DNA of 64,000 bases from Actinomyces ruminicola (GTDB lineage: Bacteria; Actinomycetota; Actinomycetes; Actinomycetales; Actinomycetaceae), in contig NZ_FNIM01000012.1 of the NCBI RefSeq assembly GCF_900103885.1, forward strand, positions 1 to 64,000, read 5' to 3'. The position numbers and the translations under genes were made by a program. Shown here in pieces: positions 1-64,000 of the stretch. The first letter of the stretch is position 1; every line of letters starts with the position of its first letter. Under the pieces are notes generated by a model, which was not told the DNA's origin, ran no database searches, and worked only from the letters and a program-made list of their open reading frames with translations.

Positions 1-1
1 C

Positions 2-82
2 AGATACGACAAACTCGCCGTCCGCTACCAAGCCACCACCCACATCGCCAGCATCGACCACTGGCTCAAACGACTTACATAA
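2..82 (+). CDS. IS5-family transposase, C-terminal end (partial)
   Basis: The reading frame entering from the left edge encodes 26 residues and stops at TAA 80-82. It begins RYDKLAVRYQAT and ends HWLKRLT, which matches the usual C-terminal tail of IS5-family (IS427-like) DDE transposases, where an RYDK.A..Y.A signature precedes a short hydrophobic helix. The downstream bases up to about 88 (ACTTACATAACACGCCC) look like the inverted terminal repeat of such an element, with CTAG as the likely target at 88-91. Only the end of the element is in the window, so whether it is intact cannot be judged. Confidence 0.7.
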   Translation, partial: RYDKLAVRYQATTHIASIDHWLKRLT

Positions 83-88
83 CACGCC

Positions 89-304
89 CTAGTCGGCCTG
101 GGAATCGCCCAGCTCGGTCCCAGTCTGGACCTGCCGCAGCGGGTCGTCGATGCCGGGCTGTTCGCGCAGGCGGGCAAGGCCGCGTCTACCTGGCTGCTGC
201 TGATCGGCGCGGCCGGGGTCGTGCTGGGCGCGGTGGCGGCGCACCACCGCGATCTGCACCCGGGAACGGGCGGCGGTCCCGGCGCCAAAAGTGTCCATCC
301 GTGA
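89..304 (+). pseudogene. Membrane-protein gene remnant cut by the IS element
   Basis: Directly after the IS end, an open frame without its own start runs to TGA 302-304. It encodes about 71 residues: LVGLGIAQLGPSLDLP, a linker, then a hydrophobic stretch WLLLIGAAGVVLGAVAAH and a polar glycine-rich tail. This looks like the last transmembrane segment and cytoplasmic tail of an integral membrane protein whose 5' part was displaced by the insertion. The frame happens to coincide with the transposase frame but is separated from it by the TAA. The family cannot be named from this fragment. The last residues lie inside the left arm of the inverted repeat at 291-424. Confidence 0.5.
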
Positions 305-424
305 CCACTTTCAACACGGGCACGGGTCAGGTATCCGACAGAAACCGGCGCTGACCTGGGCAAATGCGATTCTGCGGGCAAGTCGCCGTGCGCCATGACC
401 GTGAAAGTGGCGACAGATGGACAC
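291..424. repeat. MITE-like element with about 23-bp imperfect terminal inverted repeats
   Basis: The left arm at 291-313 reads GTGTCCATCCGTGACCACTT and continues TCA. The complement of the right arm at 402-424 reads GTGTCCATCTGTCGCCACTT and continues TCA, so 20 of 23 positions match. The arms enclose about 88 bases with no gene. The size and symmetry suggest a non-autonomous element or a transcription terminator. No clear target duplication is seen. Confidence 0.5.
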
Positions 425-479
425 CATCTAGGCTCGGCAGGAGCGAATCCACCGCTCCTCGACGCGAAGAGCCCGCGGC

Positions 480-851
480 TCAGACGTTGAAGCCGAGGGC
501 GCGCAGCTGCTCGCGGCCCTCGGGGGTGATCTTGTCCGGGCCCCACGGCGGCAGCCACACCCACTGCACGCGCACCTTGTCCGCGATCAGTCCGAGGGCC
601 TGCTGCGCCTGCTCCTCGATGACGTCGGTGAGCGGGCAGGCGGCGGTGGTCAGGGTCATGTCGAGCACGATGGTGCCGTCCGGCTCGATCGAGATGCCGT
701 ACAGCAGGCCGAGGTCCACCACGTTGATGCCCAGCTCAGGGTCGATCACGTCGCGCAGCGCCTCCTCGATGGCGGCAACATCGACGTCGGCGACGGTTGT
801 GGGCGCTTGCTGCGCAGCCATCGGATTGGTCTGCGCGGATGACTCGCTCAT
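480..851 (-). CDS. sufT: SufT-like MIP18/DUF59 iron-sulfur assembly factor
   Basis: The 123-residue protein is almost entirely one MIP18/DUF59 domain. Visible signatures are DPELGINVVDLGLLYGI (about residues 38-53), TTAACPL with the conserved Cys72, and the WLPPWGPDKI tail. Members of this family assist maturation of Fe-S proteins and are usually the last gene of actinobacterial suf operons, as here. The start was set at ATG 851 because GGAGGAG lies just upstream and the residues beyond are low-complexity. The gene lies 68 bp after sufU and probably shares its transcript. The specific client proteins are unknown. Confidence 0.9.
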   Translation of the reverse strand: MSESSAQTNPMAAQQAPTTVADVDVAAIEEALRDVIDPELGINVVDLGLLYGISIEPDGTIVLDMTLTTAACPLTDVIEEQAQQALGLIADKVRVQWVWLPPWGPDKITPEGREQLRALGFNV

Positions 852-919
852 GTCTCCTCCTGTTGGGGTCTGGCAGGGTGGGTGGCTGGTGGGCCGGGTT
901 GTTCGTGGGGCCGCGGCGG

Positions 920-1387
920 TCAGCCGGCCTGGGTGGCGTCCAGTGGGACGCCCGCCTTGAGCAACGCGTCCTTGAGCGCGATCCATCCCAGCAGGGCGCA
1001 TTTGACCCGGTTGGGGTACTTGGACACGCCCTCGAAGGCGGCGGCATCCTCCAAGTCATCCAGGACGGCGGCGTCCACGCCGCGTCCGCGCGAGTGCATG
1101 AGCGCATCGAAGTCCGCCTCGAGCCGGGCCACGGTGGCCAGGTCCGCCCCGTCGACGAGGTCGTGCATAACCGAGATGGACGCCTGGGAGATCGAGCAGC
1201 CGTCGCCCTCCCAGCCGACGGCTGCAATGCGCCCGTCGTCGAGCCGCACGCCCACGGTGACGTCGTCACCGCAGGTCGGGTTGACCTGGTGGGAGGTGGC
1301 GTCGGGCGCCTCCAGGGCGCCGAAGCCGTGGCGCTCGCGCGAGTGGTCGAGGATGACCTGCTGGTAGAGCTGGTCGAGGTCGTTCAT
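920..1387 (-). CDS. sufU: SufU zinc-dependent sulfurtransferase
   Basis: This 155-residue protein accepts persulfide sulfur from SufS and passes it to the SufBCD scaffold. It keeps the zinc ligands typical of SufU: Cys39 and Asp41 in NPTCGDD, Cys64 in GDGCSIS and Cys130 in RVKCALLGW. The loop between the last two ligands is the long type that separates SufU from IscU. Start: ATG 1387 has AGAGG at good spacing. An in-frame GTG at 1393 overlaps the sufS stop and is less likely. SufS ends two bases upstream, so the two genes are probably translationally coupled. Confidence 0.93.
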   Translation of the reverse strand: MNDLDQLYQQVILDHSRERHGFGALEAPDATSHQVNPTCGDDVTVGVRLDDGRIAAVGWEGDGCSISQASISVMHDLVDGADLATVARLEADFDALMHSRGRGVDAAVLDDLEDAAAFEGVSKYPNRVKCALLGWIALKDALLKAGVPLDATQAG

Positions 1388-1389
1388 GT

Positions 1390-2739
1390 TCACCTCTGGA
1401 AGTAGCCGCGGACTGAGGCGACGGCGTCGAGGAAGCGGTCGATCTCCTCGGGCGTGGTCACCGGACCGAAGGATATGCGTGAGGAGGAGGGCACCCCGAA
1501 ATGGGCGTGGATCGGCTGGGCGCAGTGGTGGCCGGTGCGTACCGCCACGCCCGCGGCGTCCAGCACCTGGCCGACGTCGTGCGGGTGCACCCCTTCAAGG
1601 GTGAAGGCGATGACGCCGAGGCGGTCCCGTGCGGTGGTCGGCCCGAGGATGCGCAGGCCGGTAATCTCGCGCGTGCCCCGCAGAGCGCGGTCGAGCAGGA
1701 CCTGCTCCCCGGCGTGGAGCCGGTCGAGACCCACCGCAGCCAGGTAGTCCACGGCGGCGTGCCAGCCTGCGGCCTGGGCCAGCGGCTGGCTGCCGGCCTC
1801 GAAGCGGGCGGGGCCGGGCATATAGGTGGACGAGGTCATGGTGACCGTCTCGATCATGGAGCCGCCGGTGAGCACCGGCGGCATGGCGTCCAGCAGCTCC
1901 TCGGTGGCCACCAGGGCGCCGACGCCGGTGGGCCCCAGCATCTTGTGGCTGGACAGCACCATGGCGTCCACCCCGGCGGCGGTAAGTGCCGCGAAGTCCA
2001 GGGGCAGGTGCGGGGAGGACTGGCAGGTGTCCAGCACCACCAGGGAGCCGGCACTGCGGGCCGCGGGCAGGATCCGCTCCAGGGGCGTGATTGCCCCGGT
2101 CACGTTGGAGGCGTGGGTGAGCGCGAGCACCCGGGTGCGATCGTTGATCACACCTGCGGTCTGCGGATCGATGCGGCCGTCCTCGGTCAGGCCGAGCCAG
2201 CGCAGGGTTGCGCCGGTGCGGGCGGCCAGCTCCTGCCAGGGCACCAGGTTGGCGTGGTGCTCGGCCACGGTCACCACGATCTCGTCGCCAGCCCCCAGGC
2301 GCAGGCGGGCGCTGGCATCCGTGGCGGCCGCGGCACCGCCCCCGCGCCCTGCGGGTCGCCCCAGGCTGGCGTGCCCGATGGCCAGCGCCACCAGGTTGAC
2401 CGCCTCGGTGGCGTTCTTGGTGAACACCAGCTGGCCGCTCCGGGCGCCGACGAAGCCGGCTACGGCCTTCCGGGCGTCCTCCCACACGGCCGTGGCCTCA
2501 TCGGCCAGCTGATAAGTCGAGCGTCCGGCGGCGCCGTTGGAGCGGCGGTAGAAGTCCGCCTCCGCCGCGATGACTCCGGCCGGCTTCTGGCTGGTGGCCG
2601 CCCAGTCCAGGTAGGCCAGTGTCTGCCCGTTGCGGGCCGGCCGTTCCAGATAGGGGAAGTCGGCGCGCACGGCGGCGATCTCCCCGGCGGTCAGCGGCAA
2701 GGCCGCCGCCCGCGGCTGGGACCGGGTCGGTTCAGTCAT
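1390..2739 (-). CDS. sufS: SufS group II cysteine desulfurase
   Basis: This PLP enzyme removes sulfur from cysteine to give alanine and a protein persulfide. From ATG 2739 it has 449 residues. Seen: AEHHAN with His161, VLDTCQS with Asp237, the PLP lysine in SSHKMLGPTG (Lys266), and the catalytic Cys406 in RTGHHCAQP. Residues about 124-148 form a Gly/Ala-rich insertion before the conserved GDEIVV strand, which makes the protein longer than typical SufS (about 405-420 residues). An upstream in-frame ATG at 2793 would add 18 Pro/Arg-rich residues. It is less likely because AGGGGG precedes 2739, although the spacing is long. Confidence 0.93.
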   Translation of the reverse strand: MTEPTRSQPRAAALPLTAGEIAAVRADFPYLERPARNGQTLAYLDWAATSQKPAGVIAAEADFYRRSNGAAGRSTYQLADEATAVWEDARKAVAGFVGARSGQLVFTKNATEAVNLVALAIGHASLGRPAGRGGGAAAATDASARLRLGAGDEIVVTVAEHHANLVPWQELAARTGATLRWLGLTEDGRIDPQTAGVINDRTRVLALTHASNVTGAITPLERILPAARSAGSLVVLDTCQSSPHLPLDFAALTAAGVDAMVLSSHKMLGPTGVGALVATEELLDAMPPVLTGGSMIETVTMTSSTYMPGPARFEAGSQPLAQAAGWHAAVDYLAAVGLDRLHAGEQVLLDRALRGTREITGLRILGPTTARDRLGVIAFTLEGVHPHDVGQVLDAAGVAVRTGHHCAQPIHAHFGVPSSSRISFGPVTTPEEIDRFLDAVASVRGYFQR

Positions 2740-2799
2740 GTGTTTGGTGCCCCCTGAGGATAATGGTGCTGGTTTGCGGCGGGGCGTCGGCATGGCGCC

Positions 2800-3549
2800 T
2801 CAGGCGAGGAAGCGGTCGTAGCCCTCCTCCTCCAGGCGGTCGGCCAGGTCGGGGCCGCCCTCCTCGGCGACCCGGCCGTCAACGAACACGTGGATGTGGC
2901 TGGGCTTGATGTAGCGCAGGATGCGCGTGTAGTGGGTGATCAGGAGGAAACCCGCGTCCGAGGCGTCGTGGAGCCGGTTCACGCCCTCGGAGACGATGCG
3001 CAGGGCGTCGATGTCCAGGCCGGAGTCGGTCTCATCCAGGATGGCGAAACGGGGGCGCAGCAGCTCCATCTGCAGAATCTCGAAGCGCTTCTTCTCACCG
3101 CCGGAGAAGCCGGCGTTGACATCGCGCTGGGAGAAGGCGGGATCCATGCGCAGGTTCTCCATGGCCTGGTTGACCTGGCCGATCCACTGGCGCACCTTCG
3201 GGGCCTCGCCGTCGATGGCGGTCTTGGCGGTGCGCAGGAAGTTGGCCACCGTCACGCCGGGGACCTCGACGGGGTACTGCATGGCCAGGAACAGGCCGGC
3301 GCGGGCGCGCTCGTCAACGCTCATGTCCAGGATGTTCACGCCGTCGAGCAGCACCTCCCCCTCGGTGACCTCATAGTCGGGATGACCGGCGATGGAATAG
3401 GCCAGGGTGGACTTGCCCGAGCCGTTGGGCCCCATGATGGCGTGCACCTCGCCGGAGGCGACTGTCAGGTCGACGCCCTTGAGAATGGGCTTGGGGCCGT
3501 CGTTGGTGTCTACCTGGACGTGAAGGTTCTTGATCTCGAGGGTGCTCAT
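2800..3549 (-). CDS. sufC: SufC ATPase of the SufBCD scaffold
   Basis: This 249-residue ABC-type ATPase drives conformational change of the SufB-SufD scaffold during Fe-S cluster assembly. Walker A GPNGSGKST lies at residues 40-48. The family-specific signature FSGGEKKR and the Walker B region ILDETDSGLD follow in order. The closing segment around HYTRILRYIKP and the C-terminal VAEEGGPDLADRLEEEGYD are typical of SufC. It has no membrane segment and works in the cytoplasm. It sits between sufD and sufS on the same strand with short gaps. Confidence 0.96.
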   Translation of the reverse strand: MSTLEIKNLHVQVDTNDGPKPILKGVDLTVASGEVHAIMGPNGSGKSTLAYSIAGHPDYEVTEGEVLLDGVNILDMSVDERARAGLFLAMQYPVEVPGVTVANFLRTAKTAIDGEAPKVRQWIGQVNQAMENLRMDPAFSQRDVNAGFSGGEKKRFEILQMELLRPRFAILDETDSGLDIDALRIVSEGVNRLHDASDAGFLLITHYTRILRYIKPSHIHVFVDGRVAEEGGPDLADRLEEEGYDRFLA

Positions 3550-3606
3550 TGGTGTTTGTCTTCTTCTTTGGGTTGAGGTCTTCGGGGAAACTGGTCGGGG
3601 TACGGC

Positions 3607-4842
3607 TCAGAGAGCCTGCGCGGTCTGCTCACGGGCGGAGACGAGTCCGGTCAGCTCGAGCTCCTTCTCAATGGCGGCCATGAGCCGCTCCTCCACCTCG
3701 GGCACGCGGATCTCGGCGACGATCTCGTTGAAGAAGCCCAGCACCACCAGGCGGCGGGCCTCCTTCTCCGGGATGCCCCGGGCGCGCAGGTAGAACAGCT
3801 GCTCGTCGTCGAAGCGACCGGTGGCGGAGGCGTGGCCGGCGCCCTCGATGTTGCCGTTCTCGATCTCCAGGTTGGGGATGGAGTCCGCCTTGGCGCCCTC
3901 GGTGAGCACCAGGTTGCGGTTGAGCTCATAGGTGTCGGTGCCGCGGGCGCCGGCCCCGATGAAGCAGTCCCCCACCCACACGGAGTGGGCCCCCTCCCCC
4001 TGCAGGGCGCCCTTGTAGGCGACCCGGGAGTAGCAGTGGGGCTCGGTGTGGGCCACATAGGGGCGGTGCTCCTGGTGCTGGCCGGCATCGGTGAAGTACA
4101 CGCCGTAGGCGTCGATGTGTCCGCCCTCACCCTTGAAGCCGAGGTCGGAGCTGATGCGCACATCCCCGCCCAGGGAGACGACGACGTGCTTGAGGATGCC
4201 GCGGCCCTCCACGCGCACGCGGTGACTGGAGGCGTGGACGGCGGCGTCCTCCCATCCCTGGATGGTCACCAGGGTCAGCTCGGCCCCGGCGGCCACGGTC
4301 ACCTCAACCGTCTGGGTGAGTGCGGCGGTGCCGCGGTGGTCGAGTACGACGGTGCCGACGGCGTCCCGCTGCGCCTCCACGAGAATGTGCTGGGCGGCGG
4401 GGTGGGCCAGGTCCGGGTCGCCTCCGGTGGTGGTCACGCGCGCGGCCCGCTCCAGGACCGCGCCGGGCCGCAGGGTCAGCACGGTTGCGGACCGGAAGGC
4501 GGCCCAGGCGACCACGCCGGTGCGGTCCGCGGGGGCGCCGACTACGCCCAGGCGCGGGTCTTCACGGCTGACGGTCTCGACGTCGGCTCCCGCGGGGGCG
4601 TCGACGTCGACGGTGAGCGCGCCTGAGGCGGTGCCGACGGCGACGGCGTCGAGGTCGAACAGGGGGGCGAAGCGCCTGATCGGGGTGAACCGCCACTCCT
4701 CCTCACGGCCGCGGGGGACGGGGATGTCGGCCGGGTCGAAGGAGGTGGGCCTCTCGGCGCGCGAGGAGACATAGCGGCGCGCACCGTGTGCGTGGGCGCC
4801 CTCCAGCGACGCTCGCGAGTGGTCGGTTTTCAGTTCGTGCAT
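3607..4842 (-). CDS. sufD: SufD scaffold subunit
   Basis: The 411-residue protein belongs to the SufB/SufD family of beta-helix scaffold proteins. The C-terminal half carries the hallmarks DAYGVYFTDAGQHQEHRPYV, YKGALQGEG, TYELNRNLVL and the end motif ARGIPEKEARRLVVLGFFNEI. Like other SufD proteins its N-terminal half is poorly conserved, with PRGREEEWRFTPI as the usual opening signature. It pairs with SufB and SufC. It begins 90 bp after sufB ends, on the same strand. Confidence 0.95.
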   Translation of the reverse strand: MHELKTDHSRASLEGAHAHGARRYVSSRAERPTSFDPADIPVPRGREEEWRFTPIRRFAPLFDLDAVAVGTASGALTVDVDAPAGADVETVSREDPRLGVVGAPADRTGVVAWAAFRSATVLTLRPGAVLERAARVTTTGGDPDLAHPAAQHILVEAQRDAVGTVVLDHRGTAALTQTVEVTVAAGAELTLVTIQGWEDAAVHASSHRVRVEGRGILKHVVVSLGGDVRISSDLGFKGEGGHIDAYGVYFTDAGQHQEHRPYVAHTEPHCYSRVAYKGALQGEGAHSVWVGDCFIGAGARGTDTYELNRNLVLTEGAKADSIPNLEIENGNIEGAGHASATGRFDDEQLFYLRARGIPEKEARRLVVLGFFNEIVAEIRVPEVEERLMAAIEKELELTGLVSAREQTAQAL

Positions 4843-4932
4843 TGGTGCTCCTTGCCGGATCTGCTCCGGCGGCTCGTGGTCGGGAAGGAATGCGGGCGGG
4901 CGGCGGCGTCGGCCATTGAGCCGGCCGCGAGG

Positions 4933-6371
<1,439 letters not shown>

Positions 6372-6372
<1 letters not shown>

Positions 6373-7100
6373 CAGTTTCCTTCCATTCTCTGGGGCTTGC
6401 GGCTGCGCTGATCCGCCGCCCGCACCGCGCGTTTGCGCAGCGTGGGCATGGCGATCGGCACATGGGTGGTGCACACGTGCTCGCCGCCGGCGAGGGTGGC
6501 CAGGCGCTGCACGGGGACGCCGAGCAGGCGCGCGAAGGTGCGGGTCTCGGCGTCGCAAAGCGCACTGAAGTGCCCGGCGACATCGCGCACCGGGCAGTGG
6601 CCCTGGCACAGCTGAACGGCGTAGGTGCCGTCACCGACAGCACGGACGGTGGCGGCGTAACCGTCCAGGGTCAGGGCGTCCGCCAGTGCGCGCGCCCGGT
6701 CGGCGGGGTTCTTGCCGGCGGCCTCCACGACCGGCATGTAGCGGCGCTCCAGGTCGCGACCGCGGGAGGCGGCGAAGGAGTCGATGGCCTTGTCTCCGCC
6801 GACCTGCGACAGGTAGGACAGGGCGCGGTTGGCCAGTTCGGAGTAGCCCTCGCCGAAGCTGGTGTGCGCCTGCGCGGTGGCGACGTAGAAGCGCGCGGGG
6901 CGGCCCCGGCGACGCTTGCCACTCACGGCCGGATTGTGGACCTCGATCTCGCCGGACTGCTCCAAAGCGGTCAGATGACGGCGCACGGCGGCGGGAGTCA
7001 GGTCAAGGACCTTGGCCAGTTGTGCGGCGGATACAGGCCCCTTCTCGGCGATGAGGTCGAGCACCCGTGAGCGGGTGGAGTCGTCGTCGACCGGGCTCAT
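6372..7100 (-). CDS. sufR: SufR-type Fe-S-sensing repressor of the suf operon
   Basis: This 242-residue regulator has an N-terminal winged helix-turn-helix (residues about 8-65: [20 protein letters not shown]) and a C-terminal sensor region. Four cysteines lie in the sensor region: Cys165 and Cys169 in QLCQGHCP, Cys182 in ALCDAE and Cys210 in EHVCTTH. The first three match the expected ligands of an Fe-S cluster in SufR proteins. It is the first gene of the suf operon, as in mycobacteria, and probably represses it when cluster supply is adequate. The start has GAGAGGAG at good spacing. An inverted repeat upstream at 7178-7191 is a likely binding site. Confidence 0.92.
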
Positions 7101-7177
7101 GGTTTACTCCTCTCCGCTGCTGCTTGGGGCGGGCGACGGGCCGTCGGCGGGTCCGTCTGCGCACACCAGACTTTAAC

Positions 7178-7210
7178 GAACATCTTTGTTCCGAAATTCC
7201 GTGATGGCAA
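7178..7210 (-). promoter_or_regulatory. Putative suf promoter with SufR-type operator
   Basis: GAACA-TCTT-TGTTC at 7178-7191 is a perfect 5-bp inverted repeat about 78 bp before the sufR start. On the minus strand a possible -35 TTGCCA (7205-7210) and a weak -10 AAAGAT (7182-7187) are 17 bp apart, so the palindrome would cover the -10. The arm spacing is GAAC-N6-GTTC, which does not fit an actinobacterial LexA box (N4). Assignment to SufR is by position only. Confidence 0.45.
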
Positions 7211-7647
7211 GTTCCTGGCGCCGCGGCGGGACGTGCGATGGAGCACGTTGCAGGTTTTGTCGAGTTCTCAACGGATTCACGCGCCCGGGAGGAGCGGCCC
7301 TTCCGCCCGGCAGCAGCCTCGACGTCGGCACCCCCGCCCGGTTCCTGCGCCGGCGTCCACTGGCGCTGACCCACCGGCATTAGGCATTTCACCCCAAGTG
7401 GTTGTGCTGCTCGGTGGGCGCGATGGTCTGCCCGCCCGAAGGCGGGCGCCCCTCGAGCAGCACCTCGCCGCCGCCATCATGGTGCCCGTAACCGGCTTCC
7501 TATACCGGTCCGTGCGCACACGCAGACCGCTCATGACCGCCACGACCTGGCCTCCGCTCCGCCTCGGCCCGAGCGTGAGCGCATCTACGAGCCGGTCGAA
7601 CAGGACGCGCTCGTCGGCTGAGTGCGCCGTCGCCCCGCCGTAGCGAC
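7211..7647. other. Gene-free interval with a structured repeat
   Basis: No open frame here has convincing codon structure or a recognisable family. The notable feature is at 7404-7463: arms 7404-7421 and 7446-7463 pair at 16 of 18 positions (GTGCTGCTCG against CGAGCAGCAC at the ends). They enclose a second perfect hairpin, GCCCGCC-CGAA-GGCGGGC, at 7430-7447. This could be a small structured RNA, a terminator or a relic of a mobile element. The remainder looks like decayed sequence. Confidence 0.35.
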
Positions 7648-7688
7648 GAGGATTCCCGGCCCCGGATCGTCCGGGGCCGGGAATCCTC
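7648..7688 (-). terminator. Strong hairpin downstream of the sugar-uptake operon
   Basis: A perfect 19-bp stem with a TCG loop starts with GAGGATTCCCGGCCCC on the left arm. It lies about 50 bp past the stop of the GH32-like gene. There is no U-tract, as is common in high-GC actinobacteria. Confidence 0.75.
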
Positions 7689-7737
7689 ATCCTGGGTCGC
7701 GGCGAGCACACGGCGGGTGCGCGGCAGCGCGGTTGCG

Positions 7738-8652
7738 CTACGTGCGTGCTGTGAGCTCGATGTCCTGCCATGAGATCGGATCGGGCGCGGTGCCGACGAA
7801 GGCGCCGTCGACGACGTCGTTGAATCCCGTGAGAATCCACTGCCCGTCACGCAGCCGGAACAGCTGGCCGGCGTACAGGTGCTCGGGGCGCACGTACCGC
7901 GCGGCGCCGACGTTCCAGGGGCCCAGCGGCCCCTCTCCCTCGGCGATCCACACGCACCCGGGACCCGGGTCGGCCTGCATGTCCTGCCCGCAGGAGAACA
8001 CCAGCAGGTGCCGGCCATTCACACAACGGGACTGGCTGACCTCCAGCTGGCCGAAGGCGCTCGGTTCGGTCAGCGGGGGCAGTACCTCCCAATGATCGAG
8101 ATCGTCAGAGACGGCGTGGCCGATCACCCCAGCACGCTTGCGGTCCACGCCGCGGGCGCGGGCGGTGATCAGCATGTGCCAGCGCCCGTCGTGGCGGAAC
8201 ACGAAGGGGTCCCGCCACGGCTCGTCGAAGGCGTAGCCGGGATTCCACTTCTCGTACCAGCGCCCATCCGCCTCGAGCGGCTGCACGCAGCAGCGCTCGA
8301 AGGTGACGCCGTCGGAGGAGTCCGCCCAGCCGATCCGCTGCACCATGCCGCCCTCCGCGCGCGAGATGCCCGTGTAGAACACGCGCATGCCGCCGTCGGG
8401 CTTGATGACGGTGCAGCCGGTCCAGATGGCCTGGTCGTCGAAGGCCGGGCCGTCTGAGTGCACCAGGGCGTCGGGAAGCAGCCGCCAGGTACGCGCATCG
8501 TCGGAGACGGCATGCCCCAGGGCGGCGCGCCAGTGGCGCCGGTTGGGGTCATGCAGCGCCCGGGAGGCACGCAGGAAGAACAGGTGGTAGTGCTCGCCGT
8601 CGTCGGCGAACCAGTGATCCCAGAGCCAGTGGTCTGCCAGTGCCAGCGCCAT
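7738..8652 (-). CDS. GH32/GH68/GH43-clan beta-propeller glycosidase
   Basis: The 304-residue protein reads as a single five-bladed beta-propeller glycosidase with no signal peptide. Motifs resembling the fructosidase superfamily are WDHWFAD near the N-terminus (nucleophile region), DDQAIWTGCTV, and EPWRDPFVFRHDGRWHM, which corresponds to the RDP transition-state motif. LEVSQSRCVNGRHLLVFS follows. Classical GH32 enzymes are about 450-500 residues with WMNDPNG and a C-terminal beta-sandwich, and both are absent here. It is the last gene of the LacI-ABC operon, three bases after the permease stop, so it probably acts inside the cell on the imported oligosaccharide. A fructoside is a guess. GH43-like or another propeller specificity is possible. 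Confidence 0.7.
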   Translation of the reverse strand: MALALADHWLWDHWFADDGEHYHLFFLRASRALHDPNRRHWRAALGHAVSDDARTWRLLPDALVHSDGPAFDDQAIWTGCTVIKPDGGMRVFYTGISRAEGGMVQRIGWADSSDGVTFERCCVQPLEADGRWYEKWNPGYAFDEPWRDPFVFRHDGRWHMLITARARGVDRKRAGVIGHAVSDDLDHWEVLPPLTEPSAFGQLEVSQSRCVNGRHLLVFSCGQDMQADPGPGCVWIAEGEGPLGPWNVGAARYVRPEHLYAGQLFRLRDGQWILTGFNDVVDGAFVGTAPDPISWQDIELTART

Positions 8653-8655
8653 AGC

Positions 8656-9609
8656 TCACCCCTTGACCGCGGTGCCGGCCAGCGACTGCACGAAGGACCG
8701 CTGGAAGATGACGAAGATGACCAGCACCGGCAGGGTGATCAGGGTGCCGTAGGCCATGATCTGCCCCCATACGGGGTTGAGCTGGAAGAAGTACTGCATG
8801 CCGACGCTCACCGGCCGCATGGACTCCTGCTGCACCACCATCAGCGGCCACAGGTAGGAGTTCCAGGCGGGCAGCATGGTGATGATCGCTACCGTGGCGA
8901 AGGTGGGGCCTGACAGCGGCACGATGATCTTGCGGTAGATGGTCCACCAGCTCGCGCCGTCCACCCGCGCCGCCTCGTCAATCTCCTTGGGGATGTCGCC
9001 GAAGTGCTGGGCGAACAGGAAGATCGCCAGGGCGTTGGCAATGTAGGGCAGGATCTGCACCTGGTAGGTGTTGAGCATGCCCTGCTTGAGCAGGAAGCCG
9101 TCGACGGCCCACTGGATGGAGGGCAGCTTCGCCACCCAGAACACCAGCGGGACGGCGATGGTCTCGAAGGGGACCATCAGCGTTGCCAGCACCAGGGAGA
9201 GCACAATGTTCTTGCCCTTCCACCGCATGCGCGAGATGGCGAAGCCGATCATGGAGTTGACGATCAACCCGAGGCCGACGATCGCCACCGTGACGATGAC
9301 CGAGTTGGCGATGAAGCGCCCGGCGGGAACGCGCTCGAATACGCCCGCGTAGTTGTCCAGGCTGAGGTCGCCCACGGGCAGGAAGGCCTTGAGCGAGCCG
9401 AGGTCGGCGAAGATCTGGCTGTCGCTCTTGAAGGAGGAGAAGATCATGAACAGCAGGGGGAAGACGGCGACGACGGCGGCCGCGGTCAGCCCGATGTAGG
9501 TCAGGATCTTGGAGCGGCGCTTGGTGGCCTGGCGGCCGCGCCGGCGCGGGGCACGCCCCGCGGAGGGAGCGGTGCTACTTGTGGTCACTGCCGTGGTCAT
9601 GTCAGTCAT
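8656..9609 (-). CDS. Carbohydrate ABC transporter permease, MalG type
   Basis: This is a 317-residue inner-membrane permease of the CUT1 sugar uptake family. Six hydrophobic segments are visible, the first at about residues 33-56 (ILTYIGLTAAAVVAVFPLLF). The EAA loop that contacts the ATPase is DEAARVDGASWWTIYRKIIVPL. The N-terminus is cytoplasmic and basic. It overlaps the upstream permease gene by 8 bp, so the two are translated together. No ATPase gene is present in the operon, so a shared MsmK/MalK-type ATPase encoded elsewhere is expected. Confidence 0.92.
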   Translation of the reverse strand: MTDMTTAVTTSSTAPSAGRAPRRRGRQATKRRSKILTYIGLTAAAVVAVFPLLFMIFSSFKSDSQIFADLGSLKAFLPVGDLSLDNYAGVFERVPAGRFIANSVIVTVAIVGLGLIVNSMIGFAISRMRWKGKNIVLSLVLATLMVPFETIAVPLVFWVAKLPSIQWAVDGFLLKQGMLNTYQVQILPYIANALAIFLFAQHFGDIPKEIDEAARVDGASWWTIYRKIIVPLSGPTFATVAIITMLPAWNSYLWPLMVVQQESMRPVSVGMQYFFQLNPVWGQIMAYGTLITLPVLVIFVIFQRSFVQSLAGTAVKG

Positions 9610-10528
9610 CCCCCCGGGTCAGGCGCCGCTGGATCAGGCTGATCACGAGCACGGCGATGAAGAAGATCAGTGAGATCGCGCTGCCGTAGCCCATGTCCTG
9701 CTCGCGGTAGCCCTTGCGCACGGCGTGGTAGACGAGTGTGGAGGTGGCGTCCTGCGGGCCGCCGGAGGTCATCACGTCGACCTGCACGAACAGCCCGAGT
9801 GCGGCGATGGTGATGGTGACGATGATGAACACCATGGTGGAGTGGAGTCCGGGCCAGGTCACGTAGCGGAAGCGCTGCCAGCCGTTGACGCCGTCCAGCG
9901 CGGCGGCCTCGTACAGGGCCGGGTCAATGCCCTGCAGCCCTGACAGCCAGATGATCATGTGCAGGCCGACGGCCTGCCAGATGGACAGCACGATGATGGC
10001 GGGCATCGCCGTGCCGGGGTTGTTCAGCCAGGCGACGGCGGACCAGCCGCCGCCGGTGAGGGTGTTGAGCACGGAGTTGAACAGGCCGTTGTCCTGGTAG
10101 AAGAAGCTCCACAGGATGGAGACGACCACCATGGAGGTGACCACCGGCATGAAGATCATGGTGCGGAAGGCGGTCACCCCCTTGACCTTCTGGTTGACCA
10201 GGATCGCCAGTGCCAAGGCGAGCCCCGACTGACACGGCACCACGATGAGCGCGAAGAAGGCCGTGTTGGTCAGTGAGCGGATGAAGGTCGGGTCCGCGCT
10301 GAAGGCGCGGATGAAGTTGTTCAGTCCGATGAACTCGGGCGGGTTGGGTGAGATCAGGCGTGCGTTGGTGAAGCTCAGCACGAATGTCAGCACGATGGGG
10401 ATGCCCAGGAACAGCAGGAGCAGCAGCAGGGCCGGCGAGGACATCAGCCAGGCCGTGCGTGCCTCCTTGCGCAGCGCGGCGGAGCGACTGCCGCGCGTCT
10501 TCGTAGGTTTCGCGGATGCGTTGGACAT
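9602..10528 (-). CDS. Carbohydrate ABC transporter permease, MalF type
   Basis: This 308-residue permease is the partner of the MalG-type protein. Hydrophobic segments start at TAWLMSSPALLLLLLFLGIP. The EAA loop is YEAAALDGVNGWQRFRYVTW. Start ATG 10528 lies 5 bp after the binding-protein stop and gives the usual basic N-terminus (MSNASAKPTKTRGSR). A longer frame extends far upstream but overlaps the binding-protein gene and was rejected. The two permeases form the membrane channel for the sugar delivered by the lipoprotein. Confidence 0.92.
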   Translation of the reverse strand: MSNASAKPTKTRGSRSAALRKEARTAWLMSSPALLLLLLFLGIPIVLTFVLSFTNARLISPNPPEFIGLNNFIRAFSADPTFIRSLTNTAFFALIVVPCQSGLALALAILVNQKVKGVTAFRTMIFMPVVTSMVVVSILWSFFYQDNGLFNSVLNTLTGGGWSAVAWLNNPGTAMPAIIVLSIWQAVGLHMIIWLSGLQGIDPALYEAAALDGVNGWQRFRYVTWPGLHSTMVFIIVTITIAALGLFVQVDVMTSGGPQDATSTLVYHAVRKGYREQDMGYGSAISLIFFIAVLVISLIQRRLTRGDD

Positions 10529-10533
10529 GAGCG

Positions 10534-11829
10534 TCAGCCCTGCTGGTAGCCGTTGTTGGACTTGATATCGGCGTCGATGTCCTTGACCGCCTGGTCGAGC
10601 GTGGACTTCACGTCGGCGCCGGACACGATGTCGCGGGCGGCCTTGTCGAAGATCGAGGAGATGACCTTGTAGCCGGGCGTGGCGGGGCGCAGCAGCGCGT
10701 ACTTGGTGCCGATCTCGTAGACGGGTTCGAGCGCGCCGCCCTCCTTGTAGTAGTCGGTGCCCGGCGTAGCCGAGGGCACGGAGGGGAAGTTGCCGATCGC
10801 ATTGGAGTACTCGACCAGGTACTCGTCCCGCATGAGGAACTCGATGAAGGCGTTGGCCGCCGTCGGGTTGGAGCTGGTGGCGGAGACGCCCCACTGCCAG
10901 GAGCCGCCGCCGACGTGCGCGCCCTGGCCGAAGTCGACGGGCGGGAGGATGAGGACCTCGTCCTCGCCGAAGGTCTCCTGCGACTGGAGCACCTTCCAGC
11001 CACCGGCGTAGTAGAGCGGGACCTTGCCCTGCAGGAAGTCCTGCCCGTCCGTTGCGGGCGTCTCGGAGGCATAGCCCTTGGTGAAGCAGGAGCGGAACCA
11101 CTCGCCCCACTGCACGGCGGCGTCGCCGTTGAGGAAGCCCTCGGCGGTCTCGAAGGTCTCCCGGTCGATGAGGTCGCCGCCGAAGGACTGGAGCATGGGG
11201 GCGTAGGCGTAGGGCCACCACTCGGCGGTGTCCGCTACCGAGAAGTCGATGGCGTACTCGTAGTCGGGCAGCTCGGAGAGCTTGGCCAGGGCGTCGTCGA
11301 ACTCGTCCTTGGTCCAGGGCTTGTCAATCGTCGGGATCGGGACGCCCGCGGCCTCGAAGGCGGACTTGCGACCCAGGAAGCACAGGGAGGTGTCGTAGGG
11401 GCCCACCGAGTACAGGGTGTCGTTCCAGTAGCCCTTGGCGGAGTCGATGATGCTCTCCTCCAGCTCGGAGGAGATCTGCAGCGGCGCCAGGTAGCCCGCC
11501 CAGGCCCAGTTGGGCATGATCGGGCCGTCCAGGTCGAGGATGTCGGGCAGGTCGCCGGCCACGGCCGCGGCGGCGATGGCGTCGTTGTAGGAGGCCTGCG
11601 GGAAGGGCTTCACCTCAACGGGGGTGTCGGGGTTGGCCGCGTTGAAGGCGGCGACCGCCTTATTGACGACGGCGAGCTCCTCCTCGTTGCCGCCGTTGTG
11701 GGTCCACAGGCTGATGGTGCCGGAGGAGGCGGATCCGGAGCCGCCCTGCTGGGAGGAGCAGGCGGCAAGGGTGGCGGCCACGGCGGCGGTGGCGCCGAGG
11801 CCGAGGAAGGTGCGGCGGGAGGTGGACAT
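10534..11829 (-). CDS. Sugar-binding lipoprotein of the ABC transporter
   Basis: The 431-residue protein is a family 1 extracellular solute-binding protein. The N-terminus has a twin-arginine-like SRRTFLGLG, a hydrophobic core and the lipobox LAAC, so it should be lipid-anchored outside the membrane, possibly after Tat export. The family signature ISLWTHNGGNEEEL opens the mature domain. Many surface aromatic residues (WWPYAYAP, GGWKVLQ, GGGSWQWGV) fit a sugar cleft. The start at 11829 is preceded by GAAGGAG at 7-base spacing. An upstream in-frame ATG at 11850 is less favoured. It is the first structural gene after lacI. Confidence 0.93.
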   Translation of the reverse strand: MSTSRRTFLGLGATAAVAATLAACSSQQGGSGSASSGTISLWTHNGGNEEELAVVNKAVAAFNAANPDTPVEVKPFPQASYNDAIAAAAVAGDLPDILDLDGPIMPNWAWAGYLAPLQISSELEESIIDSAKGYWNDTLYSVGPYDTSLCFLGRKSAFEAAGVPIPTIDKPWTKDEFDDALAKLSELPDYEYAIDFSVADTAEWWPYAYAPMLQSFGGDLIDRETFETAEGFLNGDAAVQWGEWFRSCFTKGYASETPATDGQDFLQGKVPLYYAGGWKVLQSQETFGEDEVLILPPVDFGQGAHVGGGSWQWGVSATSSNPTAANAFIEFLMRDEYLVEYSNAIGNFPSVPSATPGTDYYKEGGALEPVYEIGTKYALLRPATPGYKVISSIFDKAARDIVSGADVKSTLDQAVKDIDADIKSNNGYQQG

Positions 11830-11854
11830 GGACACTCCTTCGTGTGTCATTGCG

Positions 11855-11909
11855 ATGGTTAACCGGGATGGTTGACCGGGATGGTTGACCGGGATCGGGG
11901 TGATCCCGG
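11855..11909 (-). repeat. Three 13-bp tandem repeats and a hairpin in the binding-protein leader
   Basis: The unit ATGGTTRACCGGG occurs three times without gaps (11855-11867, 11868-11880, 11881-11893). The first copy contains the perfect palindrome GGTTAACC. Overlapping the end is a hairpin, CCGGGATC-N5-GATCCCGG (11889-11909). The element sits between the lacI stop and the binding-protein start and may tune expression of the downstream genes. Confidence 0.6.
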
Positions 11910-11932
11910 GGCTTGTGGGTCCCGCCCGAAAC

Positions 11933-12934
11933 TTAGGCGGATGCGGGCGCGGTGGAACCGCGGACGATCAAGTCGCAGTGGAAGCGGTGGGTGGTGGCGG
12001 GGCTGGGCAGGTCGCCCGTGATCAGGCGGCGCACGAGCCAGTCGGCCATTTGGTAGTGCGGCAGCCGCATGGTGGTCAGCTGCGGCGACAGGTTGGTGGA
12101 GATCAGCCTCAGGTCGTCGAAGCCGACCACGGACAGGTCCCCCGGTATGGAGATGCCCAGCGCGGCGGCCACGCGATACACGCCCGCGGCCATGCCGTCG
12201 TTGTAGCAGAACACGGCGGTGGGGCGATCCGCCCGCTCGAGCAGACGCCCGGCGGAGGCGTCGGCCCCTGCGGGGTCGTTGCCGCCGCTGACCACCAGCG
12301 AGGGATCCGGGGTAATCCCCGCCTCGCGCAGCGCGTCCTCGTAGGCGGTGCGCCGCAGCCCGATGGCGATGGTGGTGTCGTCATGGGTGATGTGCCCGAT
12401 CCGGCGGTGCCCCAGGTCCAGCAGGTGAGTGACGGCGTCTCGGGCAGCGGTCTCCTCATCCGGTACGACACCGATTACGCCGTCCCGGTCCGCAAAACCG
12501 TTCAGCACGGCGACGTTGGCCGCCTCAGCGGGAATGTGCACCTGCTGGTGGTACATGGCGGCGTGGACAATGACGTCGACGCGCCGGGAGCGCAGTTCGC
12601 GCACGGCCCGGCGGGTCTGCTCCGGCTCTCCCCCGGAGTCGGTGAGCAGCACGGACCAGCCGAGCTCCCGGCTCGCGGTGAGGATGGCGTCGATCATGGC
12701 GACCGCGTAGGGGGTGGACAGCACGCTCTCGCCGAGCACGCCGACGGTGTGGGTGCGGCGGTTGCGCATGCCGCCGGCGAGCGCGTCGCGCACGTAGCCG
12801 AGGTCCTCGGCCGCCGCGCGCACACGCGCGGCAGTCGCCTCGGAGACCCGCCCCTTCGCCTTACCGGACAGCACCAGGGAGGCGGCGGCGGTGGAGACGT
12901 GCGCGGCGTCCGCGACATCGGCGAGAGTCGTCAT
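11933..12934 (-). CDS. LacI-family repressor of the sugar operon
   Basis: This 333-residue regulator has an N-terminal LacI helix-turn-helix (TLADVADAAHVSTAAASLVLSGK), a hinge region (VRAAAEDLGYVRD) and a periplasmic-binding-like effector domain. The C-terminal part has DLSVVGFDDLRLISTNLSPQLTTMR, the usual end signature. ATG 12934 was chosen over the adjacent ATG at 12937 because GGAGG is then five bases away and the protein begins MTTLADVA, as in relatives. It lies upstream of the transporter genes on the same strand and probably controls itself and the operon through the palindrome at 13013-13026. Confidence 0.93.
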   Translation of the reverse strand: MTTLADVADAAHVSTAAASLVLSGKAKGRVSEATAARVRAAAEDLGYVRDALAGGMRNRRTHTVGVLGESVLSTPYAVAMIDAILTASRELGWSVLLTDSGGEPEQTRRAVRELRSRRVDVIVHAAMYHQQVHIPAEAANVAVLNGFADRDGVIGVVPDEETAARDAVTHLLDLGHRRIGHITHDDTTIAIGLRRTAYEDALREAGITPDPSLVVSGGNDPAGADASAGRLLERADRPTAVFCYNDGMAAGVYRVAAALGISIPGDLSVVGFDDLRLISTNLSPQLTTMRLPHYQMADWLVRRLITGDLPSPATTHRFHCDLIVRGSTAPASA

Positions 12935-13012
12935 CATCCCCTCCTGTCAGCTCATCAGTGAGCCGGGCTGATTCGCCCGTTGACACGAGTGTGCGGTCTC
13001 CGCCGACGTTAA

Positions 13013-13026
13013 GTCAATCGATTAAC
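13013..13026. promoter_or_regulatory. LacI-family operator upstream of the sugar operon
   Basis: GTCAATCGATTAAC is an imperfect palindrome (12 of 14 positions) with the central CG typical of LacI-family sites. It lies 79 bp upstream of the regulator start, next to an AT-rich TATATATA stretch (13034-13041) that could serve as a -10 region on the minus strand. Confidence 0.6.
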
Positions 13027-13144
13027 GTCACGGATATATATACCCATTATGAGTGTGGGGCGGGGCGTGCGGCCGTAGAAGGTACCCGTCGGCGCAGTCC
13101 CTGTATCGTGCCCTTAACTCCGGGGGCTCCGCCCCGTCACTGCG

Positions 13145-14905
<1,761 letters not shown>

Positions 14906-14959
14906 TCAACGTAGCTGATGCCGCGAAACGCACCCGTCGCATTCACCGTCGGGGCCGAC

Positions 14960-16015
14960 TCACACGTCCAGGCCGTACAGGATGGTGCCACGAGTAGCGG
15001 TATAGCCCAGCTCCCGGAACAGGTCCACGGCGCCGCTCGGATCGTCGGACTCAAAGCCGGCCGCCGCATACTCCATGCCGTCGGCGGCATAGGCCTGCAT
15101 TACCGCGCTCAACAGCGCCCGGCCGACCCCGCGGGACCGATAATCGGCGAGCACCCCGATGACGTCGGTGTAGCCCTCGCACCAACCCAGCGCCTCCCAG
15201 TCCTGCTCGTAGCGGCTGGAGAGCGCATATCCCGCTACTCGAGCGCGGTCACCCGATCGGTCCAGTGCCACGAAGCTCCACTGGGGGGCGAAGTAGGCGC
15301 GCCCGGCCCGCCACTCCTCCGGACTCATGGAGCCGCCGCCGGAATCGGCGAAGGCCTGGTTGTGGGCGCGGCGCACGGCGTCGTCGAGCTCCTCCGACCA
15401 GGGCTCGATGCTCAGGAAGCCGTCCAGGTCCGCCTCGGGGATCGGCGTTGCCAGGGGACGACGCACTTCCCGGTACCAGCGGCGCGGCTCGAAGCGCAGC
15501 TCTGCCAGGTGGTCCTTCATGCGCTCGTCATCCTCAAGGACGGTGGTGACGATGTGAGCGGGCGCGGTGGCGGCGAGGGAGCCGGAAGGCTCGCCGGCAC
15601 GTTCGGCACCGATGAGATGGCGGGCCCGCTCGGTCTGCCAGTGCAGTAGCGCCACACCGATGCCGCGGTGGCGCCATTCCGGATCCACCGTCCCCGTCAT
15701 AGAGGCGTAGATCTCCGCCGCCGGCCGCAGCCGCACCAGTCCAAAGGCACGCATGACGCCGTGCTCGTCCCGGCCGGCCACCCCGGAGTAGGTGGGATCC
15801 ACGAAGTACTCGGCGGTTTCCTGGGCGGTGGTGCGGTAGGGCGGATTGTCCACCTCCTCCGAGCGGGCGATCAGGTCAGCGAGCTCGGCATTGTCGCGCG
15901 GACCGAGCGGCGCCCAGGTGAGAATGCGGGGCAACGCGGAGCGCGGGCCAGGGCGGAACATGGCCCACGGGCCGCCCGGGCCGGTGCGGCGGGTTGAGCC
16001 GTAAACCGGTGTCAT
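14960..16015 (-). CDS. Tandem GNAT-domain acetyltransferase
   Basis: This 351-residue protein contains two GNAT-type regions. The first has GTVDPEWRHRGIGVALLHWQTERAR, an acetyl-CoA pyrophosphate loop. The second has IGVLADYRSRGVGRALLSAVMQAY followed by GFESDDPSGAVDLFRELGYT. The two-domain layout resembles mycothiol synthase (MshD) and related actinobacterial proteins, but the substrate is not evident and the similarity may be only architectural. Start ATG 16015 has GAAGGAG at proper spacing. An upstream start at 16063 lacks this. It stands alone between pyrG and the topoisomerase gene on the same strand. Confidence 0.85.
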   Translation of the reverse strand: MTPVYGSTRRTGPGGPWAMFRPGPRSALPRILTWAPLGPRDNAELADLIARSEEVDNPPYRTTAQETAEYFVDPTYSGVAGRDEHGVMRAFGLVRLRPAAEIYASMTGTVDPEWRHRGIGVALLHWQTERARHLIGAERAGEPSGSLAATAPAHIVTTVLEDDERMKDHLAELRFEPRRWYREVRRPLATPIPEADLDGFLSIEPWSEELDDAVRRAHNQAFADSGGGSMSPEEWRAGRAYFAPQWSFVALDRSGDRARVAGYALSSRYEQDWEALGWCEGYTDVIGVLADYRSRGVGRALLSAVMQAYAADGMEYAAAGFESDDPSGAVDLFRELGYTATRGTILYGLDV

Positions 16016-16142
16016 ATGCGTCTCCTTCGACGGGACAGGGCCCGACCTTCGGCATGCGAGCAAATGGCTGCGGCCAGGTTACCCGAGCCGACCCGGTCAC
16101 GACGTGCGCCAGCGGTGCCGGTACCCGAGCCGGGTGCACGTC

Positions 16143-18362
<2,220 letters not shown>

Positions 18363-18368
18363 AGCTGA

Positions 18369-18374
18369 AATCTA
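18369..18374 (-). promoter_or_regulatory. Leaderless -10 box of the topoisomerase gene
   Basis: TAGATT ends six bases before GTG 18362 and no ribosome binding site is visible. Confidence 0.6.
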
Positions 18375-18565
18375 GCCGATGGCGGCAGCCGGTCCGGCAT
18401 CCCGCGCCGCCGGAGCGAATGTGGTCTTTGCCGGAGGCCGGCCTGCGCTACAGGCCGGCACCGCGCCCGATTCCCACCGTTCGCCGTGGGCGCAGGCGGT
18501 GCGCCGGGGGCGGAAAGCGGCCCGGGGCCGTTGGCGCGGCTCTCCGGTGGTGGTGGGATTGAGCC

Positions 18566-18841
18566 ATGAGCACGACAACTCCCATCTCCCCCGCGGTCGC
18601 CGATCCGGCGGCCGCACCCGAGCAGACCGTCGGCCCCGCCGCGGCAACCGAGACGCGTCCGCTCACCACCGCCGACCGCTGCGACCTCTGCGGCGCGCAG
18701 GCGTTCCTGCGCGTGGTGCTCGCCTCCGGCGAGCTGTTGTTCTGCGCCCACCACGGCCGTGCCCACCGGGAGGCGCTGGAGCGCCAGGCCCTGTTCATCC
18801 AGGACGAGTCCGCGCGGCTGAGCCGCCCGGAGGCCGACTAA
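18566..18841 (+). CDS. DUF7455 small zinc-ribbon-like protein
   Basis: The 91-residue protein has a variable Ala/Pro/Thr-rich N-terminus and a conserved C-terminal half: DRCDLCGAQAFLRVVLASGELLFCAHHGRAHREAL. The CxxC and CAHH groups could bind one zinc ion. Proteins of this type are widespread single-copy genes in actinobacteria and often lie near sigma factor or topoisomerase genes, as here, but the function is unknown. It is transcribed divergently from the topoisomerase gene, and its stop overlaps the thiD stop on the opposite strand by 4 bp. Confidence 0.85.
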   Translation: MSTTTPISPAVADPAAAPEQTVGPAAATETRPLTTADRCDLCGAQAFLRVVLASGELLFCAHHGRAHREALERQALFIQDESARLSRPEAD

Positions 18842-19686
18842 CCGGATTCCTCATCCATCCTTCGCTTTGTCCCTTCGCCCTCTGGCCGATTCGGCCAGAG
18901 GGCGTAGTAGTGGTGGACGGGGCCGTGCCCGCCGCCCACTGCGAGGCAGTCGGCGTGCTCCAGCGCCCCGGTCAGGTAGGTCTTGGCGTCGCGCACGGCC
19001 GCGATCCAGCTGTCCCGCTGCGCGCGCAGCGCCGCAATCGCCGAGGACAGCGTGCAGCCGGTGCCGTGGGTATTGCGGGTGTGCACCCGCCGCCCCGGCA
19101 GCGGCACCGTGCAGTCGGCGTCCGCGTACACGTCGGTGGCCCCGGCGTCCAGATGCCCGCCCTTGAGCAGCACCCGGCGGGCGCCGGCGGCGAGCAGCAG
19201 CTCCGCCTGTAGGCACAGCTCGTCGAGGTCCGCCGCCGGGGCGCGGCCCAGCAGGGCGGCCGCCTCGAGCAGATTCGGGGTGATCAGCTCCGCCCGGGCG
19301 CACAGGCGCCTGACGGCGTCCATGGCGTCGGCGTCGAGCAGCCGGTCCCCGGAGGTGGCCACCATCACCGGGTCCAGAACGGTGTGGCGCAGCGCTGGCA
19401 GGTACTCCCCCACCGCGTCGGCCAGCTCGGCGGTGGCGAGCATGCCGATCTTGGTGGCGTCGGGAGCGATGTCCGCCAGCAGCGTGTCCAGTTGCAGGCG
19501 CACGAAGTCCGCTGGAACCGCGTGCACGCCGGTCACCCCGCGGGTGGACTGGGCGGTCAGTGCGGTGACCGCGCTCATGCCGTAGGCGCCCAGCGCCCCC
19601 ATGGTCTTCAGGTCGGCCTGGATGCCGGCGCCGCCGGCGGGGTCCGAGCCGGCAATCGTGAGAACCTTGGGAATCGCGGCGTTCAT
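18838..19686 (-). CDS. thiD: Hydroxymethylpyrimidine/phosphomethylpyrimidine kinase
   Basis: This 282-residue ribokinase-fold enzyme phosphorylates HMP and HMP-P to HMP-PP in thiamine synthesis and salvage. Seen: VLTIAGSDPAGGAGIQADLKTM at the N-terminus, the pyrimidine site GAYGMSAVTALTAQ, DPVMVATSGDRLL, and the anion-hole motif NTHGTGCTLSSAIAA with catalytic Asp replaced in context by the usual GTGCT Cys-type loop of ThiD. The start overlaps the thiE stop as ATGA, so it is translated in a chain with thiE and thiM. Confidence 0.95.
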   Translation of the reverse strand: MNAAIPKVLTIAGSDPAGGAGIQADLKTMGALGAYGMSAVTALTAQSTRGVTGVHAVPADFVRLQLDTLLADIAPDATKIGMLATAELADAVGEYLPALRHTVLDPVMVATSGDRLLDADAMDAVRRLCARAELITPNLLEAAALLGRAPAADLDELCLQAELLLAAGARRVLLKGGHLDAGATDVYADADCTVPLPGRRVHTRNTHGTGCTLSSAIAALRAQRDSWIAAVRDAKTYLTGALEHADCLAVGGGHGPVHHYYALWPNRPEGEGTKRRMDEESG

Positions 19687-20339
19687 CGGCCCTCCTCCCA
19701 GGCCCGGCGCAGCGCTCGGGCGGCCGCGCGCGGATCGTCCGCGAGGCAGATGGCGGAGACGACGGCGGCCCCGGACAGTCCCCCGGCGCGCAGCGCGGGC
19801 AGGTCGGCGGCGCCGACGCCGCCGATGGCGACGCAGGGCAGTGCGGTTGAGGCGGCCAGCTGCGCGATACCGCCTACGCCCAGCCCGGCCGGAGCGTCGG
19901 TCTTGGTGGCGGTCGCCCGCACCGCGCCAATGCCCACGTGATCACACGCGCCCTGTTCCTGCGCCGCGATCAGCTCCTCGGCAGTGGCGGCGGACAGGCC
20001 CAGATAGGCATCGTCTCCGATGAGATCGCGCACCACGGCGGCAGGCAGATCGCTCTGGCCCACGTGCACGCCCGCGACCGGGGCGCCCAGACGGCGGGCG
20101 GCGAGGAACACGTCGATGCGGTCGTTCACGATCACCGGAACCACCTCGCCGACGGTACGGGCGACATCGACCACCTGAGACAGGAATTCGGCGCCGTCGG
20201 CATGCTTGTCTCGCACCTGTACGCAGGTGGCTCCGCCCTCGACGGCGTCCCTGACGGTGTCGGTGACGGTGCGGCCGCGGCGCCGGCACTGGCCGGCATC
20301 GGTGACCAGGTAGATCCGCAGGTCGGGTACGGGCCTCAT
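19683..20339 (-). CDS. thiE: Thiamine-phosphate synthase
   Basis: The 218-residue TIM-barrel enzyme joins HMP-PP and thiazole phosphate to form thiamine phosphate. Family motifs seen: [63 protein letters not shown] and [17 protein letters not shown] 20339 overlaps the thiM stop as ATGA. A frame extending upstream lies wholly inside thiM and was ignored. Between the kinases ThiM and ThiD, it completes a salvage route from thiazole and pyrimidine alcohols to thiamine phosphate. Confidence 0.96.
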
Positions 20340-21169
20340 GAGACGGGGATCCTGGCGACGTCGTCGGCGTCCAGGGAGTACAGGGCGTCGAGCACGGCGA
20401 CCTGAAAGGAGCCGGGGCCCGAGGCGGTCTCGGCCGCTAGCTCCGCGGCGGCGCTGTAGACGGCGTGGCAGGCCACGGTTGCGGTGAAGGCGTCGGCACC
20501 CACGGAGCGCCCGGCGGCAACGAAACCGGCCACCAGGGCGCCCAGGGCGCACCCGCCCCCGGTGACGCGGGTCAGCAGCGGCGAGCCGCCGCCCACGCGG
20601 GCCAGGCACTCGCCGTCCACAATGGCATCCGCGGGCCCGGAGACGGCGACGACCGCACCGGTGCGGGTTGACAGTGCGCGGGCGGCGTCGAGCGCGGCGT
20701 CCACGGCGTCGGCGGTCTCCACGCCTCGGCCGCCCGCACCGGAACCGGCCAGGGCGATGATCTCCGAGGCGTTGCCGCGGATGACGGTGGGGCGCTCCTC
20801 CGCCAGCCGCTGGGCGAGCTCGGTGCGGTGCACCAGGGTGCCGACTGCGACGGGGTCCAGCACCCAGGGCACGCCCGCCGCCCGTGCTGCGGAGCAGGCC
20901 TCCGCGGCGGCCGCGCGCTGCTCGGGCTGGGGCGTGCCCAGGTTGATCAGCAGCGCCGAGGCGACGGCGGCGAAGGGCCCGGCCTCCCCGGTGATGTCAA
21001 CCATGGCGGGGACGGCGCCCGCGGCCAGCAGGACATTGGCGGTGAAGTTCGTGACCACCGAGTTGGTTATGCAGGCCACCAATGGGCCGGTGGAGCGCAG
21101 GGCCTCCAGCAAGGCCGCGGATCCGGTCGAGGCGGAAGGTACAGCAGTCTGGTGCGTGCACCGCATCAT
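20336..21169 (-). CDS. thiM: Hydroxyethylthiazole kinase
   Basis: ThiM phosphorylates the thiazole alcohol for salvage. The protein (277 residues from ATG 21169) shows [44 protein letters not shown] and the C-terminal catalytic loop [15 protein letters not shown], where Cys in GGGC matches ThiM. ATG 21169 was chosen because AAGGGA lies seven bases upstream and coincides with the 3' end of the TPP riboswitch. Starts further upstream (21190) would fall inside the aptamer. With no thiC or thiG nearby, the operon appears devoted to salvage. Confidence 0.95.
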
Positions 21170-21170
21170 G

Positions 21171-21242
21171 CGACATCCCTTCGTCAGCATTATCTGGACA
21201 GGTTCTACGGGTCTGTTCTCAGCCTTGCGGCACCCCGTGTCG
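21171..21242 (-). promoter_or_regulatory. TPP riboswitch (THI element) of the thiMED operon
   Basis: On the minus strand the conserved aptamer blocks appear in order: ACGGGGTGC, GGCTGAGA, ACCCGTAGAACCTG, then TAATGCTGACGAAGGGA. P1 can be drawn from CGACA (complement of 21238-21242) and TGTCG (21171-21175). The 3' strand of P1 ends one base before the thiM ATG, and the conserved GAAGGGA is also the Shine-Dalgarno. TPP binding should therefore block translation directly, without a separate expression platform. Confidence 0.93.
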
Positions 21243-21265
21243 TGGGCTCAACGGTAGCAAACAGC

Positions 21266-21301
21266 TCGCCGCCCCGGAACCGGGCGGTTCCGGGGCGGCG
21301 A
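21266..21301 (-). terminator. Hairpin terminator of rpoD
   Basis: A perfect 16-bp stem (TCGCCGCCCCGGAACC and complement) with loop GGGC lies 47 bp past the rpoD stop and before the thi leader. Confidence 0.75.
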
Positions 21302-21347
21302 AGCGGGCGGCGGACGGGACCGGGCCGTACGGCCGCTCCCGGGAGGC

Positions 21348-23021
21348 TCAGTCGTCCAGGTAGTCGCGCAGCACCTGGGAGCGGCTGGGGTGGCGCAGCT
21401 TGCTCATGGTCTTGGACTCTATCTGCCTTATCCGTTCACGGGTCACCCCGTAGACCTTGCCGATCTCGTCCAGGGTCTTGGGCTGGCCGTCGGTCAGGCC
21501 GAAGCGCATGGAGACCACGCCCGCCTCCCGCTCGGACAGGGTGTCCAGGACGGCGTGCAGCTGCTCCTGCAGCAGCGTGAAGCTGACGGCATCCGCAGGA
21601 ACGACGGCCTCGGAGTCCTCGATCAGGTCCCCGAACTCGCTGTCGCCGTCCTCCCCGAGCGGGGTGTGCAGGGAGATGGGCTCGCGCCCGTACTTCTGCA
21701 CCTCGACGACCTTCTCGGGCGTCATGTCCAGCTCGACGGCGAGCTCCTCCGGGGTGGGCTCGCGCCCCAGGTCCTGCAGCATCTGCCGCTGGACGCGGGC
21801 GAGCTTGTTGATGACCTCGACCATGTGGACGGGGATGCGAATGGTGCGCGCCTGGTCCGCCATGGCGCGGGTGATGGCCTGGCGGATCCACCAGGTGGCA
21901 TAGGTGGAGAACTTGTACCCCTTGGTGTAGTCGAACTTCTCCACGGCGCGGATCAGGCCGAGGTTGCCCTCCTGAATGAGGTCCAGGAAGAGCATGCCGC
22001 GACCGGTGTAGCGCTTGGCCAGCGAGACGACCAGGCGCAGGTTGGCCTCCAGCAGGTGGTTCTTGGCGCGCTGGCCGTCCTGAGCCACCCAGTGCAGCTC
22101 GCGGCGGTACTTCGCATCAAGGTCGTTGCCCTCGGTGGCCAGCAGGTGCTCGGCGTACAGGCCCGCCTCGATGCGCTTGGCGAGCTCGACCTCCTGGGCG
22201 GCGTTGAGGAGCGCTACCTTGCCGATCTGCTTGAGGTAGTCCTTGACCGGGTCCGCGGTGGCGCCCGCGGTGACGACCTTCTGCGCGGGCTCGTCGCCCT
22301 CGTCGGAGTCGGAGACGGTGAAGGAGCCGTCCTTGTTCTTCTCCCCGCCCTTGGACTTCTTGGACTTCTTGCCCGCGGCCTTCTCCGCCTCCTCGCGGCG
22401 AAGGCGGTCCAGCTCGCCGGTGAGGGCGGCGATGGAGGGGTTCATCTTGATGCCCTTGATGACCCAGCCGCGGAAGATGTAGCCGTTGTGGGTGAGGAAC
22501 TCACGGGCGACGACGGGCTCCTCCTCGCCGGGGATGATGAAGCGCGGCACCGGGCCGTGCCCGTAGGGGGCCAGGGTGATCGGGTCCTCCAGGGTGCCGT
22601 CGCCGGAGATCTCCAGGCCCTCGACGACGGTACGGCTGCGCACGAACAGGGTGGCGCCGGGGGCGAGCCGCACGTCCTTCAGAGCCGCGGGGGTGTTGAA
22701 GGGGTGACGCTTGGTGCCGTCGCCGTTCTCCTCGAGCGAGACGTCCAGGTAGTAGTCGCGCAGCTCGGGGGCGGGGGCGTCGGCGGCGTCATCCTCCTCG
22801 TCCTCGTCGTTGTCCTCGGTCTCCGCCTCATCCGCGTCGCCGTCGAAGTCGTCCTCGTCCTCGTCCTCATCCTCGGCGTCGAAGTCGTCCTCGGCGTCGA
22901 GGTCGTCTTCCTCGTCCAGGTCGACCTCCTCCTTGTCCTCAAGGACCTCGTCGACGTCGTCGGCGAGTTCGACACGCTCCCGCGTGGTTCTGGGAGTAGG
23001 AGCAACTGTGGAAGTAGCCAC
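21348..23021 (-). CDS. rpoD: Primary sigma factor RpoD/SigA with unusual N-terminal insert
   Basis: The 557-residue housekeeping sigma factor has a complete C-terminal core: region 1.2 ([18 protein letters not shown], about 257-274), region 2 ([27 protein letters not shown] and [17 protein letters not shown]), region 3 and region 4 with [20 protein letters not shown]. The N-terminal third is odd. Residues 20-80 are almost all Asp/Glu. Residues about 89-190 then resemble the opening of right-handed beta-helix enzymes: [56 protein letters not shown] and [12 protein letters not shown] Lys-rich linker follows. Classical primary sigma factors have no such module. Start GTG 23021 has AAAGGA at good spacing. 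Confidence 0.95.
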
Positions 23022-23316
23022 GGATTTCCTTTCACGGGGCGGACGGTTAAGCCGGAGGGGCGCACAAAGCCGTGGAGAAGTCTACGCGAGGATCTCAAGC
23101 GGTCCCGCAGGCGTGCTCGCAGCACGCCAAGAGACTTCGAGCAAGACCTCGGCTACCACCACCAGCGCGAAGATCAACGATGATGACAGCCCGTCTATTC
23201 CCACGGCACGCATCCAGCTCATTGCCGCGGGGCGGCACCGTTGGGGTCGGGGCGTGCCCGGCCACGGGGACAGCGCCGAGACGGAACGCCCGCCACCCCC
23301 GCCTGCCCCCTTCGCC

Positions 23317-23383
23317 GAGATCGGTAGAAGTCACGTGCCCAAATCGGTAGAAGTTACGTGCCCAGATCGGTTGATGCGGTGCC
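23317..23383. repeat. 23-bp tandem repeat, locus 1
   Basis: Two full units and one degenerate unit follow head to tail: GAGATCGGTAGAAGTCACGT plus GCC, CAAATCGGTAGAAGTTACGT plus GCC, then CAGATCGGTTGATGCGGTGC plus C. The same unit recurs at 29979-30024 and 58693-58736. There is no spacer between units. Confidence 0.75.
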
Positions 23384-23449
23384 CGGCCCCCCGTTGCCCA
23401 GGCCGTGGGCCCGGACGCGGCCGCGGACGCGCCCGCCCGGAGCCGTCAT

Positions 23450-23576
23450 GAACACGAGTTCACGCCACCAACACGAGTTCCTGACGACCTACACGGGCAT
23501 AACCCATGCACACCTCCAAAACTCGTGTCATCGAGCAGAACCCGTGTCCCCGACGCAAACTAGTGCACTCGATCCA
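23450..23576. repeat. Cluster of AACACGAGTT half-sites in both orientations
   Basis: AACACGAGTTC occurs at 23451 and again at 23470. Further on, complementary copies AACTCGTGT (23519), AACCCGTGT (23539) and AACTAGTGC (23558) lie in inverted orientation. The spacing is about 20 bp. This may be a multi-site protein-binding region or a decayed element. Confidence 0.5.
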
Positions 23577-23702
23577 CCGCCGGAGGAGCCGACGCCACGC
23601 CCCCACCGGAGGCCGCGGACGCGCTCCCTCGGCGATTCGTGCCTTCCGCCTCAGCCCCGCCCCGGAACAACGCCACAACCCGCGCCTTCGGAATCAATCA
23701 TC

Positions 23703-23708
23703 TAGCCT
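23703..23708 (+). promoter_or_regulatory. Leaderless -10 box of idsA
   Basis: TAGCCT ends six bases before ATG 23715, with no ribosome binding site between. Confidence 0.6.
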
Positions 23709-23714
23709 GGGCCC

Positions 23715-24914
23715 ATGACCGAGGTTGACGTACTGCTGCCACTCGTGCGCGGGGCCGTCGATGCCCGCCTGGAGCACGTACTGGCGCGGCTGCGCGCCCA
23801 GTGGCCTGCCCCGTCCACTGCGGCGGACGAGCTGTTCGACGCCGCCGCCACCGCCCTCACCGGAGGCAAGCGCATGCGGGCGGTGCTGGGCGCCGTGGGA
23901 CTGGCCCTGCTGAATGAGGACCATGCGGGCAGCGTGGACCAGGTCAGCCGCGAGCGCCACGACAGCAGCGGGACCGCCGACCGCGTCGCGGTGCTGGCCG
24001 GCCCGACGGCGGCCCGGCTGGGCGCTGCGCTGGAGCTGTACCAGGCGAGCGCGTTAGTGCACGACGACGTCATCGACGCCGCCGACACCCGCCGGGGCCA
24101 GCCCTCCGCACATCGCCGGTACGCGTCCCGCCACCGTCAGGCCGGCTGGCGCGGTTCAGCGGATGGCTACGGGGTGAGCGCCGCGATCCTCCTGGGCGAC
24201 CTGCTCATGGCGGCGTCCGCGACGGAGATGGGCGCCGCGGCCGCTACCGCTGAGCGCGGCGCCGCACGAGCCGCCCGGGACGCCTTCGACGCCATGACCA
24301 CGGAGGTCGCCGTCGGCCAGTTCCTCGATGTGCACCACGAAGTGCTGCCCCTGCCGGACCCGACGGATCATCCGGTGGCGGCGGGCACCGCCATGCGCGA
24401 GGCCGCACTGGAAGTGGTACGCCACAAATCGGCGCGGTACTCGGTGATGTACCCGCTGGTGGTCGGGGCGCTGCTGGCCGGGGTGGATCCGCGCAGCGAA
24501 CTACTGGAGGCGCTAAAGGTCTTCGGCGAGGAGATCGGGATCGCCTTCCAGCTGCGCGACGATGTCCTGGGAGTATTCGGAGACCCCGCCCTGACCGGTA
24601 AGCCGGCCGGCGACGATCTGCGCGAGGGCAAGCGCACGGTGCTGCTGGCCCTGACCTGGCAGCGATGCAATGACGCCGGTCGCGCGCTCCTGACCCGAGT
24701 GCTGACGCAGGGCGCCGCGGCCTCCGCTGCGGATGTGGCGGCCACCGCCGACATCATTCGCGACTGCGGCGCCCTGGCCGCCCACGAGGAGGAGATCGCC
24801 GCCCACACGGCTACCGGCCTCGGCGCCCTGGACGCTGTCCCCTCCGCACTGAGCGACGCCCCGCGAGAAACACTCACCGCCCTCGCCCACCTGCTGACGG
24901 CCCGCCGGAGCTGA
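23715..24914 (+). CDS. idsA: Polyprenyl (geranylgeranyl-type) diphosphate synthase
   Basis: This 399-residue all-helical prenyltransferase extends allylic diphosphates with isopentenyl diphosphate. The first aspartate-rich motif is DDVID (117-121) in LVHDDVIDAADTRRG. The second is DDVLG in AFQLRDDVLGVFGD. GGKRMRAVL and KPAGDDLREGKRT are also family marks. A loop between residues about 70-95 is longer than usual. The chain length of the product is not predictable here. It precedes the kinase gene by 62 bp in the same order as in mycobacteria (idsA2 near pknL and aroG), which suggests an old conserved neighbourhood. Confidence 0.92.
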   Translation: MTEVDVLLPLVRGAVDARLEHVLARLRAQWPAPSTAADELFDAAATALTGGKRMRAVLGAVGLALLNEDHAGSVDQVSRERHDSSGTADRVAVLAGPTAARLGAALELYQASALVHDDVIDAADTRRGQPSAHRRYASRHRQAGWRGSADGYGVSAAILLGDLLMAASATEMGAAAATAERGAARAARDAFDAMTTEVAVGQFLDVHHEVLPLPDPTDHPVAAGTAMREAALEVVRHKSARYSVMYPLVVGALLAGVDPRSELLEALKVFGEEIGIAFQLRDDVLGVFGDPALTGKPAGDDLREGKRTVLLALTWQRCNDAGRALLTRVLTQGAAASAADVAATADIIRDCGALAAHEEEIAAHTATGLGALDAVPSALSDAPRETLTALAHLLTARRS

Positions 24915-24963
24915 TTGTGGGCGCCACCGGGCGGCGTAATGCGCCGGGAGGTCGACGGCCCCG

Positions 24964-24969
24964 TACACT
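24964..24969 (+). promoter_or_regulatory. Leaderless -10 box of the PASTA kinase gene
   Basis: TACACT ends seven bases before GTG 24977. There is no ribosome binding site. Confidence 0.55.
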
Positions 24970-24976
24970 CGGCCCC

Positions 24977-27031
24977 GTGACCAAGGATCCTCTCATCGGC
25001 CGACTGGTCGACTCTCGTTACGAGATCGTCGACCGGGTGGCCCGCGGGGGCATGGCCACCGTCTACCGGGCACAGGACCGTCGCCTGGATCGCCTGGTGG
25101 CGCTGAAGCTCATGCACCCGCACCTGGCGGACTCCCCCGACTTCGTGGCCCGGTTCCGGCGGGAGGCCAGGGCGGCGGCGCGGCTGTCCAACCCGGGAGT
25201 GGTGGCGGTCTACGACCAGGGCAGCCTGGATGGGGTCGCCTACCTGGTTATGGAACTCGTGGAGGGCCCCAACCTGCGCGATCTCATCGCGGCGGGCCCG
25301 CTGACCGTGCGCGAGGCGCTCGGACTGACGGCACAGGTGCTCGGGCCCCTGGGCGCCGCCCACCGCGCCGGCCTGGTCCACCGTGACATCAAGCCGGAGA
25401 ACGTGCTACTGCCCGCCGACGGCTCGGTGGCCAAGGTCGCCGACTTCGGTCTCGCCCGCGCCGTCACCGAGGTCACCCAGACGACCACCGGGAATGTGCT
25501 GGGTACCGTCGCCTACCTGGCGCCGGAGCTGATCACCACCGGCTCCTCCGCCCCTTGTGCGGACGTCTTCTCCGTCGGCGTGATCCTGTACGAGCTGCTC
25601 ACCGGCAGCCAGCCCTTCGCGGCGGACACCCCGATCCAGATCGCCTTCCGCAACGTGCACGAGGACGTGCCCGCGCCGTCGCTGCAGCTGCCCGACCTGT
25701 CCGAGCGCGTGGACGCCCTGGTGGCGGCGATGACGCGCCGCTCCCCCCAGGACCGCCTGGCCGACGCCGATGCGGCACTGACGCGGCTGCGGGAGGTCGT
25801 CTCCGCCCTGAGCGACGCCGAACTGGCCGTCAAGCGCGGGGGCGCCACCGGTTCGGTGCGCACCCAGGAGGTGCTGGCGGCGAATGCCGAGGCCGCCCGC
25901 ACCGCCATGCTGGCAACGGACGGGGCTGAGAACGAGCCCGACGACGTCGACGCCCCCGCGGATGCGGCCACACCGGGGGCCGGCCTGCGCACGGTGTCCC
26001 TGCCCATCGGCTCCATCGCCCCGGACGAGGCCGCGGGCAGCCGGGACGGCACGACCCGCTCCCTGGACCGACGTCAGGCGGCCCGCGCGGCGGGCGCGCA
26101 GGAGGAGACCGCGAAGGTGGCGCGCCATTCCAGACGGCGCCCGCGGCGGCGCACGGTAGTCGCCGCCGCCCTGCTGCTGGCGGCCGCGGCCGGTGGCGGC
26201 GCCTGGTACTTCACCACTGGCCCGGGGCGCACGGTCCCGGTGCCGCAGATCGCCGGGATGACAGCGGCCGACGCACAGGCGGAGGTAGAGGCGGCCGGGC
26301 TGGTGTGGGGCGCCCCCACCCGCGCCTACTCCGACACGGTGCCGGCCGACTCGGTGATCTCCTCCTCGCCCGATGCCGCCACCCGCCTGCATCCGGGCGA
26401 TGCGGTGACGCCGGTCATCTCCCGCGGCATTGAGCAGAAGACCGTGCCCGACGTCGTCGGCTCCAGCCAGGACGACGCCACCACGGCCATCACGGACGCG
26501 GGCCTGTCGCTCGGTGCGGTCACCAAGACCTACTCCGACTCGGTGGCCTCCGGCATGGTCATCTCCTCTGAGCCGGTTGCGGGCACCACCGTCAATCACT
26601 CCTCGGCCGTTGCGATCGTGGTGTCCCTGGGACGCCAGCCCGCAGTCGTCCCGGACGTGACCGGCATGAGCGTGGAGGACGCCACCACCACGCTGGAGGC
26701 GGCCGGTCTCACGCTCGGCGCGCAGTCGGAGGCCTTCTCCGACGACGTCGCCTCCGGGCTGGTCATCTCCTCCAGCCCCGCCTCCGGCGCCGAGGGCTAC
26801 TACCACGGCGACTCTGTGGACGTGACCGTGTCCAAGGGCCCGGAAATGGTCACTGTGCCGAACGTCGCCGGCATGAGTGAGCAGGAGGCCACCACCGCGC
26901 TGAAGGATGCCGGGCTGGAGGTGGAGGTGTCCCGGGTTCTAGGTGGCCTGTTCGGCACCGCCCACTCCACCGACCCGGCCGCCGGGACCAGCGTGCGCAA
27001 GGGCTCGAAGGTCACCCTGAACGTGGTCTAG
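24977..27031 (+). CDS. pknL: PASTA-domain Ser/Thr protein kinase, PknL type
   Basis: From GTG 24977 the protein has 684 residues. The N-terminal Hanks-type kinase shows the glycine loop RGGMATVY, Lys44 in VALKLM, HRDIKPEN with catalytic Asp137 and DFGLA (156-160). A long Ala/Asp/Arg-rich juxtamembrane linker leads to a single transmembrane helix (RRTVVAAALLLAAAAGGGAW). Four PASTA repeats follow outside, each with a VP.v.GM...A...L..AGL pattern. PASTA domains usually bind peptidoglycan or muropeptides, so the kinase may couple wall status to cytoplasmic targets. The neighbourhood (idsA, class II DAHP synthase) matches mycobacterial pknL, though the mycobacterial protein lacks PASTA repeats. 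Confidence 0.93.
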   Translation: MTKDPLIGRLVDSRYEIVDRVARGGMATVYRAQDRRLDRLVALKLMHPHLADSPDFVARFRREARAAARLSNPGVVAVYDQGSLDGVAYLVMELVEGPNLRDLIAAGPLTVREALGLTAQVLGPLGAAHRAGLVHRDIKPENVLLPADGSVAKVADFGLARAVTEVTQTTTGNVLGTVAYLAPELITTGSSAPCADVFSVGVILYELLTGSQPFAADTPIQIAFRNVHEDVPAPSLQLPDLSERVDALVAAMTRRSPQDRLADADAALTRLREVVSALSDAELAVKRGGATGSVRTQEVLAANAEAARTAMLATDGAENEPDDVDAPADAATPGAGLRTVSLPIGSIAPDEAAGSRDGTTRSLDRRQAARAAGAQEETAKVARHSRRRPRRRTVVAAALLLAAAAGGGAWYFTTGPGRTVPVPQIAGMTAADAQAEVEAAGLVWGAPTRAYSDTVPADSVISSSPDAATRLHPGDAVTPVISRGIEQKTVPDVVGSSQDDATTAITDAGLSLGAVTKTYSDSVASGMVISSEPVAGTTVNHSSAVAIVVSLGRQPAVVPDVTGMSVEDATTTLEAAGLTLGAQSEAFSDDVASGLVISSSPASGAEGYYHGDSVDVTVSKGPEMVTVPNVAGMSEQEATTALKDAGLEVEVSRVLGGLFGTAHSTDPAAGTSVRKGSKVTLNVV

Positions 27032-27052
27032 CGCTCCCGCCATGGGGAGCGC
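27031..27052. terminator. Hairpin between the kinase gene and aroG
   Basis: GCGCTCCC-N6-GGGAGCGC starts at the last base of the kinase stop codon. It lies between convergent genes and may serve both. Confidence 0.6.
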
Positions 27053-27099
27053 GGAGCGCCGGGCGACGGACCCGGTGCTTCTCCGTCAGGACGCAGGCG

Positions 27100-28443
27100 T
27101 CAGCTGCGGAGCATCTCCGCGACCTCAAAGGCCATCTCCAGGGACTGCTGGTGGTTCAGTCGCGGGTCCACGAGCGTCTCGTAGCGGCGGGCCAGGCCGG
27201 CCTCGTCGATGTGCTCGCCGCCGCCGAGGACCTCGGTGACGTCGTCGCCGGTGAGCTCCACGTGGATGCCGGCGGGCACCGTGCCCAGGGAGCGGTGCAC
27301 CTCGAAGAAGCCGCGCACCTCCTCCATGATGGTGTCGAACCGACGGGTCTTGTAGCCGTTGTCCGAGGTGATGGTGTTGCCGTGCATGGGGTCGGTGATC
27401 CAGGTGACGGGCCGGCCGTCCGCGCGGATGATCTCCACCAGCTGCGGCAGCACGTCCCGGATGCGGTCGGCGCCCATGCGGGTGATGAGGCTGAGCCGAC
27501 CGGGGTCGCCTTCGGGGTTGAGGCGATCCACGAGGGCGAGGAGCTCGTCACGCGTCGTCGTCGGACCGATCTTGACACCGACCGGGTTGTGGACACCCGC
27601 GAGCAGGGCCACGTGGGCGTCGTCGGCGCCGCGGGTGCGCTCCCCCACCCACAGGAAGTGGGCGGAGGTGTCGTACAGGCGGCCGCTGCGGGAGTCCTCA
27701 CGCGTCATGGCGTCCTCGTACTCCAGCAGGAGGGCCTCGTGGGCGGCGTAGAAGTCGACCTGCCGCAGGGCGTCGAAGTCCACGCCGGCGGCCTCCATGA
27801 AGCGCATGGCCCGGTCGATCTCCTCGGCGAAGGACTCGAAGCGCTTGTAGGCGGGGTTGGCGGTGAAGCCCCGGTTCCAGGAATGGACCTCGCGCAGGTC
27901 CGCGTAGCCGCCCATGGTGAAGGAGCGGATGAGGTTCAGGGTGGTGCCCGCGCGCAGGTAGGCGTCGACCATGCGCTGCGGGTCGGGGACGCGGGCCTCG
28001 GCGGTGAAGGCGTGGTCGTTGACCGAGTCGCCGCGGTAGGAGGGCAGGGTCACGCCGCCGCGGGTCTCGGTGTCCGAGCTGCGCGGCTTGGCGTACTGGC
28101 CGGCCATACGGCCGATCTTGACCACCGGGGTGGAGGCGCCGTAGGTCAGGACCGCCGCCATCTGCAGGATGGTCTGCAGCTTGAGCCGAATGTTGATGGC
28201 GGTATTGTCATGGAAGGACTCCGCGCAGTCTCCGCCCATGAGTACGAAGGCGCGCCCCTGCGAGGCCGACTCCATTTTTTCGCGCAGCGAGTCCACCTCG
28301 CCGGCGAATACCAGCGGCGGGCGGGTGCGCAGGTCGGCCGCGGCGGCGGCGAGCGCCTGCGGGTCCGGGTAGCGGGGCTGCTGGGCGGCGTGGTGCTGGC
28401 GCCAGCCGGCCGCCGCACCGGGAACCTGGAGCTCGTTCATCAC
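27100..28443 (-). CDS. aroG: Class II DAHP synthase
   Basis: The 447-residue enzyme condenses phosphoenolpyruvate and erythrose 4-phosphate, the first step of aromatic amino acid synthesis. Class II (plant-like) features are abundant: PPLVFAGEVDSLREKM, LMGGDCAESF, KIGRMAGQYAKPRSSDTE, RGFTANPAYKRFE, WVGERTRGADDAHVALL and ITDPMHGNT. GTG 28443 lies exactly six bases after TATGCT, which marks a leaderless start. ATG at 28440 is the next codon and gives the same protein minus one residue. It converges on the kinase gene. Confidence 0.95.
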   Translation of the reverse strand: MMNELQVPGAAAGWRQHHAAQQPRYPDPQALAAAAADLRTRPPLVFAGEVDSLREKMESASQGRAFVLMGGDCAESFHDNTAINIRLKLQTILQMAAVLTYGASTPVVKIGRMAGQYAKPRSSDTETRGGVTLPSYRGDSVNDHAFTAEARVPDPQRMVDAYLRAGTTLNLIRSFTMGGYADLREVHSWNRGFTANPAYKRFESFAEEIDRAMRFMEAAGVDFDALRQVDFYAAHEALLLEYEDAMTREDSRSGRLYDTSAHFLWVGERTRGADDAHVALLAGVHNPVGVKIGPTTTRDELLALVDRLNPEGDPGRLSLITRMGADRIRDVLPQLVEIIRADGRPVTWITDPMHGNTITSDNGYKTRRFDTIMEEVRGFFEVHRSLGTVPAGIHVELTGDDVTEVLGGGEHIDEAGLARRYETLVDPRLNHQQSLEMAFEVAEMLRS

Positions 28444-28449
28444 GGGGCC

Positions 28450-28455
28450 AGCATA
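28450..28455 (-). promoter_or_regulatory. Leaderless -10 box of aroG
   Basis: TATGCT ends six bases before GTG 28443, with no ribosome binding site. Confidence 0.6.
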
Positions 28456-28569
28456 GGCGAGCGCGGCGTCCGCCTGGGCGTCGCACCACCAGGTGGGACG
28501 CAGGGCACGTCCAGGACCGGCCGAGGAAGGCGTGGCACGGCGGGGTGCTCCGGGCGAGGAGGGAACTGA

Positions 28570-28627
28570 ACCGATAGACGGCTCGGCCGGACGCGCTGGG
28601 TTGCGTCCGGCCGAGCCGTCTATCGGT
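28570..28627 (-). terminator. 25-bp perfect hairpin after the PPi-PFK gene
   Basis: The left arm begins ACCGATAGACGGCTCGG and pairs over 25 bp around an 8-base loop. It starts 19 bp beyond the PPi-PFK stop. Confidence 0.8.
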
Positions 28628-28646
28628 GGTGCGCGGAGGCGTTGGC

Positions 28647-29879
28647 TCAGGCCTCGCCGTCACTGGGGGCGGCGGGCTCGAGGTTCTGGCCGAGCTCGGC
28701 CATCAGGTCGACGAACCACTGCTGGGTGATGTCGAAGGGCTTGCCGCCGGCGATCCGCTCGAAGGCGATGGCGCCGAGCTGGTCACCGTTCTCCTCGTCC
28801 TGGCCGATGACGCCGGGCTCACCGCGCAGCGCGCAGTCGACGGCGAGGTCGCACATCTGCTTGATCAGTGCCAGGTCCTCGGCGTTGGCGGCGGAGGCGC
28901 GCGAGTAGTAGCCGGACTTCTGCACCATGACCTTCTCGGCGCCGATCAGCTCGGCGAACTGGCGGGCGAACCACTGGCCGGGGTTGATGGTGTCGAGCTT
29001 GACGTGGCCGAAGGGGTCGCGCTGGACCTCCTCGCCCTTGGCCTCCATCTCCGCGATGATCTCCGGGACGCCGGCGCCCTCGGACAGGAAGATGTTGACG
29101 TTGCCCTGCTCGTCCATGATGGCCTTGAGGCGCTCGGCCTCGGCGGCGATATCCAGCTTGGCCTCGGGCACGAATACGGCGTGCACGTCCCAGCGCTCCT
29201 TGGTCAGGCCGAGCGAGGGGGCCCACTGGCGGTCCTTGAGCAGCTCGTGGTAGCGGCGGGCGGTCTCGGCGGTGAGGTAGCCGCAGTTGCGGCCCATGCA
29301 CTCGTGGACAATCAGCATGCGCGGGTTGGAGCGGTGCTCACCGATGACGTTGAGGGCGAAGCCGGCGCCCTGCTCGGCGGCGGTCCAGGCGCCCAGCGAC
29401 TGGCGGATCGGGATGACGTCGTTGTCGATGGTCTTGGGCAGGCCGACGACGGTGAGGTCGTAGTCGTGCTCGTGCAGGTAGGCGGCCAGGTCGGCGGCGG
29501 TGGTGTTGGTGTCGTCGCCGCCGATGGTGTGCAGCACGTCGACGCCGTCCTCGCGCAGCCGCTCGGCGGCGAAGGCGAGCGGGTCCACGCCCTCCTCGAC
29601 CAGGCCGCGCTCGACCAGGTTCTTGGCGTTGGTCAGCTTGACCCGGGAGTTGCCGATCGGGGAGCCGCCGTACTGGCGCAGCACACCGGCGTTCTTACGG
29701 CCCTCGTCGTCGATGACGACGTAGTTGCCGGTGAGCAGGCCGTGGTAGCCGTACTGGTAGGCGATGATCTCCACCTCGGGGGCGACCTCGGTGTAGCGCT
29801 CGATGAGGTCGCCGACGGCGGCGGACAGGCAGGGGGCGAAGCCGCCCGCGGTGAGAAGGGCGACGCGACGGATCGACAT
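28647..29879 (-). CDS. pfp: PPi-dependent 6-phosphofructokinase
   Basis: This 410-residue glycolytic enzyme interconverts fructose 6-phosphate and fructose 1,6-bisphosphate. Phosphate-donor residues argue for PPi: TIGGDDTN has Asp at the position where ATP enzymes have Gly, and PKTIDND supplies the lysine used by PPi enzymes. The N-terminal loop LLTAGGFAPCLSAAV and MGRNCGYLTAE are family marks. PPi-PFK activity is known in Actinomyces, which fits the suggested host genus. AAAGG lies upstream of ATG 29879. It is a single-gene transcription unit with its own terminator. Confidence 0.92.
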   Translation of the reverse strand: MSIRRVALLTAGGFAPCLSAAVGDLIERYTEVAPEVEIIAYQYGYHGLLTGNYVVIDDEGRKNAGVLRQYGGSPIGNSRVKLTNAKNLVERGLVEEGVDPLAFAAERLREDGVDVLHTIGGDDTNTTAADLAAYLHEHDYDLTVVGLPKTIDNDVIPIRQSLGAWTAAEQGAGFALNVIGEHRSNPRMLIVHECMGRNCGYLTAETARRYHELLKDRQWAPSLGLTKERWDVHAVFVPEAKLDIAAEAERLKAIMDEQGNVNIFLSEGAGVPEIIAEMEAKGEEVQRDPFGHVKLDTINPGQWFARQFAELIGAEKVMVQKSGYYSRASAANAEDLALIKQMCDLAVDCALRGEPGVIGQDEENGDQLGAIAFERIAGGKPFDITQQWFVDLMAELGQNLEPAAPSDGEA

Positions 29880-29978
29880 CGGAAACCTTTCGTCAGTTGA
29901 TGGGGCTTGACGCGGTCATCCTACCGGGATGCCGCCGCCGCGCGGCCAGATCGTTCCACCCCAGACCCAACATCCCGC

Positions 29979-30039
29979 GAGACCGGCACAACTAACACAC
30001 CGAGACCGGCGGAAGTTACATGCCGAGAGCGGTCGACGC
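29979..30039. repeat. 23-bp tandem repeat, locus 2 (divergent)
   Basis: Units GAGACCGGCACAACTAACAC plus ACC (29979-30001) and GAGACCGGCGGAAGTTACAT plus GCC (30002-30024) are followed by a partial GAGAGCGG. They are diverged copies of the unit at 23317. Confidence 0.6.
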
Positions 30040-30111
30040 GCTCGCCCTGCTACCTACACCTGATACCTAGCCGAGCGCCACCGCCGATCACACGTGCCTC
30101 ATCATGGGTAC

Positions 30112-30443
30112 GTGACGCAGCGCACCGAGCGTGACTGGATCCGCTTCCGTCGGCACGCGGCGCGGCTGGCCAACGTGAGCTCGCGGATCGCACTGGTGTC
30201 AGCAAGCAACTCATTGCCGCTATCGAGTCCGGCGCGCACCGCCCGTCCGATGACACACGCGAGCGGCTGCGAAAGGCGTTACAGGCGCGCCCCTCAGCCC
30301 TGCTGCGTGCTGCGCGCGAAGAGGTCATCGCGTTGGCCGATTCGCATGGATGCGCGGTTGTCGGCGTGTTCGGCTCCATAGCCGGCGGCGAGGGCGGCCC
30401 AGCCACGACGACCGGAGCTTCCCCAGAACCGGTGAGGATATGA
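30112..30443 (+). pseudogene. Decayed XRE-MNT nucleotidyltransferase (antitoxin part of a HEPN/MNT pair)
   Basis: The first frame from GTG 30112 gives TQRTERDWIRFRRHAARL, the usual start of an XRE-type regulator. A frameshift near 30190 moves the rest to another frame: GVSKQLIAAIESGAHRPSDD, then ERLRKALQARPSALL, then ADSHGCAVVGVFGSIAGGE. This last part is the opening of a minimal nucleotidyltransferase, but the DxD catalytic region that should follow is missing. The frame ends at TGA 30441-30443, overlapping the next ATG as ATGA, so an internal deletion has kept the original junction. The gene should be inactive as an enzyme. Confidence 0.65.
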
Positions 30444-30694
30444 GCACAACGCCATCGCCCGCGGATCGGCTTGAGCGACGACTTGCGGATCTGAGACGCT
30501 TCGGAAACGAGGCCGCCTTCGTCGTCGAGCAGCTGCCCCAGAGCTACAAGAAACAGTTTCCGCACGTCGGCTGGGTTGGGATCATGCGCATGCGCAACCT
30601 GATCACGCACCACCGCGACAGGGTCAACGACGACCTGATGTTCCACGCCCTGGCGACCCGAGTTCCAACCAAACTGGCACGCCTCGGACCGTAA
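30440..30694 (+). CDS. Short HEPN/DUF86 (HepT-like) protein, internally deleted
   Basis: The 84-residue product starts MSTTPSPADRLERRLADL and keeps the HEPN ribonuclease signature RMRNLITHHRDRVNDDL with the RNxxxH motif, followed by ALATRVP. HepT toxins are normally about 110-140 residues. Here the helices between AAFVVEQ and LPQSYKK seem to be missing, which suggests an in-frame deletion between similar VVEQ-type words (inference). It overlaps the decayed nucleotidyltransferase by 4 bp in the usual order antitoxin then toxin. Loss of the antitoxin would be tolerated only if this protein is also inactive. Confidence 0.65.
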   Translation: MSTTPSPADRLERRLADLRRFGNEAAFVVEQLPQSYKKQFPHVGWVGIMRMRNLITHHRDRVNDDLMFHALATRVPTKLARLGP

Positions 30695-30849
30695 CTCAGA
30701 CTGCCGCGCCTGTTGCCAGAACGGTCTCGCAAAGCACAGGCTCATCCCTTCAACAAATCAAGCAGCTCATCCTCGTTGGAGCCTCGCCCCGTCCCACGCC
30801 CGAATCATCCACGCCTGGCCAACCCACCACTTACGAACCTCGCCGGAAG

Positions 30850-30923
30850 TAGATCATATACATACAGAGTTGTCTGTAAGCATGCGCCGCACCGCCGCTG
30901 GGGTCGCCGAGGCCCGCTATGCC
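30850..30923 (+). pseudogene. Truncated duplicate of the tetR promoter, operator and first codons
   Basis: Bases 30850-30923 repeat the region upstream of and into the intact tetR gene at 31626-31699. The shared parts are ATACATACAG...TTGTCTGTAAGC, ATG and then CGCCGCACCGCCGC. The copy keeps the operator TACAG-N6-CTGTA (30863-30878) and encodes MRRTAAGVAEAR before homology ends at a sequence that looks like an IS terminus. Only about 13 codons survive. Confidence 0.7.
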
Positions 30924-31622
30924 GGCTCTTCGTGTCTGAGGGTGTCGTGGTATGGCGGGTGGTGTCTGGCGTGCGCGTCCCGGCGGGCGCGGTACATGGC
31001 GCTATGGGTGGGGACGTGCGCGGTAAACCACGGTGGATCAGGGGTGGCGGCGCGTCTGCTCGGGGCGACGGCTGACCACTTGCAGCGACGGTTCGCGGGG
31101 TAGGTGCACGAACCGTCGCGTTCACAGCGAATCGTCAGCGCTACCAGACGAACCGTCACTGAAGTGCCTCAGCGAGCACGCCCACCCTCGCGCTCCGCGA
31201 CGCCGTCCCGCTACGGCCCGCGCGGCAGACCCCTGCGGGGCACGCTCGGCGGTTCGGCTTGCCTGCACCCGGCGGGCCCGGCCCCGCCGGCGAATTCGTC
31301 TGCTACGCCTGTTCGGGGTCTACTACGCCACTTCTCCGTCTGCTGAAGGCCTCCGAGGTATACAGCAGACCGCTAACCGGCGTCGCCGACGGCCAACTGG
31401 CGTAGCAGACGCACCCGGCCACGGCCCCGCCAGTCACGGTGCAACTAAGACGGCTCAACAACACGGCGCAACAAGTGCGTACCCGCCCAAACCGGCCGCT
31501 GGAGCCGACACCCTGGACAGGCGGTTCTTCACCTCACGCCTTGGCATGACAGCGTCAACCGCCGTGGCAGCAGCGGCAGCCACAGCACCGGCGTGTGCGC
31601 GACTCGTGCGCCGTACGGACAC
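30924..31622. other. IS-scarred region without an intact gene
   Basis: It begins GGCTCTTCGTGTCTGAGG, which resembles the terminal repeat of ISL3-family elements (GGCTCTTC...). A perfect 11-bp hairpin, GCGACGGTTCG with complement, lies at 31085-31119. A further pair, CGTCTGCTACGCC and its complement, lies about 100 bp apart near 31297 and 31400. No transposase was recognised. The interval reads as the remains of one or more insertion events between the two tetR copies. Confidence 0.4.
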
Positions 31623-31654
31623 TTGACGAAGTTATACATACAGGCTTGTCTGTA
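31623..31654 (+). promoter_or_regulatory. tetR promoter with overlapping operator
   Basis: -35 TTGACG (31623-31628), 17 bp, -10 TTGTCT (31646-31651), then six bases to ATG 31658, so the gene is leaderless. The palindrome TACAG-GCTTGT-CTGTA (31639-31654) covers the -10, as expected for autorepression. Confidence 0.7.
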
Positions 31655-31657
31655 AGC

Positions 31658-32266
31658 ATGCGCCGCACCGCCGCCGAGGCCGCCGAGACCCGTAAAGCCA
31701 TCATTAGCTCCGCCCTGCACCGCTTCGCACAGGACGGCTGGGAGGCGTGCTCTCTCGTCGAGGTGGCGCGCGGCGCCGATGTGACTCGTGGCGCCATCTA
31801 CCACCACTTCACCGGCAAGCGCGACCTGCTTGATGCCGTCCTGTCCGAGCACTGGCGCCGCCAGGGCGAGGCGCTCTTCGCCGTGCTCGACGCCTCCGCT
31901 CCGCCAGAGAAACGGCTCACAATGCTCCTGGCGGACTACTTGCGCAGGCTCAGTGAGGACACCGCCTTCCGCGAGCTCGCCGTCGTCACCGTCGTCGTCG
32001 CGCCACAGGCACCGGCACTCAAGTCCGGATTGGAGCAGAAGACGGCGGTGCTCGCGCAGTGGTCGGAGCGGGTCGCCCGGCTCCTGCCCGAGTGCGAGCC
32101 ACAGCTGCGCGCTCCGCTTGACGTAGCCCGATTCAGCATCACGGCGTTCCTGCACGGCGCCACGCTGACCGCGGCGCTCACGCCAGGCGACCTGCCCGAG
32201 CCCAAGTGCTGCTGGGCGACGGCGCATGCCCTAGTCGCGGGACTGATTGCCGTGGAAACAGCCTGA
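31658..32266 (+). CDS. TetR-family repressor of the adjacent efflux pump
   Basis: The 202-residue protein has a TetR helix-turn-helix at residues about 8-55 (TRKAIISSALHRFAQDGWEA, SLVEVARGADVTRGAIYHHF, GKRDLLDAVL) followed by a variable ligand-binding domain. ATG 31658 is set by the leaderless promoter and by alignment of the N-terminus. Upstream in-frame codons were ignored. The MFS gene starts 30 bp downstream on the same strand, so this is a typical drug-sensing repressor with its pump. The ligand is unknown. Confidence 0.9.
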   Translation: MRRTAAEAAETRKAIISSALHRFAQDGWEACSLVEVARGADVTRGAIYHHFTGKRDLLDAVLSEHWRRQGEALFAVLDASAPPEKRLTMLLADYLRRLSEDTAFRELAVVTVVVAPQAPALKSGLEQKTAVLAQWSERVARLLPECEPQLRAPLDVARFSITAFLHGATLTAALTPGDLPEPKCCWATAHALVAGLIAVETA

Positions 32267-32296
32267 CACCCACCGCAGAGAGAAGAGGGACCACAC

Positions 32297-33487
32297 ATGC
32301 AACCATCGTCATCCGACACCACAACCAGCCCACGCATGGCCGTCGTGGTCGCCTGCGTCGCCCTGTTCACCGATATGCTCGTCTACGGGATTCTCATCCC
32401 GGTGCTCCCCCTGCTTCCCACCGTGACTGAGGTCGGCCCCTCGGCAACCGGTCTGCTCTTCGCCGCCTATGCAGCCGCACTGGTCATCGTCACGCCGGTC
32501 GCCGGGCGAGTCGTGGACAGACGCGGTCCTCGCGGGCCGCTGCTCGCCGCATTAGCGGGCCTGGCATGCGCATGTCTGCTGTTCACGATAGGGGGTCCCT
32601 ACTGGCTGCTTCTGACCGCGCGGTCCCTCCAAGGAGCCGCCGCCGGGTTGAGCTGGGTGGCCGGGCTGTCACTGATCGCCGCAACCGTTCCGCTACAGCG
32701 ACGCGGGGCCTGCCTCGGACTGGCGATGAGTATGGTTTCGGTCGGCGTGTTGGCAGGCCCTCCCCTAGCGGGTTGGTTGGCTGAACTCGGTGGACACTCC
32801 GCCCCCTTCCTTTTCGCGGCGACGCTGCTCATGATCGACGGCGCGCTCCGACTCGCCTTCGTCCGACCAACCCCACCGCCCTGCGACGACCCCGCCACCG
32901 CCATGGATGTATTGCGGACGCCCGGATGCTGGTCAGTCGTCGCACTGATTCTCATAGGTGCCGCCGTTACCTCCTGCATTGAGCCGGTGCTCCCTATGCA
33001 ACTGGCTCAGGGGTTCGGTGTAGGTGCTACCGGCATCGGCCTGCTGTTCGCGCTGCTGACCCTCGTCGGCGCCTGTCTCAACCCATTGGTCGGTGCCTGT
33101 TTACCACGCGTATCGCCAAGGCTGCCGGCACTGACAGGCGTCGCCGCCGCGGCCACAGGCCTGTTGCTGGTCGGGGCTGGACCGAACCTCCCGGTAATAG
33201 CCGCCGGGCTTGTGTGCCTCGGCGCTGCAATCGCGCTCCTAGTGGCGCCGGCAAGTGCACTGGTAGGCGTCCAAGGAGCCAAGGCCACACCTCCCGCCAT
33301 CGGCGGCGCATACTCCCTCTACAACCTGGCTTACGCCGGAGGTCTATTCATCGGCCCTACCCTGAGTGGCACACTCACCGAGCGGATCGGCTTCGCTCCC
33401 GCCTGCCTAGCGATGGCAAGTCTTCTGGTGCTCTCCACCGCCATGTTCACTCGGTTACCGCGCAAGCTCGCGGCCATGCCCGGGTGA
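32297..33487 (+). CDS. MFS efflux transporter
   Basis: The 396-residue protein has 12 predicted membrane segments in two six-helix halves. The MFS motif A between helices 2 and 3 reads GRVVDRRGPRGPLLAA. Helix 1 has the DHA1-type FTDMLVYGILIPVLP, and helix 5 has GPPLAGWLAELGG, an antiporter motif C variant. These features suit a proton-driven drug exporter of the Bmr/TetA group. It is the second gene of the tetR operon and is likely induced when the repressor binds its ligand. The substrate cannot be inferred. Confidence 0.88.
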   Translation: MQPSSSDTTTSPRMAVVVACVALFTDMLVYGILIPVLPLLPTVTEVGPSATGLLFAAYAAALVIVTPVAGRVVDRRGPRGPLLAALAGLACACLLFTIGGPYWLLLTARSLQGAAAGLSWVAGLSLIAATVPLQRRGACLGLAMSMVSVGVLAGPPLAGWLAELGGHSAPFLFAATLLMIDGALRLAFVRPTPPPCDDPATAMDVLRTPGCWSVVALILIGAAVTSCIEPVLPMQLAQGFGVGATGIGLLFALLTLVGACLNPLVGACLPRVSPRLPALTGVAAAATGLLLVGAGPNLPVIAAGLVCLGAAIALLVAPASALVGVQGAKATPPAIGGAYSLYNLAYAGGLFIGPTLSGTLTERIGFAPACLAMASLLVLSTAMFTRLPRKLAAMPG

Positions 33488-33489
33488 AA

Positions 33490-33611
33490 GTGTCCGAATC
33501 CGGCACAAACGCGCCGTTCGCGCCGAACGGCATCGCGGCAATCGTTGGAATCATGCGGTTTCGTTGTCGGGCTGGGCGGTCAGACCCGGCGTTTGTGCCG
33601 ATCTCGGACAT
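33490..33611. repeat. MITE-like inverted repeat after the MFS gene
   Basis: The left arm at 33490-33512 (GTGTCCGAATCCGGCACAAA plus CGC) pairs with the right arm at 33589-33611, with about 19 of 23 positions matching. The size (122 bp) and GTGTCC termini resemble the element at 291-424. It lies between convergent genes and could also act as a terminator. Confidence 0.5.
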
Positions 33612-33628
33612 TCCGGCTCCGCAGACCG

Positions 33629-34564
33629 TCAGTCGCCGCTGGGAAGGGGCCCGGCATGCGGCTCGTCGGTCTGCTCCATACCCTCCGCCGCGTTCGCCTC
33701 GGGCGCCTCCTCGGCGTCTTCCGCCTCTTCCCCTGCTCCCGCCTCATCGGGCTCGGCCGGGGGCTCGGGGACCTCGACGTCGGGGGCGGGGCGGCCGCCG
33801 GGGGCCTGGACCGGCGCGGCGGCGGGACGCTTGGCGGCCAGCTCTTCAAGCATCTCGTTGACGACCTCCTCGGCCGTCTTCTTCTCCGCGTCCATCGCCT
33901 TCTTGACGTCCGCGGCGTACAGGTCCACGTACTCCTGGCCGGACAGCGACATCAGCGCGTACATGATCTCGTCGGTGATGGAGCGCAGCACGAAGCGGTC
34001 GTTCTCCAGGCCCTTGTAGCGGGAGAAGTCCAGCGGCTCACCGATGACTATGCCCACCCGGTGCCGGGTCGAGGGCACCACCTGGCCGATGGGCTGAGCC
34101 AGGTTGGAGCCGATCATGGCAACCGGGATCACGGGCGCGCCCGTGGCCAGGGCGACGCGCGCCACTCCGGTCTTACCGCGGTACAGGCGCCCGTCGGGGC
34201 TGCGCGTGCCCTCGGGGTAGATGCCGAACAGCTCCCCCGAGCGCAGTCGGTCGATGCCTGCCTGCAGCGCCGCCATGGAGGCCTTGCCCCCGGAGCGGTC
34301 CACGGGGATGGTGCCGACGGCGGTCATGAAGTTCTTCACCGCCCAGCCCTTGATTCCCTTGCCGGTGAAGTAGTCGGACTTGCCGATGAAGGCCACCTCG
34401 CGGTCCATCAGCAGCGGCAGGAAGAAGGAGTCGATGACCGCCAGGTGGTTGGAGGCGAGGATGGCGGGACCCTCGGCGGGAATGTTCTCCTCACCCCGGA
34501 TCCAGGGCTGGTACAGCATCTCCATGGCCGGGCCGACGGCGGCCTTGATACCTCGGTATCCCAT
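33629..34564 (-). CDS. plsC: 1-acyl-sn-glycerol-3-phosphate acyltransferase (PlsC family)
   Basis: The 311-residue protein transfers an acyl chain to lysophosphatidic acid or a related acceptor. It carries the acyltransferase motif NHLAVID (HX4D), the glycerophosphate motif YPEGTRSPDG and the VIPVAMIG block. After the acyltransferase domain (about residues 30-215) comes a long tail, AAKRPAAAPVQAPGG followed by roughly 50 Glu/Ala/Pro-rich residues. Start ATG 34564 has AGGAGG eight bases upstream. The frame also runs open far beyond this start, antisense to the next gene, and that part was ignored. Confidence 0.92.
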   Translation of the reverse strand: MGYRGIKAAVGPAMEMLYQPWIRGEENIPAEGPAILASNHLAVIDSFFLPLLMDREVAFIGKSDYFTGKGIKGWAVKNFMTAVGTIPVDRSGGKASMAALQAGIDRLRSGELFGIYPEGTRSPDGRLYRGKTGVARVALATGAPVIPVAMIGSNLAQPIGQVVPSTRHRVGIVIGEPLDFSRYKGLENDRFVLRSITDEIMYALMSLSGQEYVDLYAADVKKAMDAEKKTAEEVVNEMLEELAAKRPAAAPVQAPGGRPAPDVEVPEPPAEPDEAGAGEEAEDAEEAPEANAAEGMEQTDEPHAGPLPSGD

Positions 34565-34660
34565 GTGGGACCTCCTGTGCTGCGGCGGGCGGGAAGTCGC
34601 CGGGCCGTCCGGGTACGCCCGCCGGGCGTGTCCACGGCTGGATCGGCTGCGCACAAAGTC

Positions 34661-34666
34661 TAGCCT
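34661..34666 (+). promoter_or_regulatory. Leaderless -10 box of the exonuclease/GIY-YIG gene
   Basis: TAGCCT ends six bases before GTG 34673. Confidence 0.6.
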
Positions 34667-34672
34667 CGCGAT

Positions 34673-36418
34673 GTGCCCCTTGATGCGCTCTCGACCCGAC
34701 CGCCCGGTATTGCCCGCGCCGGCCGGCTCCCGGGCGACGCCAGTGCGCCGGGCGGACCGCACCCGGTTCAGGCCTCTTTCACCGACATGGGCACGCCGCT
34801 GCGCGAAGTCACCTTCGTCGTCGTCGACCTGGAGACCACCGGGGGCGGACCGGGCGCCCACGCCATCACCGAGATCGGCGCGGTGAAGGTGCGCGGCGGC
34901 GTGGTGGATTCGGAGTTCTCCACGCTCGTAAACCCGGGGGCGGCGATCCCCGCGCAGATCACCGTCATGACCGGCATCACCAATGCGATGGTCGCCGGGG
35001 CCCCGCCGGTCGGCCAGGCACTGGCGGCATTCCTGGACTGGGCCGATCTGACCGCTCCGACCACGGTGGCGGTGGCCCACAACGCGCGCTTCGACCTTGG
35101 CCACCTGCGCGGCGCGGCCCGCGCCCTCGGCCTGGACTGGCACGAGCCCGCCGTGCTGGACACGCTGGCGCTGGCCCGCCGGGCCTGGCCCCGCACGAGT
35201 GTGCCCAACCACAAGCTGGGCACACTCGCCGCCTTCGTGGGCTCGCCGACCACGCCCGCGCACCGGGCCCTGGACGACGCCCGCGCCACCATGGACGTGC
35301 TGCACGCCGCGCTGGAGGCGCTCGGCCCCCAGGGAGTCACCCACTTTGAGGACCTGTCCACCGCCACCGACCCGGTGCCCTCCTCCCGCCGGGTCAAGAG
35401 TCGCCTGGCCGACGGCCTGCCCGCCGCACCCGGCGTCTACCAGTTCCTCTCCCCCGCCGGGCAGGTGCTGTACGTGGGCAGCGCGGTCAACCTGCACCGC
35501 CGGGTGCGCTCCTACTTCACGGCCGCGGAGAAGCGCACCAAGGTGGCCCGCATGTTGGACACGACCGTGGCGGTACGGACGATCGAGACGCCCACCGAGC
35601 TGGAGGCCCGCGTGCGCGAGCTGCGGCTGATCGCCGAGCTGGACCCGCCGGTCAACCGGCGCTCGCGCTCCCCGCGGCGCCGCCCCTGGCTGTGCCTGTC
35701 CGCCACGCCGCACCCGCATTTGGCGCTGACCACTGCGCTGCCCCTGGCCGAGGCCGGCTGCGCCGTCGGCCCTTTCCCCTCGCGCACAGCGGCCCGGGAG
35801 GCGCAACGTGCCGCCGAGTCGGTGCTGCGGCTGGATGCCTGGGACGGGCGCGCCGCCCGCTCCGTGCGCCGCAACGACTCCCCCGCCGACGCCGACACTG
35901 CGCTGCGGGCCCTGTCCGGCGAGATAGACCTGGTGGCCGGCCCGCTGCTGGCACGGATCGCGGAGTTGTCCGCGGCGGAGCGCTATGAGGAGGCGGGGCT
36001 GTGGACCCGGCGGCTGCGCGCGCTGCTGCTGGGGGCGTGCCGGGCGGAGAAGGCGCGGCCTTTGCTGACCTGCCCGCACCTGCTGGCGGCCCGACGCCGC
36101 GAGGGCGGCGGCTGGGAGCTGGTGGACGTGCGCTGGGGACGACTGGCCGGCTCGGCCGTCACCCCACCCGGGGCGGACCCGCGCCCCACCATCGCCACGC
36201 TGCGCGCCACCGCACAGGTAGTGGACCGGCCCGCGCGTGTCGGGGCCGACACGAGCGTGGAGGAGACCGCGCTGCTGGCCGATTGGGTGCTGGATGCCGG
36301 GGCGCGGCTGGTGGAGATTGAAGGCGACGACGGCGACGCGGGTGGGGAGCCCGCGACGCTGTGCTGGCCGGTGGGAGCCGCAGCGAGGCACCGGCGCGTC
36401 ATTGACGCCGAGGGGTGA
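34673..36418 (+). CDS. DEDDh exonuclease fused to a UvrC-like GIY-YIG nuclease
   Basis: The 581-residue protein joins two nuclease domains. The DnaQ-like 3'-5' exonuclease (about residues 45-215) has VVDLETTGG (Exo I), VAHNARFDLGHL (Exo II) and HRALDDARATMDVLH (Exo III, DEDDh type). The GIY-YIG domain (about 245-335) has GVYQFLSPAGQVLYVGSAVNLHRRVRSYF. A further region has a UvrB-binding-like segment. The same fusion is known in mycobacteria and other actinobacteria and is linked to nucleotide excision repair or a Cho-like incision role. GTG 34673 is a leaderless start. An internal ATG before the first motif is a possible alternative. Confidence 0.9.
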   Translation: MPLDALSTRPPGIARAGRLPGDASAPGGPHPVQASFTDMGTPLREVTFVVVDLETTGGGPGAHAITEIGAVKVRGGVVDSEFSTLVNPGAAIPAQITVMTGITNAMVAGAPPVGQALAAFLDWADLTAPTTVAVAHNARFDLGHLRGAARALGLDWHEPAVLDTLALARRAWPRTSVPNHKLGTLAAFVGSPTTPAHRALDDARATMDVLHAALEALGPQGVTHFEDLSTATDPVPSSRRVKSRLADGLPAAPGVYQFLSPAGQVLYVGSAVNLHRRVRSYFTAAEKRTKVARMLDTTVAVRTIETPTELEARVRELRLIAELDPPVNRRSRSPRRRPWLCLSATPHPHLALTTALPLAEAGCAVGPFPSRTAAREAQRAAESVLRLDAWDGRAARSVRRNDSPADADTALRALSGEIDLVAGPLLARIAELSAAERYEEAGLWTRRLRALLLGACRAEKARPLLTCPHLLAARRREGGGWELVDVRWGRLAGSAVTPPGADPRPTIATLRATAQVVDRPARVGADTSVEETALLADWVLDAGARLVEIEGDDGDAGGEPATLCWPVGAAARHRRVIDAEG

Positions 36419-36472
36419 GGCGGTCGCCTCCGCTGGGCCCCGGGTCTCCCGGTGGTCGGCGTCGGTCGGCCG

Positions 36473-36916
36473 TCAGCCTGCGGGGGTGACAGAGCCGCGG
36501 CGCACCCGCAGCGCCCTGGCGACGCCCTCCTGGAGGCTGAGCGGATCCAGGGGCCGCGGCACCACGACCTCGGCCTTGGCCCAGGCGGCCAGCCAGTCGT
36601 CCTGGGGGCGGGCAGTCAGCAGCACCACCGGGGGCCGCCGCTCCAGCTCGGTGAAGAGCTCGTGGGCCAGACCCATGCCGCCCAGCTTCTTGGTCTCGGC
36701 GTCCAGCACTAGCGCTGCGAAGGGCGCCTTGCCGGCCTTCTCGCGATCCTTGATGGCCAGGCGGACGCCCTCGGCGGTCGCCGCCTCGGTCCAGGACACG
36801 CGCGACAGTCCCTTGGCGGGCCGACGGCCGACGCCGTCGATCACCTGTCGGCGCACGGTGGCGTCATCGGAGAAGACGAGGAGGTCGAGGGTGGCGGCAT
36901 CTGCCTGGTCGGTCAT
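36473..36916 (-). CDS. Receiver-like (pseudo-REC) protein
   Basis: The 147-residue protein has the alternating strand/helix pattern of a response-regulator receiver domain: DLLVFSDDATVRRQVIDGV, PFAALVLDAETKKLGGMGL (phosphoacceptor-like Asp), VVLLTAR (Thr) and VVPRPLDPLSLQEGV. The conserved Lys of the KP pair appears as Arg, and the acidic pair near the N-terminus is SDD. There is no output domain. It may be a stand-alone signalling adaptor that is not phosphorylated in the normal way. GGAGG precedes ATG 36916. No histidine kinase lies nearby. Confidence 0.65.
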   Translation of the reverse strand: MTDQADAATLDLLVFSDDATVRRQVIDGVGRRPAKGLSRVSWTEAATAEGVRLAIKDREKAGKAPFAALVLDAETKKLGGMGLAHELFTELERRPPVVLLTARPQDDWLAAWAKAEVVVPRPLDPLSLQEGVARALRVRRGSVTPAG

Positions 36917-37143
36917 GCGGTCCTCCAGTGGACGACGGGGCTTTAGCGGTCAGTGTAATCGTGCCGCCGAGGCACGTCGTACTCTTCTATGCCGACCGAT
37001 CACCGTCTACGATGAATCTTGTCTAGGACTTCAGTCTCACTCATGATTCTGTTGCTCCGGGACCGACAGCAAGTATCTGCGGCTGTCAATAGCAGTCAGC
37101 AACACCGTCATACGAACCGCACTACCCGCGAGGCAGGACCGCC

Positions 37144-37785
37144 ATGACCACACCGACCGATACCGCCAAGTACACGCTTCCCGAGCTCCCCTACGACTAC
37201 GCCGCGCTCGAGCCGCACATCTCCGGGCGCATCATGGAGCTCCACCACGACCGCCACCACGCCGCCTACGTGACCGGCGCGAACGCCGCCCTGGAGCAGC
37301 TGGCCGCGGCCCGCGCCGAGGGGGATTTCGCCGCCATCAACCTGTGGGAGAAGAACCTGGCCTTCAACCTCGGCGGACACCTCAACCACTCGATCTTCTG
37401 GAAGAACCTGTCCCCCAGCGGCGGCGGCGAGCCCGAGGGCGAGCTGGCGGAGGCCATCAAGGACTCCTTCGGCTCCTTCGCCGCCCTCAAGCAGCAGCTG
37501 AACGCCGCCGCGCTGGGTATTCAGGGCTCCGGCTGGGCGGTGCTGGCCTACGACTCGGTCTCCGGCCGCCTGGTCACCTTCCAGCTGTTCGACCAGCAGG
37601 GCAACGTGCCCGTGGGCACGATCCCGCTGTTCCAGATCGACATGTGGGAGCACGCCTTCTACCTCGACTACCTCAACGTCAAGGCGGATTACCTGGCCGC
37701 CATCTGGCAGATTGTCAACTGGGAGGACGTCGCCGAGCGCCTGGCGAACGCCGTCGCCCACGCCGAGGGCCTGATCGTGCGCTGA
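37144..37785 (+). CDS. sodA: Superoxide dismutase, Fe/Mn family
   Basis: The 213-residue enzyme removes superoxide in the cytoplasm. Metal ligands are seen as His in LEPHISGRIMELHHDRHH (two histidine sites) and Asp/His in QIDMWEHAFYLDY. GSGWAVL and WQIVNW are family marks. The metal (Mn or Fe) cannot be decided by eye, although Mn is usual in this group. AGGCAGGA precedes ATG 37144. A possible promoter is TTGCTC-16 bp-TATCTG around 37050. It is a single-gene unit ending at the hairpin at 37835-37872. Confidence 0.95.
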   Translation: MTTPTDTAKYTLPELPYDYAALEPHISGRIMELHHDRHHAAYVTGANAALEQLAAARAEGDFAAINLWEKNLAFNLGGHLNHSIFWKNLSPSGGGEPEGELAEAIKDSFGSFAALKQQLNAAALGIQGSGWAVLAYDSVSGRLVTFQLFDQQGNVPVGTIPLFQIDMWEHAFYLDYLNVKADYLAAIWQIVNWEDVAERLANAVAHAEGLIVR

Positions 37786-37834
37786 CGCTCCACGCCGCCT
37801 GAGGGAAGCGCGGCCGTTGTAGCCGCATGCGCGC

Positions 37835-37872
37835 GAGGGCCGCCCGGCACCAGTGGTGCCCGGGCGGCCCTC
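37835..37872. terminator. Hairpin between sodA and the FKBP gene
   Basis: GAGGGCCGCCCGG pairs with CCGGGCGGCCCTC over 13 bp, with a further short stem CACC-AGT-GGTG on top. It can serve both convergent genes. Confidence 0.75.
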
Positions 37873-37898
37873 GCTATACCGACGCTTGCGGTGGGCGC

Positions 37899-38879
37899 CT
37901 ACAGGATCTTGGCGACGTCAACCACGTAGGCGGAAGCCTTGGTCCCCTGCGTCTCGTCCCCGGGGATGAGGATGACGACGCGTGAGCCGACCGGCACGCC
38001 GGCCAGGCCACCGACCGGCGCACCCGACGCGACGGTCATGAGCTGAGGTGTACCAGCCTCCCAGGAGGACTGCAGCGAGCCGTTGTCGCCCCAGTTGACG
38101 AAAGCCAGTTCCAGTACCACCTGGTCTCCCTCGGCCACCTCATCACCGCTGCCGCGCGCCAGGACGATGTTCTCCTGCTCGGTAGGCGCCTCGGCGCCGT
38201 CGGTCACGGAGACGGTGGCTGCTGCGCCCAGATCGCCGCTGACGGTGACGCCGCGGTCGGCCAGCAATTGCTGCGCCTCGGCGACGACCTGCGCGTCCTT
38301 GGTTGCGGACACGGCCTCATCGGCGGTCACCACGCCCTTGATCTCGATTACGAACACCAGATCGCCCGAGGGGTAGCCCTCGGCGACCGAGCTCCCGTAC
38401 GCGAGCTCGGCGGGGATGGACAGCTCCAGCCGGTCCCCGGCATGACGCCCGACAAGCCCGCAGCGCCAGCCGGAGATCAGCCCGCTCAGGCTGAAGGGCG
38501 TCGACTCTCCACGTGCATACGAGGAGTCGAATACCTCTGTGGCGCCCCACTCCCAGCCGGCGTAGTCGGCCACGACGATGGAGTCCTCGGTCACCTCCGC
38601 ACCGTCACCCGTCTGAAGCGTCTTGACGGTCAGGTTCGCGGGGGCGTCGCCGTCACCCCAGGTGATGGTCGGCTCGGCTCCGGCCTCCCCCTCCAGGGTG
38701 GGCAGGGAGTCGGCGTCGTCGTCAATGGTCAACGTAGAGCAGTCGACGGCGCTCAAGGGAGTGACGGTGGCCTCGGCCGAGGCGGAGGCGCTGGCGCCCC
38801 CGGACGAGTCGGAGCAGCCCGCCAGGGCCAAGCAGGCGGAAACAGCCAGTGCGGGCAGGACGGTTGCGGCACGGCGCAA
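37899..38879 (-). CDS. Two-domain FKBP-type peptidyl-prolyl isomerase lipoprotein
   Basis: The 326-residue protein has a lipoprotein signal (RRAATVLPALAVSACLALAGCS, lipobox LAGC) and should be anchored outside the membrane. The first FKBP-like domain shows VADYAGWEWGATEVFDSSYA and GWRCGLVGRHAGDRLELSIP, the usual pocket and flap. A second, more divergent FKBP-like repeat follows, with LELAFVNWGDNGSLQSSWEAG and a degenerate end that lacks the AYG flap motif. It may assist folding of exported proteins. The start is TTG 38879, seven bases after GAGGAG. No ATG gives a complete signal peptide. Confidence 0.88.
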   Translation of the reverse strand: MRRAATVLPALAVSACLALAGCSDSSGGASASASAEATVTPLSAVDCSTLTIDDDADSLPTLEGEAGAEPTITWGDGDAPANLTVKTLQTGDGAEVTEDSIVVADYAGWEWGATEVFDSSYARGESTPFSLSGLISGWRCGLVGRHAGDRLELSIPAELAYGSSVAEGYPSGDLVFVIEIKGVVTADEAVSATKDAQVVAEAQQLLADRGVTVSGDLGAAATVSVTDGAEAPTEQENIVLARGSGDEVAEGDQVVLELAFVNWGDNGSLQSSWEAGTPQLMTVASGAPVGGLAGVPVGSRVVILIPGDETQGTKASAYVVDVAKIL

Positions 38880-39010
38880 TGTAGTTCTCCTCGGGTGCGT
38901 GCGGATGGCGACGGGGTGAGGCGGGAGACGTGCGTCCGCTGCGCCACCCCGGCGCTTGACGGCACCGGCGCCCGCAGGGCCGGCTGCACGTGGGGCTGGG
39001 TGGTCAGCGC

Positions 39011-39412
39011 TCAGTGGAAGGACTCGCCGCAGGCGCAGGTGCCCACGGCGTTGGGGTTGTCGATGGTGAAGCCCTGCTTCTCGATCGTGTCGGAGAAGTC
39101 GATGGTGGCGCCGTTCAGGTACGGCACGCTCATGCGGTCCACCACGACCTCGACGGTCGCCAGCTCGGCGTCATCGGTGGCGAAGGAGCGGATGGCGTCG
39201 CCGTCGAGTACGCGCTCATCGAAGTAGAGCTGGTACACGAGCCCGGAGCAGCCGCCCGGCTGCACGGCCACGCGCAGGCGCAGGTCGTCGCGTCCCTCCT
39301 GGACCAGCAGGCTGGCCACCTTGGCGGCGGCAGTCTCGGTGAGGATGACCTCGTGGGCGGGGGCATCGGTGGTTGCGTCGCCGCCGGCGTCGGTCACGGT
39401 GGTCTGAGCCAT
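39011..39412 (-). CDS. erpA: HesB/IscA-type Fe-S insertion protein
   Basis: The 133-residue A-type carrier delivers Fe-S clusters to target enzymes. The three ligand cysteines are in GGCSGLVYQLYFDE and in the C-terminal CACGESF, with the normal spacing. The N-terminal extension (about 20 residues, Ala/Asp/Thr-rich) is not conserved. The predicted product complements the SufBCDSU system at the start of the window, although the gene is 32 kb away and monocistronic. GGAGGAG lies upstream of ATG 39412. Confidence 0.94.
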   Translation of the reverse strand: MAQTTVTDAGGDATTDAPAHEVILTETAAAKVASLLVQEGRDDLRLRVAVQPGGCSGLVYQLYFDERVLDGDAIRSFATDDAELATVEVVVDRMSVPYLNGATIDFSDTIEKQGFTIDNPNAVGTCACGESFH

Positions 39413-39548
39413 ATCTGTCTCCTCCTAAGGGGTGCCTTGCACCGGGGCGAACACGCCGACGGTCCAGAATGTTCCCCTCACCCTACGTCGTGCCGCATGG
39501 CGGACGGGAATACCGGCGGGCGTGATGGCACTCACCGTGGCGGGCGGG

Positions 39549-41207
<1,659 letters not shown>

Positions 41208-41213
41208 GCCCGC

Positions 41214-41219
41214 ATGCTA
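41214..41219 (-). promoter_or_regulatory. Leaderless -10 box of the ABC-F gene
   Basis: TAGCAT ends six bases before GTG 41207. Confidence 0.6.
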
Positions 41220-41322
41220 CGGGCATCCGGGCCGCGCTCCGTTCGCCGACGGCGGTCACCCAGGACGGTTGTGCGTCACACCGGCCGTAGGCGGGCCGGA
41301 CAGCACCGTCTCCCGGATCGCC

Positions 41323-42081
41323 TCAGTCCCACCACAGCCAGGTGCCCATTGGTCCGTGAGTCCAGTGTCGGCGCAGCGGCTTGAGCTCGTCGGGACCGCT
41401 GCGGGCGTCCAGCTCGTACCGCTCGGCCACGCAGCGCCATACCTCCTGCAGGCCCAGCGCCACCAGCGCCTCCAGCTCCTCGGCGTCGGCGGGGTCACGG
41501 TCCTCCCACTCATCGCACTCGTCATAGCCGTCGCGGTAGTCGCAGTCATCGCCGACGAGCGCATCGACCGCATCGAAAAGAGTGTCAAGCAGGTCGGGGT
41601 CCTCGATCCACAGCCCCTCGACGCTGATGCGCTCGTCCCGGCGCTGTGGCCCGATGCCGTAGCCGGACAGGCGGACCCGCCCGTCGGCGCGTACACAGGC
41701 GCGCAGCAATGCCCCCAGGGTGGGGCCGAGGTTCTGCCGGTCGGTCAGCTGCTGGGCGGGCAGGATCTCGAGCAGGCGGCGCGCAGTGGCCGGACCCAGG
41801 TCGTGGAAGGGCGTGTAGTCGTCCTCCGGGGTGCCGTCGGCGGTGATGATGCCGGCGGGAGCGAAGCCGAACTGCGCGGGGATCACGGTGGAGCGCAGCT
41901 CGTCGCGGCAGTCGGCCAGCGCGTGCCACACGCCGGCTCGCACCGTCCAGCCGCGTGGCCCGTACAGGCCGGCTTCGGCTTCCGGGTCCCGCACAGGGCT
42001 CGGGGCGGGGCGCGGCGTCGGCGAGCCGGCAGCAAGGGCGCTCGGGTCCGCTGCGGGAGTGGTGGATGAGAGCGTAGTCAT
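41323..42081 (-). CDS. Conserved-looking protein of unknown function
   Basis: I do not recognise a family. The 252-residue product starts with a Ser/Thr/Pro-rich stretch. It then has a mixed alpha/beta region: AEAGLYGPRGWTVRAGVWHALADCRDELR and ARRLLEILPAQQLTDRQNLGP. An acidic stretch, DDCDYRDGYDECDEWEDRD, follows near residue 195, and the end is aromatic (HWTHGPMGTWLWWD). There are no membrane segments. ATG 42081 is preceded by AGAGGAG at good spacing, and codon use looks coding throughout. It has no close partner genes. A possible role in binding a metal through the acidic Cys-containing stretch is speculative. Confidence 0.75.
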   Translation of the reverse strand: MTTLSSTTPAADPSALAAGSPTPRPAPSPVRDPEAEAGLYGPRGWTVRAGVWHALADCRDELRSTVIPAQFGFAPAGIITADGTPEDDYTPFHDLGPATARRLLEILPAQQLTDRQNLGPTLGALLRACVRADGRVRLSGYGIGPQRRDERISVEGLWIEDPDLLDTLFDAVDALVGDDCDYRDGYDECDEWEDRDPADAEELEALVALGLQEVWRCVAERYELDARSGPDELKPLRRHWTHGPMGTWLWWD

Positions 42082-42503
42082 AGCGGGTCTCCTCTGGCTG
42101 GGCGCCGCAGCGGCGTGGGCGGTTGCTGAATCCAGCGCTGCCCGGGGCGCGGCGTCGGCTTGTCTGGGCGACGGCGGCTTCGCCGTCGGCTTCAGCGTGC
42201 GCCGAGTCGGCATTGTTTCGCCGACCGCCTGTGAATGGGACTTCTGGGGGGTGTGCCCGAGCATGACGGTGGATTTCGGTGGAGCGTCGGCCAGCGATCA
42301 GAACAAGCCATCCCTCTTACATGCTGGCTTCCAGGCTTCTCAGGCGTGTTGCCCGGCCTCGCACGGACGGGGTCGGCAATACGCACCGGATCACCTTCAG
42401 GGGCGCTACGCTGGCGTGCAGGGTCTTATGCGACTGGACCCCTCCACCCAGCCCGCCGCTCCCTGTCCTCGGGGCGAGGTCGGCGGCCGACGGTAAGGTC
42501 AAC
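42082..42503. other. Intergenic region before the PTS gene
   Basis: It holds the leaders of two divergent genes. No operator or RNA antiterminator site of the LicT/BglG type could be recognised. A TACGCT box near 42410 could serve as a -10 for the PTS gene. Confidence 0.35.
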
Positions 42504-44543
42504 ATGGCAACTACCACATCCGCTCCAGAAGCGATTCTCGAGGCCGTAGGCGGGCCCGAGAACATCGTCAGCCTCACGCGCTGCGCAACCCGATTGCGGT
42601 TCCAGCTGAATGACGCCTCCGTCGTCGACAAGGACACGGTTGAGAAGATCCCCGGCGTGATGGGCGCGGTCCCCCAGGGCGGCGACCGCTACCAGATCAT
42701 CATCGGCGGTGCCGTTCAGAGCGTCTACGACGAGATCATGAATCTGCCCGCCATGAAGAATGGCGGCGGCAGCCCCTCGAACGCCGATGTCAAGGCCGCC
42801 GCCCGGGCCAAGGCCCGCGGCAAGAACGCCTTTGTGGACGCATTCTTCGAGTACCTGTCCGACTCCTTCCGGCCACTGCTGCCGGTGCTGCTGGGCACCT
42901 CTCTGATCATCGCCGGCGAGGCCGTGTGCGAGGCCTTCGGGCTGATCGACACGCACGCCGCCGTCAAACCGGCATCGCTCACCTTTGTCGACGCGATGTT
43001 CAGGTCGGTGTTCTACTTCCTGCCGATCATGGTGGCGTACAACGCCTCCAACAAGCTCAGGATCGACCCGTGGGTGGGCACCGCCATCATGGCCGCCCTG
43101 CTCACCCCCAACTACCTCGCCCTCAGCGATCCCAGCATTACGAGCGGCGTCACCTGCACCGTCAACGAGACGCTCGGCACCGACATGTGCACCGCCAACG
43201 TATTCGGCATCACCATGCAGCTGAACGACTACGGCGGCCAGGTGTTCGTGCCACTGATCATGGTGGCGATCCTCGCCCCGATCTACAAGGGCCTGACCCG
43301 GATCATCTCCCCCAACCTGCAGATGGTCTTCGTACCCTTCCTGTCCTTCGTGATCATGATGCCGATCACCGCCTTCCTCCTGGGCCCCCTCGGCATCTGG
43401 CTCGGTACCGCCCTGGGTACGGGGCTGGCCTGGCTGAACAACACTGCCCCGATCGTCTTCGCGATCATCATTCCGCTGCTGTACCCGTTCCTGGTACCGC
43501 TGGGCCTGCACTGGCCGCTGAACGCCCTGATGCTGGCCAACATCAACAACCTCGGGTACGACTTCATCCAGGGCCCCATGGGTACCTGGAACTTCGCCTG
43601 CTTCGGCGCCACCGCGGCGGTGCTGGCCATCTCCATCCGGGAGAAGGACAACGAGATGCGTCAGACCGCCTCCGGTGCGCTGGCGGCCGGTCTGTTCGGC
43701 GGTATCTCCGAGCCGAGCCTTTACGGTATTCACCTGCGGTTCAAGCGCATCTACCCGCGCATGCTCGTCGGCTGCGCCGTGGGTGGTCTGATCGTCGGCC
43801 TGGGTGGCGGCGTGAACGCGAGCACCTTCGCCTTCACCTCGCTGCTTACCATCCCGATCTTCTCCCCCATGGCCCTGTACGCGATCGCCATCGCCGGAGC
43901 CTTCTTCACCGCCTTCATCCTCATCCTCGTCTCCGACTACCGTACGCCGGAGCAGAAGGCGGAGGCCCGTGCCGCCGCCGGCGGCGTGGTTGAGGCCTCC
44001 CCGGAGGAGACCGCCGCGGACCTGGCTCTCGAGGAGGCCGCCAAGGCCGCCACCGAGCCCAAGCCGGCGCTGGTCGCGGGCGCGGTCACCGAGCTCGTCT
44101 CCCCCGTGCGCGGCACTGTGGTGCCGCTCGCCGAAGTGGCCGACCCGGTGTTCTCCGGGGGCGCCGTAGGCCAGGGCGCGGGCATCGAACCCTCCGAGCA
44201 GCAGATCGTGGTCGTCGCCCCGGCGGCCGGTACCGTGGTGGTGGCGCCCGACTCCGGGCACGCCTACGGCATCAACCTGGACTCGGGTGTAGAGGTGCTC
44301 ATCCACGTCGGCCTGGACACGGTCGAGATGGAGGGCAAGGGCTTCGAGGTCCTGGTCAAGCAGGGCGACCGCGTCGAGGCGGGCCAGGAGCTGGCGCGCG
44401 TGGACCGGGCCGCCGTCGAGCAGGCCGGGCACCCGCTGACCACGCCGATCCTGATCACCAACACGGCGGCCTTCGCCTCCGTGGAGACGATCGCCTCCGG
44501 CGAGGTGGCCCCGGGCGACCCGCTGCTGCGCATCACCGCCTGA
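42504..44543 (+). CDS. PTS beta-glucoside-family EIIBCA permease
   Basis: The 679-residue protein imports and phosphorylates a sugar at the expense of phosphoenolpyruvate. It has all three domains. EIIB (residues 1-90) has Cys27 in SLTRCATRLRFQL. EIIC is the membrane domain of about ten helices, with HWPLNALMLANINNLGYD and GGISEPSLYGIHLRFKR. EIIA at the C-terminus has VEVLIHVGLDTVEMEGKGF with the phosphorylated His. Domain order and length fit the glucose/sucrose/trehalose/beta-glucoside superfamily. The GH3 enzyme encoded 8 kb away uses unphosphorylated substrates, so a direct link is uncertain. AAGG lies upstream of ATG 42504. Confidence 0.93.
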   Translation: MATTTSAPEAILEAVGGPENIVSLTRCATRLRFQLNDASVVDKDTVEKIPGVMGAVPQGGDRYQIIIGGAVQSVYDEIMNLPAMKNGGGSPSNADVKAAARAKARGKNAFVDAFFEYLSDSFRPLLPVLLGTSLIIAGEAVCEAFGLIDTHAAVKPASLTFVDAMFRSVFYFLPIMVAYNASNKLRIDPWVGTAIMAALLTPNYLALSDPSITSGVTCTVNETLGTDMCTANVFGITMQLNDYGGQVFVPLIMVAILAPIYKGLTRIISPNLQMVFVPFLSFVIMMPITAFLLGPLGIWLGTALGTGLAWLNNTAPIVFAIIIPLLYPFLVPLGLHWPLNALMLANINNLGYDFIQGPMGTWNFACFGATAAVLAISIREKDNEMRQTASGALAAGLFGGISEPSLYGIHLRFKRIYPRMLVGCAVGGLIVGLGGGVNASTFAFTSLLTIPIFSPMALYAIAIAGAFFTAFILILVSDYRTPEQKAEARAAAGGVVEASPEETAADLALEEAAKAATEPKPALVAGAVTELVSPVRGTVVPLAEVADPVFSGGAVGQGAGIEPSEQQIVVVAPAAGTVVVAPDSGHAYGINLDSGVEVLIHVGLDTVEMEGKGFEVLVKQGDRVEAGQELARVDRAAVEQAGHPLTTPILITNTAAFASVETIASGEVAPGDPLLRITA

Positions 44544-44594
44544 TCCGGGCTGCTTCCCGTCTTCGACGGGACTGGCCCAGTGCTCAGCACGAAC

Positions 44595-44629
44595 AGTTGG
44601 CCGGCGTCCTTCAAGGACGCCGGCCAACT
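44595..44629. terminator. Hairpin between the PTS gene and the methyltransferase gene
   Basis: AGTTGGCCGGCGTCC pairs over 15 bp around TTCAA between convergent genes. Confidence 0.8.
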
Positions 44630-44651
44630 GCACTTCTCTGCGCCCGGCCCC

Positions 44652-45524
44652 TCAGGCCCGCGCCCGCAGCTCCCAGAAGGCGACGGCGGCGGCCGCGGCG
44701 ACGTTGAGGGAGTCCACGTCTCCGGCCATGGGGATGCGCACCACGGTGTCGGCCGCCGCAATGGTGCGCCGGCTCAGCCCGTCGCCCTCGGTGCCCAGGA
44801 CCACGGCCACCTTCGCCGCGGGGCCGGTACACGCCGGGGAGGCGGCGAAGGTGTCCAGGGGCACGGCGGCATCGGTCAGGGCCAGGGCCGCCACCGTCCA
44901 GCCGCCCGCGTGCAGCTCATCCAGGGCGGGCCAGCGCCCGATGCGCGTCCACGGCACCTGGAAGACGGTGCCCATGGACACGCGCACGCTGCGCCGGTAC
45001 AGCGGGTCGGCGCAGTGTGGCGTTACCAGCACGGCATCGATTCCCAGGGCGGCGGCGCTGCGGAAGACGGCGCCCACATTGGTGTGGTCGACCAGATCCT
45101 CCAGGATGGCGATGCGCCGTGCCCCCGCCCCGCTGCGGGCACCGGCCAGCAGCTCGGTGACGGAGGCGAGCGCGGGACGGTGCATGGCCGCCAGCGCGCC
45201 GCGGTGCAGGTGGAAGCCGGTGATGGACTCCAGCAGCTCCTCCGGGGCTACGAACACCGGCACCTGGCCGCCGTCCTCGCGCCCGCCGCAGCCGGTGGCG
45301 GCGGCGATCACCGGGCGCATCTGCTCCAGGTGGCGCGGTGCCATCAGGAATGAGCGTGGGGCGTGCCCGGCCGCCACCGCCCGGGTGATCACCTTGGTGG
45401 ACTCGGCCATGTACAGGCCGCGCTCGGTCTCCAGGCGGCGCCGCAGGGCCACGTCGGTCAGGGCGGTGTAGTCGGCCAGGCGGGGGTCTGCGGCGTCGTC
45501 GAGCGTTTCGAGGGGGACGATCAC
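44652..45524 (-). CDS. SpoU/TrmH-family RNA 2'-O-methyltransferase
   Basis: The 290-residue protein shows the three SpoU motifs that form the trefoil knot: DHTNVGAVFRSAAALG, VVLGTEGDGLS and IPMAGDVDSLNVAAAAAVAFWE. The N-terminal region resembles the RNA-binding L30e-like domain of rRNA methyltransferases (YMAESTKVITRAVAAGH). It probably methylates rRNA or tRNA, with the position unknown. GTG 45524 overlaps the ABC gene stop as GTGA, so translation is coupled. The longer frame upstream belongs to a shadow of the ABC gene. Confidence 0.92.
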   Translation of the reverse strand: MIVPLETLDDAADPRLADYTALTDVALRRRLETERGLYMAESTKVITRAVAAGHAPRSFLMAPRHLEQMRPVIAAATGCGGREDGGQVPVFVAPEELLESITGFHLHRGALAAMHRPALASVTELLAGARSGAGARRIAILEDLVDHTNVGAVFRSAAALGIDAVLVTPHCADPLYRRSVRVSMGTVFQVPWTRIGRWPALDELHAGGWTVAALALTDAAVPLDTFAASPACTGPAAKVAVVLGTEGDGLSRRTIAAADTVVRIPMAGDVDSLNVAAAAAVAFWELRARA

Positions 45525-47515
45525 GAGCGGGTCTTGCCCCGGGCGTCCCGCCCCACCGCCGCCAGCAGCGGGTCGGCCTCGACGGCCGCCTCCTCCTCCG
45601 CCTCCGGGCCGGCGAACTGGCTCTGGTAGAGCTCGTAGTAGGCGCCCCGGGCGGCCATGAGCGCCTCGTGGTTGCCCTGCTCGACGATGTCGCCGTGCTC
45701 CATCACCAGGATGGTGTCGGCGTCGCGGATGGTGGACAGGCGGTGGGCGATCACGAAGCTGGTGCGTCCCTGGCGCAGCTGCACCATGGCCTTCTGCACC
45801 AGCAGCTCGGTGCGGGTGTCCACCGAGGAGGTGGCCTCGTCCAGCACCAGGATCTGCCGGTCGGCGAGGAAGGCGCGGGCAATGGTGATCAGCTGCTTCT
45901 CGCCCGCGGACACGCCCGCCCCGGAGTCGTCGATGATGGTGTCGTAGCCGTCGGGCAGGGAGCGCACAATGTGGTCGACGCTGGCGGCCCGGGCGGCCTC
46001 GCGCACCTGCTCGGCAGTGGCGTGGGAGGCGCCGAAGGCGATGTTCTCCCCGATCGTGCCCTCGAACAGCCAGGTGTCCTGCAGCACCATGCCGATCTGC
46101 TCGCGCAGCTCGTCGCGGGACAGCTCCCGGGTGTCGATGCCGTCGAGCGTGATCGACCCGGACTGCGGGTCGTAGAAGCGCAGCAGCAGATTGACCAGCG
46201 TGGTCTTGCCGGCGCCGGTGGGGCCGACGATGGCGATCGTCTGCCCCGGCTCCACCGTCAGGTTGAGGTCGGTGATCAGCTCCGTATCGGGGCTGTAGGA
46301 GAAGCGCACATGGTCGAAGACGACCCGGCCGGCTACCCGCTCGGGCAGGGCGCGGGTGGCAGTCTCCGCCTCCTCGGGGGCGTCCATGATCTCGAACAGC
46401 CGCTCGGCGCTGGCCGCGCCCGACTGCAGCAGGTTCGCCATGGAGGCGAGCTGCGTGATCGGCTGGGTGAACTGCTGGGAGTACTGGATGAAGGCCTGCA
46501 CATCGCCCAGGGTCATCTGGCCGCTGGTGATCTTGACGCCGCCGATGACGGCGATGATGACGAAGTTCAGGTTGGAGACCACGCGCATGGCCGGCTGGAT
46601 GGTGCCGGAGATCCACTGCGCCTTGTAGGAGCCGTGGTACAGCCGGTTGTTCTCCTTCTCGAACAGCGCGTTGAAGGTCTCCTCGGAGTTGAACAGCGTC
46701 ACCGCCTCGTGTCCGGTGAAGGCCTCCTCGACCACGCCGGAGACGTCACCGGTGGCGTCCCACTGCTCGGTGAAGTGCGGCTGGGCGCGGGAGGCGATCA
46801 GCAGCGTGATGATCAGCGCCACCGGCAGCGTCGCGAGCGACACCAGCGACAGCTGCACGGAGACCGTCAGCATCATGGCGAATACGCCGATCACGGTGAT
46901 GATGGAGTTCAGCGCCTGGGAGATGGTCTGCTGCAGGGTCTGGGTGATGTTGTCGACGTCGTTGGTGACGCGGGAGAGCATGTCGCCGCGAGAGCCATGG
47001 TCGATGTAGGACAGCGGCATCCGGTCGAGCTTGGCGGCCACCTCGGCGCGCATGCGCCGTCCGGTGCGCTGGATGACGCCGGCGAGGATACGGGCCTGCA
47101 GCCACAGGAACAGGGCGGAGAGCACGTACAGGGACAGGGTCTGGGCCAGGATCATCATCAGGGCGTGGGTGTCCAGGCCCTGGCCGACGACGACGTCGTA
47201 GGCGGAGAGCATGTCGGCGTAGGTGTCCTGGCCGGCGCCGCGCAGCACCCGCTCGAGCTGCTGCCCGGAGAGCCCGTCGGGCAGCCCGAAGGAGGCGAGC
47301 AGCTTGCCCAGGACGCCCTCGAAAATGACGTTCGTGGCGCGGGCGACCACCTTGGGCGCAGCCACGTTCAGGACTACCGCCGCCGTCGTCAGCAACATGA
47401 CGACGAAGATGCGCAGCCGCTCCGGGCGCAACTCGCCCAGCAGGCGCCGCCAGGTGCCGCGGAAGTTCTGTGCCTTCTGGTTGGGGGCCTGCCGAGGCCC
47501 GGGTCCGTGGCTCAT
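45521..47515 (-). CDS. ABC exporter half-transporter B (canonical ATP site)
   Basis: The 664-residue half-transporter has six transmembrane helices and an ATPase domain. Walker A is GPTGAGKTTLVNLL and Walker B is ILVLDEATSSVD with the catalytic Glu. The signature is degenerate: VSAGEKQL instead of LSGGQ. The N-terminus adds a short positively charged extension, and the C-terminus adds an Ala/Glu-rich tail. It overlaps the upstream partner gene by 4 bp (ATGA). Together the two should form a heterodimeric exporter. Lipids, peptides or drugs are possible substrates. Confidence 0.93.
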   Translation of the reverse strand: MSHGPGPRQAPNQKAQNFRGTWRRLLGELRPERLRIFVVMLLTTAAVVLNVAAPKVVARATNVIFEGVLGKLLASFGLPDGLSGQQLERVLRGAGQDTYADMLSAYDVVVGQGLDTHALMMILAQTLSLYVLSALFLWLQARILAGVIQRTGRRMRAEVAAKLDRMPLSYIDHGSRGDMLSRVTNDVDNITQTLQQTISQALNSIITVIGVFAMMLTVSVQLSLVSLATLPVALIITLLIASRAQPHFTEQWDATGDVSGVVEEAFTGHEAVTLFNSEETFNALFEKENNRLYHGSYKAQWISGTIQPAMRVVSNLNFVIIAVIGGVKITSGQMTLGDVQAFIQYSQQFTQPITQLASMANLLQSGAASAERLFEIMDAPEEAETATRALPERVAGRVVFDHVRFSYSPDTELITDLNLTVEPGQTIAIVGPTGAGKTTLVNLLLRFYDPQSGSITLDGIDTRELSRDELREQIGMVLQDTWLFEGTIGENIAFGASHATAEQVREAARAASVDHIVRSLPDGYDTIIDDSGAGVSAGEKQLITIARAFLADRQILVLDEATSSVDTRTELLVQKAMVQLRQGRTSFVIAHRLSTIRDADTILVMEHGDIVEQGNHEALMAARGAYYELYQSQFAGPEAEEEAAVEADPLLAAVGRDARGKTRS

Positions 47516-49269
47516 GCGGCCTCCTCGGCGCTGATCTGGGACAGGACGATCTCCGCATAGGTGGGGCAGGCGTCCATGAGTTCACTGTGGGTGCCGATGC
47601 CGACGATGTGCCCCTCGTCCAGGACCACGATCTGGTCGGCGTTGCGCACGGAGGCGACCCGCTGGGCGACGACGACGATGGTCGCCCCGCCGGTGGCCCG
47701 CGGCAGGCCCGCGCGCAGGCGGGCGTCGGTGGCGTAGTCGAGGGCGGAGAAGGAGTCGTCGAAGACATACACGCCGGCCCGGCGCACCAGGGCGCGGGCA
47801 ATGGCGAGCCGCTGGCGCTGCCCGCCGGAGAAGTTGACGCCGCCCTGGTCGACCTTGTGGTCCAGGCCGTCGTCGAGGGCCTGCACGAAGCCCGCGGCCT
47901 GGGCGGCCTCAAGGGCGTCCCACAGCTCGGCGTCGGTGGCGTCCTGCCGGCCGTGCAGCAGGGTGGAGCGGATGGTGCCGGAGAACAGGTAGGCCTTCTG
48001 CGGCACGGTGGCGACATTCTCCCGCAGCTCGTGCGGGTCCAGGTCGCGCACGTCGACGCCGTCGACGCTGACGGAGCCCTCGGTCACGTCGAGCAGCCGC
48101 GGCAGCAGGTTGGCCAGGGTGGTCTTTCCGGAGCCGGTGGAACCGATGAAGGCGGTGGTGGTGCCCGGCGGCATGTCGACGTTGATCTCGGCCAGCACCC
48201 GGGAGTCCGCGCCCGGGTAGCGGAAGGTGACGTTGTCCAGGCGCACCCGGCGGCCGCGGGCGCCCGCGGCGGCACCTCCGGGGGCGGGCAGGTGCAGCGG
48301 CTGGGCGGGGGCCTTGATGGCCGGGTCGACGGCCATGACCTCCTGGAAGCGGGTGGCGGCTACCTGGGCGCGCGGCAGGATCGTCACCAGCATGACCGCG
48401 ATCATCACCGAGAAGAGGATCTGCATGATGTAGTTGAGGAAGGCGGTCAGGTCGCCGACCTCCATCTGCCCGTCGTTGATGCGCAGCCCGCCGAACCACA
48501 TCACGCCGATGGAGGCCAGGTTCATGATCACCGTCACCGACGGGAACAGCATGGCGAACAGGCGGCCGATACGCAGCGAGGTGTCGGTCAGGGCGTCGTT
48601 GGCCTCGGTGAACACCTGCCGCCGCTGCTTCTGCCGCACAAAGGCGCGGATGACGCGCACACCCTGAATCTGCTCGCGCATGACCAGGTTGACGCGGTCG
48701 ATGCGGCTCTGCATCACCCGGAAGTGCGGCAGCAGCCGCCCCATGATCGATCCGACCACCACCAGCAGCAGCGGGATGAGCACCAGCAGCAGGCCGGACA
48801 GGGGAACGTCTACCCGCAGCGCCATGATGGTGCCGCCCACCAGCATGATCGGCGCCATGAGCATCATGGTGGAGGCCATGAACACCACCATCTGCACCTG
48901 CTGGATGTCGTTGGTGGAGCGGGTGATCAGCGAGGGCGCCCCGAAGCGGGATACCTCTTCCAGGTTGAAGTGCTGGACGTGGTTGAAGATGTCCCTGCGC
49001 ATCTCGCGCCCCAGCCCCATGGCCGCCTTGGCGGACAGGTAGGTGCCGACGATCGCAACTATGCCCTGCAGCACGGTGATGGCCAGCATCACCCCGCCCA
49101 GGCTCCAGATCTTGTGCGTATCACCCGTGACCACACCATCGTTGATGATGTCGGCGTTGAGGGTGGGCAGCGACAAAACGGCGATCGTCTCAACAATCTT
49201 CAGCAGGAAGACGATCGTCAGAGGACCCGCGTAGGGCCGCAGGTAGTGACGCAGTGTCTTGAGCAGCAC
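47512..49269 (-). CDS. ABC exporter half-transporter A (degenerate ATP site)
   Basis: The 585-residue half-transporter has six transmembrane segments followed by an ATPase domain. Walker A is GSTGSGKTTLANLL, the signature is canonical FSGGQRQRLAIARAL, but Walker B is VYVFDDSFSALD, with Asp where the catalytic Glu should be. Combined with its partner, only the site made from the partner's Walker motifs and this protein's signature should hydrolyse ATP. This is the pattern of BmrCD- or TM287/288-type heterodimers. GTG 49269 is leaderless. The following gene is coupled by overlap. Confidence 0.93.
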   Translation of the reverse strand: MLLKTLRHYLRPYAGPLTIVFLLKIVETIAVLSLPTLNADIINDGVVTGDTHKIWSLGGVMLAITVLQGIVAIVGTYLSAKAAMGLGREMRRDIFNHVQHFNLEEVSRFGAPSLITRSTNDIQQVQMVVFMASTMMLMAPIMLVGGTIMALRVDVPLSGLLLVLIPLLLVVVGSIMGRLLPHFRVMQSRIDRVNLVMREQIQGVRVIRAFVRQKQRRQVFTEANDALTDTSLRIGRLFAMLFPSVTVIMNLASIGVMWFGGLRINDGQMEVGDLTAFLNYIMQILFSVMIAVMLVTILPRAQVAATRFQEVMAVDPAIKAPAQPLHLPAPGGAAAGARGRRVRLDNVTFRYPGADSRVLAEINVDMPPGTTTAFIGSTGSGKTTLANLLPRLLDVTEGSVSVDGVDVRDLDPHELRENVATVPQKAYLFSGTIRSTLLHGRQDATDAELWDALEAAQAAGFVQALDDGLDHKVDQGGVNFSGGQRQRLAIARALVRRAGVYVFDDSFSALDYATDARLRAGLPRATGGATIVVVAQRVASVRNADQIVVLDEGHIVGIGTHSELMDACPTYAEIVLSQISAEEAA

Positions 49270-49275
49270 CCGCAG

Positions 49276-49281
49276 AGGCTA
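49276..49281 (-). promoter_or_regulatory. Leaderless -10 box of the ABC exporter operon
   Basis: TAGCCT ends six bases before GTG 49269. The transcript probably covers both half-transporters and the methyltransferase. Confidence 0.6.
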
Positions 49282-49341
49282 CAACCTCTGCCCCGGGAGA
49301 CAGGCGCCTATTTCACTGTCGGCACACGGCTCGGGCGCGTC

Positions 49342-50565
49342 TCACTCCGGACGGGCCGACGGCGGAATGGACGGCGGCACGTCTGCCGGACCGGGATCCG
49401 CGTGCCGCCCCGGGGCCGGCAGCGTCGTGGTCTGGTCGCCCTGGTCTCCCGCCGCCCGGGCGGCGGCGGGCGGGTTGGCCGAGCGGCTCGGAGCCGGGGT
49501 GTCCGCGGCCTCGGCCTCCTGGGAGGCGGAGGCGGCCTCGCCGCGGGCCTGCGCCAGGGCCTCCTCGGGGGCCTGCAGGCTGGTCTCGGCGAGGTCGCCG
49601 GCGATGTCGAGGCTGGACTCCATGCCGGAGACATCGACCTTCACGTCGGCGTCGCCACTGAAGGCGGCCGATCCGGGGCCGTCGGCGGCGGACTTGCCGC
49701 CCAGGGCACCGGCGATGCCGTCCAGCGCGGCGGTGAACTCGGTGGGGACGATCCACATCTTCGAGGAGGAGCCGTTGGCGATCTTCGGCAGGGTCTGCAG
49801 GTACTGGTAGGCCAGCAGCTTCGGGTCGGCGTTGCCGCGGTGGATGGCGTCGAAGACCTGGAGGATGGCGCGGGACTCGCCCTGGGCCTTGAGGATCGCG
49901 GACTGGGCCTGTCCCTCGGCGCGCAGGATCGCGGACTGCTTGTCGCCCTCGGCGGTCAGGATCTGGGACTGCTTTACGCCCTCGGCGGTCAGGATGGCGG
50001 CGCGCCGGTCGCGCTCGGCGCGCATCTGCTGCTCCATGGCGCCCTGGATGGATGCAGGCGGGTCAATGGACTTCAGCTCCACGTTGGATACGCGGATACC
50101 CCAGCGGCCGGTGGCCTGGTCCAGGACTCCGCGCAGCTGACCGTTGATCTGGTCGCGGCTGGTCAGGGTCTGCTCCAGGTCCATGGCGCCGATGACGTTG
50201 CGCAGTGTGGTGACGGTCAGCTGCTCGATGGCCTGCAGGTAGTTGGCGATCTCGTAGGTGGCGCGCTTGGGGTCGGTTACCTGGTAGTAGATGACCGAGT
50301 CGATGGACACCACCAGGTTGTCGGAGGTGATCACTGGCTGCGGCGGGAAGGAGACGACCTGCTCGCGCAGGTCAACGGTGGTGCGCACCCGGTCGATGAA
50401 TGGCACCAGCAGGTGCATGCCCGCCCCGTACTCGGCCTGGAACTTGCCCAGGCGCTCGACGATGATCGCGTAGGACTGGGGGACGATCTGCACCGCCCGG
50501 AACAGGGCTACGATCACGAGTAGCAGTATCAGTAGGAGGATGACGAGGATTGTGGTCTCTAGCAC
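49342..50565 (-). CDS. SPFH/Band 7 (stomatin-like) membrane protein
   Basis: The 407-residue protein begins with a short cytoplasm-proximal membrane anchor (TTILVILLLILLLVIVALF) and then an SPFH domain: VPQSYAIIVERLGKFQAEYG, GMHLLVPFIDRV, VSIDSVIYYQVTDP and the coiled region RAERDRRAAILTAEGVKQSQ with repeated AEG words. About 100 low-complexity Pro/Ala/Glu/Asp residues follow at the C-terminus, which most stomatins lack. SPFH proteins form ring- or raft-like assemblies. An NfeD gene follows on the opposite side of the SPFH stop as a typical partner. GTG 50565 has AAAGG upstream. Confidence 0.93.
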   Translation of the reverse strand: MLETTILVILLLILLLVIVALFRAVQIVPQSYAIIVERLGKFQAEYGAGMHLLVPFIDRVRTTVDLREQVVSFPPQPVITSDNLVVSIDSVIYYQVTDPKRATYEIANYLQAIEQLTVTTLRNVIGAMDLEQTLTSRDQINGQLRGVLDQATGRWGIRVSNVELKSIDPPASIQGAMEQQMRAERDRRAAILTAEGVKQSQILTAEGDKQSAILRAEGQAQSAILKAQGESRAILQVFDAIHRGNADPKLLAYQYLQTLPKIANGSSSKMWIVPTEFTAALDGIAGALGGKSAADGPGSAAFSGDADVKVDVSGMESSLDIAGDLAETSLQAPEEALAQARGEAASASQEAEAADTPAPSRSANPPAAARAAGDQGDQTTTLPAPGRHADPGPADVPPSIPPSARPE

Positions 50566-50638
50566 TGGCGGGCCTTTCGTTCGGTTGTGAGCGGCAGCAT
50601 ACGTGAATGCGGGGCGAATCGTTACCGCCCGCTGATCG

Positions 50639-51103
50639 CTATCGGCGGGGCGGCAGCGGCACGACGACGGCGACGGCGCCGTCGATGGCGACCACGCGCA
50701 CGCCCGCCCCGGGCTCCACGTGGGCCGTGGCGTTGGTGCCGTAGGCCTCCGGGGCCTCGGCCAGGCGGGCGCTCCACTCCTCGCCGTCGAGGTTGATGCG
50801 GCCGTCGCGGGCGTCGACGACGGTCAGGGCGGTGGCCTCGCGCCCGATGCGCGCCTCGGCGTTGGTGCGCATCTCGGGGGTGGTGGCGGCCAGGTGCCGC
50901 TTGGCCCAGGGGCGTACGGCTACCAGCAGCGCCGTGGCGACAACCGCGAAAACGATCACCTGCACCCACACCGGGCCGCCCAGGGCTGCGGTCAGGGCGC
51001 CGCCCAGGGCGCCGCCGGCAAGCATGAGGAACGTCAGGTCCGCCGTCGCCATCTCGATGACGCCGAGGATGAGGGCGGCTCCGATCCACCACAGCCAAAT
51101 CAT
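50639..51103 (-). CDS. NfeD-family membrane protein
   Basis: The 154-residue protein has membrane segments at MIWLWWIGAALILGVIEMA and VWVQVIVFAVVATALLVAV, followed by an OB-fold NfeD C-terminal domain: ARIGREATALTVVDARDGRINLDGEEWSARL. It lacks the serine protease domain of long NfeD proteins, so it is the short class that works with SPFH/stomatin partners. The SPFH gene follows 73 bp downstream on the same strand. ATG 51103 has AGAGGAG upstream. Confidence 0.9.
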   Translation of the reverse strand: MIWLWWIGAALILGVIEMATADLTFLMLAGGALGGALTAALGGPVWVQVIVFAVVATALLVAVRPWAKRHLAATTPEMRTNAEARIGREATALTVVDARDGRINLDGEEWSARLAEAPEAYGTNATAHVEPGAGVRVVAIDGAVAVVVPLPPRR

Positions 51104-51162
51104 CGTGTTCTCCTCTGGTCTGCTGCGCCCCGGCGACCCGGGGCGGTATTGATGCGGGCGTG

Positions 51163-51945
<783 letters not shown>

Positions 51946-51951
51946 GCGCCC

Positions 51952-51957
51952 ACCCTA
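51952..51957 (-). promoter_or_regulatory. Leaderless -10 box of the stand-alone ABC ATPase gene
   Basis: TAGGGT ends six bases before ATG 51945. Confidence 0.6.
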
Positions 51958-51993
51958 TCCTGCGCAACGGTTCGGCTCCCCGCCATTTGGCGC

Positions 51994-51999
51994 TAGGGT
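51994..51999 (+). promoter_or_regulatory. Probable -10 box of the divergent unknown gene
   Basis: TAGGGT ends eight bases before GTG 52008. It is 36 bp from the opposing -10 of the ATPase gene. Confidence 0.5.
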
Positions 52000-52007
52000 G
52001 CGATGTC

Positions 52008-52718
52008 GTGGATCCTCTCGCGCCGCCGCTGTCCGTCCTGCTGGCCCTGTGGGCGCCGCTGCCCTCCTCACAGGGGCGTGCCGTCGTACAGGGCCCCGAT
52101 GTCGTGCACGAGGCCGTGGACGATGCCTCCCCGTGGGGTCTGGGGCGCTCGCCCCTGGAGCAGTGGGTGGCCGACTTCGGTCCGCTCGCACGCGCCAGCG
52201 CGGTGCTGCCCTCCCCCGCGGATCCGCTGCCCGGCCTGGCGGCCGCCGTCGAGGTCGGCGAGGGCGTCGTCCTGCAGGCCGTTACCGGCCGGAGCGTGCT
52301 GCTGGTGCCGTGGGCCGCCGGTACGTCGGTGAGCTGGCGGGTGGAGGAGATGCTGGCGCCGCTGCCGCCGCTGGACGCCTCTCAGGCGCGACGCGACGTG
52401 CACTCCGCCACCGAGGCGGCGATCGACGCACTGATCGAACTGGACCTGGCCCGTGAGCGACCCGAACTGGCCGACGCGCTCAACGACCTGATCACCGCCG
52501 TGGTCGATCCCCGGCTGCTGCCGCCCGGCCTGGACTCCCGCCGTCGCACCCTGCTGGAGCGGTCCCTGCGGCTGCGGGCGATCTGCACCCTGGCGCTGGA
52601 GGACGACGGCGCGGCGACCACGGCGCAGCAGGCCGACCGGCGGGCCGCCATTCTGCGCCCGCTGCTGGCCACCGCCCGGCACGGGGTGGCGGCGGCCACC
52701 GAGTGGTGGGCGCGCTGA
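52008..52718 (+). CDS. Protein of unknown function, Ala/Leu-rich
   Basis: No family was recognised. The 236-residue product starts VDPLAPPLSVLLALWAPLPSS and has mixed hydrophobic and acidic helices: EAAIDALIELDLARERPELADALNDLITAVVDP, then SRRRTLLERSLRLRAICTLALEDDG and AILRPLLATARHGVAAATEWWAR at the end. No signal peptide or membrane segment is clear. GTG 52008 is the chosen start. A TTG 21 bases upstream is the only alternative. The gene converges on the GH3 gene with 15 bp between the stops. Its conserved length and reading frame suggest a real gene. Confidence 0.7.
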   Translation: MDPLAPPLSVLLALWAPLPSSQGRAVVQGPDVVHEAVDDASPWGLGRSPLEQWVADFGPLARASAVLPSPADPLPGLAAAVEVGEGVVLQAVTGRSVLLVPWAAGTSVSWRVEEMLAPLPPLDASQARRDVHSATEAAIDALIELDLARERPELADALNDLITAVVDPRLLPPGLDSRRRTLLERSLRLRAICTLALEDDGAATTAQQADRRAAILRPLLATARHGVAAATEWWAR

Positions 52719-52733
52719 GCCGCCGCCCCGTAA

Positions 52734-54908
52734 TCAGACGGTGAACGTGATGGCGCCGGGGTCGTGGGCGTGGAAGGCGACATCGAGCGATACGGGACCG
52801 TCAGCCAGGACGATCCGCTGGGCCCGCGGGTCCCACGAGCCCAGCTGCGTCAGGCGCACCGGTACGTCCACCTCCTGAGTCGTTCCGGCGGGGACCTCCA
52901 CCGTCGCGAAGCCGAGCAGCTGGGTCTCCTCGGCGTGTGCCCCGCCGCGGCCGTAGACCTGGACCACCTGGATTCCGTCCTGCGCGCCGGTGTTCGCCAC
53001 GCGTGCACGGACGGAGAGCACGCGCTCGGCGCCTTCGCCGGTCGAGGCGGTGACCTCTGCGCCTTCCAGACGGTAGGTGGTGTAGGACAGGCCCCAGCCC
53101 AGCGGGTAGGCCGCCTTGACGCCGAGTCGATCCAGCAGGCGCTGCCCATGCCAGCGGTCGTAGGTCACCGCCGTCCACTCGCGATCGAATGGGGGCAGGT
53201 GGGCCTCGCTGGTGGGGATGGAGAAGGGCAGTCGGCCGGAGGGGTTCGCTCTGCCGGTGAGCACGTCGGCCAGGGCGTGTCCGCCCTCCATGCCCGCGTA
53301 CCACATCATGAGGATCGCCGGGACGCTGTGGCGCCAGTTCTCCATCATGGTGGTGCCGGCTCCGACGAGGGCGACGACGGTGCGCGGGTTCACGGCCGTG
53401 ACGGCCTTGATGATCTCCTCGTCGACGTCGCGCAGAGTCAGGCGGGAGCGATCGCCTCCGTAGCCGGCGGTCATGATCGCGTTGGCCTGCCCGGTCGGCG
53501 CCGCGGCACCGTCGGGCAGGGCCGGGAAGAGACTGGTCAGTACCGGGTCGTTCATGGTGTCACCGCCGACCCATTCGCCCTCGTCGTGCTTGTCGAACCC
53601 GGCGACGACGATCGCGACGTCCGCCCGGGCCGCGGCACCGGCGGCAGCGTCCGGGTCGTCCTCCTCGACCAGGAGGATCTCGGCGTCCGGGTAGGCCGCG
53701 GTGATGCCCTCCAGCGGGGTGGCGTAGCTGGGCGGACGGACCATTGACGAGCCCGAGTCGCCCATGTTCTCGGCGGTCGCCAGTCTGCCGATGACGGCGA
53801 TCGTCCGCAGGTCGGCGGGCAGCGGCAGCACCGGGGCGCCGTCGACCCGCTCGTTCTTGAGCAGCGTCATGGCGCGCGTGGCGGCCTCGCGGGCGAGGGC
53901 GCGGTGCTCGGGGCATGCCAGCAGGGCCGCATCCTCGGGGACGCGGTCCCGCGAGGCGTAGGAACGGAGCTGGGCGGCGAGCAGCCGCACCCCGGCACGC
54001 CGCACCATCTCCCAACTCGTCTCACCGCTCTCAAGCTGCCGCCCGAGGTCCCGGGCACGCTGCTGCGCGAAGGGCTCCTCGAGGTCGAGCCCATTGTTGA
54101 GCGAGGCGGCGGCATCCCGCAGGCCCCAGATGAAGTCGGACACCGTGATGCCGTCCCAACCCCACTGCTCGCGCAGGACCTCGTGGAGCAGGTAGCGGTT
54201 CTGCCCCGCCCACTGGCCGTTGACGGAGTTGTAGGCGCTCATGATGGCGGCCACGCCCTCGTCGACGACGCGCTTGAAGTGCGGCAGGTACTGCTCGTGC
54301 AGTGTTGCCTCGTCGATGGTGACGTCCACCTGGAAGCGCTTGTTCTCCATGGAGTTCAGGGCGTAGTGCTTGGCGCAGGCCATGGCATGGCGCTGGACGC
54401 CGCGAGTGAGGGCGGCGCCGAACTCGCCCAGCAGGCAGGTGTCCTCGCCGTAGGTCTCCTGGACGCGGCCCCAGGCGGGGTGGCGGGGCAGGTTGATACA
54501 CACACCGCCGAAGAAGTTGCCGCCCACGGCACGCACCTCGGTGCCGATCACGCCGCCGATGCGTTCCTCCAGTCCGACGTCCCAGGTGGCGCCGCGAGCC
54601 ATGGACACGGGGAAGGCGGTCCCCTGTCCGGCTACGCAGCCGCGTGGACCGTCCACGAAGCGCGTGCCGGGAATGCCGAGGCGGTCGACGGCTCCGTGAA
54701 CATAGGGGACGGTGTTGTAGCCGACCTGCATCATCTGCGCCATGCCCTCCCAGAAGGGCTGGTCGCCGTCGAGCAGCCCCAGGCGCTCATCGTCGGTCAG
54801 CAGGTCGTACAGGGCGGCGGCCTCGTCAAAGGGATCGGTCCCGGACTTGACCGCGTCTACCGCCTTGGTGAATGCCGTTGCCGGGGTGGCCTGCGCGGGT
54901 GCTGTCAT
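52734..54908 (-). CDS. GH3 beta-glucosidase
   Basis: The 724-residue enzyme releases glucose or a related sugar from beta-linked glycosides. GH3 hallmarks: FVDGPRGCV near residue 85, AKHYALNSME (Lys-His pair at about 180), and the nucleophile Asp258 in GITVSDFIWGLRDA. The second domain has LRTIAVIGRLA and GDSGSSMVRPP. The C-terminal fibronectin III-like domain is marked by PLGWGLSYTTYRLE and GIQVVQVYGRGG. There is no signal peptide, so the substrate must be imported. It may process sugars brought in by ABC or PTS systems in this window. A palindrome in the promoter suggests repression. Confidence 0.93.
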   Translation of the reverse strand: MTAPAQATPATAFTKAVDAVKSGTDPFDEAAALYDLLTDDERLGLLDGDQPFWEGMAQMMQVGYNTVPYVHGAVDRLGIPGTRFVDGPRGCVAGQGTAFPVSMARGATWDVGLEERIGGVIGTEVRAVGGNFFGGVCINLPRHPAWGRVQETYGEDTCLLGEFGAALTRGVQRHAMACAKHYALNSMENKRFQVDVTIDEATLHEQYLPHFKRVVDEGVAAIMSAYNSVNGQWAGQNRYLLHEVLREQWGWDGITVSDFIWGLRDAAASLNNGLDLEEPFAQQRARDLGRQLESGETSWEMVRRAGVRLLAAQLRSYASRDRVPEDAALLACPEHRALAREAATRAMTLLKNERVDGAPVLPLPADLRTIAVIGRLATAENMGDSGSSMVRPPSYATPLEGITAAYPDAEILLVEEDDPDAAAGAAARADVAIVVAGFDKHDEGEWVGGDTMNDPVLTSLFPALPDGAAAPTGQANAIMTAGYGGDRSRLTLRDVDEEIIKAVTAVNPRTVVALVGAGTTMMENWRHSVPAILMMWYAGMEGGHALADVLTGRANPSGRLPFSIPTSEAHLPPFDREWTAVTYDRWHGQRLLDRLGVKAAYPLGWGLSYTTYRLEGAEVTASTGEGAERVLSVRARVANTGAQDGIQVVQVYGRGGAHAEETQLLGFATVEVPAGTTQEVDVPVRLTQLGSWDPRAQRIVLADGPVSLDVAFHAHDPGAITFTV

Positions 54909-54964
54909 AACACGTCTCCATCGCTCGCTCCGTTGCGCTTCCGGCTGCTGTGCCGGACGAAGCC

Positions 54965-54993
54965 ACCCTATAGGTATTTGTTTAACAGATCAA
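54965..54993 (-). promoter_or_regulatory. GH3 promoter with palindrome in the spacer
   Basis: On the minus strand, -35 TTGATC (54988-54993) and -10 TAGGGT (54965-54970) are 17 bp apart. TGTTTAACA (54979-54987) is a perfect palindrome in the spacer and a likely repressor site. The regulator is not in the window with certainty. Confidence 0.6.
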
Positions 54994-55034
54994 CCATTAT
55001 GGCCCGGGGCGCTCATCCGTACTCCGATGGCACT

Positions 55035-55071
55035 GAGGGCGCCGCCACCCGTGAACGGTGGCGGCGCCCTC
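55035..55071 (-). terminator. Hairpin terminator of glgA
   Basis: GAGGGCGCCGCCACC pairs over 15 bp around a 7-base loop, 41 bp past the glgA stop. Confidence 0.8.
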
Positions 55072-55111
55072 GACGCGGCGCGGCGCCCTGCGGGCCGTCA
55101 GCGCGGCGGCG

Positions 55112-56374
55112 TCAGCGCGGGTTGGCCAGCGCCCACCGGTAGACCTCCATGGTCCGGTCGGCGATGGCGGTCCAGGAGAAGTGCTCCTCCACCCGCTTGC
55201 GTGCGGCCCGCCCCATCTGCTGGGCCTTGTCCGCATCCATAACCAGGTCGCTCAGGCGCTCGGCCAGGTCGGTGGCGAACTGCTCGGGGTCGATGGGCGT
55301 GCCGGTGCCGTCCTGCAGCTGCTCGATCGGGACCAGGTAGCCGGTCTCGCCGTCGACGATGACGTCCGGGATGCCGCCGGTCGCCGAGCCGACCACGGGC
55401 AGACCCATGGCCATGGCCTCGAGGTTCACGATGCCGAGGGGCTCGTAGACCGAGGGGCACACGAACACGTCCGAGGCGGCCAGGACCGCCTGGAGCTCGC
55501 GGTGCGGGAGCATCTCCTCGATCATGATCACACCGGTGCGCTGGCCCTGCAGGGCGGCGACGGCGGCGTCCACCTCGGCCTTGATCTCCGGGGTGTCCGG
55601 GGCACCGGCGCACAAGATGACCTGGACCTGCTCGGGCAGCTTCTCCACCGCGCGCAACAGGTGCGGCAGTCCCTTCTGCCGGGTGATGCGGCCGACGAAC
55701 ACGACCGTGGGCCGGGAGGTGTCGATGCCGTAGCGGTCCCGTACCTCCGCGGCGAGCGCCTCGAACTCGGCGTCGTCCGGCTTGGCCCAGCCGGCCAGGT
55801 CGATGCCGTTGTGCACGACCTTGACACGTTCGGGGTCGACGTTCGGGTAGGACTTGAGGATGTCCGCACGCATGCCGTTGGACACGGCGATGATCGCAGC
55901 AGCGCCCTCGTAGGCCTGCTGCTCCGCCCAGGAGGAAAGCGCGTAGCCCCCGCCCAGCTGTTCGGCCTTCCAGGGACGCATGGGCTCCAGGGAGTGTGCG
56001 GACAGGATGTGGGGGATGCCATAGAGCAGACCCGCCAGGTGCCCGGCGAGGTTGGCGTACCAGGTGTGGGAGTGGACGATGTCGGCGCCCTCGACTCCGG
56101 GGACCATCTCCAGGTCCACGCCGAAGGTGCGCAGGGCGGCGTTGGCGCCCTCCAGCTCGGCCACCTCCGGGTAGCCGGTCACGCCCGCGTCGGCGCCCTC
56201 GGTGCCGGGCTCGCGCGGGCCCCCGAAGGCGTGCACGCGCACGTCGGCCAACGGCCGCAGCACCTTGGCGAGCTCGTTGACGTGGACGCCGGCACCGCCG
56301 TAGATGAAGGGCGGATACTCCTTGGTCAGCAGGTCGACTCGCAGTCCGTCACTGATGGTGGTTTCCTCGGTCAC
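55112..56374 (-). CDS. glgA: GT4 glycogen synthase (GlgA/GlgM type)
   Basis: The 420-residue retaining glycosyltransferase uses ADP-glucose. Seen: RVDLLTKEYPPFIYGGAGVHV, DIVHSHTWYANLAG, VVFVGRITRQKGLPHLL, CAGAPDTPE, and the nucleotide site VYEPLGIVNLEAMAMGLPVVGS. Actinobacterial homologues may make maltose 1-phosphate (GlgM) rather than extend glycogen directly. The sequence does not settle this. GTG 56374 is set by AAGGAG at six bases. It is transcribed divergently from glgC, whose product supplies ADP-glucose. Confidence 0.92.
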   Translation of the reverse strand: MTEETTISDGLRVDLLTKEYPPFIYGGAGVHVNELAKVLRPLADVRVHAFGGPREPGTEGADAGVTGYPEVAELEGANAALRTFGVDLEMVPGVEGADIVHSHTWYANLAGHLAGLLYGIPHILSAHSLEPMRPWKAEQLGGGYALSSWAEQQAYEGAAAIIAVSNGMRADILKSYPNVDPERVKVVHNGIDLAGWAKPDDAEFEALAAEVRDRYGIDTSRPTVVFVGRITRQKGLPHLLRAVEKLPEQVQVILCAGAPDTPEIKAEVDAAVAALQGQRTGVIMIEEMLPHRELQAVLAASDVFVCPSVYEPLGIVNLEAMAMGLPVVGSATGGIPDVIVDGETGYLVPIEQLQDGTGTPIDPEQFATDLAERLSDLVMDADKAQQMGRAARKRVEEHFSWTAIADRTMEVYRWALANPR

Positions 56375-56609
56375 AGCGCTCTCCTTCTTGGTCGTGCACC
56401 CATGCACGTCCGGCGGGCCTTGTCGTAGGTCACACAGTATCGCCGACCGGGGCCCGGCGCGCAGTTTTGGCGTGGCGGGGTCCGGGCGCCGAGCCGCCCG
56501 GCTGCATCCGGGGACACGCCGGTCGATCTGCCGGTTGATCGGCGCAGGCTGTTCCGAAGCACTTCATTCCAATCGGCCCAATCGACTCCCGAGATGACGA
56601 AAATCACCG

Positions 56610-56615
56610 TAAGGT
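56610..56615 (+). promoter_or_regulatory. Leaderless -10 box of glgC
   Basis: TAAGGT ends six bases before ATG 56622. Confidence 0.6.
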
Positions 56616-56621
56616 GGGCTC

Positions 56622-57866
56622 ATGGCTTCTCCTCGCGTCCTCGCAATCATCCTCGCCGGCGGTGAAGGCAAGCGCCTCATGCCGCTTACGGTCGACCGTG
56701 CCAAGCCCGCAGTGCCCTTCGGCGGCATCTACCGGCTCATCGACTTCTCCCTGTCCAACATGATCAACTCGGGCTTCCTGAAGGTGGTCGTGCTCACCCA
56801 GTACAAGTCGCACTCGCTGGACCGGCACATCTCCAAGACCTGGCGCATGTCCGACATGCTGGGGAACTACATCGCCCCGGTCCCCGCGCAGCAGCGCGTG
56901 GGCAAGCACTGGTTCCTCGGCTCCGCCGACGCCATCTACCAGTCCCTCAACCTGGTTGAGGACGAGCGCCCGGACTACGTGGTCATCACCGGTGCGGACA
57001 ACATCTACCGCATGGACTTCTCCCAGATGCTCGACCACCACATCGCCTCTGGACTGCCGTGCACCGTCGCCGGCATCCGGCAGCCGCGCGCGCTCGCGGA
57101 CCAGTTCGGCATCATCGAGTCGGACCCGGACTCCCGCGGCAAGATCAAGGCCTTCGTTGAGAAGCCCAAGGAGACGCCGGGCCTGCCCGACTCCCCCGAC
57201 GAGGTGCTCGCCTCCATGGGCAACTACATCATGGACGCCGACGCCCTGACCGAGGCGGTCACCATCGACGCCGCCGACGAGTCCTCCAAGCACGACATGG
57301 GCGGCAACATCGTGCCCTGGTTCGTCGGCCAGGGCGCCGCCGGCGTCTACGACTTCAAGGACAACGAGGTGCCCGGCGCCACCGAGCGCGACCGCGACTA
57401 CTGGCGCGACGTGGGTACGGTCGACGCCTTCTACGAGGCCCACCAGGACCTCATCAGCGTCAGTCCCGTGTTCAACCTCTACAACAGCCGGTGGCCGCTG
57501 TTCGCCGGCTACTCGGGCTCCATGCCGCCGGCGAAGTTCGTCTACGGGCACCACGAGCGCCTGGGACACGCCGTCGACTCCATCGTCTCCCCCGGCGTGA
57601 TCGTCTCCGGCGGCGAGGTCATCTCCTCGGTGCTCTCCCCTGAGGTGCGAGTGAACTCCTGGTCCTCGGTGCGCGAGTCGGTGCTGATGGACGGCGTCAA
57701 CGTCGGCCGCAACACGGTGATCAACCGCGCCATCCTGGACAAGAACGTCGTCGTCGAGGAGGGCGCCATGGTCGGCATCGACCCGGAGCACGACCGCGAG
57801 CGCGGCTTCACGGTGACCGAGTCCGGCATCACCGTAGTCGCCAAGGGCCACCGGGTCGTGCGCTGA
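56622..57866 (+). CDS. glgC: Glucose-1-phosphate adenylyltransferase
   Basis: The 414-residue enzyme makes ADP-glucose from glucose 1-phosphate and ATP, the committed step of glycogen synthesis. The N-terminal catalytic motif is [58 protein letters not shown] and [11 protein letters not shown] are also conserved. The C-terminal left-handed beta-helix starts near [12 protein letters not shown]. Its allosteric control by sugar phosphates is typical of the family, and the effectors cannot be read here. It is divergent from glgA with 247 bp between the starts. Confidence 0.96.
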
Positions 57867-57902
57867 CGGGCCTGCCTCAGGACGACCACCGATCGACCGC
57901 GT

Positions 57903-57929
57903 CGCCCCGGGACCCTGGGTCCCGGGGCG
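57903..57929 (+). terminator. Hairpin terminator of glgC
   Basis: CGCCCCGGGACCC and its complement pair over about 12 bp, 37 bp after the glgC stop. Confidence 0.75.
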
Positions 57930-57957
57930 GCGTCGTATGCGGCCGGCGGGCATTGGT

Positions 57958-57963
57958 TAGCAT
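57958..57963 (+). promoter_or_regulatory. Leaderless -10 box of serB
   Basis: TAGCAT ends six bases before ATG 57970. Confidence 0.6.
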
Positions 57964-57969
57964 CCGGCC

Positions 57970-58680
57970 ATGCGTTCTTACACGCCCCCGCCCACCCGCA
58001 CCGCAGACGCGCCGCGCGTGTCCGGTGCCCGCGCCGACGGCGAGCTGGCATCTCTGGGGCCCGGCCTGCTGGTGATGGACGTCGACTCGACCCTGATCGA
58101 GCAGGAGGTGATCGAGTTGATCGCCGAGCGCGCCGGCACCCGCGAGCGCGTCGCCGAGGTGACCGCGCGGGCCATGCGCGGCGAGTTGGACTTCGCCGCC
58201 TCCCTGCGCGAGCGCGTGGCGACGCTCGCCGGGGTGCCGCAGACCGTGTTCGCCGAGGTGCTGGAGGAGGTCGAGCTGACCCCCGGAGCGCGCGAGTTCA
58301 TCGCCGCGCTGCACGCGCGCGGCTGCCGGGTCGGGGTGGTCTCCGGCGGCTTCGAGGAGGTCGTGTGCCCGCTGGCCCGGAGCCTGGGCATAGACCACGT
58401 GGCCGCCAACCGGCTGGAGGTGTCGGGCGGCGTGCTCACCGGGCGGGTGCTGGGGCGGATCGTGGACCGTGAGGAGAAGATCCGCTGCCTGCGCGCCTGG
58501 GCGGAGGCCGACGGGGTTCCCATGGCCCGCACCGTGGCGGTGGGAGACGGCGCGAACGACCTGGGCATGATCGCCGAGGCGGGCCTGGGGGTGGCGTTCT
58601 GCGCCAAGCCGGTGGTCGCCGAGGCGGCGCCCGCCGCGGTGCACGTGCGCGACCTGACGGCGGTGCTGGACCTGCTCTAA
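57970..58680 (+). CDS. serB: Phosphoserine phosphatase
   Basis: The 236-residue HAD-family enzyme removes phosphate from phosphoserine in serine synthesis. HAD motifs: LLVMDVDSTLIEQE (DxDST nucleophile), VVSGGFEEV (motif II Ser), a motif III lysine in DREEKIRCL and the Mg site VGDGANDLGM. The helical cap after motif I (LIAERAGTRERVAEVTARAM) is typical of SerB. No ACT domain is present, so this is the short form. ATG 57970 is leaderless. Confidence 0.94.
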   Translation: MRSYTPPPTRTADAPRVSGARADGELASLGPGLLVMDVDSTLIEQEVIELIAERAGTRERVAEVTARAMRGELDFAASLRERVATLAGVPQTVFAEVLEEVELTPGAREFIAALHARGCRVGVVSGGFEEVVCPLARSLGIDHVAANRLEVSGGVLTGRVLGRIVDREEKIRCLRAWAEADGVPMARTVAVGDGANDLGMIAEAGLGVAFCAKPVVAEAAPAAVHVRDLTAVLDLL

Positions 58681-58692
58681 CCCAACCCCGCC

Positions 58693-58736
58693 GAGATCGG
58701 TAGAAGTTACGTGCCCAGATCGGTAGAAATGGCGCC
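58693..58736. repeat. 23-bp tandem repeat, locus 3
   Basis: GAGATCGGTAGAAGTTACGT plus GCC (58693-58715) is followed by CAGATCGGTAGAAATGGCGC plus C, between convergent serB and the phosphatase gene. It is nearly identical to the units at 23317-23383. Confidence 0.75.
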
Positions 58737-58747
58737 GCGCGGGGCGC

Positions 58748-59260
58748 TCAGCGCGGGGCGGTGACGATCTCGCTGAGGTGGGCGGTCTGCGGTCCGAGGG
58801 CGGCCCACACGCCGGACACGCGCAGTACGAGCGCGGTCGCGGTGGGGACGCCGAAGGAGACCTGGTTGGCCAGGTCGTCGACCGTGTCGTGCAGCAGGTG
58901 CGCCAGCACCGAAACGGTCGGCTCGTGGCCGACTACCAGCACCTGCCGTGTCGTCTCCGGCAGGGGCTGCAGGAGGCGGAGGATGCCGCCGGGGCCCTCG
59001 TGGTAGATCTCGGGCTCCACCCGCGTGAGCGTGGGAACCAGGCGCTCACGCATGGGACCGGCGGTCTGCCGAGCGCGGGCGGCCGGCGAGACCAGGAGCA
59101 GATCCAGGCTGGGCACCCGGCGCTCCAGGGAGCGGGCGAGCTCGTCGGCCAGGAGGCGTCCGCGCGAGGTGAGCGGACGCTCAAGATCGGTGGGAGCGTT
59201 GTGGGACGCCTTCGAGTGCCGGACCAGCACGAGGATCTTCCCGGGGGAGTCAGTCGTCAC
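58748..59260 (-). CDS. SixA-like histidine phosphatase family protein
   Basis: The 170-residue protein has the phosphoglycerate-mutase fold signature: LVLVRHSKASH with the catalytic His (RHxK-type as in SixA), LLLVSPAARARQTA, and VLVVGHEPTVSVLAHLL. Several actinobacterial members act on phosphorylated proteins or small molecules, but the substrate is unknown. GTG 59260 is leaderless (TAGGGT six bases upstream). It converges on serB across the 23-bp repeat. Confidence 0.9.
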   Translation of the reverse strand: MTTDSPGKILVLVRHSKASHNAPTDLERPLTSRGRLLADELARSLERRVPSLDLLLVSPAARARQTAGPMRERLVPTLTRVEPEIYHEGPGGILRLLQPLPETTRQVLVVGHEPTVSVLAHLLHDTVDDLANQVSFGVPTATALVLRVSGVWAALGPQTAHLSEIVTAPR

Positions 59261-59266
59261 GCGGAT

Positions 59267-59272
59267 ACCCTA
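59267..59272 (-). promoter_or_regulatory. Leaderless -10 box of the histidine phosphatase gene
   Basis: TAGGGT ends six bases before GTG 59260. Confidence 0.6.
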
Positions 59273-59397
59273 CCGTCAGGCGGATGCCCAACGGCACTCG
59301 ACCCCCGTCTCCACCAGACCGGCTCCGGCAAAATGCCCAAACGGCGCCGGTACCGCAACCAGATTGGTCGATACGGCTGCGTACGAGGGCGCGGTCT

Positions 59398-60231
59398 CTA
59401 GCGCAGGCACAGGGCGGCGCCGCCGTCGGCGTGGATGACCTGGCCGGTGGTGGCCGGCAGCCAGTCGGACAGCAGTGCGACAGCCGTGCGGGCGACGGCG
59501 GCGGCGTCGTGCCGGTCCCAGCCGAGCGGAGCCGCTGCCTCCCAACGACTTGCCAGGGCCTCGAGGCCGGGGATGGCGGAGGCGGCGGGGGTCACCAGGG
59601 GCCCGGCGCTGACGGCGTTCACGCGCACGCCCGCGGGCCCCAGCTCCACGGCCAGGCCGCGCACGCTCGCCTCCAGGGCGGCCTTGAGCGGCCCCATCCA
59701 GCCGTAGCCGAGGTGGACGTGCCCGGTGTCGAAGGTGAGGGCAACCACCGACGCGCGGGGTGTGAGCAGGGACCGCACGGCATCGACGAGCGCGGGCAGA
59801 GAGGCGGCCGAGGCGGTGAAGGCCTCGGCCAGCACCCGGCTGTGCGCGTCCGCATCCACACCCGCGGCGGCGTCGGTGTCGGCCCCGGCGGGCAGCAGCG
59901 TGCCGAGCAGGGCGGGATCGGCGTGGGCGATGGCGTGGACGACGCCGTCCAGGCGCTCCACTCCCTCACGCGCCAACCGCGGCAGGAGTGCGGCCCGAGA
60001 GGCGGCGTCGGCGGCGTCCAGCGGGAGGACCGCATGAGCATCGCCGATGCGGCGGGCGGTGGCCCGGGTCAGCGCCAGCGTGCGGGGATGTCCCGTGAGC
60101 ACCACGCGCGCCCCTTGCTCCCTGGCGACGACCGCGATGGCCGCGGCGATGGAGGCGGGCCGCAGCACCCCGGTGATGAGGACGGTGCGGCCTTGGAGTA
60201 GGCCCGCAGTCCGGGCCGTTTGCTCGCTCAT
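59398..60231 (-). CDS. fabI: Enoyl-[acyl-carrier-protein] reductase, FabI type
   Basis: The 277-residue SDR enzyme reduces enoyl-ACP in fatty acid elongation. The N-terminal nucleotide region reads LLQGRTVLITGVLRPASIAAAIA, the FabI form of the glycine motif. The catalytic Tyr/Lys pair lies in GYGWMGPLKAALEASVRGLAVELGPAGVRVN, with the FabI-type spacing Y-x6-K. GPLVTPAASAIPG and GQVIHADGG close the fold. ATG 60231 is the chosen start, six bases after a weak GAGGCT box. The dus gene starts divergently 55 bp away. Confidence 0.88.
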   Translation of the reverse strand: MSEQTARTAGLLQGRTVLITGVLRPASIAAAIAVVAREQGARVVLTGHPRTLALTRATARRIGDAHAVLPLDAADAASRAALLPRLAREGVERLDGVVHAIAHADPALLGTLLPAGADTDAAAGVDADAHSRVLAEAFTASAASLPALVDAVRSLLTPRASVVALTFDTGHVHLGYGWMGPLKAALEASVRGLAVELGPAGVRVNAVSAGPLVTPAASAIPGLEALASRWEAAAPLGWDRHDAAAVARTAVALLSDWLPATTGQVIHADGGAALCLR

Positions 60232-60274
60232 GGCACCAGCCTCGCATGCGGCGGCGACCACGGCCCGGATGTGC

Positions 60275-60280
60275 CAGCAT
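60275..60280 (+). promoter_or_regulatory. Probable leaderless -10 box of the dus gene
   Basis: CAGCAT ends six bases before GTG 60287. Confidence 0.45.
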
Positions 60281-60286
60281 GTGCCG

Positions 60287-61627
60287 GTGACCGCATCGCC
60301 CGACCCGCTCCCGCCGCTGACCGACCTGCCCGCTCCGGCGTACCCCTCCCCCACGCAGACAGGTCGGCGCAGTCCCGCCGCTCCGCCGCTGCGCATCGGC
60401 CCGCTGGAGATCGCCACGCCAGTGGTGCTCGCACCGATGGCGGGGGTGACCAACGCGTCGTTCCGCCGCCTGTGCCGCCGCTACGGGGAGCGGGCACTGC
60501 CCGAGGCGCTGCGCCCGGCGCATGAGGGTCCGGTTCCCACCGCCGACGGCGGGCTGGCGGCGCCCGCCGGACTGTACGTCACCGAGATGGTGACCACCCG
60601 GGCGCTAGTAGAGCGCAATGCCAAGACCCTGGCGATGGTGCGCACCGACCCCACGGAGCGGGTGCGGTCCATCCAACTGTACGGGGTGGATCCGGCCACG
60701 GTCGCGGCCGCGGTGCGGATCCTGGTGACCGAGGACCTGGCCGACCACATCGACCTCAACTTCGGCTGCCCCGTTCCCAAGGTGACCCGCAAGGGCGGGG
60801 GCGCCGCCCTGCCGTGGAAGCGCGACCTGCTGGAGGCGATCATGCGCGCGGCGGTGCAGGCCTGCCAGTCCGCCGCGGCCGCCACCAGACGGGAGCGCGA
60901 GGTGCCGGTGACGGTCAAGATGCGTCTGGGGATCGACGACGCCCACGAGACCTTTCTGGATGCGGCCCGCATCGCCGCCGACGCCGGAATCGCGGCGTTG
61001 GCGCTGCACGCGCGCACCGCCCGGCAGCACTACTCCGGCAAGGCCCGCTGGGAGCAGATCGCCCGGCTCAAGGCGGCCACGAAGCTGCAGGTACTCGGCA
61101 ACGGGGACGTGTGGAGCGGGGACGACGCCGTGGCGATGCTGGACGCGACCGGCTGCGACGGCGTCGTGGTGGGGCGCGGCTGTCAGGGGCGCCCGTGGCT
61201 GTTCGCCGACATCGTCTCGGCCATGCACGGTCGGGCCGAGCGCACCCGGCCCGACCTGGACGCCGTCATTGCGGTCATCAAGGAGCACGGGCGGCTGCTG
61301 GCCGCGGAGCTGGGAGAGGAGCGAGGCGTGCGCGACCTGCGCAAGCACATCGGCTGGTACCTAAAGGGTTATCCGGTGGGCGGGTCGGCGCGCGCCGAGC
61401 TGATGCGCGTGTCCAGCCTCGCCGAGCTCGACGCCGCCCTGGCGCGCATGCGGCAGCGGCTGCCGCAGGACGTGCCCTTCCCGGGAGCGGCGGCCGAGGG
61501 GCCGCGGGGGCGGGCCGGCAACCCGCGCGCGCCGCATCTGCCCGACGGCTGGCTCGACTCCCCCCGCCTGGGCGAGGCGGATCGGGCACTGCTGGCCGAC
61601 GCCGAACTGGACGTCTCCGGCGGCTGA
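60287..61627 (+). CDS. dusB: tRNA-dihydrouridine synthase
   Basis: The 446-residue flavoenzyme reduces uridine in tRNA. Motifs: VVLAPMAGVTNASFRRLCRRYG, HIDLNFGCPVPKVTRKGGGAAL with the catalytic Cys, VTVKMRLGIDD, LALHARTARQHYSG and QVLGNGDVWSG. The first 40 residues are Pro-rich and unconserved, and an insert follows the FMN entry loop (YGERALPEALRPAHEGPVPTADGG). GTG 60287 is chosen because it lies six bases after CAGCAT. The longer upstream frame overlaps fabI. The C-terminal end is a low-complexity tail. Confidence 0.93.
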   Translation: MTASPDPLPPLTDLPAPAYPSPTQTGRRSPAAPPLRIGPLEIATPVVLAPMAGVTNASFRRLCRRYGERALPEALRPAHEGPVPTADGGLAAPAGLYVTEMVTTRALVERNAKTLAMVRTDPTERVRSIQLYGVDPATVAAAVRILVTEDLADHIDLNFGCPVPKVTRKGGGAALPWKRDLLEAIMRAAVQACQSAAAATRREREVPVTVKMRLGIDDAHETFLDAARIAADAGIAALALHARTARQHYSGKARWEQIARLKAATKLQVLGNGDVWSGDDAVAMLDATGCDGVVVGRGCQGRPWLFADIVSAMHGRAERTRPDLDAVIAVIKEHGRLLAAELGEERGVRDLRKHIGWYLKGYPVGGSARAELMRVSSLAELDAALARMRQRLPQDVPFPGAAAEGPRGRAGNPRAPHLPDGWLDSPRLGEADRALLADAELDVSGG

Positions 61628-61633
61628 GCGGGA

Positions 61634-62872
61634 CTACCGACCGGTCGGCTCGCCGGTGCGGCACAGGGCCGCGGCGATCGCCGTCGTCGCCGGAATGGCC
61701 AGCACCAATCCGATGGATGACACCAGGGTGCGCACGACCTCCTCGGCGATCTCCCCGGACAGGAGCGTGGCGGCGAAGGACCGGTCGATCAGGGAGGCCG
61801 ACAGGATCAGCGGCAGGGCGGTGCCGGCGTAGGCGAAGGCGAGGGTGTACACGGTGGAGGCGATGTGGTCGCGGCCGATCCGCATGCCCCCGGTGAACAG
61901 GCGAGCGCGGCCCAGGGCGGGGTTGGCGGCGTGCAGCTCCCAAACGGCGGAGGCCTGGGTGATGGTCACATCGTTGAGGACGCCCAGGGCCGCCACCACC
62001 ATGCCGCAGGTCAGCAGTGCCTGCAGGTTGATGCCGCCGACCATGGCCGTCAGAGTCAGGGCGGTCTCCTCGGTGGCGCCGGTCAGGTTGGCGGCTCCCA
62101 CACCCCACAGGGACAGCAGCACGGTGATGACCACGCCGGCGAAGGTGCCCAACAGCGCGGTGGTGGTGCGCACGGAGATGCCGTGGGCGACGTATACGGC
62201 CAGCAGCATCATGGCCGAGGCGCCTACCAGCGTCACCCACATGGGTGAGGCGCCGTCCAGCAGCGCCGGGATCATGAAGCCGAGCAGTACGGCCGTGGCC
62301 AGCAGCAGGCCCAGCACGCTGAGCGCCCCCTTGCGCCCGGCGACGGCGACGACGAGCACCAGGTACACCACCGCCAACGCGGCAACCGGCACCTGGCGGG
62401 CGTAGTCGACGAACACGTAGGGGGTGCCGGAGGCCAGTGCGGCGGGCGTGTACATCACCTGCAGGTGGTCGCCGACGTCGGCCGCGGTCAGGGACTCGGC
62501 CGGGATGTGCACCGGCATGATCAGCCCCGCGCCGTCGCCAGAGGTGATCTCGGCGCAGACGGCGTCGGCCAGCAGAGCGTCGTTGGACACCCCCACCAGC
62601 GCGTCGGTGGCATCGGCGCAGGCGGAGGAATCCAGGGAGGTGATGGTGGCGGACTCGAGCGTGGCGCCTTCTGCCGTGAAGGACTGGGAGCCGACCAGTG
62701 AGCTCCCGCCCGGCCACAACACGATCAGGCCGATGAGCGTAGCCGCCACCAGGGGCAGGACGATCGCGGCCAGTACCAGGCGCACCCGCCGGGCCTCGAC
62801 CGCATCCAGGTCAAGGGGCCCGGAGTGGTGGTGCGGAGTCGGGGCGGCGGTCGGCGTCGTCTCGTCGTTCAC
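61634..62872 (-). CDS. YibE/F-like multi-spanning membrane protein
   Basis: The 412-residue protein begins with a cytoplasmic tail and a first helix (VLAAIVLPLVAATLIGLIVLWPGG). An extracytoplasmic domain (about residues 60-170) with cysteines in SSACADATD and AVCAEIT follows. Then come about seven helices, including AALAVVYLVLVVAVAGRKG, the conserved TAMVGGINLQALLTCGMVVAALGVLNDVTITQA and AALCRTGEPTGR. The pattern matches the YibE/F family, which has no established function. GTG 62872 is leaderless. It converges on the dus gene with 6 bp between the stops. Confidence 0.9.
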   Translation of the reverse strand: MNDETTPTAAPTPHHHSGPLDLDAVEARRVRLVLAAIVLPLVAATLIGLIVLWPGGSSLVGSQSFTAEGATLESATITSLDSSACADATDALVGVSNDALLADAVCAEITSGDGAGLIMPVHIPAESLTAADVGDHLQVMYTPAALASGTPYVFVDYARQVPVAALAVVYLVLVVAVAGRKGALSVLGLLLATAVLLGFMIPALLDGASPMWVTLVGASAMMLLAVYVAHGISVRTTTALLGTFAGVVITVLLSLWGVGAANLTGATEETALTLTAMVGGINLQALLTCGMVVAALGVLNDVTITQASAVWELHAANPALGRARLFTGGMRIGRDHIASTVYTLAFAYAGTALPLILSASLIDRSFAATLLSGEIAEEVVRTLVSSIGLVLAIPATTAIAAALCRTGEPTGR

Positions 62873-62878
62873 GCGGCC

Positions 62879-62884
62879 ATCATG
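62879..62884 (-). promoter_or_regulatory. Leaderless -10 box of the YibE/F gene
   Basis: CATGAT ends six bases before GTG 62872. Confidence 0.5.
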
Positions 62885-62955
62885 CCCGTCGTCGGCGCCG
62901 GAGCACGGGTGCCGCGCAGGCACTGGCCGACCCATCGGCACCTCATCCCGCAAAT

Positions 62956-63016
62956 CACGACCTTGGGGTACAGATCACGACCACCCGGGGGTCGTGGAAC
63001 GTACCCCAAGGTCGTG
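62956..63016. repeat. Nested palindrome built from CACGACC words
   Basis: CACGACCTTGGGGTAC (62956-62971) pairs perfectly with GTACCCCAAGGTCGTG (63001-63016). Between them a second hairpin, CACGACC...GGTCGTG (62976-62996), lies inside. The rest of the interval to 63172 shows no gene. Confidence 0.6.
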
Positions 63017-63172
63017 CAGTGCCACCGGGGTCGCGGAGCGCAGCGAAAACCCGGAGGCCCTCACGGACGCCGAAGTCCACAGGCGGCGTTCGAAGCAGCC
63101 CAGGCACCATCCGATCCACAGGTGGAAGCCTCCGAGGTGGCTCCCAATCGACCCGCGGCGGATGCTCAAGGC

Positions 63173-64000
63173 ATGTCCTCCCCGCTCCATCAGCCGCTCG
63201 ACCGCAGCCTGCTCCCCGTCCTGGTCCGCTCCGGGCGCAGTGCCCGAACCGGCGCGGGCGTCCTCGATTCGACATTGCGACTGGCTCCCGGCATTCGTTG
63301 GGTTCCCACTCCGGATGCCAAGCGCTGGCAGCACCGATACACCCTGGCGCTGGCGCGCGCTATAACCGCGCAGACCGCGCACCGGTCCGCGCGCTGCCTC
63401 ACCCACACTTCCGCAGCGCTAGTCCTCGGCCTGCCGATGATGACGCAGGAGCCGGACGTGTACCTGGCGGTCCCCAGCACCCCCAAGCAGGTCGGCATGC
63501 GACTGCCGCTGATCAGCGTGCCGCCCTCGGGGCCGCCCCGCCCGAATGCGCACGAGGACTTCTACTGCCGCCAGATCATGCTTTGGCGGCGCCAGCTGGA
63601 CCTGTCCGAGGAAGAGGTCACCGTAGTCGGCGGAGTCCCGGTCACCACTGTGCTGCGTACCGCTTTCGACTGTGCCTTTGACGAGCCCGCACACAACGCC
63701 CTGTCGATCGCGGATGCCGCACTGCGCTTGTACTGCCGATCGCAGCCGGGCGACCGCCACGCGTTCGCGGATGCCGAGGAGAGGGCCCGGGACACCTGGC
63801 AGGAGTGGCTGCGACGCTCACCCCGCAGGCGCGGTATCGCCCAGGCGCGCGCCGTACTGAGCGCGGCGACGCCACTGGCCGATTCGCCGGGTGAGTCCGT
63901 CATGCGCTGGCTGACGCTCGTGCTCGGAGTCGTGCCGGCCCAGGTGCAGTACCGGATAGACACCGGCGCGAATAGGTGGTGGGTCGATCTGTGCTGGCCC
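63173..64000 (+). CDS. AbiEi/DUF559-like protein, open at the window end (partial)
   Basis: The frame from ATG 63173 stays open for 276 codons to the window edge. The N-terminal half resembles AbiEi-like proteins: HTSAALVLGLPMM, VTVVGGVPVTTVLRTAFDCAF and HNALSIADAALRL. Further on, RRRGIAQARAVLSAATPLADSPGESVMRWLTL and QVQYRIDTGANRWWVDLCWP match the start of DUF559 nuclease-fold proteins, where the next residues would be the catalytic EYDG-type segment. Such proteins are common, variable and often orphan in actinobacteria. The start may be leaderless (GATGCT six bases upstream). The C-terminus and neighbours are outside the window. Confidence 0.75.
   Translation, partial: MSSPLHQPLDRSLLPVLVRSGRSARTGAGVLDSTLRLAPGIRWVPTPDAKRWQHRYTLALARAITAQTAHRSARCLTHTSAALVLGLPMMTQEPDVYLAVPSTPKQVGMRLPLISVPPSGPPRPNAHEDFYCRQIMLWRRQLDLSEEEVTVVGGVPVTTVLRTAFDCAFDEPAHNALSIADAALRLYCRSQPGDRHAFADAEERARDTWQEWLRRSPRRRGIAQARAVLSAATPLADSPGESVMRWLTLVLGVVPAQVQYRIDTGANRWWVDLCWP

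Follow-up and report, generated by a model that had tools for sequence, protein, structure and literature searches.

Primary sigma factors are regarded as conserved; the N-terminus of their actinobacterial members is variable. A sigma factor gene in the window (the 64,000-nucleotide stretch of Actinomyces ruminicola DNA that was analysed) raises the question of how a segment resembling the opening of right-handed, pectate-lyase-like beta-helix proteins came to stand ahead of a sigma core, and what it does there. The segment had been pointed out, at about residues 89-190, in a first-pass annotation made from the sequence alone.

The sigma factor gene and its surroundings

The open reading frame at 21348-23021 is the Actinomyces primary sigma factor, in which regions 1.2, 2, 3 and 4 follow in order (Table 1). 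The core is complete, as first described, according to the Pfam matches to regions 1.2 to 4 and to the NCBIfam equivalog PRK05901.1-3, which reaches 789.8 bits over this frame against a cut-off of 582. The quoted beta-helix-like residues were located at 89-190, and the Asp/Glu tract and Lys-rich linker said to lie on either side of them are both present, with 46 Asp or Glu in the first 87 residues and the linker at 217-235. AAGGA or AGGTG precedes the corresponding GTG in all 37 Actinomyces sigma genes read, the starts in those genes having been picked by this very Shine-Dalgarno sign. The window module (residues 89-190) and its counterpart in A. ruminis CtC72 share 98% identity. A search of the window genome with the whole protein gave one match among the matches listed, and a second sigma factor of the same class was thus not detected there.

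Table 1. Features of the sigma factor gene, in window coordinates.
Feature	Position	Strand	Details
Shine-Dalgarno-like AAAGGA	23027..23032	-	5 bases upstream of the GTG; read from the sequence
Primary sigma factor (SigA/HrdB/RpoD type)	21348..23021	-	557 aa, GTG start; Pfam and NCBIfam
Acidic N-terminal tail, residues 1-84	22770..23021	-	Fast evolving, length varies 60-122 residues; dN/dS 0.595
Beta module, residues 89-190	22452..22757	-	PDB beta-helix matches, GH29 fucosidase relatives; dN/dS 0.226, length 101-102
Conserved probable helix, residues 193-216	22374..22445	-	dN/dS 0.140, constant length
Lys-rich linker, residues 217-235	22317..22373	-	dN/dS 0.889, mean identity 0.64
Conserved pre-1.2 motif, residues 236-256	22254..22316	-	dN/dS 0.073
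Sigma core: regions 1.2 (257-290), 2 (323-393), 3 (402-478) and 4 (491-544)	21390..22253	-	Pfam

A TPP riboswitch (window 21159-21247, minus strand; Rfam RF00059, 61 bits) lies immediately downstream of the sigma gene and, judged by eye, precedes a probable run of thiamine genes. Divergent from sigA, at 23715-27031 on the plus strand, a polyprenyl synthase-like frame is followed by a Ser/Thr kinase with PASTA-like repeats, again by eye. The kinase is of interest here since the N-terminus of mycobacterial SigA undergoes phosphorylation, a modification described as regulatory in the available portion of PMC10011835.

Residues 89-190 and the start of beta-helix proteins

As a single query, residues 89-217 (129 residues) matched two lacto-N-biosidases among 177,635 PDB sequences, 7v6m (E 5.7e-4) and 6kqs (E 8.5e-3). 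With a profile of ten Actinomyces sigma rows the corresponding values were 4.8e-5 and 1.4e-4, and the PL6 lyase 7dmk was found at 1.4e-3. A profile composed of four sigma and six fucosidase modules gave 3.4e-15 for 7v6m and 7.8e-13 for 6kqs, and reached further lacto-N-biosidases and alginate lyases. The 6kqs match covers profile positions 3-99 of 103, which is nearly the entire module. VIA returned lacto-N-biosidases only among the matches listed, a result that excludes nothing.

Profile-profile comparison with eight beta-helix starts gave a probability of 98.4 over 75 columns, and the profile of eight such starts scored 48.6 bits on the window module against at most 5.3 bits in 2000 shuffles. 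Seven of the eight rows were found with the sigma profile, so the profile-profile result is not independent and the shuffle control is a test of specificity, not a separate discovery. One of ten predicted structure models exceeded pLDDT 50; the top Foldseek rows were all beta-helix proteins, but weak.

A long solenoid of repeated turns was not found. The homology stops by about residue 190 and is followed by the helix, the linker and the sigma core. A Pfam scan of the window sigma factor reported neither PF13229 nor PF05048, and nothing named within the module. This silence, like the poor structure models, would suit a fortuitous likeness, or a disordered tail or usual region 1.1 in place of a beta module. 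Such a reading is barely credible in view of the PDB E-values, the shuffle control, and the tree and selection results given below, and a region-1.1 profile finds nothing in 37 Actinomyces. Chance resemblance as such is ruled out by the shuffles. The likeness first noticed by reading is therefore real, and residues 89-190 are almost certainly homologous, by these profile comparisons, to the start of right-handed beta-helix proteins such as the GH136 lacto-N-biosidases.

Nearest relatives of the module

When the sigma profile was run over 49 Actinomyces genomes, one of them (G176) was found to encode another protein with a stand-alone module. This module, used as a single query, has matches in 71 of 213 Actinomycetaceae genomes, comprising all 49 Actinomyces and 22 genomes of other genera, and each Actinomyces match lies at the sigma gene (49/49; E 5.5e-10 to 6.4e-5). 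Seventeen non-sigma loci were read. Seven run into beta-helix-type proteins and ten have the stand-alone form (L229-L235, L238, L240 and L241). PF01120, the GH29 alpha-L-fucosidase family, is over its cut-off in all ten hosts and an F5/8 domain in nine, that of L240 being found only under the cut-off. In these Actinomycetaceae proteins the stand-alone module is similar in length to the sigma module and lies behind the catalytic and F5/8 domains; cell-wall-binding CWB2 repeats also occur in L233, L234 and L235. Of the fucosidase modules L233 comes closest, with 38% identity to the window module over 102 aa. By eye, the full frame in L260 closes with an apparent sorting signal. No Pfam family was found in L273, a second non-sigma match in G195.

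A tree was drawn from 46 rows, consisting of 14 of the 37 sigma modules, 10 GH29-linked modules and 22 beta-helix-type rows, of which 21 are distinct (L244 repeats L063). PF13229 or PF05048 is over its cut-off in 13 of the 21; four more reach E 1e-3 or better but stay under the cut-off, L062 stands at 0.002, and neither family was found in L061, L223 and L224. The sigma modules form one group (100/100), and sigma and GH29-linked modules together are split from the beta-helix-type rows (100/99). Within this division the sigma modules nest among the GH29-linked ones, at modest support (88/71), and their branch is long (1.61). The idea of a whole beta-helix protein as the nearest relative is overturned by the tree, which favours the GH29-linked modules. 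Of the pectate-lyase-like opening first proposed, the homology to beta-helix starts thus stands, and the nearest relatives found, as judged from sequence, are stand-alone accessory modules of GH29 alpha-L-fucosidases and not whole beta-helices. No Pfam family was reported over the fucosidase module, which may accordingly be an unnamed domain family. The likely route leads from a beta-helix start to a stand-alone module of surface fucosidases and on to the sigma factor; the direction of this last step is suggested by the nesting in the tree together with the restriction of the sigma form to one genus.

As relatives of the module sit in fucosidases and lacto-N-biosidases, it might still bind a carbohydrate or polymer and let transcription sense a cytoplasmic sugar, glycogen or a wall precursor. 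Only the N-terminal piece of the enzymes is present in the sigma factor, however. The match spans 247-347 of the 6kqs chain, and the catalytic aspartates of GH136, D568 and D575, lie far outside it (positions from the available part of PMC7335108, with chain numbering assumed to be as in that paper). Absence of these catalytic residues makes sugar binding less likely. Carbohydrate binding, one of the functions first suggested, found no support, and we regard it as quite improbable.

Distribution of the module

The module is present in all 49 Actinomyces genomes examined, and in all of them the locus was read as the sigma gene. It is in frame with the sigma core in 37 genomes and with region 1.2 in the other 12, among which the contig ends in one case and, in the draft G704 (L268), the frame stops inside the core after 373 codons. 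In a comparison of 200 Actinomycetaceae genomes with the window sigma factor, matches begin at residue 33 or earlier in 37 of 37 Actinomyces, whereas those of other genera, among the matches listed, all begin at residue 203 or later. Patterns that reach close relatives only, run against named genomes, gave 28 loci, all of them in Actinomyces.

Eight profile matches were obtained outside the genus at the order level. Seven are of the beta-helix type and not sigma factors, and the eighth (L065) is likely to be a chance frame. At the class level there were 13 such matches outside the genus. Nine were read as not sigma, those in G499, G546 and G582 lie elsewhere than the sigma gene of each genome, and the remaining one is in G767.

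These data agree with the suggestion that the domain was captured in one lineage, and it probably entered the sigma gene before Actinomyces radiated. An error of gene model or assembly is ruled out by the presence of the module in 49 of 49 genomes, by selection and by its constant length. A viral carrier as the source was likewise rejected, a viral-contig scan with two patterns that reach close relatives only having yielded no relative.

Region 1.1 and polymerase partners

The first-pass annotation had suggested that the module might replace region 1.1. PF03979 (region 1.1) was not found in the window sigma factor. Because three HrdB-like N-termini do no better than reach Pfam's own cut-off for this region, or fall short of it, a custom profile built from 13 HrdB-like sequences is the better test. 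This profile detects 39 of 67 N-termini elsewhere, its 13 seeds included, but none in 37 Actinomyces and none in 32 other Actinomycetaceae. Of the two results named in the first-pass annotation as refuting its reading, a lack of any structural match to beta-helix starts and a segment standard to region 1.1 in most actinobacterial sigma factors, neither was obtained, although the structural match is weak. The absence from the sister genera (0/32) argues that the module is no direct replacement either, and region 1.1 was probably lost before the module arrived, as far as the profile can tell. Many sister genera have a Lys/Ala-rich part and an acidic part ahead of the pre-1.2 motif, as read by eye, and in Actinomyces the module sits between the acidic tract and this motif. 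The motif recurs in related form, also by eye, in those other primary sigma factors of actinobacteria that were read.

PF02559 matches the repair factor Mfd as well as CarD-type proteins. Of 71 family genomes, all have PF13397 (RbpA) and 70 have PF02559; in the window genome PF02559 also occurs in a short frame of its own (189 aa). Since RbpA and CarD-type proteins are present, the module does not stand in for either of them.

Selection and conserved residues

The dN/dS values given here and in Table 1 are medians calculated by script (Nei-Gojobori) for 37 species and 666 pairs, using pairs with dS between 0.05 and 2, which amount to 615 to 654 of the 666 depending on the region. In the sigma core the medians are 0.083 for regions 1.2 to 2, 0.030 for regions 3 to 4 and 0.233 for the non-conserved stretch 291-318. 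The module is under purifying selection (0.226) and is flanked by faster tethers, the tail and the linker. Helix 193-216 was not seen in the fucosidase modules; in the one fair structure model a helix occupies model residues 116-134, equivalent to sigma residues 197-215.

Fifty-three residues between 89 and 192 that are invariant in the sigma factors were compared with ten GH29-linked modules, and 25 of them proved common to at least half of these and 28 not. R128, H155, R160, F161, R173, F183 and K189 were found in none of the ten, and K192 in one. Conservation peculiar to the sigma modules points to a new interaction surface.

An accidental capture is another possibility: the module would then be a passenger that has persisted since it folds well without doing harm, or a spacer. 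Its dN/dS is close to that of the non-conserved core stretch, and the N-terminus in Actinomycetaceae tolerates very different contents. Against this, it has been kept in every one of the 49 genomes with a length of 101-102 residues in the 37 aligned, and many of its invariant residues are dispensable in the fucosidase modules. We consider a passenger unlikely.

Other contents at the same place

Different contents were found in the N-terminus of other Actinomycetaceae sigma factors. The sigma factor of G012, identical to a protein recorded as RpoD of 'Ruaniaceae bacterium KH17', carries an Ig-like repeat that P0139 and P0144, two further sigma factors, have as well. The repeat has no Pfam match of its own; its name is taken from the Ig families to which its relatives belong. 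Three such repeats, 46-52% identical, are present in a VanY-type carboxypeptidase encoded by the same genome (PF02557, 1.9e-43); the sigma repeat and a VanY repeat share 52% over 83 aa. The entries for this observation are L051 (468-1871, plus strand) with P0126, P0139 and P0144, and L097 (370-2007, minus strand).

In a further genus (g26), Rho_N or SAP is over the Pfam cut-off ahead of region 1.2 in seven of eight sigma factors (L132, L138, L197 and L199-L202), with nothing over threshold in L198. The E-values include 4.5e-18 (L138) and 2.6e-18 (L197) for Rho_N and 1.1e-10 (L132) for SAP. The N-termini of L146 and L215, from genus g32, have in common a short motif W-EYRV followed by TKKELI-F, which could be placed in no family, and the primary sigma frame of L203 (G011) has a tail of about 560 residues, Lys/Ala/Thr-rich and acidic, before region 1.2.

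Three contents were thus seen at this place, namely a beta module of the fucosidase type (Actinomyces), an Ig-like repeat (the KH17 lineage) and Rho_N or SAP domains (a third genus). The sigma N-terminus in Actinomycetaceae looks like a recurrent capture site. A broader proposal, which we put forward tentatively and at somewhat less than even odds, is that the N-terminus, freed by loss of region 1.1, has repeatedly taken in small folded modules of unrelated, often cell-surface proteins, each of which would provide its own lineage with a private handle on the entire housekeeping holoenzyme.

Rho_N and SAP are of the nucleic-acid-binding type, and their occurrence in the same region of a sister genus would fit a module that is likewise a nucleic-acid-binding arm, whose fixed basic residues touch promoter DNA or, without DNA, the acidic tail. 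Eleven positions in 89-216 are indeed always Lys or Arg in the 37 species, but eight are always acidic, its relatives occur as modules in enzymes that act on sugars outside the cell, and the Pfam scan matched no DNA-binding family. A DNA-binding arm seems improbable, about as much so as a passenger, and among docking, DNA binding, a passenger and sugar binding the last is the least probable.

A proposed docking role on the holoenzyme

Region 1.1 occupies the cleft of the polymerase and moves out once DNA enters. In Actinomyces, the acidic tail would do the job that region 1.1 does elsewhere, and the module would sit next to the polymerase's DNA cleft, held by two flexible tethers, the acidic tail and the Lys-rich linker. 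On these tethers it would act as a folded docking piece, bringing the tail into position or taking up a partner or regulator. The residues R128, H155, R160, F161, R173, F183, K189 and K192, together with helix 193-216, would take part in this role, and the module would no longer meet sugars. A precedent comes from mycobacterial SigA, in which residues 132-179 of the disordered N-terminus, acidic ones among them, are required for function, according to the portion of PMC10011835 available.

A role of the module in docking or positioning at the holoenzyme has even odds or slightly better; docking of a partner was among the functions first suggested, and it is the reading we prefer. The joint explanation, in which a beta-helix start reached the sigma gene by way of a fucosidase module before the genus radiated and now serves in docking, is given a probability of about 0.55.

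A whole genus carries a foreign, conserved module in what is, in the window genome, the sole sigma factor of its class detected. The finding connects the transcription machinery with a surface fucosidase module that as yet has no name, and the sister lineages with other domains at the same place offer natural domain swaps for probing the N-terminus on the polymerase.

Comparison with known systems

The first-pass annotation knew of no primary sigma factor described with such a module, and a search of open-licence papers by title and start of abstract likewise yielded neither a domain of this kind in a primary sigma factor nor a paper on an Actinomyces sigma factor. The protein resembles group 1 (primary) sigma-70 factors of the SigA/HrdB kind in its complete regions 1.2 to 4, pre-1.2 motif and acidic N-terminal tract, and differs from them in lacking a detectable region 1.1 and in having the extra module (89-190) and helix (193-216). 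With the N-terminal extension of mycobacterial SigA it shares length and acidity, the acidic stretch of SigA being needed for function; that extension is called disordered, and the available portion of PMC10011835 mentions no folded module.

The likeness to GH136 enzymes (7v6m, 6kqs) and PL6 alginate lyases lies in the N-terminal cap and first turns, but in the sigma module the remainder of the solenoid is missing, as are the catalytic residues. The GH29 accessory modules are alike in length and conserved residues, with 38% identity over 102 aa. They differ in being part of secreted enzymes and in lacking the basic and aromatic residues found only in the sigma modules, which in turn are attached to a sigma factor and not to a GH29 enzyme. 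A parallel for the gain of extra domains is offered by the cyanobacterial sigma-70 factors, for which 29 accessory domains in 59 patterns are recorded in the available part of a survey (PMC11119718); sigma-70 factors with extra domains were, by that account, already known.
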